Source: Holtermannia corniformis
Lineage: Eukaryota > Basidiomycota > Tremellomycetes > Holtermanniales
Assembly (NCBI GenBank): GCA_001599935.1
Contig: BCIJ01000017.1
Coordinates: 257,847-321,846 of the forward strand
DNA length: 64,000 nucleotides
Direction: 5' to 3'
The translations under genes and the position numbers were made by a program. The notes under the pieces were generated by a model. That model saw only the letters and a list, made by a program, of their open reading frames with translations. It was not told where the DNA came from and searched no databases. Numbering within the stretch: the first letter of the stretch is position 1; the number at the start of each line of letters is the position of its first letter. This document shows, piece after piece, positions 1-64,000 of the stretch.

Positions 1-779
1 TTCGCTTGCGCATGCCGAGGAGCTTGGGCAGAGCCTAGAGCGAGCTCAGCATTAAACCATGCGCGCGTGAAGCAACCCACCTTGACACTTCCACCCTCCA
101 CTAGCGCGGCCCACACCTTGACTGCTAGTCCATGATCGACATTCGCGGCCGCGGACGCCAGGCCAACACCTAGCAACGCCTGTTCGCGCTTTGTCGACTG
201 AACCAAGCGATTGAGCTGCACCAAAGTCAGTCTGAGGCCTGCCAACTGCATTGAACTGTACCAGAGACACAAAGCCATCTGTTGATGCCAGTAGTTTGGA
301 CACGATGGTCGCCAATGTTGTTTGAAAGTACGGCAAGGGTGTGAGTAGAGAGATGATTGCCGTCAAGAGCTGGACTGTTGCAGCTGTCAAGTGCTGGTCC
401 TTGAGCTGTGATCGGTCAGCAAGCTATTCGAAATTGCTGATCTGACGCACGTCAAACGCTGTGCTCCAGCTCTTGAACACCTCTTCCAAGTTCGGGGACA
501 GTGCGAGGTAGTGTTGGACGATTAGCACTGATTGGTGGGTGATGGGCAATGGCAGCTTTGAGTACGGGGTGTAGATCTGCTGATGGAATGCCACGAAGGC
601 TACAGGATTATATCAGCGATGCCATAGGTCAATGTCGAGTGTTACACACCAGCTCGGCCACCTCTCGACAAGGCATCCTTGACGTCCCTGCCCGACGTAT
701 ACGTCCTTGTACCGACCGCCGGTTTTGGGAACGAGTCGACGTGCTCTGCCTTGTCCTCCCTCTTCCTCTTGGGCGCCAT
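1..779 (-). CDS. URB1/NPA1-like ribosome biogenesis protein, N-terminal part
   Basis: Five exons can be joined in frame (779-650, 599-451, 405-262, 215-81, 34-1), separated by introns of 45-50 nt with GT/AG ends. The ATG at 779-777 opens a basic start (MAPKRKRED). An alpha-helical repeat-like region rich in Leu follows, ending at the window edge with LPKLLGMRKR. The helical pattern and the terminal LLxxRxK motif resemble the N-terminal domain of Urb1/Npa1, a nucleolar factor of early 60S subunit assembly. This assignment rests on memory of the family, not a search. The gene runs off the window, so most of the protein (over 1000 residues in the family) is not visible. It is divergent from the arrestin-like gene, with 323 nt between start codons. 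Another HEAT-like nucleolar protein is possible. Confidence 0.55.
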
Positions 780-1102
780 CGCTGTTGCTGCAGACGGAAT
801 CTAGCACAGTGCTGCCTCCCACTGCACCCTAACGTCCATCCAACCGAAATCTCAGCGAATGGGATTGACAGCACTGCCACGTCATTTACCAACTCCTCGC
901 GACTGCCACGTGGCTGGCGTGTGGCAAAATCCATCCGACGGGCGGCAACCGAACGAGGTTCAAGCCATCTTAGATTGCCGACCAACATGGCCTGGAAGCT
1001 GCCGAACGCACAGCATCGTCACCACTGGGACACTGATCTGCATCAAGCATCGCCACAGTCCGGTACAAGCTCTTGTACGCGGTCGACGGGCCTCTAGCGG
1101 CC
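780..1102. other. Divergent intergenic region, URB1-like / arrestin-like
   Basis: This 323-nt stretch separates two divergent start codons and must hold both promoters. I see no clear TATA box. Open frames here are short and look accidental. Confidence 0.5.
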
Positions 1103-4100
1103 ATGCCACCGCACACCATCTCGCCGACACCTACATCCCAAGGGCTTGGGATCAGCTTCTCGGCACTGTCACCACCACCGCAGCAGAAACAGCAGCCATT
1201 CCCTTCACCGGTCAAGAACCGTGCCCCGCTTCTCCAACCTAGCTTCACATTGAAGCCGACTCATTCTCGCGCTTCACCGGGCGGGGCGTCATTCAACTCG
1301 GCGCACCCATCTCCGGGGACTAACCCTGCTCACGATACTGAGCATACAAATGGGCCAGACGATCGTAATGACCAGGAGGACGAGACGACACCTCTGGTAA
1401 CCAATCGGCCACTCCCATCGACAAGTGTCGCCAGCACTTTTCGCAAAGACAGTTTGATGAGCTTGCGCGCTATCAGCGCACGGTCGCCGTCGAGAGCTGG
1501 GTCAATGGCGTCAGGCGCGTCGGCTTCTGGCTCGGGGTCAGGATCCGGGTCGCCACGGAAGCTTGTCAAGAGACAAAGTCAGACGGATATCCTGAATCGC
1601 ATGGCATCGTCCTCGACGAGCTCGCATGGACCTCGTGCCCGATCAGCAGCCAGCGCGAACCGCGATGGAAGGGCGCTTTCGCCTCCACCGGGCCAACGCC
1701 AAGGTGCCTTTACTCGTCTGTCAGACTACAACGATGACGCTTGCACCCAACGACGACCGTCGATTCCCCAGTCCAATGAATCTCAAAGCATCTACACTGA
1801 GGAGATCGAGGCAACGCCCAGGCCAGAGTCGACCGCTAGTCATTCTGTCACACCCCTAGACTTCCCTCAGCCACCGCAGCATCCTCCGCAGTCCGGCTAC
1901 GGATACCTCGGCCAACCCTTCGCGACTTCGCCAGAGGACTGCCAGAATCACCCGCAGACATCACTCCACATGGGTCCTAGGACCATCTCGCAGCACATTC
2001 CGCGCTCCGCGTCGGTGCCGCTCAACTCGCAACCCTTGCCATCACCTCGAGAGGAGTCATCGACTGCGCCAAGCCAAGATCAGAAGCGGACGAGCGCCGC
2101 GTCTGCCATTTCCTGCGGGACGCACTCGCGCAACGCCGCCCTGCTACAGGCCGAGTCAGGAGGGATGATGCTTGCGTTTTCTCCAGCGCACGGTGTTTTT
2201 CGCAACGGCGAACCCATCTGCGGCGCTACGGCTATGCACACGGGCATGATACCCAACGGCCGACCACTCACCATGCCTATACCCTCGCCACATCGTGCTG
2301 GCTCACACCCGATGCGAGCTGCAAGGAGCCTCGGCGCACCACCGACAGTAGCACCCCATCAGGCAGGTCAGCCCCGTATCTCTCAACAAGAGCTGTACGA
2401 GCCTTCGCGTCGCTCGTCACGCCCGTCGAACGCCTCGCATCGACCACGCTCAATGTCCGATGGCGCATCCCTCATTCGTCAAGGTACCCTTCTTCACCCA
2501 CAATCATCCAACAAGCGCGCGTCCGCTGAACTAGGCATCCTCCTCGGTGGTCCCAAATCCCGTCGTCTCAGCACCGGCAAGCTCCTGCCCGCGCCAGGGG
2601 AAGACGCTCTCCGTCAAATGGAAAAGCTCATGGCGGATGGCATGGTGAACCGTGATCAACGAGTTGGGCTCGAAGCCAAGAAGAAGACCAAAGCGAGGAT
2701 CGAGGTCGATGTCGTGCTTGAGCGAGACTGTGTGGTCGAGGGCGGCGAGATCAAAGGCCGGCTTGAGATCTTGGTCCGAGGCGGGAAACGCGGCGAGGGT
2801 GTCAGAGTCGGCGCCGGCAAGATTCGAGTACTTGGTTTCGAGGGTGCGTTGGTGAGCGTGCTGCTGCGATCAGTCGTACTGACGGGACAATGTATAGACT
2901 TGGCGCCCCCTGCATCCCGCCACATCTTTTATCACCAGTCTCACCCTCTGCCACTTTTCTCCAACCCGCCTTTGCTGAACGGCCCAACATCGAGCTTGTT
3001 CGGCTCAGAACCCGACGACGAAGGCTATCGGTAAGCCAATCATGTCTTCATACACGCACAAGTCACTGACCTGGCAAAGTATGGCCGTCGAGGGCACCCA
3101 CTTTGTTCCCTTCTGTATGCGCCTACCCCTCGGCGGTGGCGCAAAAGGGACCTACACTTCGCCCGGCGGTAAAGGTCCATGTGTGCGTTACGTCGTCGTC
3201 GGCTCTGTCAAGCTACACATGACGGCCACGGGCAAGCGCTCAATCGCTCACTTTTATCGCCCAATCCACCTCTTGCCCTACCTCAACCCCAGTACCGCTC
3301 TTGCGCCCGCAAAGAGCCCGATCGAGGCCTCTGTGGAGAGAGGCTTGGGCTGGAGCTTGGGAGGGGAGAAGGGCAGAGTCGAGCTGACGGCGCGGATGGC
3401 AAGAGCTAACTGGGTCAGCGGACAAAGGGTATGGTGTGAAGTGGGTGTGCGCAATGGGAGCAGTCGCAAGGTGAGCTTCGGAAACGGATCGACCACCAGT
3501 GCCACTGACATCCGTTTAGATCAAGAATCTCAACGTCGCGCTCCTTCAAACCGTTCAGGTTTTCAATCCCGTCCCAACGCTCGACCCTGCAGAAGGTAGC
3601 CGCTGCTTACCGGTCAAAGGTGGCGCATCGCACACTCCGGACAATGACGCCTGCACGACGAGTACCGTTCGCCGTAAAGTCAGCGAGGAGATCCTCGAGG
3701 CCGACGCGACGAGTCACGGAGCCGGAAGAGTCACTGGGAAGGGTTGGTGGACCGGTGTGGATGCAGGTGGGCAGGGTCGATGGGAGTGCAGTTTGCAGAT
3801 TCCAGTACGTGGCGGCGGGACCACACCTTGCGAGATAGCTCACCTCCTATCAGCCCGGCATGGTCTCAATACGACGTTCTCGCCTGATCGAAGTGTCTTA
3901 CGTCCTCCGAGTTACCGTCAATGGGTCAATCTACGTCGATCTGCCGGTCAATCTCATCAATTTCCTGTCCATCGATCCACCTCCTTCTTTCCGGCCGATC
4001 GGTGCACTGCCAGCGATCGAAAGTGCTGTACCCACTGTACAGTTACCTGTCGACGTAGCCGTGCACAAAACGCACCAGCCCACCGTCGACATCCAAGATA

Positions 4101-6499
4101 CTTTCAGGCCCGACTTTGAAGTGTCCGTCAACTATGACGCGTATCGGCAAGCTGGCCCGGCGAACCATTCGCGGACCGTCTCAGAATTCAGCATTGATAC
4201 GCATGGTATTCCAGCTCGCGCCAGTTCAACAACACTGGATATCGACAATCTCCTAGCCGCCGGCCGCGCTAGAGCAAATGCCAGGCTTCCGCCGAGTGGT
4301 CAAGAAGCGATTAGGTCACGACCGGTCTCCATGTCAGAGAGCCTCGCGAGCAACTACGGAGTGGCCCGGAGTGCCGAAGGACCGACAACCTCCTCGACGA
4401 GCCTGCAAAGCCAAGCGCCAATGAAGCACACCCGTTCGACGCCAATCTTGCGACCCAAGGGTGCTCGCGTTCAGTCCTTCATCTCCGAGGTCGAGTCGGC
4501 ACTGTCGGTAGATGAAGAGGAGCCGCCTGATCTGCGCATGGCAGAAGCAAGGCGGCGTGTCGGCCGTCAGATGAGCCTTGCTGCAATCACGCGTCAGATT
4601 GCCGAAGAGGCAAGTCCAGAAGCTGTGGATGTCGGTGATACAGAAGAGGGCGAGCTCTCGCCACCCGAAGGGGCATACGTCCCTGCCGAAACGCCACACG
4701 AGGAGTCCATCAAGATGATGCAGGACACCCCGCACGTCCCAGATGTGCGGCAATTGGCGACACAGGTCACCACGACTGCGGCTGAAGGGCTTATCAGCGA
4801 AGGACCGCTACACGAGGAGGTCGATGATGACGAGGCTGAGCGTGAAGGTGTACTGGACGACATCATGTCGGAAGAGTACGAGCAGATTCGAGAGGACGAT
4901 GACGTCCAAGAAGCCAACCAGACGTTCGGGAGCGAGTTCGACAACCCGCCTGAATTAGCAAGTGACGCCAAGCCGACGTCGTTCGGCAGCGAGTGGCAGC
5001 ATTCAAACGTGTTCGAACAGACGGAGCCAGGATTGATGCCGTATCCCACACGGGAACAACACATCCTACAAACGCGGTCGGCCTACGGCTCATTCGCAGC
5101 TTCGGCCATCAGTGGCGTCAGCGGGCAGAGCGGCGAGGAATCCGAAGTCGGCCAAGTTCAGCAGGCTGTGCGACGCAACGTCAGCATCAAGCTGCCGTCT
5201 CATCTGGCGGAGACGCCAGCGCGACGCGGCTCGAGCTCACCCACGAGGTCAGAGGCGTCCCACATGGACTCAACTCGCAAATTGTCCATCGTGACGAGAT
5301 CGCCACATAGCTCTCAAGGCTCGCCCCGGCGTGCATCACCCGCCGGATTGGCATCACCCGCCGGATTGGCATCACCCATTGGCATGCGTCGCGAGCTCTC
5401 GAACGGTCCTTCGCCTCTGCGAACACATACGTTGGGACATCAGTCCTTCGAAGGGTCTTCGGATCTTTTCAATAGAGGGTACGCAACACAACCGAGCGGC
5501 GGTGCTCTCGCCGCATCACCATCCCGTGCGTCGCCCGGCCCTACACAATCGCCGAAGACACTGGTTTCCCAAGACGCTCATCCGTCGCCACGAAACGGGC
5601 AGTGGGTCTCGCGTCGCCCTAGTGCCCAAGAGGATGTGTCGCTTGAGCCCCCAGAGCTCGCGCAGTCTGTGGCGGGCGACTCGGCTTCATCTGAGGGCGA
5701 AGGCTTGGAGTCGCCACAGATGGATATCCTGACGCCTTTGGCAGGATCTCAAGCGTTCGGCTTGAGATCACCAGGCCGGCGCGCTTTACCGCGCATCCCG
5801 TCTGTACGGTCCGTGGGTAGCCCACAGTCATCTTTAGCGGGATCGAACCGCTCCTCGTGGTCCCCGAGTGCTGCGCTCGTTCGGTCTCAATCGATCTTTG
5901 GCAATCCTACCAAGCAACCGATGATCAACCCATCTCCTCCACAGGGGCCGAGACTCCCGCGACCCAAAGCCATGTACGACAAGGACAACACGGATACGGT
6001 CTCCATCGCCGAGTCTGAGGCCAGCTCGGTGCACTCTGTCTTACCGTCCGTTCGGTCGAAGATTGCCCAACTCGAGTCCCGAGACCAAGCTTTGCGAAGC
6101 TTCACCAACGTGGCGCTGGCCACGTCAACGGGAACATCCCCTCAACGGCAAAGCTACACCACCGCCCTCGCACGCAATCGCCACAGCTTGTATGACGAAG
6201 ATGCTTTCGCTGGTCGCCACACGATGGAACGGTCAACCTCGGCTTTCAGCCAGCCTGAGCACTTGAGGCCGCAAAGCGACTACTCTGGCGGATGGCTTGA
6301 GGCCCCCCAGCGCAAGGGGTCGTCGACATCGATCAACTCAAGCTCGACCACTGCCACCACCATCGAACACGCCTTCCTGAGTCGCAACGCTAGCCAAGCC
6401 TCGCACAAGACGTACGGTATGGTTTCACCGCGTTACACCTTGCCGACACTGTTCGCCGGTGGCGGTTCCGATGACGAATCATCCGAAGGACTCCTGTAA
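1103..6499 (+). CDS. Large arrestin-fold protein, possible trafficking adaptor
   Basis: Five exons (1103-2843, 2898-3030, 3080-3470, 3520-3804, 3854-6499) give 1731 residues. Residues 1 to about 520 are Pro/Ser-rich and probably disordered. An arrestin N-domain begins near residue 530 (RIEVDVVLERDCVVEGGEIKG) and an arrestin C-domain follows (WECSLQIP, IRRSRLIEVSYVLRVTV, DLPVNLINF). The remaining ~760 residues are acidic, then Ser/Pro-rich. The architecture resembles fungal alpha-arrestins (ARTs), which recruit ubiquitin ligases to membrane transporters, although it is longer than usual. I saw no clear PPxY motif, so ligase recruitment is not shown. I chose the ATG at 1103 because it has a good context (gcggccATGcc); the open frame upstream has no earlier ATG. 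The first intron is 54 nt and stop-free, so its retention would keep the frame. Confidence 0.8.
5333..5382 (+). repeat. 18-nt coding tandem repeat
   Basis: Two perfect copies of an 18-nt unit (5333-5350, 5351-5368) and a partial third lie inside the arrestin-like gene. They encode SPAGLA repeated, then SPIGM. The unit is a multiple of three, so length changes would keep the frame. Confidence 0.85.
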
Positions 6500-6582
6500 T
6501 GACCAATTTGTATGCCGGGTGCAGATGATATCTGGTCGTAAACAAGTCATCACGTTACATGCACTCAAGATCTCAGAATGAC

Positions 6583-8555
6583 TCAATTCTTGCCTTTCTT
6601 GTGCTGATCGCTCTTCCTACGTTTGCCGGTCTTCGTTTGACGGTCCTGTTCTGCAAGAGTATCCAGCCAGGACTCCAGTTGGTCATGCTCCAGACCGTAG
6701 CCGAGGAGCTCGTCCCTGTGTGCGTGTAAGTGCTGGCGGCACGGTTGACTCGGCACTTACTGGGTAAATGTTGCGAGTAAGCGCAAGCCCGTCAGGTCCC
6801 ATGTGGAGCCAAGGACTTCTTGCTCGCCGCGCGCGTAGATATCGCGACGCACGCTCTCCTTGAGCCCCAGCGCCTCCCATCGACCGATACGCCACTCGAA
6901 GAAGCGCTGCGCCAGTCGAAGAAGAATAGGCAGGGGCCGTGCATAGCCGTCCACGCCGACACTTGAGCTTGAAGAGGCCTCACTTTCGTCGCTGGCTTCT
7001 GACGACTCTCGTGAATGAGTCGCGGCACTGCCAGTCGCCTGTTGATCGCCAGAGGATTGCTTGGCCGCCTCTTGCTGCTGGGCGTCTTCCTGGATGAGGT
7101 GAAGTAGAGCGCTTGGGCTCGTCAAGACGTTGCGCTTGTCGCGGTCCAGCAACTCCATGGCCAGGGCCAAGGTGGATATAAGAGCTCCCTCGGCCTTCTC
7201 CTCCCACAGTTTGATCTCGACCTCGGCCGCCTCGCGCTTGACCCGGGCTTCCACCTGCTCAGGTGTCTCGATGACCTCTTCGACTGGCGCATCCGTCCCG
7301 TCCATGCTGATCGCCGGACTCTGCGACATGCCTGTCCGACGGGATCTCGACCTCGATCTCGAATTTGACAACGATCCACGCCCACGCTTGAGCTTCGCTG
7401 CCGATGGCTTCGGGGGAACAAAAGGGAGAGTGCGGACCTTTTCGACGCACACTGAGAGTGCAAAGTCGGCTTTCAGCAAGCCAATGTCGAGTCTCAGGCG
7501 CAGTGGTCGGTCCGCAGACAGACCTAGGTTGCGCACCATGACTTGGGGATCTGTAGTGTCGTCCACCATGCGCACATCGGGCATGGCGGCAATGGTCTCA
7601 ATACATCCATACAGGGTTCTGAGGATGGTGAAGAGCTCCGCAGGTGACAGCAGACCCAAGGCGATAGGAGCGTTTGCAGTTATCTGGGCGGGGTTAGACG
7701 GGCCCGCCTTGGGGTGCGAAACAATAGCCCGGGGTGGTTGATGCTGTTGCGAAGCCGTGAAAGCCACGGCTCGATCAAGAAGTGGGTTGAACCTGGATCT
7801 TGCAAGGATTCCAGCCACCGCCGGAGACAACTCTGGGGACGTCGACGAAGGGGGTAGCTGCAAGCCGAAGCCTTGCAGATCACACTTGATCTCATCCAGC
7901 GTAGCTGCTGCCCGGACCTGAGCCGCAAAGTCCGAATCCGCCGGTGTCTCTCGCAGGATCCGAAGAGCGGCCTGCCAGTGCTTGAAGAAGGCTCGTACAG
8001 TGATCCCGACAGCGGCCCGGAGATCGCGCGCATCGTGCTCATTGAGCTCATCTGCCAGCTCTGGAGAGCATACCAGCTGCAAGAGGGCCGCGTGTGCCCA
8101 TAGATACGCCTTGGCAAGACAGGCCTGGACAAGCTTTTCGCCACTCGCCGTCCTCACCGGGTTGTGCAGGAACGTGTTGGCGTCGTCCTCGTAGGTCCTG
8201 AGAGACACCAACGCATGGATCACCGTGCTGATGTCGCTACTGGTAGGACTCGACGCTTCGCTACCATAAGGCAGCGCGTACACCGGCCTGAGCAAGCTTT
8301 CGTCGGGCAAGACAGCTGCGGAGGTCTTGCGGCGCAGGGTCAAGTATGATAGTGGCTTGAGCAGCTGCAGTGCAGACTTGGGCCAGGATTGCGGCACTGA
8401 TCCGAAACGAGTCAGCAAACGCGATGCAGACGCGTCAAGTCATACCAACCTTCTTTCGGGGTATGACCTGCAAACAGTCCGCTCAAAGAGTCGACTGCCT
8501 CTGCGTCTGTTGCAAAGGTCGCGACAGTGCTGGTATCGTGCTGTTCACCGCTCAT
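6583..8555 (-). CDS. Unrecognised 624-aa protein with Arg/Ser tract and basic tail
   Basis: Three exons (8555-8450, 8396-6761, 6715-6583) join in frame to 624 residues. I do not recognise the family. The first ~330 residues look alpha-helical and soluble. An Arg/Ser-rich stretch follows (SLSNSRSRSRSRRTG), then a Glu-rich helical segment, and the C-terminus is strongly basic (GKRRKSDQHKKGKN), which suggests a nuclear or nucleolar protein (inference). The 53-nt first intron and 45-nt second intron have standard ends. The gene is convergent with the arrestin-like gene; the stop codons are about 85 nt apart. Confidence 0.75.
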
Positions 8556-8804
8556 GCCGACTGCACGTCTTGTCGGTCGTGGATGTTGGATACAAGGCCG
8601 CACGGGCTTGGAAACACGCTTGGGCCTGGCGGATAGGGGCTGCCGTGGCGGGGATCGACGTGTAGCAATGCATATAGAGGTCTATCGTTCAGCCATGCTC
8701 GAGCCGCTACAGTGACAGTCGTTACAAGCAGCCAAGAAACAAGAAAGATGCAGGGGACAGGGAGAGATACAGGAAATCGGACATGGAACACTCGCGACGA
8801 CCCC

Positions 8805-11800
8805 TCAATTGGCCATCACGGGTCCCATCATGGGGCTTGCAACTGGGCTGCTGTCAATCGGAGTCGATGACAGCGAGCTTGTCAGACTCTGCATGGCTTG
8901 CTCGGTCAAGGCATCGACGTGTTCGATCTCTGCCTTTGATGGAGTGCTGGCCGAGGACGAGTATGTCGAGTAATTGTGGTGAGGGTACACCACTCTCGGA
9001 GTGGTCGCCGTGGGCGTCGTCCTGCCCGACTCCGCGTAGCTGAAAGACGAAAAGTACTGGTCGAGCGAACCTGTCGAATGTGTCCGACGGGTCTCAAGAC
9101 TCGGCGCGCCACCCCAGCAAAACCTGCCAAAGGTCAGTGTGTTCATCAAGCGATCCGTGCCACTCACTGCTCGATGAAGCTGCTGTAGCTCGAGGTGCTC
9201 ATATCGTCCGACTCGCGTCTACCGTGGCGACCAAGATCCGGGCTCCAGTGGTCCAACGGTACGTCGATCGGTGACCGTGGTGAGGCGGAAGTGACAGAGC
9301 TGGTCGTGATCGAACTCGAATCGAGTGCAGGTGGAGACGAGTCGGTATCACTTTGAGTGGGCCGGGACGGTGACCATTCATTCCGCTTGAAAGTGGCCGC
9401 TGGTGAGGTCATGGCACGATGCAGCGTAGCTACGGGGCGCGCTGGTGAAGACGGTGCTTTGGTTGCGGGAGCGGGCGCCGGAGTCGACACAGTTGTCATG
9501 GGCGGCGAAGGACCTTGTACGTTGAGTACTGGCGTCGAGCTAGCTTCGGCACCCTTGCCTTTGTCGTCTGCAAACGACACTGCAAACGCATCACCTTGAC
9601 CTGGCAGGTCCAGTGACAAGTTTCGAGGCGAATAGAACTCGGTTGCGGCATGAGGATTGCGTGGCGCGAAGGAGATCATGCCTGGCTGGACTTCTGGCAG
9701 CTCAGACCGCTTGCCCACCGGTGACGTTCGGCGGCCGTTTGTGTCTTTCAGAGCACTGCCGATGTCGTACCGGTTCGCCAATGGCAGACCGATCACTGAG
9801 CCGGGCACATTGTCACCGTCTACAAGGGGCTTTGTTGTATCTCGAGGCGAGCTCTGTGGCGATAGCGATCCAGCGAGACGCTTCGAAGGCGAATTGGGCG
9901 CCAAGCGGTCCTTCCGCGGCGAAGTCAGATGATGATCGCGGTCCGCGTCGTCCACACTGAGACTGTTAAGTTTGAGTCGCAGGTCGGCGAGACGGTCTTG
10001 CTGGGAACCGCCACCAGTGACGCTCCATTGAGATGTCCTTCCACCGATTGAGCGCCCCATGCCCGGCTTTATGTTGGCATCGTTGGCGCTTGGCCGAGTT
10101 GCGGCCATGCGCGCAGGCGGCGGGACCACCTTGGCAAATGTCACCTGGTAATTGCTGCCGCCGTTCGAGTCCCAGAACTCGCGACCGTCCGTGTTGTAGC
10201 GAATACAGAGGAACAAGGTCTTCTCTTCAATCTTGGGCAACACGTCGTGCAGCTTGATCTGAAACGCAAAGCGGTCGTAGCGTCCGCCCTTGGTCGAATC
10301 CTTGAATGTCGCCGTGACTTCCGACGTTGTCGACCACCAGTCGAGTGTGAAGCGTACAGCGACCCACTTTTGAAAGTGTAAATTCTTGACTTGGACAAGA
10401 CCTCGGATCGACCTGCGATCTTCATCAAGAAAGAGCGATTCGAGGAAAATGTCGGCATCTGGTGCGTGCGAAGTGGGGAAGTTGGGAAGTCGGATCTGCA
10501 GTTGCTTGGTGTGCTCGAGCGCCTCGTCATCTGTCGATGGGAAGGGGAATTCCTCAGCCTCGCCTTCGGAAGTTGTGTAATGCTCCGTTGGGGAGCCATC
10601 TCGGCTGACCACCTGAGGCTTTTGGTCGTGCAGAAACAGCTTGACGCGCTCCAGTTGCGAGTCAAAGTGTACATACTTTGGACAACTTGGTGTCGAAGGG
10701 CATGATTTCGACTCGAACCTCGCAGGCGGCGGCTTGGCTGGTGCTGCCAAAGGCGTTCCACTCGAAGGATCGAGCGGACCTACGTACTTTAGTGCCGGCC
10801 TCAGAATCTCGCCCGACTTTTTGCGGATAAGCGTGGCGCTGTACGGCGAGAGAATGGATGCACTCTGAGGGCCCGCCTGGAGAGGCGCGACGATGCCTTC
10901 GAGGTTGAGTTTGAGCCCGTTGTCAACCTTGCGCTTGGGTTGTAGCTGCGTGGCAGGCTTGTCAGAATTCGGCCGGGTGCTGGGGACCGGGGGAGCTGGC
11001 GATGGGCGAAGCAGGGGTAGGGATGATTCGGACCGCGCTCGAGATGGATGCATACGGCGCGGGATGATGTTGCCGGATACATGGGTTGCAGGGCCAGTTG
11101 GGGTAGCAGGAGGTGAGTGGTTCGGACTTCCACTCAGTGGACTGCGCGATTGCGGTGACCTCGAGCCATCGGGGGAATTGTGCACAGAGCTGCTGGAGGA
11201 CGCAGAGTCCGGCAGCTCGGTGAAGCCAAACAGCCGAGGTCGACGACCGCGTCTCGTGGTGAGTTGCAGCGAGTCGACATGGTCCATTCGCCTTGGTGGC
11301 GAGCGGACTTCGGGCAAGACCTGCATCATGATGGGCAGTGGACTTTGCGACGAGGCATAAGTGGGCGTCGTGGCACCAAGCGATGACGATGCCTTTGACC
11401 TTGCTGGCATCGAAGCCGCAGCCATGGCCGGTAAAGCGGTATCTGACGCTGGTCGAGAGAGCGACGATGGCCCTGCAACCGGTTGTGGCGACGTCAAGCG
11501 TTCGGGCGTCGGTGGCTGAACAAAGATTGTGCTAGCTACACTTTCTGACCTAGGCGGACATCAGCCCATTGTTCTGAGCATTTGAGTTGAAGCCGACGTA
11601 CACAGACGAGCCAAGAGACCGCAGCGGGCCACTGGAGCGGCGAGCTGTGTTCCCGCCGTGCAAACGCTCCACCAGAGCTTCCTCCATCTGACCCGCTGTC
11701 GACGGCAAAGTTGCCGTGCTCGCTGCGTTGTAGGGCATCCTGTCCCAAATGCTTTGCGTCTCCTGTACCTTCAGAGTCCGGTTGCCGCCGAGCGAGTTGC

Positions 11801-12023
11801 GAATCCCTTTTGGCGAGCCAAGACTGAGCGTTGCGATGTGCGGAAGGGAGTGTGGAGTATGCAGATCAAAGGGGATCGGCGCAGCCCACGTAGTGATCGG
11901 CGTGCACTCGTCACCGTCAACGGTCGCGAGGGAGAATGGGTCGCTCTGAGGAAAAGGTGGAGACGGAGGAGGCGTGGGGAGTTGCGAGGCGACCGAGCTG
12001 ACCACGGGATCACGCTGGGTCAT
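8805..12023 (-). CDS. Glycogen-targeting regulatory subunit of protein phosphatase 1 (CBM21)
   Basis: Three exons (12023-11602, 11549-9168, 9123-8805) encode 1040 residues. The long N-terminal half is Pro/Ser-rich. A KYVHF sequence fits the RVxF docking motif for the PP1 catalytic subunit. About 70-190 residues later a CBM21 domain is visible (GLVQVKNLHFQKWVAVRFTL, then WWSTTSEVTATF, then FWDSNGGSNYQVTF). This order, RVxF then CBM21, is that of yeast Gac1/Pig1 and animal PPP1R3 proteins, which bring PP1 to glycogen and activate glycogen synthase. The C-terminal exon holds the aromatic patch QFCWGG. The start is the ATG at 12023; the frame is open upstream only to a TTG. Regulation by phosphorylation is likely from the Ser/Pro content, but that is inference. 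Confidence 0.88.
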
Positions 12024-13683
12024 GGGAATGGTTAGCTCGGATACCAATTGGTTTCAGAAGCTCGACGCCAAATGAGGGAGCGAGCGCGAACACTATTAAC
12101 GTGCGGTCACCCCGTGCTTGCCAGGACAACAGTGACGCAGCCTAGTGCGAGTCGCCCGTCGAAAAGGGAATCGTTGGGGATCAGACGGCGTCGAGTCCAG
12201 TCTAACGGAGCGAGCGAGAGCTCTACCGATGGGCGCCAGCTTCGCAACGGCAGCTGAAGGCGTAGGAGAGTCTCGACCTGCGCCGCACACGACTTGGACG
12301 CCTGGCCGACTCGCAGAAGGTATGATGAACTGGAGATGAACTGACCGAGAACAAAAAAGCTACAGCGCAGGTCGCACGCGCCGGGTACCGACGGAAGCAC
12401 GGAGCACGTCGCGGTTTTCGTCTCCACCGCAAACTCAAACGGGTGTTGGATTTGATTGACTGGCGGTCTGATGAGATCGCCGAGACGTTGCCGTGACAAC
12501 GGGGGATGTGCCGAAAGTCTTGCTGGGGCAGCCGCGCTCTCCACGGCGCTCGCTGGGGCGGGCTGACGACGCGGAAAGACACGCCCAAAACTGGCGCAAG
12601 ACGGCTCGGACGCCACTGATGATTTCATCCCTCACACAGTTGGCCCGCGTGGGCCCTGTCGGTTCCCCTGCGGCCCTGGTAGGGGCGCAGCGTCTGTGGC
12701 GGGGGAGTGGAGAGAGAGGAATCACCCAACACGGCAATCCACGCCATGGGCGGAGTGCGACGAATGCACGCGCCGTAAAGAATGTCAATTTTCGCAGAAC
12801 AACGACCGGTTCCGACGGACGATCGTGGCGGCGATCGCGACGCGTCGTTTTCGGCCAACAATTCACCAAAATGGTTTCTCAAAGCGCCGGTGAGTTGACA
12901 TCACACCACTGCTACACTCCGACCTTCAGGTGGCTGGCCGACGATCTCCCCACGGCGCCATGACAACCTTGCCGCAGCCGCGCCGGAAACCCCCGCGGCG
13001 CCACACTTTGGACGTTCCCTGAGCTATGTCTCGTACGTGACGCTTCCCGCACGTTAGGCTGCCAACTGCCGATGAGCTGCTGATTCGGCCGCAAGCTGGA
13101 GTGCACAGTACGTACAGAGCATGTCACACCTTCGATCTCTTTGTGCAGAGTTGTGGTTGCTGACAGTGTAGCATGCACAGTGACAGTTCGTACGAACAGA
13201 GCTGATAACGACATGAATGCCATGCAATGTCATCTTCATGGACAAGGGTCAGGATGTCTGATTCGATGAGAAGGAGCATATAGAGAGAACGGCGTCACAT
13301 ACAATGCACCTAGTGATCATAGCAAATACAATGACTGGAAGAGAGCGAGGCCTCTACATCGTCCCTTCGGTCGATCGTGGACTACTGTAGTTGATTAGGC
13401 CTCGACAACTATGCCGGTTAGTTCGTCTTTTGAGTAGAGCGCAGGCGAGCGGCGCGACGCGGGGACGATGGACCGGCCGACAAGAGTTTCTTGGTCGCCA
13501 TTGGTGAAGTCCTATGAGGTCCGAGCTCAGAACGAGATGAAGTTGCAATATCTTGCTTGGCAGCCGAGGCCCGGACAGACAGAACGGGCCCCGCAAGACC
13601 GATCTTTCCGCGCTTGGGAAACGGCGGGAGGATGTGCGTCGCCTTGACAGTCCGAAAGGCCGGATCGGGGCGACCTTTGGACG
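12024..13683. other. Long intergenic region without a convincing gene
   Basis: This 1.66 kb stretch lies between the start of the PP1-subunit gene and the stop of the type I gene. Several overlapping open frames occur on both strands, but none has fungal protein character or good intron borders. The last ~270 nt (13418-13683, minus) carry an open frame related to the one downstream of the second type I gene; see the finding. Confidence 0.5.
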
Positions 13684-14602
13684 CTACAAAGGGCACGAGG
13701 GCTCTTCAGGTGAGGTAGCTGTTTGCGGCGCTGCCGTGCGTGTCCAAGGAGCCGGGCAAGTTGCGAGATAATCTGTGAGCTCATCATCGGACGAGCTGTC
13801 CTCAGGCTCTGATAAATTGTTCCAAGGTCGGTCAGGCTCGACTTCTGGCTCAGTTGATGTCGTAATCGCCGGACCACTCTGCAGATGCGAGCTCGTGCCG
13901 GGAGCATCGTGATGATCCGATTCGCTGCCATGGTCTGCTGATGCAATGTGCGATGTGCACCATGCGACAACCTGGGTGATCCAGGTCTCACCGTTCTGAA
14001 TTCACTCAGCCGACAGCAGACGTGAGTGGAAAACCTACTGGGCGGAACCCTTTGAAGATTCCGCTCTCGCCTCTGACGGCCGACAGGTCCAGATTGGGAG
14101 CTACCGTCATGCCCACCTTCGTGGTGAACTCTTTGAAGTCTGCCATCGCCCCTGCCGGCTCGAGCGCTTCAAACCACTAACGAGTTGTTAAATGTTGGTC
14201 GGACCGCACGCGAATGACTTACCATGGATGAGACCAGCTCAGTGATCTTCTTGACGATGGCCATGCAGTGTTGCCGACTGGGCACAATCAAATTTTGTCC
14301 GCTCGGTGGGTGGAACGAGGCATTGTAGCTGCATCGCGTCAGTGAGTCGGGACAGGATGCAACAGCCTCATTTACATGGCCGTTACCGTCCAATTCATGG
14401 CGTATAGCTGCATGGCGTGAGATGAGCGACTGTAGTCCGCTGGCCAACTTACCAGGATCGTTGCCGAGCCGAACAGACTACTCTGCCCTGTCGGGGATTC
14501 TAGGTCTGCTTTCAGCTCATGTAGATCGAGACCATCTTGCTTGAGCACGCCCATGGAATGTAGACGCTTTACCGATTGGGCGTTCGTGAACATGTTGTTC
14601 AT
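13684..14602 (-). CDS. Island gene A, type I family (unrecognised)
   Basis: Five exons (14602-14453, 14407-14376, 14328-14223, 14176-14039, 13995-13684) encode 245 residues. The family is not recognised. It is clearly a paralogue of the gene at 18436: both start M-[FY]-T-N with VK-LH, both contain YNA[ST]FHP after the second intron and LDLSA in exon 4, and both end in an acidic tail (EPxRPWN then S-DDELTD). Exons 2, 3 and 4 are exactly 32, 106 and 138 nt in both genes, with the same phases. No signal peptide or membrane segment is evident, so an intracellular protein is likely. It is divergent from the type II gene at about 14.9 kb. The conserved open frames and splice sites argue that it is functional. 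Confidence 0.75.
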
Positions 14603-14675
14603 CGATTACGACCGTACAGGACGGCAATCTACAGTCCTGGAATTCAGATTCCGTTTGCGCCGCGCGTTGTGACTG

Positions 14676-14728
14676 GTCACATGACTTGCCCGGCTGACAG
14701 TCACATGACCACGCGCGTGCCTATATAT
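14676..14728. promoter_or_regulatory. Paired GTCACATGAC motifs and TATA box between genes A and B
   Basis: The 10-mer GTCACATGAC occurs twice, at 14676-14685 and 14700-14709, starting 24 nt apart. A TATATAT stretch follows at 14722-14728. The motif contains an E-box-like CACATG core that bHLH factors could bind. It lies in the ~275-nt region between two divergent genes. Function is inferred only from position and repetition. Confidence 0.45.
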
Positions 14729-14877
14729 CTCTGCTCTAACTTAACGGTCAAGCACTAACCTTTAGTCTCGCTTAGCATGCCTAACTGACCAAAGCAAGCG
14801 AGTTGTGATCAGCTCGCATTCCCTTGCGCTTGTGTTTTGGCATGTCTATTCAGCGGCGACAGCTAGGCAGTCGAATA

Positions 14878-15437
14878 TGATGGAACGAACACGAGCGAAA
14901 CGAAAGTCATCTACTGCATTGCCAAACTCATTATTGAGCTCAAGGCGCGGGGGGTGATCTCAAGACCAAACATGAAAAGGTTCATCCAGAGTGTCATCGC
15001 ACATCACAGCGACCCAGCGGGCCCACAGGCCATTCGTCGTCTGCGACGGCGTCGTGAGTGCACATGACATCGATTTGCGATCATATAGTCTCATTTCGCA
15101 GAACGCTTGGCCTGAAGTTCGCTACAACTACGTCACCCTCAAGACTGTAGAAAAGACCACCGCACCCGTCAATCCGCTCAATCCGCTCAGTCAGCTAGCA
15201 GGATACACCTTGAGGGCGAATGCTCCGTTAGGTGCACTGACATACTTGCGGCTGATGATTGTGCTCCAACGACAATCGGTTCTGCGAGACCCTTTAGTGA
15301 TTTCGCCGATTCTCGATTGCAACGATAACCTCTTCGGTCTACTGCATCGACTGCTGGCGAGCACCCAGAACGGTCAAGAATATGAGCGTTCATCCACCGC
15401 GCTCCCCTTGATCGCGCACGTCAGTAACACAGAGTGA
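14878..15437 (+). CDS. Island gene B, type II family, N-terminally truncated copy
   Basis: Two exons are visible. The upstream one (about 14878-15053) contains YCIAKLIIELKARGV. After an intron (15054-15101) the last exon (15102-15437, 336 nt) begins NAWPEVRY and ends at a TGA. The matching exon of gene C is also exactly 336 nt and shares AWPExRY, TTAP, GALT-LR and VLQRQ. The long N-terminal part found in gene C is missing here; only ~275 nt separate this exon from gene A. The upstream and last exons are in incompatible frames, exactly as in gene C, so the model is incomplete. It may be a decayed copy, but the intact 336-nt last exon suggests selection. Confidence 0.5.
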
Positions 15438-16149
15438 TGCATGAATGCAGCCGGTGCGCTGCTGCACTTACGGGATCTGACCTCCTGGACATGTTGCCGA
15501 GCGCTTCAGATCAGGAGGGGCGACCTGGTTATCTAACCTAGTGGATTAGGGTACGCGAGCGATCGGACATCGCCGGTTTGACCACGAAGCGCAGTATCGC
15601 CCGGAGCAGCGCGATTTTGAACGTGAGTGACATTGACCCTCGTCAAGAGCCGTTTCGCCATGGGATACTTCATCCATCTAATCGGCTACATAGTCTATAT
15701 CGTCGGCAAGTTGTACATGCACTGAACAAGCCACCGCGTGCTTGACAGACCGCAATCATCGGCATCGATTATTGGCATCAGTCAGTACGTCAACTGATTC
15801 ATGCGAAGCATCTCTGAATCGCGCGCCACGTCTCTCGACAGCCTCCTAATACACTCATAGGCCGCTCGCTTGACTCTGCCGAATCCCCTTGTTGGGGTGT
15901 TCTGGCCAAGTACTCAGCGAGGATCGTCCAAACAATGATTGGCATAACTCACTTGACTGCCAGGGGATGAGTTGACGCAAAGGTCGTTTGGCTTGCGTTG
16001 GCGTCTGCGCCCGGGAGGACTTTGACGCGCATGGCGATGGCTTGCTCGTATGATGGGAGTGAGGTGCGGCGGGAGAAGGAGGGACTGCGAGGGGTTCAAT
16101 ATGTTGCTAGTGTCAAGGTGGATCAGACTGACTCTCGGGTTGGGGTGTC
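15438..16149. other. Intergenic stretch after gene B
   Basis: I see no coding frame with recognisable character, no RNA gene and no repeat in these ~710 nt. Confidence 0.4.
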
Positions 16150-16610
16150 CATGACCATGGTCGGCGTCGTCAACGCTGCCGACGCAATGTACGAAGTCAC
16201 CGCCTCACGTTGGCGCGCGCGGTCCATAGAAGGCCTCCTTTGACATAGGATCAATCGCAATGCAGGGGTATACAACGGAGGTTGTCAAAGGAGCTAAGCG
16301 CGAGGAGCTGATCAAGGACAATCAATCAGTCGCAACTCGAAGAAGAGCTCGGCGCAATGTATTCGTTGAGCTCGTTGACTTCATCAGCTGCGCTGTTGTG
16401 AGGCATGGGTGGCCGGTCCGTACCGCTTGCCCTAAAAAGGTCAATATCGAGAGTTGCTAGGCAAGTCTCGATCCGAACATATGCTGTAGGACCGCCATCA
16501 CGGCCGAGGTCGTGACAGTTGTCAGTGATGGATATGTCACGATGCATGTGGGGTCGTTTGCGCACTGGAACACGGCAATTGACGCCTTCAACCAGCAGCC
16601 GTAATTCCGT
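16150..16610 (-). pseudogene. Decayed duplicate of the CMS1 3' end and its flank
   Basis: On the minus strand around 16595-16540 the sequence matches the last codons of CMS1 (20750-20708): both carry CGGCTxCTxGT, then GGCGTCAA and GCCGTGTTC, and the similarity continues past the CMS1 stop codon (ATGCAT, TGACAT). A second block at 16165-16250 matches 20543-20620 in the CMS1 downstream flank (CGTCGTCAACGCT on the plus strand of both). The CMS1 stop codon is altered here and no upstream CMS1 exon remains. The copy is therefore a fragment with no coding role. It shows that a segment reaching the CMS1 3' end was duplicated together with the neighbouring gene pair. Confidence 0.65.
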
Positions 16611-16701
16611 GCATGACATACATTTCTCTGTGGGACACGATACTGTATACAACCATGACCATATACCACAACTTTGCGGCCCTGTACACCTTGTCTCGAA
16701 C

Positions 16702-18186
16702 TCAATCATCTTTGCTCGGACGCAGATACAGTGGCATGCTCGTCGTCGACTGGATCTTGCTGTCCGGCGTTCGGTGCTGTGCGGCGAACAGCAAATGACA
16801 GACGCTGAAAACATTGTAGTACGCTGACATTAGTGGACTGATTTTGACAGGCTTGCGAGACCGTTGCCTTTGCAATACGGCCATATATCGTAGGTCGGTG
16901 AGTGCGCCGAGCTCTGAGTTTGCCCTGCTCATGTATTCGAGAATTTGAGCCAGCTCATTCAAACAATTGGCCGGTGCAGTGGTCTCGCCAGTGGACTTGA
17001 CATCCTTGAAGTGGTACCTAGACTCCGGCCAAGCGGACTGCACGAAGGTCAGCCGTAGCAACCTGTTCGAAGATGATACAACTCACCACGCCATCACTGA
17101 CGATGGATCGCTTGCCGCCCTCGACCGTCCTGGTCATGTTCGGCAACACTCCCGATGAAATTGGCCAACGCCGATGGCGGGATGACCCCTCTTGCCTTCA
17201 GTTCGATGACGAGTTTGGCGATGCATTGGTAGCACTCGCCAATCTTGGATGACACTTCTACCTGGTACAAATCGCCACTGGTCGTGGGTCAACAGTCAAT
17301 GCGCTCCGACCACTCCGAAACTTGGACTCACGTATGGCTCTGGCCTTTCTTGTGTAAGAAATGAGGCCCACGGAAAAGACGAGTGCGTCCCACATAGTCG
17401 TTCTTGCCGAACATGTCATTGAACATGTCAATAACCTTTTGGGTGATGACCTTGACGTCGATCTCCCGTATGGTGCGCCAAACTGGTTGAGCAGATCTTT
17501 CGACGCCCGAGTTGCGGCGTCAGCAGATTCGATAGGGTCGTGGGATAGGTCGGCGGATGCGAAAGCAGCGTCTTGCTTCAGAGCCTTGATCATCTCTATA
17601 TCGCCGTACGTGAACTCTATCCAGGGACCTCGATACCAACAAGTCTGAAATCGTGCGTTCCTTTCAATACGCGGTCGTGGTGCGTCCTTGGCGTCGTCAC
17701 GGTCATTGTTCTTGCCTTTTGATCGGATCGTGCCCAATGTTGTGAACTACTTGCCTCCGGAGATCGGTGGTTAGTCCTGGAAGTACCCGCAACGCTCTCT
17801 TTTTCTTCCAACGCGGCTTTTCTCTTCTCGTTCGCGACCATGCGTGAGGCCGCTAACAGTCCAGCAGCCACGTGATCTTCATCATCGCCATTCTCGCCAG
17901 CGAATCCGTAGGCGGTGGACACGTTCGTCTTGCGTGAAGAGTGGGAGGACCCAATGAAACCGGGTACCGAGACGAGGTTCTTGCCGTCGATTGAGCAATG
18001 CGGCGTGATTCCTTGGAAGGCTTCCTCTAAGACTTGCAGTTCGTTGGCCGTCAACGACTTCGGCGTCAGAGGTCGGCGTCGACGTACATCGATGCCGTCG
18101 ATGTACTCCGCGTCAGACGGTCTGTCGAGCGTCGAGACGGCGGCTGGGTGGAGGAGCTTGTAGGCACGCGGCCGGAACTGTTAGGC
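16702..18186 (-). CDS. Island gene C, type II family, full-length copy with unresolved frames
   Basis: The family is not recognised. From the 5' side there is an open stretch (about 18186-17640) with RRRRPLTPKSLTANELQVLE and a Lys/Glu-rich helix, then a segment containing EIDVKVITQKVIDMFNDMFG. An intron (17331-17278) leads to an exon with ECYQCIAKLVIELKARG, and after the intron 17086-17038 a 336-nt last exon (17037-16702) starts SAWPESRYHF. The ECYQC exon and the last exon do not share a frame: the former hits a TGA at 17096-17094 just before the donor. The same offset exists in gene B. No start ATG is evident, and two inner exon borders remain unclear. It is divergent from gene D. Confidence 0.45.
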
Positions 18187-18218
18187 GCAGCATGTCACGT
18201 GATGGCAGCTGTTAGGCG
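18178..18218. promoter_or_regulatory. Direct repeats flanking a CACGTG box between genes C and D
   Basis: The 10-mer CTGTTAGGCG occurs at 18178-18187 and 18209-18218. Between them lies TCACGTGA with a CACGTG E-box at 18196-18201. The element sits upstream of gene D and at the 5' side of gene C, so it may control the pair. A TATA-like CTATAAAG lies near 18390 ahead of gene D. Function is inference. Confidence 0.4.
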
Positions 18219-18435
18219 TGCTTACACATGGCTGCACCCGAACCTCCGTCGAGATGGCGCAAAATCGACCGTCTGTCGATTTGCGGAACTCCACAGGGAG
18301 TGATTCGACCGTCTGTCGGCGTCGAGTGCATCGACCGGCGCGTCGAGTGCGCGTCTTTACGTCATTCTGAGAAATCGACGCCAGCCCAACTCTATAAAGC
18401 ACCGATCTCACACGCTGACGTTCGTGTCGCCAACC

Positions 18436-19260
18436 ATGTACACAAACAGCACAGCTGTCAAACATCTGCACGCTATACATGCTCTTACCGACGCAGGACT
18501 TGACGTCAAAGTCGTGCAATCCTATGACGAATCTCTTGGGTGCTTTAGCTCCTTCCTGAGCAGAGGCACAATGATAGTGAGTACCTCCATGCCAACCTTC
18601 ACTTGTCTAACATAGCACAGAAGTTTGCGATAGTCTGGGCGGCCACGGCGGTGTAAGACGCACCTGTGCTGTTGAACAGTTCTGACGAACAGCAGCTACA
18701 ATGCGACGTTTCACCCAGCCAATCAGCAGCATTTCATATTCGAGGACTGTGAAGACATATATCCGGTGCTAGACCTCCTTGTAGAGGTGGTCGTTTGTAC
18801 TGTGAGTAGTTTCCTGTGCTGCCAACGCCATCTGATACTTCTTATGCAAGTGGTCGGGCAAGGATCCAGCGTCAGCCATACATGCCTTTTCTCGTCACTT
18901 TGCAGATGTGTACAGCGGAGAAACCCCGCCCACTCTGGATCTATCGGCCTTGCACGACACAGGTGTCGTTTTCGAACAACTGGCGTCGGTGAGTTCCCTA
19001 GCGAGTTTGATGCGTTGCCTATAACATCACAGGATCTGCAGCGGTATATCGAACGTTCCGCCGCGACGTGCAAGGCGTGCATCACGCTAGATGACCACGC
19101 GGACGGTCATGTTTCGGCAATGCAGACGCATTGGCAGGCTCGCGAGCCTGTCATCACTGCAACCGAACCTGAGCCAGAACCAGAGAGACCCTGGAATGTG
19201 GTACCCGATTCCCCTCCAAGCTCCGAGGACGAATTGACGGACTTTCTGGCGAAGCACTGA
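18436..19260 (+). CDS. Island gene D, type I family (unrecognised)
   Basis: Five exons (18436-18576, 18621-18652, 18696-18801, 18851-18988, 19033-19260) encode 214 residues. It is the paralogue of gene A: MYTNSTAVKHLHAIHAL at the start, YNATFHP in exon 3, TLDLSALHD in exon 4, and EPEPERPWN then SSEDELTDFLAKH at the end. Exons 2-4 have the same lengths as in gene A (32, 106, 138 nt), but outside the shared blocks the sequences differ widely, so the duplication is old or divergence fast. The donor of exon 2 is GTAAGA, which is required for phase agreement with gene A. The start ATG at 18436 is the first in frame. No known domain was recognised. Confidence 0.75.
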
Positions 19261-19576
19261 CATCTTGTCATCCACTGGAGCCAAGACAGTTATCGACTCG
19301 TTCGATTTACCCGCCCCGAAACGTCAGAAAACTACCCTTACAAAGACCACTGCGTCGTCTGTTGGCGGTTACATCCGTACTGGAACACCGACCCGCACAT
19401 CGACACCGCGCATCATCCCAACGGTAGCACACATTCCTCAACTACCACGACCTCGATCCCCAACTTTGCCTCGTCGATCCACTCGTTTGCGTGATGCGCC
19501 CTTCAAAACAAACGCATCAAGCGCCCGTCAAGAAAGTGCTACCACCTCTTCTCGTGGTCACAAATCTGTCGTGTGA
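19238..19576 (+). other. Open frame downstream of gene D with a basic, PKRxK-containing product
   Basis: This frame overlaps the end of gene D in another phase and encodes a Pro/Thr/Arg-rich peptide with PAPKRQK and RRSTRLRDAPFKTN. An open frame at the same place after gene A (13418-13696, minus) has FPKRGK and ends RRAARLRSTQKTN. The shared C-terminal pattern suggests a real final exon or an overlapping gene. I could not find splice sites that join it to the type I frame in both copies. Confidence 0.35.
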
Positions 19577-20707
19577 ATGCTTGGCCGTCTTAATCTGCTT
19601 TGTGAACTGTAGTTGCACGACATACTTTCACTTTCCATAGTTCGTGCCTCGAGCCAATGACTCAAGGAGCGTTCGAAGTGTGTGTGGGCTCGTCATGGTG
19701 ACTACAGGGCAGTCGGCCGAGGCCACCATCGATTGAGAAGCTTCCGCATTTGACTTGCGCTGTGGCGGAGATGTGCTACTCCCCGCGCACGTCGATCATC
19801 TTTGATCCTCAAAAGGTTGTGTGCAGCACGAGCTTGCCTCCTATGACCTTTGCAAGTCTCACTATTCCGCCATGTTTGCGTCTGGCGGTGGCTAGCAAGC
19901 GCGACCAATCCACTCGCTGGCACGACTGCGAACTCCACTCATGATATACGCTTTTCCAGTCAGAGGTATGGCAAGCGCAAGGTGATGAGCATGTAGTCAG
20001 AAAGCAACAGCGCGGCCAACGCTCCCGTCACTTCGCGTACTTGCAACCATCATGCTACGTGCCAGCTCGACGGTCTCATGGTCCTCGGTGTCTTCGTCAA
20101 TTTTGTAAAATGCCAACGCGCCCAGCAACGAGGGGGTGCTGACGATAGGCGTTGACCTATCGTTGGCGTCGACTTCGTGCGAGGTGATTTTGCAGCACGC
20201 TACTCGCTGGGTGGATACAAGGTCGATGCCGGATGCATCGATGCTGCTCGTGTTGTCTCAACTTTGGAACCATGAGCCCCTAACCGCTGTGCTAGAGCGA
20301 GGCTTGCTCCCGCCTTGAGACTGCGGGATTTCTCTCGTGTCTCCATTGCTCAATGTTATAGAGTTCTACCTATTCCCGCTCGTCATTCTATAAGGTCCCT
20401 CATAGTGCGGAACCTTGTCTTCCGCTTCGCGAGCTGGAATCTCCCGCCCAGTCAGGACAGATCTTTGGTGATCTGCCCTTCCAGCCATAGGACTAACGCC
20501 CGTTCTAGGCGAGGTCCTCGGCCACTGTTCACCGTGGTAGAACCGTCGTCAACGCTACCGATGCGGTGTACAAGACGCGGCCTGACGTCGACGTGGGTGG
20601 TCGAGGAGAACCCTCCTTTGATCTCGGTCCACCGTGCATCAGTGCACAACCGCGCCGTCAGCTGCAGCGATGGCGGTGATGTCAAATGCATATGAGGCGC
20701 GTGCGTA
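19577..20707. other. Intergenic region between gene D and CMS1
   Basis: No gene is supported in these 1.1 kb. The part from about 20524 to 20707 is the CMS1 downstream flank that recurs in decayed form at 16150-16540. Confidence 0.5.
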
Positions 20708-21923
20708 CTAGAACACGGCGATCTTGACGCCCTCGACTAGTAGCCGCTTGCGCGCTTCACCGGAAAAGACGCCTTTCCACAGCTCATCCCGGATCTCGGG
20801 GATCGTCAACAGCGAGCGGGTTTCTGCGCAATCAGCATAGCGTCTTACACAGCGCGCGTGAGAAACATACTGCTGTCTTTGTGCGATATGTCGAGCAGTA
20901 CCACTGTATCCTTGGTGATCTTGAGTGCGTCTGACGCGGCATCATTAGCAGCAGGTCGACATGGTTCACGTTGGCACTCACCCGTCTCACTGAGCAGTTT
21001 CCCTACGCGCCCCGGCGTCCCCACAGCGACAGCAACCCCCGTCTTTTCGAGGTATTTGACTTGGTCTGCCAGCTTGAAGTGCTTGGCGAACAACTTGGCC
21101 ACATCGCCCTTTCCTCCTGTTCCACCGAGGTTGAGTGGCTTGACAAGACGGACAATATCAGCGCAGCGGAGACCGGAGAGGGCGAGGATGAGAAGTTGTG
21201 GTTGGCCTTGGCCTTTGGGTTTCTTGTGAAAAGGTGGGAGGTCTGTCCGGACAGTCAGTTGTATGCGAATCAAGGGCACGCAAGCACCGGCGTTGACGTA
21301 CGGGTAGTGATGTATGTGGCGAGATCTTCGATTGCGGCGGAAGGCGGTGGCAGCAAAAATTGCTCTGTTCGTATACTCAGCCATGCGTATCGTCAACAAT
21401 GAATGATGGCAACATACCTGGGATGCGCAGATCTTGGAGCTCTACAGATGTAGCCTGTGGAAACGATTTGTGCTGAGAGTCGAGTAGGTAATTCGACGAC
21501 GCCGGTGGAGGAAACAGAGATGGCGGTAGCTCATTGTTCGCCAAAGCTGCTTTCTACATTTGGCGTTGCTTAGCTCATCCATAGTGGTTACTGTGAGAAG
21601 CGTCAACGCACCCTGGCCTTGCGCTCCTTCTCCTTTTCCTTTTTCCGTCGCTTCTTCTCCAGCTCGGCATCGTCGTCTCCCGCTTTCCGCTTCTTGCCGG
21701 CCGGCTGCGAATCACCGTCTACCGCTTCGTCGTCATCGTCGACCACCTCATCCGGCTCGAACGCATCCTCCTCGCCCTCTAGCACGGGCTCTGGACCCTC
21801 CTCATCGTTATTCTCGACGTCTGATGCGAGCATTGTCGGGTCATAGTCGAGCCCATCGTCGAGGTCGTCTCCCCCTCCGGGTGACGCACGGGCAAACTGC
21901 TTCTTGGGGACAGCGGCAGGCAT
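20708..21923 (-). CDS. CMS1: CMS1-like ribosomal small-subunit processing factor
   Basis: Six exons (21923-21612, 21553-21418, 21364-21302, 21242-20982, 20930-20871, 20823-20708) encode 315 residues. The first ~100 residues are acidic then Lys/Glu-rich. The core has the Cms1 family blocks LLILALSGLRCADIVRL, VAKLFAKHFKLADQV and VAVGTPGRVGKLL, which resemble a degenerate DEAD-box helicase fold, and the end reads SLLTIPEIRDELWKG. Yeast Cms1 associates with 90S pre-ribosomes. I start at the ATG at 21923 (MPAAVPKKQ); the open frame extends upstream but with no family character. A decayed copy of its last ~40 codons lies at 16.6 kb. Confidence 0.87.
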
Positions 21924-22235
21924 TGTGGGCAGCCTGCGACCACACTCGGCTGCAACTTTTGTACGACTAGCTTCATGTGCTCTCCGGAGACCATCGGAAT
22001 CCGAACCCCTCCGTCGGGATTGTCGGATGTCCGGTACCCCGATTGGCGTCGTAGTCTTCATGATGGCATTGTCGACTTTGAGGCGCAGCCGCAGTAAGCG
22101 GTGCAGCCCTGGAAGTGATCCTGTACTTGCCATCTCATCAGTGTTACCAACTGCTCCGAGTGCCCTCTGCTGTGTCACTCGCACACCCACCGACACTCCC
22201 TTGACGTCGTCCGTTTCAGCATGGCAGCCAACTGA

Positions 22236-24498
<2,263 letters not shown>

Positions 24499-24739
24499 GA
24501 TCTGGTGCGCGAGGACTTTGCTCTGTGACATGCAGCATGATGACATTACAATAGGGATGTGACCAAGTCATACCGAGTGTCGGCCGGCGCTTTGGCGACG
24601 ACAAGGCCTTGCACCTTATCCTGTCAATGCACATTTCAGTACATCACGGCTCCGCAAGTGGCGTCGGCGACAGCACGCGTCACCTCACGGCGTAATCGTG
24701 ATAATTATAATCACGGCGGTAGCTACCATGACGCCTGGA

Positions 24740-24752
24740 CCCCCCCCCCCCC
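24740..24752 (+). repeat. Poly-C tract upstream of the kinase-like gene
   Basis: Thirteen consecutive C residues lie about 70 nt before the start codon of the following gene. Such tracts are prone to length change and sequencing error. Confidence 0.9.
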
Positions 24753-24820
24753 ACTTGCCCGCTCGTGCTCGACAACCGTACACGGCACCCTCATCGCCCC
24801 GATTACTCTCATCGCACACC

Positions 24821-24876
24821 ATGCCCGCCGAAGTGCACTTTGCCGTGCCCAGCTATCGATACCAGCAGTCGCTACT

Positions 24877-24912
<36 letters not shown>

Positions 24913-25877
24913 TCGTCCACAAATTTGCGTGGACTTTCGCCAGTTGGAGGTATTCGGCAACTTGCCTGTTGCCCTGCAACACGCCCCCCCTGCTGGGTTC
25001 ACCAAGGTCACCGACAGGTATCAGTTTGCGCAGACGCTCAATGGTTGCAATTTCGACTACGCTCTTCTCGGGGGCGATCCTTTGGGCAGCTGCGGGTTCA
25101 CCGTCAAGAGTCAAGCCGGCTTCGAGCACCGAATGTTGTTCACGGCGGATGCGGAACAGAACTTCGGTCCCCAGCGCTTTATCCCCATTTCGGCATGCGT
25201 CCCCGGCAAGGTGTACCGCGGCTATCTGGTTGACGCCGTCACCGGTGGCGACGATCGCGCAGTCGTTGTCAAACTGGCGTTCCCTGCCACGCAGCCCGAT
25301 GTCTTCGTTCGCATGGTGTGGGAACAGAACGTATACAAGGGCTGCCTCGACTCAGTGTGCGGCTTGTTCGTGCCGCGCAGGCTAGGCTTCTATCGCGCTC
25401 GTGTCGGGCATGTCGAGATTGTCATGAACATCTTTGAGGACGTGGGAACTGCGCTACCAGACTCAATCCCAAGCTACACGCGGTGAGTCAGACCCCGAGT
25501 TGACAAGGTATACGTAAACTGACTTTAGCAGTTACCAGATCACAGAGCTGTACCAGGCACTCAAAGGGCTGGGCATTGTGCATGGCTCTCTTCGCCCGGA
25601 ACACATTATCTGCGCCGCAGACGGCCGCTACTTCTTTATCAACTTTGCGCGAGCGTCGTACCTGCACAGATCGACATTCAGAGCAGAGGAGTACCAGATC
25701 ATGTCCTTTGGCAAGCACACACTCGGCAGACAGTCGTCGCTCGAGGAGTCAGAGGACCCGGACCCCAACAAGATGTTGAAGTACTACACCATGGTAGCGG
25801 AAGCCAGCGGAAGCCCTGGTATTGGGCCAGACACCATATGGTTGGACCGTATGTATGGCGGGCAGCTAAACGCATGA
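24821..25877 (+). CDS. Kinase-like protein lacking catalytic residues (putative pseudokinase)
   Basis: Two exons (24821-25482 and 25529-25877, or 25532 with the alternative acceptor) encode 336 or 335 residues. A run of 11 Gln lies near residue 20. The middle contains VVVKLAFP, like the beta-3 strand of kinases, and a hinge-like MNIFEDVG. The second exon has HGSLRPEHIICAADGRYFFINF, which lines up with the kinase catalytic loop HGDLRPENI and the DFG segment; the catalytic Asp is Ser here and the DFG Asp is Asn. The fold is therefore probably kinase-like but inactive. Relatives are common in basidiomycetes as uncharacterised expansions (general knowledge). The intron ends in TAGCAG, a tandem acceptor that could add or drop one residue. 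It is convergent with the F-box-like gene, with 37 nt between stops. Confidence 0.7.
24878..24910 (+). repeat. CAG trinucleotide repeat (11 units) encoding poly-Gln
   Basis: Eleven uninterrupted CAG codons encode a Gln tract close to the N-terminus of the kinase-like protein. The perfect repeat is likely to vary in length between strains. Confidence 0.95.
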
Positions 25878-25914
25878 GATATTGTTATGCAACGCATGAA
25901 TACATGTCCTGCCC

Positions 25915-28209
25915 TCAAGGTAGATAATTGACGCCCTCCCATCCCCACGTCGTGCGTCCAAGCAGATGCCCACATCCGACCGGATGGGCGTCGTCTCGCA
26001 TCCCACCGAGCCCACTGATCCTCTCTCCTTCGGCGCCACGTCGCGGTGGTCCCTCGCAATCGGGTATGGGACAAAAGACACAACGAGGCGCGAGCCCGAT
26101 CTGGTGTGCTGCAGCAGCCTGCGCTTCAGGCTTGCTGTGTTCGCCGAGAACAGTAGTCCAGCCCTCTGCGTCGACCAATGCCTGCGTGTAGCGCGAGCGC
26201 CAGTCTTCTTCGGTCGAGAAGAGTTCAATCAACCCGATCGTCGGATCGGTTGGATCTTCTTTGGCAACCGGCAAAGGCACGGCCTCATCCGGCGTCGGGA
26301 ACCGAAAGAGGCGGATCTTGAGCGGCGGTTTGGTCTTTGCACCTGCTTTTGCTTTGCCTTTGTTGCCGGCAAGAGTCTTTGCCTTGCCGCCTGATTTCAA
26401 CCTCTCCTGCTCTTCCCAGACGTCCCATTCCTCGGCTTTGCGCACCGCGCGGTCATACCGCTCCCCGCAGTGCATTGCCCACCCGACGACTTTGGCGAGT
26501 GCACTAGACCAGCCGCGTTGGAATTCGCGCTGCCAATCGGCCATTTTTGCATCCGTCATGTTGGGTACCTCGCCGCCGACGCTGACAGATCGCAAGGTCG
26601 GCAGGGGCGGTAGTACAATCGTCAATTTAGTCGGCGGGGGCAGTGGGATATTAGCTGCGATTGCGGACGCCGAAGCCGAGGCTGACGCGTTCCGAGCCGA
26701 TCGATCGCGGATAGAGAATGTCGAGAAAGCCATGGAGCGGTGACCTCTACGTCTTTGTCGAGCGGCGGCGACGGCAGCTTGATGTTGAGCTGCTGCCGCC
26801 TCGGCCTGTTGGAGCGCCTCGAGCTCTTCATCGGTACTGTCTTCGTCGTCTTCTGTTGGCTGTCTTGCGCGTGCACGCTCTCGCTCCTCTTCAGCGATTT
26901 GAGCCCTTTCTCGCGTCTCCCACGCGGCAATTTGCCGCTCGCGCTCTTTACCCCGCTGCAGGCCTGCCACCACACACAAGCCGCCGAGTTCTCCACACAG
27001 CTCAGCGCCCTTTTGCTGCGCCGTAAAGCCAAACAAGTTGACGCGGTCCAGCACGAGATGCTCCAGCCTCGCATACGATCGTAGTAGAGTTGCAAGGATA
27101 CTGTCCAATCTGACGTTCGTCGTCGAGATATCGAGGTAGCGCAACGCCGGAAACATTGCTGCTCGAGCCGCTTCAGCCGATGGCGGCGGGACAGTCAGCA
27201 CCGAGCCAATGTCGCGCTGGGGGACACGGAGTCGAAAGTGGGTAATGTGCTTTGCGGCGTCTGAGACGGCGAGGCGCGAGATACAGCGAATGTCGAAGAA
27301 GACGATGGGTTGGGCAAACGTCTTGGGTCGAGTGTACTGCAGCTTGTCGCTGAGGTAGTTGAATGGCCCGTGGCCAGAGTAGCCACGCGGTTCGACCCCT
27401 TTGAGGACGTATGTTCCCTTGTCGACCGCGGTGTCATCTCGAGCGTCTTCAGCCCCAGAGTCGTCTGATTCGACGGCAGGGGCTAGGGTGGTGACTGCGC
27501 TCGTCTTCTTGACCAGCCGAGGTGGGATATCCTGCACCAACGAGAGGTGCGTGAACGACGGGACCTCACTCCATCGCTTGTACAGCGTCTCGACCGCCGT
27601 ATCGAAATACGACCCTGCACTATCAGCCAATGACGACCGATCAGGTTATGAACCGACCTTTGAGGAACTGGTAGTAAGACGCTTGCTCGACATATGGCCT
27701 GAACCGTATCTCGAGCCGTTGCAGGCCATCTCGACGGCGATCAAACATCTCCTCCAAGTGTTCCGGTGCGAAATTCGTGCCGACGTTGAGCATCAGAACT
27801 TTGAAGGACGGCAGGCAGCGCAGAACACTGCGTTCGTCAGTACCCGTTGACACCGGCCAAGCCGCAGCGCGACCCACTTGTTCAAGATATCGGCATCCCC
27901 CTGCCAGCTCTGCTGACAGAATGTCTGAACACCGTTCAGCAGCCCCCGCTCTTCCTTTTCCTGCTCCTGCCGCAGGCGCTTCCACAGCGGCATTAGCTGC
28001 CTGGCCTGGCTGACGATTATGTGCGTCCACAAATGTCGTGACGAGAGAGGATAGTCGGGAAACACTTGGATCAAGCTCGCCGCTGTGCGTTGGAGTAGCT
28101 CTGGCGGGACATGATGCAGCACGACATCGACGAGCTCAGGTGGGAGCTGAGCTAGCAGCGCAGGATGTGGGTTTAGTTCGAGTGCCGACAGGCTTGGGCT
28201 GAGATCCAT
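25915..28209 (-). CDS. F-box / leucine-rich-repeat-like protein
   Basis: Three exons (28209-27878, 27827-27658, 27614-25915) encode 733 residues. Near the N-terminus LAQLPPELVDVVLHHVPPELL followed by SRHLWTHI fits an F-box. LRR-like strands follow (LRCLPSFKVLMLNVG, FPALRYLDISTTNVRLDS, LEHLVLDRVNLFGF). A charged coiled-coil (RERAQIAEEERERARAR) and a disordered Ala/Ser stretch separate these from a C-terminal part with cysteines (CVFCPIPDCEG). F-box proteins bring substrates to SCF ubiquitin ligases; the substrate here is unknown. The first intron could be read as 26 nt, but a better donor gives a normal 50-nt intron in frame. It is tandem with the transporter gene downstream. Confidence 0.65.
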
Positions 28210-28387
28210 CGCTAACGAGGTTGGAAGGAGATGGTCAAGCAAAGTGGAGACTCGAGACAAGTGGAGGTTTGCTCTCAACGTGGCACTGTGCGCCTCGGCG
28301 ACGGGCGATTGCTCTCCCTTGATCTTTATGAGTGGTTCACAGCGACGCCCAACCAAAAGTCAAACCACGATCATGGCCATGCATGCG

Positions 28388-30273
28388 CTACTCAGTCTTT
28401 CCTCGCTTTCTCGCCTTGTCAGCAACCACCAACCGGCCCATCCCGCCCCAGATCGCCAGCATGGCCGCCGCGGCGATCGAGTAACAGACCGTCGGGCCCC
28501 AGACCCAGTACACAGACGTAGCCAGCAGCGGTCCGATTGCGCGCCCGAGTTGACCTTTTGATCTGAAGCCTCCCAAAGCTCGACCGCGCCCCGCCTCATC
28601 GCAGCAGCCTGCAGCCGCCGCCGTCAAACCGGTGACGACGGTCGCAGAGGTGTAGGCTAGTGCTGCCGCTGCGCCGTAGAGTACGTAGGATGCTGCGCTG
28701 GTTTGGCGGATGGCGGGCAAGGGGAGGAGCGCGAGCAGGGCGAGGCCGAGAGTGCACGAGAAGATGCCACGGCGCGACACGGAGAGCTCGCCTAGGCGGG
28801 CAAGCGAGGGGCGGACGTGACCACCTTGGAGCAGGGATGAGAGAACACCAATGACTACGACGGTCAGCAGAATCTCACGGATCCCCGAGTTGGTGCTGAG
28901 ATGACGTACAAGACAGCAGCATGCCGTTTTGGCGATTACTTGCGCCGAACAAGTCGTACGCTGGCGAGTCAGCATCATGACACTATCTACTGGCGATGAC
29001 TCACTCAGAAAAGTCAACGTGAACTCGGCCTGCGCTATCAATCAGTGCAAGCCCCTTCATGGTAACACCAAGACTGACGCCAGAGAAGAAGAGGAGAAAG
29101 GCGCCATGCAGCCTCCCAACGGCCCTGAGCCGCTGCTTGCGCGCTTCGTCACTCTCCACCTTCTTCCCTTTGCCTGCCTCCTCGGCATCGGTGGCATCTG
29201 CCACAGAGTCGACTTTGACAGCGCCTTTGGTCTCCGGTAACGCTGTCGCAAGATACGCCGTTTCGACGAGGAGCAACAGCAGTGAGATGAGCGCAGGCGT
29301 GGCGTAAATGTTATATCCTGCCGTATCGACCGTGACTGGCATTGGCCGGGATGCAAAGTATGCACCGAGCGATGGCCTGAGTGATGATCAGCTGCCTCGT
29401 GGCTGGGGAGGGACGTGACAGACTGACCCAAAGGTAAAGCAGATGGAGAAGGCGATTCCGACCAGCGCGAGCGATCTGGAGCGTGTGGCGGACGTCGTGA
29501 CGTCGCTGATGATTGCACTGTGTACGCGTGGTTAGCAGCAGTGGCTATGGCTGTAGATGGACTTGCGTGCTGAGCTGGACATTGCCTTCGCTCAAACCGC
29601 CGACCAGGCGAGCAATAAGGAAGGAGGCCTGTGCACGTCTCATAAGTACGAGTCAGATAAGGCGGGAGCACTACCTACGAAAGAGGTCGATTGCATCCAG
29701 ATGGCGGCCGAGACGAGGTTGCCGAGCATACTAGCCAACAGCACCCGTTTCCGGCCAAAGCGATCTGACACTAGGCTGCGTTCAGTAGTGTTCCACAGAA
29801 TCGATACCAAACTGCGACTGACAAGCACCCAAGTGGGGCGAGACGAGACATTGGCACAAGCTGAAGACGGATCCCAGTGCACCGCCGAGCAGCACGACAT
29901 CCCAATTCTTGCGTTCAGCGGCTGTAATTACCGTCACAGGCTCGTGAGGGACCAGCCAGGCGCGGCATGAGCGGAAGAATGCCAGTGATGTGGCGAGCGT
30001 CGTGGTCGGGTCGTGTTGCTCTCGAGCAGTGTACCATGCTATTTATCCGAGTGAGCTTATGAGCGGTAATAGTGATCCATTTTGGCGAGTACATACCTAT
30101 GAGGCGAGGAAAGAGCGGGAGAGGGATTGTAAACGCTGAGCATGTGTCAGCGTTGATGCTGTGATTGATATTGATGCTGACTGAAAGCACGCACCGAGGA
30201 GGTCGAGCACGAGCGCGAGGAAGACTGTGCGGACGATGCCTTTGGCCTGACGCTGATCAATCTTGATTGCCAT
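28388..30273 (-). CDS. MFS transporter, MFSD10/TETRAN-like
   Basis: Ten exons encode 472 residues: 30273-30195, 30135-30097, 30038-29823, 29770-29679, 29628-29567, 29517-29428, 29376-29079, 29029-29005, 28960-28910, 28854-28388. The first helix is VFLALVLDLL. The loop 2-3 signature GALSDRFGRKR is intact. FLIARLVGGLSEGNVQLST and GIAFSICFTFGPSLGA follow, then AEFTLTFLTYDLFGASNRQ, which is close to animal MFSD10 and related drug/organic-anion carriers. About 12 membrane helices are expected. The intron at 29566-29518 starts GCAAGT, a GC-AG intron; no GT donor gives the right frame. The gene is divergent from STR2 with 243 nt between starts. Substrate is unknown. Confidence 0.85.
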
Positions 30274-30516
30274 GGTTGAGATCGTGACTGATCGATCGCG
30301 ACACCACAGTTGCTGCCGCCGTGCGATCCCTCAAGTCGAGAGCCGTGCCGTCGGTGCTGCTGATTAGATTTCAGACATCCACGTGGCTCAAAGGGGGTTT
30401 CAGGCGATTGGCGGTGACGTGTACACTGCCGGCAGTACGGCAACCCCCCGAGTTTCACTCGCCCTGAGTCAGTCTCGTTCGCCATCGTCCGACGACACGG
30501 TGCACGAGCCAGCACC
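30274..30516. promoter_or_regulatory. Shared promoter region of the MFS and STR2 genes
   Basis: The 243-nt space between two divergent start codons must contain both promoters. I see no strong TATA element. Confidence 0.5.
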
Positions 30517-32658
30517 ATGCTCACCCTCCACCCGCAGACGCACTACCCGCTCGGCGCATCAGTCCCAGCCCAGGCGTCACACGCAATCTCGGTCTCATTG
30601 CCAACATGGCAAGACAATATCGGGTATGAAGAGGGCGATCAGCGCGTGCTTGGCCGCATGCAGACCGGCTACCCGCGCTTCTTTATCCACCGCAGTATTC
30701 AAAAGGTCCGTATACGTTAGTCGCAATGGGTAGAGCTCATGCCTGCAGTTGGCCGAGATCTGCTTGAACAAGTTTGGGCTCCCGAACGAGCTCTGCTTGC
30801 TGCTGCCTTCGCCAACCGTCGCGCAAGAAGCGCGCCGGTTTCTTGGATCGCGTACACCGGCCGAACCATCGCGCATCGTCGAATTCGTAGTCTGTCCCTC
30901 CCAGGCGTCCCTCATCACACCTGTGCCGACCCTGCCGGCCGACCACCCAGACGCCTCGACGACCGCAGTTGACATCGTCGAGCTCCAGATCCTTTTGTTT
31001 GACAAGGCGCACTGGTCGACGGCCAAGTCGTTCTGGCAGCACACGGGTGATTTCATCAGCTCGCGTATGGCCGAGCGTGCACTGGCGTTCCTGGGCGAGA
31101 CTCCGGCTGGGTTGATTGATGAACCGCCAAAGCCTGCAGCTCCGACACTCGAGGCGCCGAGCCGGACCAACTCGAAAGCTGGCTTCTCGCGCAATAGGCA
31201 CTATGCGGCGCGCAAGCCGGCCGCGGCTACCGGATCGTCGAGCTCGGCTGCTACGCCGACCATCGAGCGCACAGCGGCCGACGCCGAGCTGCTCTCGCCC
31301 GATCACTCGACCTACCTCGAGGAGCGCTACGGGCGCAACATGCCACTGTTCAACGCTCCGCTCGCAAAGCTGGCGCTCAGGCGACGCATCGCCGGTATCC
31401 TCCTACCTTGCGAGGCAGACGCCAACAATCTCGGCAACGTTGCGCGTGGGACCGTTGCCGCTGATGGTGCCGAGAGCCAGCGCGTGCAGGAAGAAGATGT
31501 GTTCCTGTACCCGACTGGCATGAGTGCGATCTGGCACGCGCACAAGCTGGCGCGTACAGTGCGTGAGCGCTCGGGTGAACCCGTCGGCAAGAGCGTCTGT
31601 TATGGGTGAGTCCAGCTTTGTCTTTTTTCACAGCAACCTGACACCTTTAGCTTCCCATACATCGACACGCTCAAGATTCTCGAGAAATGGGGTCCAGGCT
31701 GTCATTTCTTTGGCAACGGTTCCGCCGCCGAGATTGATCAACTCGAGACCCTGCTCGCAACGACCCAGGGTCCCGGTACATCGCCAACCGAGAGCCCACG
31801 GATCCTCTCGCTGTTCTGCGAGTTCCCGACCAACCCTCTGCTGCGATCGCCTGATCTTGAGCGCTTGAGGAGTCTCGCAGACAAGTATGGGTTCTTGATC
31901 GTCGTCGATGAGACGGTCGGCAACTTTGTCAATGTCGAGATTGCGCAGTGGGCGGATATTGTGGTTAGCTCTTTGACAAAGATCTTTAGTGGCGACGCCA
32001 ACGTCATGGGTGGGAGGTGAGTCTGCTAGGCTAGCGGGCGTGACAAGCGCTGACACACCACAGCTTGGTGTTGAACCCCAACGCGCCATTCTACAATGTG
32101 CTCAAATCGACTCTTGAGGACACGTACGAAGACAACTATTTCCCTGAAGACGCAATCTTCCTCGAGCGCAACTCTCGCGACTACCGCGGTCGCATCGCCA
32201 AAATCAACGACAACGCCTACGACCTCACATCCTACCTCACCTCGCGCTCCCTCCTCGGTCCCGGCGACGCCTCTGGACGCGTCATCAAAAAGGTCTACTA
32301 CCCGCGCTACATCACGCCCGAGCTCTACGCCAAAGCGCAGCGTCACCCCACGACCGGTAAAGGCGGCTACGGCGGCCTGTTCACTCTGACTTTCATCTCC
32401 GAGACGGCCTCGCGTGCATTCTACGACGCCCTGCAGTGCGCAAAGGGCCCCAGCCTCGGTACAAACTTTACGCTCGCGAGCCCGTATGCCGTTTTGGCGC
32501 ATTACCTCGAGCTCGATTGGGCGGCGCAGTTTGGTGTCGAACGGGATCTGGTCAGGGTCAGTGTCGGCTTGGAGGACTATGCCGGGTTGCAGAGGAGTTT
32601 TGAGGAAGCGTTGGAGGTGGCCGAGAGCGCTGTGAGGGATGAGCAGGCGGGGCGATAG
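30517..32658 (+). CDS. STR2: Cystathionine gamma-synthase
   Basis: Four exons (30517-30705, 30749-31605, 31651-32016, 32064-32658) encode 668 residues, near the size of yeast Str2. The enzyme joins O-acyl-homoserine and cysteine to cystathionine in transsulfuration. Residues ~280-310 ([16 protein letters not shown]) are the PLP-phosphate-binding entry of the Cys/Met-metabolism family. [10 protein letters not shown] and [11 protein letters not shown] contain the PLP-ring Asp, and [16 protein letters not shown] carries the Schiff-base Lys. The N-terminal ~250 residues are the fungal-specific extension, with an [15 protein letters not shown] linker. The start at 30517 is the first ATG and its context is good. 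Confidence 0.9.
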
Positions 32659-32862
32659 CGCGTCAAGAGGGTTTCAACAACCGTTGTATGCAATGGAAGA
32701 TGTGTCACTGTCCTGTTGGGTGAGCAGTCGTTGAGCTTGACCAGCCGCAAACTGCACTTCCAGTACAAGGTTTATACTAGCTGCATGCAAGCCCGTACAA
32801 CGCGGGTCTAGGTTTGGTTTGTGTTTGACAGCTACAGAGCAGATTACAAGCAAGCGCAAGGG

Positions 32863-33616
32863 CTAGGCGCGCACCGGGCGCTCCGAGTCGGACGATTCAG
32901 CGGCCGTGTCGGGACTGCTCGCGTCGGGCGTGAATGGGCGACAGTGGCTGAGCTGAACGCGTTGCTCGAGCTGGAGGATATAGTCGGCCGCTGTGTGTGG
33001 TCAATACTCAAGTCTGTCATGAAAGTACGAGAAGCGGAACGCACATCGCGCCAGCAGCTGCGCCTTGGTGAGCTCGACGTCTTCACAGCCCGGTACTAGG
33101 ATCTTGAGGCGATCAAACCCGACATCTACGCAAGAGTCAAGCACAGCGTTTCGCACGATCCAAGGACGTACTGATGGATTCACGTCGTTTCTGCTCACTC
33201 GCGTTGTGACCCAGACGTCGCTTGAGGCTGCTAGGTAGGTATACTTTGTCCGCGCGCGCCTTTGCGAGCGCCGTGCGCTGCATCTCAAACTTGAGCGGGT
33301 TCTTGCGCCGGCGATCAAACGCATCCCATTCGGCTTGGGTCAGGCCGTGGCTTGGCATCTGCGGTGGGATGGGCCGCGATGGAGCGTGGTAGGGGTGGAA
33401 GAAGGGACGGTGGGCGGGGGGCGAGACGGGGCTAGAGGTCTGCCAGCGCTGGATCGGTGGCGGGAGCAGGAGCCTTGTCGGAGGCGGTAGCGATGGACGC
33501 TGCGCGTTGCCCGAAGGTGATGGCGAACGGTACGGTCCGCAGGAGAGTAGAGCGTCAAACAGCCTAGGCGGGCTACGTTGAAGCGCCGAGACGGGCGAGG
33601 GTGGGGTCGTAGACAT
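32863..33616 (-). CDS. bHLH transcription factor
   Basis: Three exons (33616-33172, 33125-33045, 32990-32863) encode 217 residues. After a Pro/Ser-rich N-terminal half, the basic region RRLGHNASEQKRRESI holds the His-Glu-Arg residues that contact E-boxes. Helix 1, a short loop with VPGCEDVELT and helix 2 (KAQLLARSADYILQLEQRV) complete the domain. The domain is split by a 46-nt and a 54-nt intron that must be removed to restore helix 2. Direct target preference would be CACGTG or CANNTG. CACGTG boxes occur upstream of ERG4 and MCC2 and in the 12-20 kb island, but a link to this factor is speculation. Confidence 0.85.
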
Positions 33617-34259
33617 ATCGTCAGAGGTCGCCGTGGGTGATGCAGTACAAGTGTTATAATAGTCAACAGCAAGTCGTCAAGTGAAGGCTGTGCAGGTGCG
33701 AAGGGCAATCGTAGACAGGATCCGGTATAAATGCGACCAGCGCAGCGCCACGGGCGGAAGGGGAGATACAAAGGTGTAGAAGCAAGTCGGACTGGGATTG
33801 GACTAGTGTGCTCGTCCAATGCGCTGCGGGTTATAACCCGCCCCCTGAGCGTGGACGACGGCTCCCAGGCGCGGATCAGAGACGCGGCGTTCCTTTGAGC
33901 GTAGGAACACGGCCCGTCGACGGACAAAGGAATCGATGGGAAGTATGCTCCGCGTCCCGGGATTGGCGTGAGCGTAGGCGTGATGATCTGCGCGAGCGTG
34001 CGAGGCCAATGACCGGCGTGGGATGCGTCGGCGTCTGCTGTCCTAGCTGATCAGTGATCAGTGACCGCCCGGGCCGGCGAGGGATGAGCATGCACGCCGG
34101 TCATTAGCTCAGCGATGGGCGTGTCCTTCGTCAGCACCAAGGTAGCCTTCGGGCGCAGAGCACCACATGGCCCCACGAAAGGATGGCAGGTGCTCGGACT
34201 GTTTGCTCCGAGCCGAAGCTGCCTAGGTTGCAGGCCGACGGGGATGCATCGCGTGTGCC
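33617..34259. other. Upstream region of the bHLH gene
   Basis: I see no gene in these 643 nt. Length and position fit a promoter with a long 5' leader for the bHLH gene. Confidence 0.45.
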
Positions 34260-34972
34260 CTAGGCTCCCTTAAGACCGTACTTTAGCTTTTCCAGCTTTT
34301 CCAGCTTGACTGCAATCGCCTTGTCGTCGCGAATGGCCGAGGCACGCCAGAACGCGGCCATGAACGGCACGCTCCAGAACGCGACTTGGATCGAGCTCGC
34401 ACCGAGCGAGATGGCAACGAGCGGGATGATGCCGAGAACGATCACTGCGATAGGTTGTGACTTTGTCAAGTCGGGCAGCTTGAAGCGCTCGCGCGTCGAA
34501 CGAGGGACGCAGGCCAAGAGAAGGACGAGTTGTAGGATCAGCAAGCCCGGCCGGCTTTGGCCAAAGACGGGTTGTGAGCCGGAGAAATCGACGTCGGTCT
34601 TGGAAGACAGGATCTGGATGAGCGAGGCAATGTTCCTTGGCGAGATAGTGAGCTTGTGAGCGTGCGCAGCAACGACTGGACGCACAAGAGGTACGCAGCG
34701 GCAAACACAATGTTGCCGTGGAGCACGGCCGTTTTTGTATCTTTGACATGCTGCTTCTTGAGCTCGGCAATGATGGCTTCTTGCTCTATGGCGTGTCAGG
34801 GCGCATCTCTCGGGCGCTGTAGGCGTCATGGACCTATCTCATCAATGGGCTTGGCTGCAACAGTCAGCTTGGTGTCTCCCGGCTAGCTCCGATGCATACC
34901 ATCATCCTCATCCTTGCTCGCGCTCAGGCCCCTGCTCTGCCTGCTGCGCTGCTTAGCACTCGCTCTGGCCAT
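34260..34972 (-). CDS. Small multi-pass membrane protein, unrecognised
   Basis: Four exons (34972-34900, 34854-34834, 34785-34686, 34635-34260) encode 189 residues. The N-terminus is basic (MARASAKQRSRQSRGLSASK). Hydrophobic segments follow: VLHGNIVFAAAYLLNIASLIQIL, RPGLLILQLVLLLACV, PIAVIVLGIIPLVAISLGA and VAFWSVPFMAAFW, so three or four membrane helices. The end is charged (KLEKLEKLKYGLKGA). The 50-nt intron between exons 3 and 4 is needed to keep the frame. It resembles small ER membrane proteins in layout, but I do not recognise the family. It is divergent from ERG4 with 292 nt between starts. Confidence 0.7.
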
Positions 34973-35035
34973 CGTATACAATTGAATCGGTGCTGTGCTA
35001 CGCGGCTGCTAGCAACGCTAACCGGTGCGCCGACA

Positions 35036-35045
35036 GTCACGTGAT
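35036..35045. promoter_or_regulatory. GTCACGTGAT box upstream of ERG4
   Basis: A CACGTG E-box in the context GTCACGTGAT lies 220 nt before the ERG4 start. Such boxes bind bHLH factors, including Cbf1- and SREBP-type regulators. SREBPs control sterol genes in many fungi, so a role here is plausible but unproven. Confidence 0.4.
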
Positions 35046-35264
35046 CCACGGCACGGTTGGCCGCAACGGGAGCAAATCTCGTACGAAGCGAGATTTCGGT
35101 CAACGAGGCCGTGCGCGCTTCAGTGTTGTGACCAAGAGTGCAAGGCGACGTTGGCTTTCGACGACAGACGACTGCCAGTTAGCAACAGTCTCAAGTAAGT
35201 CTAGTCACCGTACAACGCTTTACAATAGAACGCTGGCGCTGCCGAGCTAACCTCGTACGCAGCC

Positions 35265-37227
35265 ATGCCAGCCCAGAATGGCGACGCGACACTGCGCCAA
35301 CGCAAGCCTGAGCTCAAGACGACCGATTCGCAGGGCCACCCGACCGAATATGGCAAGGAGATTGACCGCAAGCTTGACACGCACCAGTCGTGAGTGTGCC
35401 TGATGTTGAAGCTGCCAGGAGCTGACCACCTTCAGCTACGAGTTTGGCGGCCCTCTCGGTGTCACGGCCATGATGCTCGGCTTTCCTGCGCTCATGTGTT
35501 CGTTGCCAGCCGATCATAAGAGCAACTACTGATAATGCAATAGACTACCTCTGGATCTGCTTGTGGTTTTACCAAGGCAAGCTCATCCACCCGAGCTCGG
35601 TCGACGACATCAAGCCATTCTTTGAACGGATTGGCCGCCACATCTACGAGGTGTGTGAAAGAGTCTGCCTTGCTCGCTCTATGCCAACTCCAGAATATAG
35701 GATGCGTACCCGACCAAGTTTGCATTCAAGGTCTACATCGGCCTCATCGTCGTTCAGCTGTTCTTTGCACTCGTCATGCCTGGCGTCAAGCAAAAGGGTG
35801 AGTGCACCACCACCGCTCACTTCCCCAACGCTCACTCGATCAAGGCCTGCCTGTCCCATCGCTCGGCTATAAAGCCCTCACGTACGACTGCAACGCGCTC
35901 GCGTCGTTCTACACCTCGATCGCTGTTGCGTTTGGGCTCAACTACACCGGCGTGTTCCCTCTACACAACCTGATCAACCACTTTGGGTCCATCATGAGCG
36001 TGGCCATCATCACCTCGTTTGCCGTCACGCTCCTGATTGATTTCCTCGCCCGTTGGTTCGACTATGGCGGCAAGCCGATCCGCATGTCGGGCGTCTGGGT
36101 CTACGACGTCTTCATGGGCGCGAGCTTGAACCCGCGAATCCGCAACGTCGACTTGAAGATGTTTGCAGAGGTCCGCGTGCCGTGGATCCTGCTGTTCATG
36201 ATCTCGGTTAGTGGCGCGGTCAAGCAGTATGAGGACATTGGCCATGTCACGGGGGTATGTTGGGTTTGCGCGTGCATGAGGGATCGTGACTGATGGACGC
36301 AGAACATGGCGTTCATGGTCGTCGCTACCGGTCTCTACATCAATGCCTGTGCCAAGGGCGAAGAGATGATCCCACAAACTGTCAGTCCACTACGACTGCT
36401 GAAGCAACACTGACGTGCGCAGTGGGATATGTTTCATGAGAAATTCGGGTTCATGCTCATCTTCTGGAACGGCGCGGGCGTGTGAGTATCTTGGCATTCT
36501 CGAGACATCAAGGCTGACCACTCCAGGCCATTCACCTACTGCTACCCGGTGCTCTACATGGCCCGCAACGACCCGGCCCAATACGTTTTCCCGATTTGGG
36601 GCACCGTCTTGCTTTTCACCACCCTGTTCACTTGCTACTACATGTCCGTGGCCGACTTGACTTACGTGCAGACCGGTGCTGACCGAGTCCAGCTTTGACA
36701 CGTCGATGAGCCAAAAGTCGGCGTTCAAGATGCAGCAGCAGGGTGTGTTCAAGCCGCGCAAGACGTTCCCGCAGTTGCCGTGGCGCTACGTCGAGAACCC
36801 GACGTACATCCAGACCAAACACGGGTAAGCGGGCCGCATGTCGATTACTGGCCGTGTACTGATCGACGCTCAGTAACAAGCTGCTCACGAGCGGTTGGTG
36901 GGCCTACCTCCGCAAGCCGGTATGTCACAACCCATAGTGACGCCGATTCGCGCTGACGCGCTGGCAGAACTACACTGCCGACTGGATCCAGTCTTTGACC
37001 TGGGGCATGTCGGCCGGGTTCGGGACCCCGATCACATTCTTCTACCCTGCATTCTTCCTCACCGTGCTCATCCACCGTTGCTCGCGCGACTTTGAGCGCT
37101 GTGAGCGCAAGTACGGCGATGACTGGCGCGAGTACTGCCGTGGTCAGTCTAGATTGGAGACAGTTGGGTTGCGGGCGACTGATGGGTGGCAGTGGTCAAG
37201 TACCGATTCATTCCGGGGATCTACTAG
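35265..37227 (+). CDS. ERG4: Delta(24(24(1)))-sterol reductase
   Basis: Twelve exons (35265-35389, 35436-35497, 35544-35650, 35701-35797, 35845-36254, 36303-36380, 36423-36481, 36527-36643, 36693-36824, 36874-36919, 36968-37142, 37193-37227) encode 480 residues, matching yeast Erg4 in size. It is the last enzyme of ergosterol synthesis, reducing the C-24(28) double bond in the ER membrane with NADPH. Visible family blocks are YEFGGPLGV near the start, [44 protein letters not shown], and the C-terminal reductase signature RDFERCERKYGDDWREYC followed by KYRFIPGIY. A probable 5'UTR intron (35195-35262, GTAAGT donor) ends two nt before the ATG. Confidence 0.95.
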
Positions 37228-37512
37228 AGTCGAAAGAGATGGGCGGCAACAAAGCATTGCATCGTATGGCAAGTGGGTGCGTATATAGCAGATGCAGGAA
37301 ATGGACATTGCATGCGCGGTCGACTTGCACTCTGGCTGCGTTCAACATAATTGACATTCATCAAGTATACGCTACATGGCTAAACGCTACACAATGATAC
37401 AGAATGTCGGTCGTCCAGATCCCCCCCGCCAGCCTTTGCCCCGCCTCATGAGCGTCACGCTGCGACCCCTCGCGGAGCCACCAGACGCCTCATCGGGGAT
37501 ACTGTCCAGCAG

Positions 37513-37635
37513 CTAGACATAGGAGGGACCACTACAGGTTTGGTTATCACCGGGAACGACGCGCCGCCGGGCCTCTTGCGGAGGTGTGACCGGCGGTCGG
37601 GTCACTCTTGAGGACGGGAACGCGAACCCCTCCAT
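37513..37635 (-). CDS. Candidate 40-aa small protein gene with a spliced leader
   Basis: A minus-strand ATG at 37635 opens a 40-residue frame (MEGFAFPSSRVTRPPVTPPQ at the start, ending GPSYV). About 35 nt upstream is a textbook intron (37724-37669): GTAAGT donor, CTGAC branch and CACAG acceptor. A spliced leader directly ahead of an ATG is good evidence for a transcript, but the coding frame is short and I recognise no family. It is the only feature I can support between ERG4 (ends 37227) and the IVY1-like gene (38281); the rest of that 1 kb looks like promoter or UTR. A non-coding RNA is the alternative. Confidence 0.4.
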   Translation of the reverse strand: MEGFAFPSSRVTRPPVTPPQEARRRVVPGDNQTCSGPSYV

Positions 37636-38280
37636 CGCGAGTGGGACGGGGCTCGAACTTTTGTGTCCCTGTGAGAGGATGGGTCAGTCGAGTGGACGTG
37701 TTGGAGTGATAGAGGGAGACTTACGCGTGTTTGTTTGTTCAAGGGAGAAGAGTGGTAGGCAGTCTTCAGTTTGGCGGGCGGGCGGGGCAGCAGGAGCGAG
37801 ATTGGGGGGTTCGGAGTCTCGGCGTTTGTGATTTGAGCACGTGAAGTCGGGTGATGATCAACACATGAAAGTAGGGTATTCTGCACTTTCTCCTTGCAGT
37901 GATCAGCGGGCTTGCGCTTGGCAGATAGCGTCAGATTGCATTATGAGGTTGTGCTGGTGACAGACAGGCGTGACTGGGCAGTGTTGAGAACGTACTGCCA
38001 CGCTGCTAGACGGTTGCTAGCGGTGGTTGCCATCTTCCCACGTGCGAGGACGTGCTCGTCCGCGGTTGTTTGGCTCAGCATTCCATCCAACAAGACGGCT
38101 TGGCTCAAGATGGCACAGCAAGCAGCAAGACCACGGCTAGACTCGATCAAGAGCATGCAATCGTCCATGGCAGGATCACAGCAGTGGATCGGTCGTCCAC
38201 CCTCGCCAAGTGTCAGTCGCGCCGTGCTCTTTTCTCCACCCCGCCCCGTTACACCGCGCGCACAACGGCTGAGATAGACG

Positions 38281-39747
38281 ATGCAGTACTCCGAGACGAC
38301 GACGGCATCGAATGTCAACTTCAACACGCCAAAGACGCTGATCACGCGCCAGGATCTGAGACAGTCGATCGCGTGCTTTGAAGAGGTCCGTGCGGGTCTT
38401 CGCGTTCCCACAGGGAACAGGGCTGATCTCGTGACAGCTCATGAATGCGGCGAAAGCGTATCGCAACGCAATGCTTGCCATCTCGTCTGCTACCGCGGCT
38501 TTGGCATCCGCCATGGAAGCGTGCTCGCGGTACGCGTCGCGTGCACAGCTGAACGCCGACTGATAGCTTTCCAACTCAGCGTCAAAGGGTGCAATACTGC
38601 AAACTCTGGCCTGGCCGGTGCAGCAGGTCTCCAGTTCCTCGTTGCCAACCACGAGCAGATCTTGGCGGATACGTTTTACCGACAGTTTGAGATTCCGCTG
38701 CTCGAGGCTTTGGACGGTTACCGTGCCGGTGTCGCAGTACGTTTACGCATCGCTGGAGTCCGATTCGCGTACTGACGACAAGGGCTGTAGGATCGGTTGG
38801 CAATGTACGAGAAAGCTTTGCATGAGCAAAGTCAGCGGATCCGTAAGACGGAAGCGGACAACATCAAGCACGGTCGACGGCGCAAGCGCGGTCAGTCTCG
38901 CGACGTTTATGGAGTTCAGTAGAGCTGATAAGTTCCGTCGTCTAGACCTGCAGTCGTTCCGTGCCGCTCTTGCCGAGCTTCAGCGCCAAGTGGATGAGCT
39001 GGACGCTCTCAAGGCTGAATACCACGAAGAGGTGCTGGATGGGGAAGATGAGGTAAGCGCACTGCTGTGATTGAAAGATACCGGCTAGCTGACGGCGTCT
39101 GACAGATCTGGGAGACGGTCCTGAGCAAAACGGCGTTCGTTGTCCGCAGTCAACTCGACTTTTACGAGAAGATCTCGTGTGCGTTTCAAGACTGCATTCC
39201 GAGCGGCAAGCGGCTGATGCGTACGATAGCAAAAGCGACGGATCCAGTGCTCGAACCACTCGTGTCTTCGATCCCTGACCCGTTCGAGTCTTACGGTCCA
39301 CCGAGGAAAGAAGGGCATATCTTCAGTGTGCTTGCTCCGTGCGTACCGCTCGAGTGTTACGGTGCGGTGGGGCTGATGTACACAAGTCTCGGCTTGATGG
39401 ACAAGACGCCGAGCTCGCCAACACCCTATCTGTCACGTTCGCGCACGTCGCCCGATTCGACGACCGACTCGTCACCCACGCGTACGCCAAATGTCAATGC
39501 AATGGCAGCACTGGGGTTCCCGGCGCTACCCGATCCAGCCCACGTACCGGACGCTGCTCAAGTAGAGTCCCGAGGCGAACGCGAAGGGGAAGAAACGGAA
39601 CGACGGCAACGTGAACTGAGTGTGATTGAGGAACGCGAGGGTTCGGTAGCACCAGAGACTGAACTGCGGGAGGCAGAGGATGGGTCTAGAGAGGCGTTTG
39701 GGTCGGAGGAGCTGCGGACAGATGGGGAGTCGGGAGTAGACGACTAG
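38281..39747 (+). CDS. IVY1-like I-BAR phospholipid-binding protein
   Basis: Eight exons (38281-38385, 38438-38529, 38580-38736, 38791-38890, 38946-39052, 39106-39178, 39230-39338, 39387-39747) encode 367 residues. The helical core includes TRQDLRQSIACFEELMNAAK, then SGLAGAAGLQFLVANHEQIL and FYRQFEIPLLEALDGYR, and a KHGRRRKRD patch that could contact lipid head groups. This matches the yeast Ivy1 pattern, an inverse-BAR protein of the vacuole that binds phospholipids and the Rab Ypt7. The C-terminal ~110 residues are Ser/Pro-rich, then Glu-rich and disordered. Two introns (54 and 48 nt) are stop-free multiples of three, so unspliced reads keep the frame. Confidence 0.75.
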
Positions 39748-39960
39748 AGTCGGAGATGACATGTTGTAGCGATCTCGGTTGCCACGCTGACGAGGCTGCG
39801 CGGGGCACATCGCCACCGCAGCATCAGTCTACATATCGTCCTTCACGCCGCTCACAACGACGCGCCGTCGACTCGAGCGTTGGCAGATGCAGAGCCGCAC
39901 CTCGCCGTGCTCAAGAAGCACATCCAGCAGGGACTGACGGGCGTCTTCACCCGCTACGAA

Positions 39961-42781
39961 ATGTCCATCCCGTCATTCCCTCCCGACTCGAGACCGTCAC
40001 CACACCCTTCGCCGGCACCTTCACACCACAGCAGCGCAGGACACAATGTAGGCACTGGCGTTGGCTCGGGTCTGCCGATTTGGCTCCTCGTCTCATGCGG
40101 GGTGGCGACGGCCATTGGTGATTGACGATACCGCCCGCAGTGGCCGAGGCTGATGATATGTTGGATAGCAACTGGTGTCTCGATCATGTCGATCACGCTA
40201 CAGCTCAAGGGGTATCGACGGCCATCACTTCAGCGTGCGGTGGTGAGAATCATGGTCATGTGCGTTGTAGCCGTCACGGTGCTACGTTCCTCAGCTGATA
40301 CAGGTCGACGCACAGGGTCCCACTATACGCCCTTTCATCCCTCATCGCCCTGTTCTCACTCGAGGCGGCATTCTTCATCGATACCGTCAGAGACCTCTAC
40401 GAGGTCTGTACTAGCTCAAGCTAACGCCCAAACCTACTGACGGCACCAGGCCTTTGTCATCTACACCTTCCTGACATTGCTGATCACGTATCTCGGCGGC
40501 GAGCGCTCGCTTCTGATCATCTTACATGGACGGCCGCCGATCCCACACCCGTTTCCGGTCAACCTCTTTCTCAAGCCGATGGACGTCAGTGATCCTTGGG
40601 TGTTGCTGAACCTCAAACGAGGAGTCCTGCGTGCGTCAATCACGGTCGGCAGACAAGAGCTGACACTGTCATCCTCACAGAGTACGTGCAAGTCAAGCCA
40701 CTGCTCGTACTGGCGACCGTCATCCTCAAAGCCACATCGACCTATCGCGAGGGCAAGTTTGCGTTTGACTCGGGCTACACCTATGTCAGCGTCGTGTACA
40801 ACGCCAGTATCTGTTTGAGCTTGTAGTAAGCTTTTTGTCGACATCTTACAATCAGAGCCTAATGTGACTTAGCTGCCTGGCCATGTTCTGGGTCTGTGTA
40901 TCGGATGACCTGAAGCCGTTCAGGTATGTGCAGCTCCACACGACCGACACGACCCCAGTGCTCACGTTACCTCAGGCCTGTTCGTATGTATCACTTGGCG
41001 GAACCATGAGCCGTCTACTGATACTACATCAGCAAAGTTCCTCTGCGTCAAGGGAATCCTTTTCTTCTCCTTCTGGCAAGCCATTGGCATCTCCTTCCTT
41101 GTTGCCGTGCACGCAATCAAGCGCGGTGAGTCACCTTCGACCGCAATGTCCAATTCGACTACTGATCCGCCGATAGTTGGCCCATACACCGACGCCGAGC
41201 ACATGTCGCTTGCATTAGTCGACTCGTTGATCTGCTTCGAGATGCCGTTCTTTGCGATTGCTCACGTCAGTCTGTCAACGAATCTCTGCACAGCGTGGCT
41301 GACACGGCAGCAATACGCCTTCCGCGCGAGCGATTATATTGACGATCGTATCGTCTACGCAGTAAGTCGCTCGCGTTCATCTTTGTTGCTTCTGACACCT
41401 TCACAGGCCCGCTTGCCGTTTATCTACGCTTTGCGCGACGCGTTTGGCCTCAAGGACGTTTGGGAGGACAGCAAAGCGACGCTCAAGGGTCGTGGGGTGT
41501 CTTATCAAGCGTACGAGCCGGCCGAAGGTGGCTTGCACTACGGCGCAGGTAGACAACGCCGCATCCGAGCTGGTCTGCGCTACTCACGGGGCGGCAAAGC
41601 CAAGTACTGGATCCCGACTCCTGGTGACGATGCTCGAGGTCGGGGCGAGACAGGTCCGATCACTGCGATCAAGCGTCGCATCGACGAACGCCTCGCCAGC
41701 CGGGAAGGCTACGCGCCTTTGCTGCCTAAACAGGCCGCTCGAGTCGTAAACGATGACCCTGACGAAGCCGAAGAAGAGGCGGCAACCTGGGGTGGTCTTT
41801 TCGAGAGTGACTCGGATGACTCGGACGCGCCGTCGATCGGCTTCAACGACGTTGGCGACGATGAGGGCTGGGAAGAGGAAATGTACGACCGAGCGAGACG
41901 GATCGGTTACTCGGGCTACCCGAATATCGATGTCAGTCGTGAGACGGAGCGGCGGCGGCAGTGGGAAGAGGAGCAGGGTATCCTTGAGGATCGCTGGCGA
42001 CGTGCACCGCCCGGTGCGCGCAAGAAGAGGTCTGGCAAGGGCAAGGGGAAAGAAGGTCGAGATGCTTCCAGCAAGACTGCCGGGAAGAAGCGAGGCGTCT
42101 ATGGCGCATGTAGGTACACTGTTGCGGCAAGACCGAGACTGATGTATTCCACTAGGGGCGGACAGCGTCACGCGAATCGACACGCACCCGTCTTCTGCTT
42201 CCTCGCCATCTCATGACAATCCAAGTTCTCGGGCACGGTCAGCCGAATCGCTAGGCGACGTGATCATCCGACACGAGAATGGCGACGCTCACGAAGACTG
42301 GCTGTACGACGGGGAGCAACAAGATGGTTCAGCATGGCCAGCAAAGGATCAACCCGTCGACACGCAGAGTCGAAACGCGCACAACGGTACAGCCACCCCA
42401 CCAGCCGCTGACCAAACGACGTTCACCATTGGGGATGAGGATTCGATCCAGACGGACGATGAGGTCGAGCCAAGTCACCGAGCTTTGCCGAGCGATGCGG
42501 TAGACTTGGTGTTTGAGGATGCGACAGCCGCAGCGGACGCTAAAGCCCGCGAACGGCGCAAAGGCGAGCCACAGACGCACGCGCCGGCACAGGTCTATCG
42601 ACGAGGTTATCACGGTGGATTGGATAACGGCGAGAATCGTGAGGACGATGAGACTGGAACGGCCGAGTCGGTCGAGGCAGTCGTGCGGGCCGTGACGCCG
42701 CCGAAAAATTCTCTCAGTCACGATGCAAGAGGGAGGAGTTATCAACACGACAGTGATGCCGAAGACAATCCGTGGGCATGA
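39961..42781 (+). CDS. TMEM184 / OSTalpha-family multi-pass membrane protein
   Basis: Twelve exons encode 764 residues: 39961-40117, 40169-40259, 40304-40403, 40450-40630, 40681-40825, 40873-40923, 40976-40983, 41033-41125, 41177-41265, 41311-41361, 41407-42109, 42156-42781. Family blocks are GYRRPSLQRAVVRIMVM, RVPLYALSSLIALFS with EAAFFIDTVRDLYEAFVIYTF, RPVPKFLCVKGILFFSFWQ and LICFEMPFFAIAHQYAF. Seven membrane helices are expected in the first ~330 residues; the remaining ~430 residues are charged and cytosolic. Exon 7 is only 8 nt and is needed to read RPVPKF. Members are linked to organic solute transport and vacuolar/plasma-membrane function, but the fungal role is poorly defined. The ATG at 39961 is the first in frame. 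The stop lies 14 nt from the SPB4 stop on the other strand. Confidence 0.87.
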
Positions 42782-42795
42782 GATGCATGGCTAGA

Positions 42796-45242
42796 TCATG
42801 ACAAGCCTTCGAACATGACGCTCCGGTCGACACTGATCCCACCGCCCTGCTTGTCCTCTTCTTTGCGCGCTTTCTTTGCGGCCCGCTCTACACGCGCTTC
42901 TCGCTTCATCTGCTTGTAGTCCTCGGTGAAGTCTTCCACCTCGTCCTCCGCAGTCACCGTCTCGCCCTTTGCAGCAGCTTCGGCCTTTTGATTTTGCTCC
43001 CACTCGTACTTTTTCTTGGCGTCCTTCTTCTCGCGCCGCTCGTCTCGCCTATCCTTGCGATCCTTCTGATTCGACCACGCCTCGGATGGTGGCGGTTTGG
43101 CTTTGCGCTTGAGCGTTCGCTCCTCCCTGATCTTGTCCTTGTCTGCGAGGGCAGCCAACCGCGTCGCTTCGCGGGGTTTTGACGTGTACGCAAACGTGTC
43201 CCACTGTAGCTCGTCAGCATACGTTTCGGTCCCGACGGTAAGTGATCGCACATCAACCACAGCGTCCTGCCAATCGACTTCTTCCGGACCATCGTCGACT
43301 ACCTCGTCCTCAACAGACTCCTTGCCCTTGCGCTCCTCTGCCGCCTTGAGCCGCGCCTCGCGTCTATACCGCCACGCCTTGACCTCTGGCATGGCGGGAA
43401 CTCTGAGCAAGCCGAATGCAATGCTCATACTGAACGGGTCGAGATTCTTGACACGGAAGATAAAGGACGCCTCGTGCTTCGAGTATGACTTCATGCACGA
43501 CACGAAAGACTTTGCGGCCTGCTGCCGTCAGCCACAGCAAAGTAATGGTAGGTGGAGAGATGACGAACCTTGTCTGCGAGATCGCGGTCCGTCAGCACCA
43601 CATTGCGCATGTCTCGCAACAGATCGTAGGCGCCCTCGTCGACAGCCCCTGGTAGGGTTTCCAACTCGGTCAGGTCTGCGGCAAGATATGGTTGCGGCAT
43701 CAAAGGGATCTTGCGGATAGCCAAGAACTCTGCGTCCTGTCAGCTTGCAAAGTCAGACTTGGTGTCGTACTGACCAATGTATTGCTCCTCTCTGCCCTTG
43801 CTAACGAGCAAGACCGCCTTGCCCCTCCGCCCTGCTCGCGCCGTGCGCCCAGCACGATGGCTAAACGTCTTTGGATCCGTCGGCGCATCATACTGGATGA
43901 CGACGTCGACGTCGGGGAAATCAACACCGCGGGCTGCGACATCCGTGCAGAACATGACCGAGGGTGAGAGCGGCATTGAAGGGTGCGAAGAGAAGCCGTC
44001 AAGGGCTTTGGTGCGGACATTTGGCGGGAGATCGCCGTGAAAGCTGGTGAGGTGGAAGTGACTCAGGGCAGGGAGGTGTCGCAGAACACGGTAAAAGTAG
44101 TCGACGGCCGCGCACGTTGAAAAGTAGACGATGAACTTTGCGGCATCGTTGACAGTCGTTTCTCGTTGCAATAGCCGAATGAGCTGTAATGTCTTTTCGG
44201 CAGGTCGGCAGACGAGATAGGTATTGTGTAGACTACAAAGTCAGAAAAACGTTCAGAACGCGTAGCAGCACTCACGCCGAAGGTGTCCGCCGCTCCTTGA
44301 CGGCCTCGTCGCCAATCTGTCTCTTGTCTTTCAGGTTGACTACGATGCGCACGGGGTTGCGCAGACCCAGGCCGATCAGCTCCTCGACGCTGTCTGTCAT
44401 TGTCGCAGAGAACAAGTGTGTCCGTCGTTGCTTTGGCAGGTGCTTCATGATTTTCTCGACATCGCGCCGGTGATCTGCCGCAGACAGCAAGCGGTCGGCT
44501 TCGTCCAAGACGAGAACGTCAAAGCTGTTCACTTTGACGAGTGACACGCCTCTTGGAGAGAGCAGAAAAGCCGCCAACCGGCCAGGGGTGCCAACGAGAA
44601 TCGATGGTGTCAATCGTTGGAACTCTTCGTAGACGTCCTTGGAGCCGCCCGTAACGAGCTGGGGAAGTGGGTAGGGTGCTTGCGGTGGTGGGGGAGGAGG
44701 AGACGGAGATCGGGAGGACGAGGGATCGGGTGAGACGGGCTCTGGTGGTGGGGGTTGAATGGACGCAAGGAAGAGGTGAAAGATGGAGTGGATCTGGCTA
44801 GCGAGCTCCCTGCAACCATCAAGTCACGCTCGGCTGCCTATGCTCTACTCACCGAGTAGGCGCAATCACGATAGCTGCGACCTCGTTCTTCTTGTACTTT
44901 CTCTCGGACCGAACCAGTCGCTCGAGAATGGGAATAGCGTAGGCAAGCGTCTTGCCCGAGCCGGTCACAGCCTAACGAGATCAGCATGTATGAAGCGTAC
45001 AGAGCGCCGCATCTCTCGCACCTCCACTACCAAATCCTGATTCTTCATTCCACGCGGAATAGAGCTGGCTTGTACCGGCGTCATGCTGGGAAAGCCCATG
45101 TTGGCCACAACGTCCATACTTGGCTTCCGTCAGTTGTGCAGTGCGACCCGCCAGAGGCGACTCACATCCAGGGAGTGAGCGGAGGGTTCAGCGAGCCCCA
45201 TGCTCCACCGAAAGCGGGTGCTCGACCCAGTGGCCTGTCCAT
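42796..45242 (-). CDS. SPB4: DEAD-box ATP-dependent rRNA helicase SPB4
   Basis: Seven exons (45242-45166, 45118-45022, 44971-44853, 44809-44276, 44232-43775, 43729-43569, 43518-42796) encode 664 residues. Motifs in order: [10 protein letters not shown] (Q), AVTGSGKT (I), PTRELA (Ia), TPGRL (Ib), DEAD (II), SAT (III), [11 protein letters not shown] (V) and [10 protein letters not shown] (VI). The segment after motif VI ([11 protein letters not shown], then [17 protein letters not shown]) is the extension characteristic of Spb4/DDX55, needed for 60S subunit maturation in the nucleolus. An 18-residue Pro/Ser insertion sits between motifs Ia and Ib. The tail is a long Lys/Glu-rich helix. The last acceptor reads CAGCAG, another possible one-codon splice choice. 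Confidence 0.93.
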
Positions 45243-45358
45243 CGTGACTTGCTGCAAATGTCAAACTGCATGGATGCACCTTTGGCCACCCGGAAAACGT
45301 CGTGTCACGTGGGCAAGAATGGCAAAAACTCAAACCGCCTGTGCGGGTGGCAAAAGAT

Positions 45359-45441
45359 GTCGTCAGCCTGGATCGAACAGGCGACCGCACGATATCGTAA
45401 CTGAACTTCAGTCGCGCGCTCTCCCACTGAGCTATGACGAC
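45359..45441 (-). tRNA. tRNA-Phe (anticodon GAA) with a short intron
   Basis: Read on the minus strand the cloverleaf is complete: acceptor stem GTCGTCA/TGACGAC (7 bp), D-arm GCTC-AGTGGGA-GAGC, anticodon stem CGCGA/TCGTG around a loop CTGAAG, variable loop of 5, and T-arm GCCTG-TTCGATC-CAGGC. The anticodon GAA is followed one base later by a ~12-nt intron (TTCAGTTACGAT), the canonical intron position. A TTTT terminator lies 4 nt past the 3' end (45355-45352). CCA is not encoded, as usual for eukaryotes. It sits between the SPB4 and RSE1 genes. Confidence 0.92.
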
Positions 45442-45605
45442 CTTGGATATTTTGTAAAGAACATCAAACAATATAATCAATTGGTAAATACTCGTGCTGC
45501 ATGATCCACCCTGGCTAGCCTGGTTGCACGTCGTCCATCGTCAACGATGCTACGCCTGCACGTCGGCAAGAAAGCAATCACTTTATCATCATATGCATGC
45601 ATCCA

Positions 45606-48600
45606 CTAGAAAGCACTTGTAGTCCGCATCGACTCGAGCTTCTTGAGTACCTCTCCCACACTCCGGTCCAGATCACCTGCGATCGACTGCTGGCGCGGAT
45701 AAGGCAGCGATGTGAATGCCTCGCACATCTATGCGACGTCAGCACTGATGAGTCTCTTGTGGGTATACTCACATCGCCGTCCACGACGTGGTTCACTGGG
45801 GCGTAGTACCCTCGGTACGCGAGGTGGTCGCGGCCCAGGAGACTAGGGTTCTCCGACCGCATGTGCTGCGATGGTTAATACGATGCAGTGGCAGGGACGT
45901 GTTCACGCACCATCTCCAAAGTCGTCATAAACTCGACATCCTCGTTTGTTCCAAACGGCACGAGCGCACCGACAGCGCCCGCGAGCGTGGTGTACGCAAG
46001 CACATCCTTGCCACCGGCGACCAACGCGACCTTGTTGATCGATGTGACAATGCCTCCGACGTGATAGTGAGCAAGCAGCGTCGTCTTGTGAGCCGCTCCT
46101 TGCAAGTACGGCTTGTCGTGCAGGATACCTGCGCCCGTCGGATCGTCGTCGACAGACTTTGAGATGTTGGTCGCCAGTCGGTTGATGAAGATGTTGCCAA
46201 ACTTGTCACCCGAGACTACCGTCTCGTAGTCGACCATTGTTGTGCAGGTGATCCATCGCGGTTGCGAGTCATCGGCAAAGATGAGCAGCTGGCGGTTCGG
46301 CTGGGTCTTGTAGGCGACGTAAAAGTTTGACTCTTGCATGTCCCCGACGATGATGCGAGAGCCTTGCGTGTTGAGCGTGACGATTGCAGTTGGGAAGCTC
46401 TGCATGGTGATTAGCGATGCGCCAAGGTAGGCCTGGAACACGCACGTTGTTCTCAACCTTTCGCAACAGTTGCCGCTTGCCGAGCTCGTACAGCCGCAAC
46501 GCCTTGCCAACGCCAGCCAACAGCATGCCCTTGAACCCAAGCAGTGCCAACGGTACTTCGTCCACCTCGGTCTGGGATCGTCAGCCATGATGGCGGTTGC
46601 CAAGCAATGGTCCCACCTTGTTCTGGAAGACCAACTGTCGACCGTTCTCGCTAAACCCATACACCCTCAGATATGCTTTTGCAACCTTGCGCGGTGACAG
46701 TGACGTCTCGACAGCCGTTCCCACTACCAAGAGTGGCTCGCCGCCTCTTGACTCAAAGTAGACGACGGCAAGGGAGAAAGCTGCCTCATTCTCATCCAGA
46801 TCAAGCGTTTGCAAGCTCTCCGGCTTGGCACTGTCAGCAAGAGGCACACAGACAACTCGAACACCTACCTGCAGAGGGTCTATCACCCGCACGACCGATC
46901 CCCAATGACCGGCCGGAGCACGAGGTCGCCCAAACTCGGCCGAAGGCAGCTCCAAGACTGCAGTGTCGAATCTCGCACCGCTCGCTTGCTGCAGCAACGT
47001 CAGTGTCGCTATCCTGCACCGTGCATGCGAAACACCCACCTTCTCTTCAATGATCCGATTCTGAGCCGTGGCGCCATAAACTCGGTGATCCGACTCGATC
47101 GAGTAGAAGATGGGGCTGGTCGGATGTTGCACAAACTTGCGCGGCGTGTAATCCAACGGCAGCTTTTCTTGCTTGAGCTTGTCACCGAGTTTGGGTACTT
47201 GGAAGATCCTGTGGCCGTGAGCTGTGACCTGCAGCGTCGGTACAGACACGTACCGCAAGGTGTTACCGGCAATACCAATCAGACCATCCGGGCACATGGC
47301 AGCTGTGAACGACGACGCATACTCGAGCCCGTCGTAGATCAACGGAGTGCACTGGAGCAGGTCCTGGTAGGTATAGAGAAGCCATGATCGGCTCGAGAGT
47401 GCCATGACGGATGTCGCGCCCTTGACGAGCGTGCGCACGAGCTTGGCGGGCTTTGACCCGAGGAACCTGCAGGCGTGAGCCAAAGCGGTCGATGTAGGAG
47501 GATGTTACGTACCGAAGACGAGTGTCCGAGAGCGAACCGTCGACCGGGTCAATCACTGTGCGAAGCAAGACACCGTTGGTCAAGCCAATGTTGAGGAACA
47601 TGGTCGGTCGGTTCTTGTCGATGCTGGTGTCAAAGATCTCGGCGATGCAGATCGACGCCGGTGGCGCAGTCAGAGCCTGCGGCAAGGTCAGCCTCGGGCC
47701 CCGAAGGTCGACGGAACTCACTTGAAGAGACAGTGTCGTCAAAGTGGTGTCAATCTCGAGCGAGATGATGTGCACCGTTTGATCATCGCACCCGACCGCC
47801 TGTCACTCGTCAGTCACGCAAGTTGCTGCACGCACTCCACATACAAGGAACGGCGTTCTTTGCCTACCCTCCGGCACCTCACCGATACTCAAGCACATGG
47901 CGTTGCCCGGCAACGCCTTTCTGTCCTGATATTCGGATAGTACGCCGTCCGAGTCGAGCTCAAAGTAGACGAGCTCGGCCGTACTGAGCGCAATAACTAC
48001 CTGACGCTTGTTGGTAGTGGCAGCAACAATGGTCCGCCCTGGCGGGACCGGCCACTCATTCACGTTCTTGTCGGCAAGAATGTGACGGATCCCAAAAGGA
48101 TGGACTTGCAGGATCCCGGCATCGCCGATTTGTTGCACTGCTAGGGTCGGACCGGACGAAAGGAAACCCGTGTCGCTGACTTCTTCGATCGACTCGCCGA
48201 TCGAGAGCACGAGGGTACCGTTTGGGAACGACAAGACGATATACGAGTCATACTCGTCTGTAACCGTCAGCCCAGACGCATCACCACCAGATGACACGGA
48301 CCCGCTTCAGCAATCTTGAGCGTCCACACGGCATTCGGCACACCCGGCAAGCCCGAGCTGACGAGCTCCGAGACTTCCAACCCATGCTTGAGACTCCTGA
48401 ATGAACTGCGTGCGCCGCGACCACACGCAGCATAGATCTGCGGCGTGTCCGATGCCGTGCCAAGCAAGTTGACGACCTTGGCGTCGATGATTGGGTCGAG
48501 CGAGGTCAGGGTGTCGACGAGGAGCAAGTTGTCGAGTGGCCGCGGGTTGAAAAAGGCAAACGGGAGGGGCTCGAGCGTGTTGCCGTTGTCAGGGTAGTCT

Positions 48601-50267
48601 GCCGATGACCATTCTTGCTCGTCGTCGTCATCGCCGAGCTTTTGGAATTGGTACAGGTTTCTGCGGTGGTCAGCATCGACGACGATTGGATAGTATGCAA
48701 CGCACTGATCGCTAAACTCGCTGGCCACGAGCAGGTAGCCAGCCTTTAGGATACACAGGCTCGATGCGACGGGGACCGTGTCAAAGTACTTGATCTTGAG
48801 CGCCTGCACGTCCTCGCCCTCGTGGTCGATCGTGACCTTGTACAAATCACCTTCCTCTGATTGCAGCAGGAAGAAGAATGCGCCCTGGGGACATTAGTCA
48901 CAGCTCCGAGGTTAGTCACGACTACCGACCCTGATCTTGTGCATGACACCAGCCACAATGATGAGGCCTCTTGGGGGTTGCTGCGCCGACGCCAACGGGT
49001 TCCGTCGACGCGGGATTGGCACACGGTGAGCGGGCGCATCCATGTGCTTCCAAATGATGTGGTTCTCTGCGCAGACGAGGACACCGGAAGGCCCTTCGAA
49101 GCGGTCCGACGTAGCGTTCTGACCGCCCGGAACTGCGATACGTCAGCAAACCACTTGCAGACGTTGCGGGACAAACCTTGCACGAGGAAGTTTGCTCGTG
49201 GATCGGTCGGCTCGCTCCATTTCCGCACAACGTGGTTGAGACCCAAGTCGAGTTCGTAGAATGTAAGCATCTGTGCGGTCGTCAGCCCGCAAGGTGAAAG
49301 CGTTGCGATCGACGCGCACCTTTTCCGTCCGTTCGTACGCCTCGCCCGTTGGGTCGTTGTCCGACTCTGAATAGTCTACCTCCAAGCAAGCATAGAGTGG
49401 GTTGTCGTAGCCCTGCGAATTGTCAGTCGCAGTCGAGAGCCTCGTACGCAGACTTGCCTGGTCTACACCGACGATCGCCGAGATGATTGCATGCTGCTTG
49501 TGCGCCTCGAGCGGTGAGGATGGGAACAGCTTGCCCTCGGCATTCCGGTTGAGAATGTACACCAGCTTTGACCTGCGTGCGTTAGTGGCAAACGCGCAAT
49601 CAACGGCACGAAGCGTACTTTTCAAGCCTGAGACATGGTCAGCTCTAGCTCGCACCGTGCTTATCCCACACTCACGCTCCAATCATGCAACTCCGCCCCT
49701 TGGGATCCACACCCAGCCACTGACCTGGCACCATTCGTCTGTGGATCGAGTTAGGACCACCGGTTGTGCGCCATAGGTGTGCACGCACCGACTGCCCGAT
49801 TTGCCATAAACCTCTTGGAAGAGCGATTGCAAGTGTGGTGTTGGCTCGATCAAGAACTCGATGATTGATAGCCGTCCAGAGTCGCTGGCGATGATGATGT
49901 AGTCTATACACGCTTAGTGCTTGCGATGCTGAGTATGTGACGAACCCTTGGCCATGCCGGCCAGCCTGAAGCCCTGGATCGCTCGAACGGTGCCAAACGC
50001 CTACATGCGCGTGAGCGAGCCAACTCGACAGCTTTTATACCTACGAACCTCTGTCGAGCACAACGTTTCGACTACAAGTATCAGCCTGAATCTCACATGA
50101 CAACGACACGACTCACGCCTCCCCGTCTGGTTGTTCAGCCGCATAACCTCGAGCCTCGTCCCACCACGGCAAGCCAAGATCTCCTGACCCTTGACGCCCG
50201 AGAACGAGCCTACGATCGCGAGCGTGATGGCCGTCGGCGGTTGGAGCGTGAGGTTGAGAAGATGCAT
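45606..50267 (-). CDS. RSE1: Splicing factor SF3b subunit 3 (RSE1/SF3B3)
   Basis: Twenty-three exons can be followed from [20 protein letters not shown] at 50267 to the stop at 45606, about 1,200 residues. The protein is the WD40-type scaffold of the U2 snRNP SF3b complex. Matches to the family occur throughout: [99 protein letters not shown] and [18 protein letters not shown], ending [20 protein letters not shown]. One exon is only 9 nt (49627-49619). The intron 49457-49413 begins GCAAGT (GC-AG); the nearby GT would break the frame. It is divergent from IST3, another spliceosome gene. Confidence 0.95.
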
Positions 50268-50653
50268 GTTGGCTACGGTTTTGCGGCTATGGGACGTAAA
50301 GTGTGTGAATTAGTGAACCGAACAGTACAGGGTGGTACGCACTGTCCGTGTGCTTGTCTACACGCTTTCTCTGCGCCGTATGCTCGCGTTTGCCGTCGAC
50401 TGCGACTGGTGCAAAGTGCAGGCGGTCAGAAGGGAAGTGAGCAAAGGGAAGTGCCACAACCGCGGATCACGCGATTCCACTGGTGCTGGTGCTGGTATCG
50501 GTTGCTATACCTGTACTCGGCTGTCTGTTCTCTCCTTCTTGCTATACTTACAAGGGTCACAGTCTGGGTAGGGTGGTCAAGAGACTACAGTATCGTGTAT
50601 CGAGAGCGGCTTTGCGTTTGCCAACTCGCTAGAGCTCGAGAGCATCGCCCGTC
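50268..50653. promoter_or_regulatory. Divergent promoter of RSE1 and IST3
   Basis: These 386 nt separate the start codons of two spliceosome genes. A Pol II promoter region is implied by position; no specific box stands out. Confidence 0.5.
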
Positions 50654-51674
50654 ATGAAGTCAGTGTCCACGCCGAGCAGCGTACTCTGTGCTGACACCCA
50701 TAGCTCCATCGCAGAGATCAACAGGATCAATCAGCGAGAACTCGATCTTGGGATCACTACTGGCTCATGGCACGACGAGTTCAAGGGTGCGTGGCGGTAC
50801 AGTGCGTTCCTGCTCTGCTGATTCTCCAGACTCTGCCTACGTCTTCATCGGCGGTCTCGACTTTGGCTTGACAGAGGGCGATGTCATCACCGTGTTCTCG
50901 CAGTGCGTTTGTGCACGCGGGACGTCAGTCTATGCGCTGACACGGCCAGGTTTGGAGAGATTGCCGACGTCAACCTGCCGCGCGACAAGACGACGGGCAA
51001 GACGCGCGGATTCGGCTTTGTCATGTATGAAGACCAGCGGAGCACGGTCCTAGCCGTCGACAACATGAACGGCGCTACGGTCGTTGGACGGATCGTCAGG
51101 GTGGGTTGTACAGGGCGACAATGGTGCTTGGCTGATCGCACCAGGTCGACCACTGCCGAAGCTACACGCAGCCAAAGGAGAAGAATGCCGAGGGCGAGTG
51201 GATCTTGCCCGACGAGCCAAAGTACAATGCTTTGCCCGAGGCTGTGCAAGGTGTGTGCGACACCTCGGTCGTGTAGTGTACTCAACATTTTCAGAGTCTG
51301 AATCCGAGTCGTCTGCGTCCGAGGCAGACAATGTCGACGACGAAGACCCAATGGCAGCCTACCTGCGCGAGCAGAAACGCGCCGCAAAGGGTAAAGGCAA
51401 AGCCAAGCACCGTGATGGCGAAACGAAAGAAGAGCGCAAGAAGCGACGAGCGGAGAAAAAGGCAAAGAAGGAGGCCAAGCGGCTCAAGAAGAGCGTCAAG
51501 AAGGAAAAGGACGTCGGGGAGATCGAGGGCCGCCGCGGTGACCGAGAAAAGCGCTCGTACAGGCGTCGAGAGGACGGCGAGCGTAGTGCGAGCCCGTACC
51601 GGGGTCGAGATGACGGGCGAGAGCCTGATCGACGGCGAGAGCAACGACGTGATGAGCGCTACAGCCGGCGATGA
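50654..51674 (+). CDS. IST3: RES-complex RNA-binding protein IST3/SNU17 (RBMX2)
   Basis: Six exons (50654-50658, 50704-50786, 50830-50902, 50950-51100, 51145-51250, 51295-51674) encode 265 residues. The first coding exon is just ATGAA. The N-terminus (INRINQRELDLGI, then SWHDEFKDSAYVFIGGLDF) and the single RRM with RNP2 (VFIGGL) and RNP1 (KTRGFGFVMY) are typical of Ist3. This protein forms the RES complex with Bud13 and Pml1 on the activated spliceosome. VDHCRSYTQPKE after the RRM fits the Bud13-contact helix region. The C-terminal half is Lys/Arg/Glu-rich, longer than in yeast, and ends in Arg-rich, Ser/Arg-containing sequence, as in RBMX2. Confidence 0.92.
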
Positions 51675-51733
51675 ACCGAGATGCAACGTCTGGCTGGCAC
51701 ATGGCTTGCAGCCGCCGGTAATCGCCCACAGCG

Positions 51734-52105
51734 TCATTGCCCATCCAATCTTGTCATCCGCTCGTCGTGTCCAGTCTGCTTCGACGTCGCAGCGCGCAGC
51801 TGCCCGTCCTTGAACTCCACCAACCACATCGGATCCGTCACAAACTCGAGCACGACGTAGGCTTTCATGGCCGCTTCCAGGTCGGTCTTGCTCACTGCCG
51901 ACGGCAACAGCGCGAGTGCTGATGGCCCAAACCGAGTAGCCGTCCTTCCCCCTTTGTTGGGCCATGGGAGGGACGGGCGAAAGCGGTGGATGAGTGGATG
52001 GCCCGTGAGTCGTTTGGCAGCTGGTCAAGTCGAGCCTGACTGACGGGGTGCAGAGCACAAGACTGTACGTTGTGCTGTGCGATAGTACCCACCGGCAGAG
52101 CTCAT
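51734..52105 (-). CDS. Unrecognised 107-aa protein
   Basis: Two exons (52105-52069 and 52020-51734) joined by a 48-nt intron encode 107 residues: MSSAGGYYRTAQPAKRLTGH at the start, then a Pro/Arg segment, a helical stretch (SKTDLEAAMKAYVVLEFVTD) and a charged end (HDERMTRLDGQ). The smooth protein character across the splice supports a real gene. I recognise no family. A small mitochondrial protein is possible from the basic N-terminal half, but that is a guess. Its first exon overlaps, on the opposite strand, the predicted N-terminal codons of the mitochondrial carrier, so one of the two 5' models needs correction. Confidence 0.5.
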
Positions 52106-53496
52106 GCGTTGGATCAGGTCGTGTCGGCGACCACGGCCTCACTAGTCTCGACCTTTGCCGGGTTTCCTGTGCGTCCATGCATCGACCCGGTCAAGCGTCC
52201 CAACCTAACGATGCCTAGCTCGACTCGCTCAAGTCTCGCCTGCAAAGCTCACGAGAGGCTCTCTCGATCCCACGGCTGGCAGCCGATGTCGTCCGCGAAG
52301 AGGGGATCGGAGGGTACGTCTATCTTCCGTCCTGGGCGTGCTGACGGTGCACAGGCTCTGGCGAGGTTTCCCGTGCGTAATCACATCAAGTCTACCCTTG
52401 CACAGCTCACAGCGCCCAGGCTACCCCTGTTGACCATCTCCATTGTGCGCACAATCTCCTTTACCATCTACACCTCGACCAAGCGGATCATCAACTCGAC
52501 CCCTGACTCGCCGGCCCCGCTTGTGAATCCCGCGTTCGATGTCCGATTGGGCCTGTTTACGCGGAACACGCTCGGCGACGTTGCGATCACAAGCGGACTG
52601 GCGGGCGCGGCGAGCGGGGCCGTCGTTTGTCTTGGAAGTGCGCCGTTTGAACTCGTCAAGGTCGGTCGAGGTATCACATGGCAGGCGAAGAGAGATGAAC
52701 AGAGCTCATGCAGGTTCGGCGTCAACTCGAGTATCAAATCTACCGCGACAGTCATCCCACCCTCGGCTCGTCCCCTGCTACCTCTCTCAAACCACCGACG
52801 ACTGTCCCCCCACCTCCGTTCCAACCTCCATCGACCATCAGCGCCGTTCGCATGATTCTCCGCACAGCCGGTCCGCTCGGGTTGTACACTGGGTTCCGAC
52901 TCCACTTTGTGCGCGATACAGCCGGGACCGCACTCTACTTTGCAGAGTACGATGTGCTGCGGCACGTCTTGGGCCGCGTGGGCGGGGAGCAGGGCGATCT
53001 GCCAGACTGGGCACAGCGGATCCCGAAATCGATCGTCCCGTTCATGTGTGGGAGCTTGGCAGGCGTGAGCAGCTGGGCGTTGATCTACCCGGTCGATGTG
53101 AGTGCTCTGCGAGTGGCCGACTGACGCTGACAACGCGCAGGCCATCAAGGTAGATTAGTTGACCGTATGCCCGACGTGACTGACATGGCGTAGACCAAGG
53201 CCCAACAGCGGGCGTTGTCAGGACTGCCACGGCGAACGCCAACGACCCAGTTCCTCCGACTCGTCCGCGGGACGGACGCCAGTCATCCCAAACCACTGCT
53301 CGTCGGCCTAGGCAGGCTCTATCGCGGGTAGGCTCCCTGCCTTGACCTGGACCCACGGCAGCTAATACAACCCAGCCTAGGCGTCTCCATGATCCGGTCC
53401 ATGCTCACCCACGGCCTACTGTGGACGCTAGTCGACCTGTCGAGCGGCTGGATCGACACTCGACCGTTTGAGACCATGGCAAGATCATACGACTGA
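52076..53496 (+). CDS. Mitochondrial carrier (SLC25) family protein
   Basis: Eight exons follow in frame: about 52076-52168, 52219-52313, 52355-52372, 52420-52660, 52714-53097, 53141-53149, 53194-53327, 53376-53496. Three carrier repeats are visible: FAGFPLDSLKSRLQ with GLWRGF; LGSAPFELVKVRRQLE with GLYTGF; and ALIYPVDAIKTKAQQ with GLGRLYRG. Each carries the Px[DE]xxKx[RK] signature, the second with Glu. Two six-helix halves are not applicable; six helices in total are expected in the inner mitochondrial membrane. Exon 6 is only 9 nt (GCCATCAAG). The substrate is unclear. No ATG precedes the first repeat in frame, so the start is unresolved; the listed start is only where the frame is usable. 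Confidence 0.8.
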
Positions 53497-53621
53497 TTGT
53501 GCATAGGCGGCCGCTCGCAAACTGTACTGTATCTACTACATAGACTACCGCCCGGGCAGGAGCGTGGCGAGGTCATGCACTGCCGGATCATGAGCAGCTA
53601 AACGCGGGGACCCGCCGCTGA

Positions 53622-53636
53622 GTCACGTGGACACGT
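53622..53636. promoter_or_regulatory. CACGTG box upstream of MCC2
   Basis: GTCACGTGG followed by ACACGTCC lies about 80 nt before the MCC2 start codon. The core CACGTG is at 53624-53629. It is a possible bHLH site; function is unproven. Confidence 0.35.
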
Positions 53637-53707
53637 CCACTTTGGCGATCATCACTGTACTGCGGCAGTGTTACTCTGCTCACCCTTAGCGAGTGTACAT
53701 CTCCAGC

Positions 53708-56175
53708 ATGCTGACTAGATCACGATCCGTGCTATCGAGCAGGGTACGCCCATCGCCGTCGCCAAGATTGGTACGCACCCTCATCCCTCAACCTATACCA
53801 CCGCTCGTGACCACCGTCCCATTACCCACAGCCATCACCGCGGCGTCTGAAGATGCCAAGCTCAACAAGGCGGCAATGCAGCGCTACGTCCAAGATCTTC
53901 GTACCCTACGCGCAGCAGCCGCAGAGGGTGGTGGCGAATCCGTACTTGAGCGATGGAGGGCAAAGGGTAAAGACAAACTAGGCGTACGCGAGCGGTGAGT
54001 CAGCACAGAGATGATACGTGGTGGATGCTCATCTACCGACTTAGGGTCTCGGCACTGCTTGATCCTGGCTCGTCGTTTCTTGAGCTCTCGGCACTGGCTG
54101 CGCACGAGGTTTATGAGGATCCCCTACCGGGCGCGGGGCTCGTCACGGGGATCGGTGAGTGAGCGCAGGGTAGAATGTCAGGATGCTGACAGCTTGTAGG
54201 CGTGGTTGCAGGCCGGAAATGCATGGTCGTTGCCAACGACCCGACAGTCAAAGGCGGTGCATACCACCCGCTGACGGTGAGCAGCGCACCTCGAGCGAGT
54301 TGGTGCTCAAGGCCCGGCAGGTCAAGAAGCACCTACGAGCTCAAGAGATTGCGCTGGAGAACAAACTGCCTTGCATCTATCTCGGTGCGTCTTGACAGAC
54401 TCCGCCGAATATAGCTTAGGTGGTGCAGTCGAATCCGGAGGGGCCGCGCTACCGTTCCAAGCCGAGGTCTTTCCAGATGTCGTGTGTACTGTTACCCCTG
54501 CAGACGCATAGCTGACTCGGGATGCAGAACCACTTTGGTCGCATCTTCTACAACATGGCACGCATGTCGGGGCTTGGCATACCGCAGATCAGTGTCGTGC
54601 ACGGCATCAGTGTTGCAGGTGGCGCGTAAGTCGAGCAACCCTGCTATTTCAGGCTGATGCAAGAGCAAGGTATATGCCTGCTATGTCGGATGTGGTCATC
54701 ATCGTCAAGGTACATTGCATCGCGTGCCGATCGTGTAGACTTACGGTACCCAGAACCAAGGCCGAATCTTTCTCGCTGGCCCGCCGCTGGTCAAGTCGGC
54801 CACGGGCGAGGTTGTGGACGATGAAACTCTTGGTGCGTCAACGCTTTCCAGTGCGAGACGACACTGAACCTGCGCAGGCGGTGGCGAGATGCACACTTCA
54901 GTGTCGGGAGTAGCCGACTACTTGGCGACGTCGGACGCGCATGCAATTCACCTAGCACGCCAGGCGGTCATGGATCTCGGCTCGACCGGGACCTATGGTG
55001 TGGTTGTAGGTTTCGCGAGTATCGCCCAGCACACGAGCTGATATCTTCAGAAACCCGCCCAAGTGAACAAGCCGAATCCTCCCAGCCCACCGCTGTTTCC
55101 CACATCGGAACTTGACTCGGTCATTCCAGCCGATCCAAAGCAGGCATTTGACATCAGAGAGGTTATCGCGCGCACAGTCGACGGAAGCGCGTTCCGAGAG
55201 TTCAAGAAAGACTACGGAAAGACGCTAGTGACGGCAAGTGACCGCTATCAGCTTTGCCACCCGCTGATAGCTAGCTCGACGATAGGGATTCGCCGAGATA
55301 CATGGCCATACGTGCGCTTGCACTGATAGCGACAAGTTATCAGCATGCTGATTCCTCTAGCGTCGGCATCATTGGCAATAACGGCGTGCTACTGTCACCT
55401 AGCGCACTCAAGGCGACGCACTTTATCCAGCTGTGCTCGCAGCGCGGAATCCCATTGGTATTCCTCGTCAACGTGTCGTAAGCGTCAGCTCTTATCGCTG
55501 AACCTGCGCTCACACGGCCTAGCGGCTACATGGTTGGCGAGAAAGCGGAAAAGGGCGGGATCGCAAAGGATGGCGCTAAGATGGTGCGCGCCGTCGCACG
55601 CGCCAAGGTGCCCAAATTCACGATTGTGGTTGGTGGCAGCTTCGGGTACGTGCACTGCGATTAACCAACGTGCTCGCTGACGTCGTTTAGCGCGGGTAAC
55701 TATGGTACGCAAGTCTTGCGAAACGTGTGACGCGCGCTGACGTGCTTATCAGGCATGTGCGGACGCGCAGTGAGGCCGCTTCTGCCGCGATAAGATAGCA
55801 CTTCGGCTGACAGCCGACAGTACTCGCCAAGATTCCTGTTCATGTGGCCGAACGCGAAGATCTCGGTCATGGGCCCGGACCAGCTGTCGTCGGTCATGCA
55901 GACGGTTAGCGGCAAAGGATCGACAGATACCTCGCGATGGGACGGTCTCAAGCGCGAGATTGAGCATCAGAGCTCGGCTCTCTACTCGACGGCACGGCTA
56001 TGGGTGAGTTCCACCACTTGTCACGCTGCGATTGACGTCGCAGGACGATGGAATCATCGAGCCTTCGGAAACGCGAGATGTGCTCGGGCTCGGACTGGAG
56101 CTTGCTGCTGACGCTCGAGGCTCGACAAGCCGTGAGGCTAATGATGACGGTGACTGGGGCGTGTTCCGCATGTAA
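53708..56175 (+). CDS. MCC2: Methylcrotonoyl-CoA carboxylase beta subunit, mitochondrial
   Basis: Seventeen exons sum to 575 codons: 53708-53994, 54045-54154, 54200-54276, 54321-54384, 54429-54478, 54528-54625, 54670-54709, 54754-54832, 54878-55005, 55051-55233, 55286-55311, 55361-55477, 55523-55645, 55691-55704, 55753-55769, 55821-56003, 56044-56175. The subunit transfers carboxyl from biotin to 3-methylcrotonyl-CoA in leucine breakdown. An Arg/Ser-rich presequence starts the protein. Family blocks include [55 protein letters not shown] and [17 protein letters not shown] in the N-domain, and [11 protein letters not shown] and FGAGNYGMCGRAYSPRF in the C-domain. Exons 14 and 15 are 14 and 17 nt. 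The intron 55234-55285 begins GCAAGT (GC-AG). Confidence 0.94.
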
Positions 56176-56267
56176 AGAGTAAGGCATGTCATCTATTGTA
56201 CATTTTGGTGTCCACAACGAAAGCCCATTCCCATCTATGGTCCTGCCACCACCCGCCAGCATTTGGC

Positions 56268-58124
<1,857 letters not shown>

Positions 58125-59602
58125 TGTTATGGAAGTGCTTGTGAGAAGGTGGAGGGAGCGCTACAGACAAAATCGGTGGGCGTTGAAAAGTGGACGTCCC
58201 CCACTCTCCCCGGCTCTCTTATACCGCCGGGGCACTCGCCGGAAATTCTGAGCCCGCGCCGGGCCATCTCGCGCTGATGATTGGGTTAATCGTTATCAAG
58301 TGGACGAGTGATGCGCTCATTGGAGGAGTGCAGCCGCGGCGTTCAAGATAAGGTGGTTCGCTCGCGTGGGGAAACCGGCGAATCGGTCGGGGTTTGCGGG
58401 GGAATGGTGGGCTCGGCTGGTAGGCAATGTCGCTGCCCAAAGCGTTTCTGGCGCGCTTCTAGACGTCTCATGGGCCGCTTCGTGTCGCGCTTCACTTAAA
58501 GGATGGGCAAGGATCGACACACAACTGTTACCTGCCACTTGCCACACACCTCGCGTGAGGGTGGGCCTTTGCCGCAGCGTACCGGCCAATAGAATCCAAA
58601 TTTCATCTCGTCCAATTGGATCGCGCAGCGTCCTCTCCAATCAAGCCTTTCCCCTGGGTTCGGCCGAGGAATCCTTCGGCGAATTCGATGTGATTAAACG
58701 CGCTGTGTGCACACGTCGTTCGGTGAGTGGCCGCTGCGATGTCTGAAGCGCTCCTCTGGCTTAGCTTGTCCGACACTGGCGTGTGAATGCGCGGGCTCAT
58801 CAATGCTTGGCAACATTTCGCCTGGTGGTATGAACTGTTTGATTTGGTAGCCAGTAACGCAAGATGGAACATGCAAGATTGAACATCGTCAGCACTCTCC
58901 AGTGTAACTGCACGAGGAAATCAGTGGCTACAACGGTCATGTCATTGAAAAATTGCTCGTGCCAGCCACGCCACTTTCTGGAGAAAAACGGAAGAAACTC
59001 CTTCAAACGCTTGGTCGAAGATAATGTCACGTGCCAAACCTTCCGTACCCTGGGCGGCAACGGCATCTTTGTGCTTCCTCCACCCAGCATCGTCGATACA
59101 GATTTAATTCACACAGACTGCTCGCCTCTCAGTCACCATCAGGCAAAGCAGATTCACGTGCCCCTAGCTTACTCACGCCCCAATGCCTCCAGTCCCAAGC
59201 GTATGACGGCCACCCCTGAGCTAATATGCTCAGGTCCTGCTTGCCGAATGGTCCACGGTTATTCAAAGTGGAAGGGTTGCGTGATGGTGAGATCCCCAGA
59301 AGATACGTCCTAGGCTAGAGCAAGGTGAGTTCGTGCGCGATGTGATGACAACCGATGCTGGCGAGTCAGCTTCAAGCCATGATTCATCGTCATGAGGCCG
59401 CTCCAATTCGCACCCACAAGTGTTCGTCAATGCAAATACGTCGCTATTCACGCTTTTGACACCAACCGCGATGTGCGTGCAAGATAATCGTTGACCCAAC
59501 GGCAAGCGAAGAGGTCGTGTCAGCCGTGTTGCAGAACTTTGAAATCATGCCATATCGGAGGGAAGAACAAACGGCGCCATATCAGTCCGTTTCACCCACG
59601 AG

Positions 59603-59673
59603 CAGTGTAGGCTAGCCGGCAACCTTCGGTCAGCCAAGTTGATAGCGCCTAAGTTGCCGCCTAGCCTACACTG
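59603..59673. mobile_element. 71-bp hAT-like miniature inverted-repeat element
   Basis: The element has 21-bp terminal inverted repeats: CAGTGTAGGCTAGCCGGCAAC at the left, and its reverse complement at the right with one mismatch. A 29-nt centre lies between. An identical 8-bp sequence, CCCACGAG, flanks it at 59595-59602 and 59674-59681, as expected for a target-site duplication. Eight-bp duplications and termini beginning CAGTG are hallmarks of hAT transposons. At 71 bp it is too short to encode a transposase, so it is a non-autonomous remnant that would need a source element elsewhere. The near-perfect arms suggest recent insertion. Confidence 0.75.
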
Positions 59674-60874
59674 CCCACGAGATGGACTCGTAGGTCACCT
59701 CTACGCAAGTGCGCACGCTGCTAGCCGGTGTACAGGCCGGTATCGCCCATTTCAGTGGGGCAACTCTGGCATAAACGCCTAACTCGGCCTTGACTACTGC
59801 CAGAGATCGCTTGCGGCTGGCGTTGAGAAAGTATGGGATATACGTGCTATCAACCCCTGAAGCTGGTACGTAGCATGCTGAGAGATTCAAGTGTCGCTAA
59901 CACGACACAGTGAATGTGGTTAGCATCCGGACAAGACATCAATCGCTCGAGAAACACTACCCCGGCGACAACTCAATATATGACATCGTGCGCAGGTAGA
60001 CCACCAGCGCAGTCGGAGTGAACCTTCTGAAAGCCCAACTGAGACGGAGAACACCGACGGCCAAACGTACGCGAACATGCTCAACGTTACCATGGATGAG
60101 ATGCGACTGGCGGAGAGGACGCCGGCTCAAGTGCAATTGTCATGAAAGTGCTCTCAAGTACTTGATCCGTAGGCGACCTACTGAGTCCACAACCAAGGTA
60201 CTGACCCAAATTCCAGGCGCATAATATCAGGTCATGATCCATATATCGCAGAACCAGCAACGTGACGTCGCTATGTGGATGCACACAACACGAATTGCGA
60301 AGGTACGATTAGTCGAGGTTGTTCTATCTCTTATGTAAGAATCGTCTATGCAGACACAAGCTCTTGTTTGGCGAAGAGCTCATGGCGCGCCGTCGCGTGT
60401 GGTCGACATGTCCATGTCACGTTGCATCAATCGACGGCACCAAAGCATTTGCGTTGCTCAAACCAGAGCAAAGGCGCGGACCTCGGAATGACCTATACTC
60501 AGGCCGCAAGACCGAGTGGGGGGTCCATCAGGATTGTACCAGCCTGTAGTGCTGCCGAGCTTCGGAGAGGTCGGGTCGCTCCCTCCATTGGGCTGAGCTG
60601 GGCTGACGCCGTGGCTGACACCATACATATCTAGCCGGCGGCAACTCCAGGTTGAGGGCGCCCGTTGCGCCAGCATCAGGCAACGCAACGTTGCGGCACC
60701 CGTTCAGGGCCCAGCATTGCCACCACCATCATTGTTCTCGCGGCTTTCCTGACGTCATTCCCCCAACTGGCACATTCCCGCCGCGAAAAGTCCGTGCGAC
60801 GCCCTTAGAGCAGCGTTCCGCGTCTCACGATTGCATTCCAACCAACACACTCTACCCAAAACACAACTTTCCAT

Positions 60875-61164
60875 GTGAGTACTGAGACTGTGTCGTGAGT
60901 GGAGGCTGGTGTGTAGCGACGGGGCGTGGCCGTTGCTAGGGCGGATGCAGACAGATCGCCGCCGTGTAGGCTTCGCGCACGGTCTCGCATGCCCACTTGG
61001 TTCTCGCCGATCCAGCCGGTTGAGCGACCAGCCGCCAAGCTGCTAGCTCGGTGACGTTGCACGCTCCTTTGTTTCTACCCCTGTCCTTGCAATCCGGCCC
61101 GATGGCAGCCCTATAAGCGGTGCTCATCGCCGTCAGCTTGCCTTTGCTGACCTGCATCGACCAG
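60875..61164 (+). other. Probable 5'UTR intron of the polyol dehydrogenase gene
   Basis: A GTGAGT donor at 60875 follows ACAACTTTCCAT, and a GCTGAC branch with a CGACCAG acceptor ends at 61164, 12 nt before the ATG. At ~290 nt it is several times longer than the coding introns. Long leader introns often mark highly expressed genes. The pairing is inferred from the sites alone. Confidence 0.5.
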
Positions 61165-61176
61165 ACATCACTCACA

Positions 61177-62454
61177 ATGGCCTCCCCTGCTGCTCCCACC
61201 GGTACCATGAACGCGCTCTGGTACAACGCCCCCAAGGACTTCACCTTCAAGGAGGTCCCCATCCCCACAATCAGCGACGACGAGATCCTCCTCAAGGGTG
61301 AGTCGCTTGCGATAAGCATTGGGACGAGCTGATAGCGTGCAGTCACCCTCTGCGGCGTCTGCGGCACTGATGGCCACATCCACGACGGCGAGTTCATCTC
61401 CAAGTTCCCCGTGAGTGCCTTTGGGCGCAGCCCGAGCTTTGCTGACGTCCGTAGCTCATCCCTGGACACGAGGCCGTCGGCAACGTCGTCGCGTACGGCA
61501 AGAACGTCACTGGCTTTGCCGTCGGTGACAAGGCCGTCGCCGATGTCGGTGTCACCTGTGGCAACTGCTTCTACTGCCGGTCAGTCTACCCCTATCGCTG
61601 TAACTAGTGCTTACCTGTGCAGCCGCGGCGAGACTTTGATGTGCGAGTCGTTTGGCGCTGCCGGTGTCACGATGGACGGTGGGTTCGCCGACTACATCAA
61701 ATACCACCAATCCAAGGTGTACAAGATCAACAACCTCACTGACGAGGAGGCGACCCTGCTCGAGCCTGCCTCGTGCGCCATCCACGGTCTCGACAAGCTC
61801 GACCCCAAGGTCGGTATCGAGGTCCTCCTGATCGGTGCCGGCCCGACCGGCTTGATCCTCGCCCAGCTCTTGAAGCTCAACGGTGCCAGCCGTGTCGTCA
61901 TTGCCGCCAACAAGGGTGAGTCGAGTGTCGTGGCGTAGGCCAAACTGACTCGTGCAGGTCTCAAGATGGACCTCGCTCGCAAGCTCGATGCCGGCCACGA
62001 GTACATTGACCTTGACCGTCAAAACGCCAAGGCCCAATGGGACCAGATCAAGGTCGACAACCCATGTGAGTGGGCCGTTGCTCTCTTTACTCCACTCTGA
62101 CACCTTGTAGACGGCTTCGACGTTGTCGTCGAGTGCACCGGTGTCGAGTCGATTGTCAACGACTCGATCAACTACGTCCGCCGCGGTGGTTCGCTCCTCG
62201 TCTACGGCGTCTACGAGGACAAGGCCCGCGTGTCATGGCCGCCATCCAAGATCTTTGGTGACGAGATCCGCATCATCGGCTCGTTTTCGCAGACCTACTG
62301 CTTCCCGCGTGCGATCGCCTACCTCGACAACCGCCGCATCCGGACCGAAGGCATGGTCACCGACATCTTCCCGCTCAAGGACTACCAGAAGGCGCTTGAC
62401 AAGATGAACTCGAGGCAGGCGCTCAAGATTGCCATCCGCTGCGGCGAGCAGTGA
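61177..62454 (+). CDS. Zinc-dependent polyol/alcohol dehydrogenase, D-arabinitol dehydrogenase-like
   Basis: Six exons (61177-61297, 61343-61410, 61455-61579, 61623-61915, 61958-62065, 62111-62454) encode 352 residues. It is a medium-chain dehydrogenase: the catalytic zinc site is [15 protein letters not shown] with GHEAVGNV, the structural-zinc loop is shortened ([15 protein letters not shown]), and the nucleotide fold is [17 protein letters not shown]. The sequence recalls rust-fungus D-arabinitol dehydrogenase, which interconverts D-arabinitol with D-ribulose or D-xylulose using NADP or NAD; the exact substrate cannot be read from sequence. Ala replaces the usual acidic cofactor residue region (VVIAANKG), consistent with NADP use, but this is tentative. 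Exon sizes sum to 353 codons. Confidence 0.85.
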
Positions 62455-63617
62455 TTGGCTTTGGCCGTTCGTAATGTTGCTGTACTTTTGCACTGTCATG
62501 TATTGATCGAGTTTGATCGTGGCCTGGGTCGGGCTTTACTGCCTGTTATGTGATTCTGTATCAGTCTGGGGCCGAAGTCGTCGGGTCGGTGAGACATACC
62601 AATGACCACCTGGGGCACCCGAACTCTTATCGATCTGTCTGTCCTGCCTCAGGGAGTTTGACATCAAGCTGTTTGTGATAAGTAATATCAGCTGAGCAAA
62701 CGTGTACCCTAGCGAACCCGCGTCGTCGTACAAAACTATCGTGAACAAGAGTACCCCGCCGGTCACCGCCAGTTTTTGCCTGTGTGGGTATATTGACTAA
62801 CAAACGTCGCAAACTTTCAGGCTGGGGGCGTCACATTCGTACAATGCATACGCCTTTTACTTATGCCTTCCGTGTAATGCCCCCTGAAAGCCGAGTTCGA
62901 ATTTCTTCCCAATCTCCTTGAGGTTCACCTTTTTGCCTTTGGCCGTCCCAGAGGTCCTCGTGGCGTCGAGGCGGCTTCAGATGCGGTGCGTGGTGTGGAT
63001 CCACGAGGTTGGATCAGAGAATCTTCTGCGATGCTTGGCGAGGGGAGGGGTAGACAAGCATCGGAAGTCGGTATAGGATGCTGCCAGGTTGGTGGCAGCA
63101 CGACTTGGGATAGCCCGACCAAAGGACCCAGCGACCTAGAGCTGACGTGGCTGCTGGTACTAGCGGAATCCATCACTTGGCATGCATCCCTTTGTCCTCA
63201 CTGTCGAGCGTATTGACTGTACGCCGTGATAGCAACAATCGACATCGAGGCCACGACCGCCACCCGTCGTCTGCTCACGTGGCCCCTGATTCCGAGGCGG
63301 TGAGCGAGCGCCCGCGTGTGCTCCTCGGTCATTTCTCAAGCCCTGCCCCGATTCGAGGGTCTCTTTTCGTTTGTCCGCCTCGCGATTTTCCTCTCTGCGC
63401 CAGCACACTCGATTCACATTACGGTGACTGCAGGATCAGGCGGCTTTTGAAAGAAACAGACGCGAGACAAGACACTGTCGCCCGGACAAATTGGTGCGGG
63501 ACAAAGCGGATTTCGGCATCGCTTGGCGCGGGAGAATACAACAACAATCCGCTTGACGACGGTCTTCTTCCTACTTTGAACGGGGTTCTTTTCGCTTGAC
63601 GTCTGGGTTGGGTCATC
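62455..63617. other. Intergenic region with one weak small-frame candidate
   Basis: No gene is firmly supported. On the minus strand, about 62990-62872, a short frame reads GTAKGKKVNLKEIGKKFELG and ends GRHK. It looks protein-like, but I could not place its start or upstream exon. Confidence 0.35.
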
Positions 63618-64000
63618 ATGGCCGACAGTAAGTGTCGACTGCGGTGCGGATGATCCCGGTGCAGTGTTGACGCGCTCCGCGTTTTCAGTCAGTTCTGCCG
63701 CCGAGTCGGCATCACTGTCGGCGTCGGGTATCGAGTCTTCAGCTATCGCTTCATCCATTGGCGTGTCCTCCTCGGCATCCCTTTCATCCTCTATTGCCAT
63801 TTCTTCATCCGCATCGGCGTCGCTCTCGTCGTCTGATGTCATCTCATCCTCCCTCTCGGCCTCGGCGTCTCTCTCGTCCTCGGCGTCGTTGTCCGAGTCT
63901 GCATCCAGCAGTGCCGCTGCATCGAGTTCATCGAGCTTGATCCCGTCGAGCTCGGCCGAGCCTTCTAGCTCGTCGGTCGTTCCCTCATCGACGGCCGCGC
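63618..64000 (+). CDS. Start of a Ser/Ala-rich protein, cut by the window edge
   Basis: ATGGCCGACA (63618-63627) is followed by a well-formed 61-nt intron (63628-63688: GTAAGT donor, GTTGACG branch, TTTTCAG acceptor) and an open frame to the window end. The visible peptide is almost entirely Ser, Ala, Leu and Ile with few charges, like a mannoprotein-type or low-complexity region. The opposite strand is also open and would encode an Asp/Glu-rich tract, so the strand is not certain. The correct intron directly after the ATG favours the plus strand. Confidence 0.45.

Follow-up and report, generated by a model that had tools for sequence, protein, structure and literature searches.

What does it mean that two gene families stand side by side, back to back, twice in one fungal genome? 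In basidiomycetes, divergent two-gene modules with deeply diverged versions characterise the mating-type HD loci, and the initial annotation of this locus had suggested that its two products act together, as in mating-type, incompatibility, or toxin–antidote systems. The window, i.e. the whole 64-kb stretch of DNA that we analysed (contig C17, positions 257847–321846), belongs to a genome of 20.2 Mb in 55 contigs. Its four genes follow the order A (type I, minus strand), B (type II, plus), C (type II, minus), and D (type I, plus), which makes two divergent pairs in mirror image. The coordinates and strands bear out the mirrored order claimed (I–II, then II–I), and a divergent two-gene unit present twice, once inverted, is backed by homology between A and D and between B and C, by gene structure, and by the pS and pN values given below.

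The two type I genes are as follows.

13684–14602, minus strand: gene A, type I, acidic protein of 245 aa, identified by splicing, homology to D, and charge; exons 14602–14453, 14407–14376, 14328–14223, 14176–14039, and 13995–13684
18436–19260, plus strand: gene D, type I, acidic protein of 214 aa, identified by splicing, homology to A, and charge; exons 18436–18576, 18621–18652, 18696–18801, 18851–18988, and 19033–19260

Both are intact ORFs with five exons and four GT..AG introns of 43–49 nt, and they were the only well-supported models of a splice search that considered GT..AG introns of 34–130 nt. For A, this search preferred an additional intron within exon 5 (13991–13938), and for D a downstream ATG (18571) scored marginally higher (24.1 vs 23.5); we prefer the models listed because the homology between A and D favours them. 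The two proteins are identical at 73 of 218 positions (33%; BLASTP, E = 1e-37) and the genes share the intron phases 0/2/0/0, which supports the view that they form one family; exons 2–4 measure exactly 32, 106, and 138 nt in both, as had been noticed. Net charges are −16 (A) and −19 (D). The protein of A carries SSSDDELTDYLA near its C-terminal end and that of D ends in PPSSEDELTDFLAKH, and the two have in common an acidic-hydrophobic motif near the end, DELTD[FY]L. Among the 36,955 residues of six-frame ORFs of at least 100 aa in the window, the pattern D[DE]?EL.D[FWY] is confined to A and D, at or near their C-termini.

The type II genes were resolved piece by piece.

15102–15437, plus strand: last exon of gene B, 336 nt including the stop, identified by homology to C
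15054–15101, plus strand: last intron of B, 48 nt, GTGAGT..CAG
14903–15053, plus strand: penultimate coding stretch of B, core 14915–14959, left limit approximate
16702–17037, minus strand: last exon of gene C, 336 nt including the stop, identified by homology to B
17086–17038, minus strand: last intron of C, 49 nt, GTGAGT..CAG
17087–17277, minus strand: penultimate coding stretch of C, core 17225–17181
17331 to an acceptor at 17278 or 17262, minus strand: intron of C upstream of its penultimate stretch, GTGAGT..CAG
17332–18180, minus strand: possible 5′ part of C, from codon usage; joins not clean

The last exons of B and C encode 47 identical residues out of 104 (45%; E = 8e-29), so these genes also make up one family. 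Their lengths are equal as claimed, at 336 nt each, but the alignment has a one-residue gap on each side. A second conserved block, CIAKL[IV]IELKARGVI, lies at 14915–14959 in B and 17225–17181 in C. The joined pieces have a net charge of +7 in each gene; as far as they are modelled, type II proteins are basic. Structure prediction for the type II last exon gave a mean pLDDT of 37, which is unusable.

The gene limits of the initial annotation hold for A and D, which are spliced intact ORFs, and are not confirmed at the start of either B or C. In B, there is no in-frame ATG ahead of the first conserved stretch, and a weak intron or a +1 shift is required to bring the frame into the last exon. 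In C, the upstream part (17282–18186) shifts frame, with coding-like codon usage in frame 1 from about 18160 to 17780, in frame 0 from about 17740 to 17480 (unevenly), and in frame 2 from 17480 to 17330; the splice search finds a full-length path with a high codon score that uses several weak donors. A programmed +1 frameshift before the last intron, common to both genes, was considered and is not claimed: the codon signal of the first type II frame is gone ahead of the supposed shift site (differences by codon position 9/10/8), and a weak intron in place of the shift is possible, coming from the splice search in C and from inspection only in B.

Divergence within the families was used to judge selection and age. 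Both the comparison of A with D and that of the B and C last exons give a pS of 0.81 with a pN of 0.43–0.44, and the penultimate stretch of B and C, which is short, gives 0.67 and 0.33. The signal between B and C is compatible with a recent end of selection, or with selection in one lineage only. In the two remaining frames of these alignments, pS no longer exceeds pN, or hardly does. Codon usage, trained on 14 stretches from other ORFs of the window, supports the exons of A, B, and C, and D weakly. At the fourfold-degenerate sites of the two pairs, 17 of 60 are identical, about the random level. Because silent sites are saturated and amino-acid change is restrained, the genes are constrained; by these measures they are thus old, and selection acted on them over much of their history.

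The surroundings of the pairs include a duplicated piece of a neighbour gene.

9167–11560, minus strand: ORF with a carbohydrate-binding CBM21 domain, left-hand neighbour, identified by domain search
16154–16601, minus strand: X, a disrupted copy of the CMS1 3′ end and downstream flank, between B and C
20531–20746, minus strand: Y, the counterpart at the intact CMS1, with its last codons, stop (20710–20708), and 3′ flank
20708–22240, minus strand: CMS1 gene, right-hand neighbour, 5′ limit inferred from the ORF

The intact CMS1, which is matched to relatives over 21523 to 20711, ends at 20708 to the right of D. X reads RLLVEGV, followed by a 2-nt loss, and has no stop. X and Y are identical at 115 of 150 positions in two aligned blocks, the only alignable ones, which were chosen for similarity and, with part of one being CMS1 coding, favour a high identity, compared with 17 of 60 for fourfold sites in the pairs (Fisher P ~ 1e-10); under another scoring, the larger block spans 126 nt at 70%. 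Beyond about 180 bp from the stop of CMS1, the flank homology ceases. Even allowing for the choice of blocks and for constrained CMS1 codons, the gene pairs look much older than the duplication that links X and Y. With X and Y so much closer to each other than the two pairs are, a single tandem duplication of the unit as a whole does not account for both levels of divergence. Either X arose later in a local event, or the two versions were already distinct when they were joined.

The locus (13684–19260) also has a GC content of 54.2%, below that of all 474 equal-length segments of the 64 kb that lie clear of the locus, with 58.8% in the left flank and, in the right flank, 55.0% followed by 56.6%. 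The CMS1 3′ fragment between the pairs, its far lower divergence, and the lowest GC of the window are new beyond what had been annotated. Searches found no RNA families between 11500 and 23000 (up to E = 0.1) and no tandem repeats between 11000 and 24000. The right end had been placed at 19576, which turns out to be the end of a further ORF whose likeness to the sequence following A falls short of significance: 143 of 2000 shuffles do equally well, and 17 of 588 other ORFs of the window score higher. As such, we rejected a type I C-terminal tail reaching 19576.

Each divergent pair is separated by a short space with a repeated element of its own.

14603–14902, no strand assigned: presumed divergent promoter separating A from B, with two exact copies of GTCACATGAC at a distance of 24 nt
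18181–18435, no strand assigned: presumed divergent promoter separating C from D, with two exact copies of TCGACCGTCTGTCG at a distance of 40 nt

Exact copies of either element occur nowhere else in the window. With one or two mismatches allowed, neither GTCACATGAC nor TCGACCGTCTGTCG is enriched in the window relative to dinucleotide shuffles, so that only the pairing within each promoter is notable.

The proteins and pieces submitted have no family in Pfam, NCBIfam, or PHROGs at the limits used, and PDB sequences gave nothing better than E = 0.66 with a type I profile, a type II last-exon profile, D alone, or the 5′ part of C. The initial annotation, which had recognised no domain in the four genes, thus agrees with the databases, and the ordinary housekeeping domain that it had named as evidence against its reading did not appear among these profile searches; we rejected a housekeeping or otherwise known domain on these grounds. 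A PCL-type cyclin box, suggested by eye in type II, was likewise rejected, having no Pfam match; at least 15 of 60 column-shuffled controls exceed the type II cyclin profile score of 9.9, and pairwise comparison with the cyclin frames of the genome reaches at best z = 1.2, with 22 of 200 shuffles as good.

Relatives were sought in a set of 5.8 billion proteins with a search that needs shared 5-residue words, so that fast-evolving homologues may be missed. For type I, none of 3274 candidates matched at E ≤ 0.01 in a search run without a control; for the type II last exon, none of 30 did, with a query that reaches only proteins of about 61–194 aa. A longer type II query with CMS1 as a control returned 4419 candidates and 112 matches, all 112 with the CMS1 domain, and type II alone against these 112 proteins reaches at best E = 0.67. 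The named relatives of the CMS1 control are mostly basidiomycetes. Its best-scoring matches are in Cryptococcus and Kwoniella, the best being 64% identical over the control stretch and the others at most 69%; with the best listed CMS1 relative at 64%, there is no close relative of the species among the matches listed. From these matches, the fungus itself is most probably a tremellomycete. Viral contigs yielded 16 and 25 pattern matches, none of them confirmed, and phage DNA no match. Within the 20.2-Mb genome itself, all five matches to D and both matches to the last exon of C are these genes (lower bounds in each case), and these two queries found no allelic copy on another contig. Among the titles and abstract openings listed in literature searches, none describes such a divergent gene pair.

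Given the layout, we asked how far the resemblance to mating-type loci goes. The basidiomycete HD locus (HD1/HD2, SXI1/SXI2) is likewise a compact divergent pair of two families with strongly diverged versions, and a divergent two-gene layout with strongly diverged versions is what we find here. Products of HD systems work as a pair, and the end of the HD2 protein of this genome, DELMDWGL within a terminal MDELMDWGL, resembles the type I DELTD[FY]L. Unlike an HD locus, however, the four genes have no recognised homeodomain, and the genome has its own divergent HD1/HD2 pair on contig C2 (916.7–919.9 kb). The HD2 homeodomain there is above the cut-off (E = 1.2e-5, with a query that includes one typed residue at an intron), and HD1 has a Homeobox_KN match below it (E = 0.0067) in an intronless open frame of 325 aa, which sets it apart from type I; two more weak homeobox matches lie on contigs C4 and C37. 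No homeodomain was found in A, D, or the pieces of B and C (limit E = 1; E = 10 for type II). When compared with HD1 and two HD2 pieces (without the WF.NRR exon), the scores of A, D, and type II are matched by shuffles (at best 49 of 300), as are those of the unproven 5′ part of C against the same pieces (17 of 300). All six matches to STE3 (PF02076) fall on contig C1. An HD or P/R mating-type locus was therefore rejected, given the HD1/HD2 and STE3 matches on other contigs and the lack of a homeodomain here; these results contradict a mating-type role in the sense usual for basidiomycetes.

Other fungal recognition loci offer partial parallels. The Coprinopsis A locus, a multi-pair HD locus of mushrooms, contains several divergent pairs with old paralogous versions adjoining; unlike ours, its pairs encode homeodomain proteins, of which there are none here as far as tested. 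Versions of the P/R locus of Kwoniella and Cryptococcus, as described, differ by inversions, have lower GC than their surroundings, and contain 3′ fragments of neighbour genes beside intact copies (PMC12510652). Our locus is alike in its inversion, its 3′ fragment of a neighbour, and its low GC, and differs in having no STE3 match. The parallel in rearrangement marks is suggestive, not proof.

How are these observations best explained? Our tentative reading is that the locus holds a divergent pair restricted to this lineage and kept in two old versions, with an acidic type I and, as far as modelled, a basic type II protein, that may act jointly as a two-part transcription regulator; the joint action is inferred from layout and opposite charge, and the two products may possibly serve as a self-recognition switch instead. 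Specifically, types I and II would be expressed jointly from shared promoters, type I would be a transcription co-activator with DELTD[FY]L as its C-terminal acidic activation motif (a post hoc assignment of few residues), and the adjacent, divergently encoded type II would be its partner. The two versions would already have been distinct when a rearrangement placed the CMS1 fragment between the pairs. Homology, gene structure, pS and pN, the lack of further copies among the genome matches to D and to the last exon of C, charges, the motif, the contrast between X–Y and the pairs, and GC speak for a paired regulator. Against it stand the absence of any domain, fold, or homologue match in the searches above and of similarity to the HD1 or HD2 pieces compared, the weak codon support for D, and the start-to-stop models of B and C, which need weak splice sites, such that one or both genes may be decaying. 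Old paralogues without a joint function are about as likely as a paired regulator. It is quite possible, if short of probable, that a fast-evolving lineage-restricted pair was simply duplicated in the distant past, with one copy inverted and four paralogues diverging, their adjacency being historical. Such a duplication covers homology, order, and saturation, and divergent arrangement by chance is common among fungal genes. It would predict equal age if it were a single tandem event, yet X and Y share 115 of 150 positions and the fourfold sites 17 of 60; since these ages differ, a second event is needed, and the retention of both families together in both copies also counts against it.

The irregular 5′ ends bring in a rather unlikely decaying relic, in which type I is intact and both B, lacking a start, and C, with its frame changes, are pseudogenes of a once-functional pair. 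The lack of an in-frame ATG in B, the frame changes of C, and the weak splice sites would all follow; purifying selection between B and C, visible although their silent sites are saturated, and the intact GTGAGT..CAG last introns of both argue otherwise. The CMS1 fragment, for its part, could mark the join of two once-allelic, mutually inverted haplotypes of a balanced recognition locus brought together by unequal exchange. We regard this as unlikely, even though the order CBM21, A/B, X with the CMS1 tail, C/D, Y, and CMS1 is the expected outcome of an exchange of this kind, the pairs are more diverged than the flank, and low GC, inversions, and 3′ fragments are described for the P/R locus (PMC12510652); no allelic copy was found on other contigs of this one genome, X may be an independent small duplication, and the flank homology goes no further than about 180 bp. 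A bolder version, and a more doubtful one still, is a third tremellomycete self-recognition system, neither homeodomain nor receptor, whose once-allelic inverted versions have fused so that the strain carries both specificities. Least probable is a toxin–antidote or meiotic-drive pair: two orphan, divergent, fast-evolving genes would fit, with nothing specific to it, but Pfam, NCBIfam, and PHROGs hold no family match, and two old versions of a drive pair kept in one genome would be unusual.

Whether or not the pairs prove to be a paired regulator, the locus combines an HD-like layout and similar rearrangement marks with two families that have neither homeodomain nor receptor. At about 6 kb, it is a small, delimited place in which to ask whether fungi have recognition or paired-regulator systems outside MAT. 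If its history is ordinary, it would still be a clear example of two orphan families staying together as a unit across a duplication and an inversion.

The spaces between the divergent genes A and B and between C and D (types I and II in both cases) each carry an exact direct repeat of their own, and a broken copy of the 3' end of CMS1, the right-hand neighbour of the locus, lies between the two pairs, with ~260 bp inside it that have no match.

14676-14709, space A/B: exact direct repeat GTCACATGAC, two copies
18265-18318, space C/D: exact direct repeat TCGACCGTCTGTCG, two copies
16154-16601, between genes B and C: broken CMS1 3' end copy with flank

Behind A and D, at equal relative positions, are two ORFs whose similarity to each other is not significant (143/2000 shuffles).

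13418-13705, minus strand: ORF after gene A, KR[QG]K and PRR..RLR motifs
19238-19576, plus strand: ORF after gene D, KR[QG]K and PRR..RLR motifs

B and C align gap-free as far as the last intron (B 15000-15053; C 17140-17087, minus strand), yet the reading frame apparently changes at an identical place in both; the cause may be either a +1 shift or an intron with weak splice signals.

Further features were recorded elsewhere in the window; of these, the tRNA-like gene, which has a 188-codon open frame opposite it, is probably spurious.

46584-47504 and 48270-48893, minus strand: RSE1/DDB1/CPSF1 family ORFs, beta-propeller and CPSF_A domains
45358-45441, minus strand: tRNA-like gene with a two-base anticodon (ARAGORN)

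Elsewhere in the genome, STE3-like matches occur at two sites of contig C1 (1866556-1867508 and 649900-653421); 2 of the 6 read through one stop, and these stops are possibly introns. The genome's HD mating-type locus is on contig C2 (916.7-919.9 kb), where HD1 (weak Homeobox_KN match) is divergent from HD2 (Homeodomain, E=1.2e-5, the match spanning an intron; C-terminal end MDELMDWGL).
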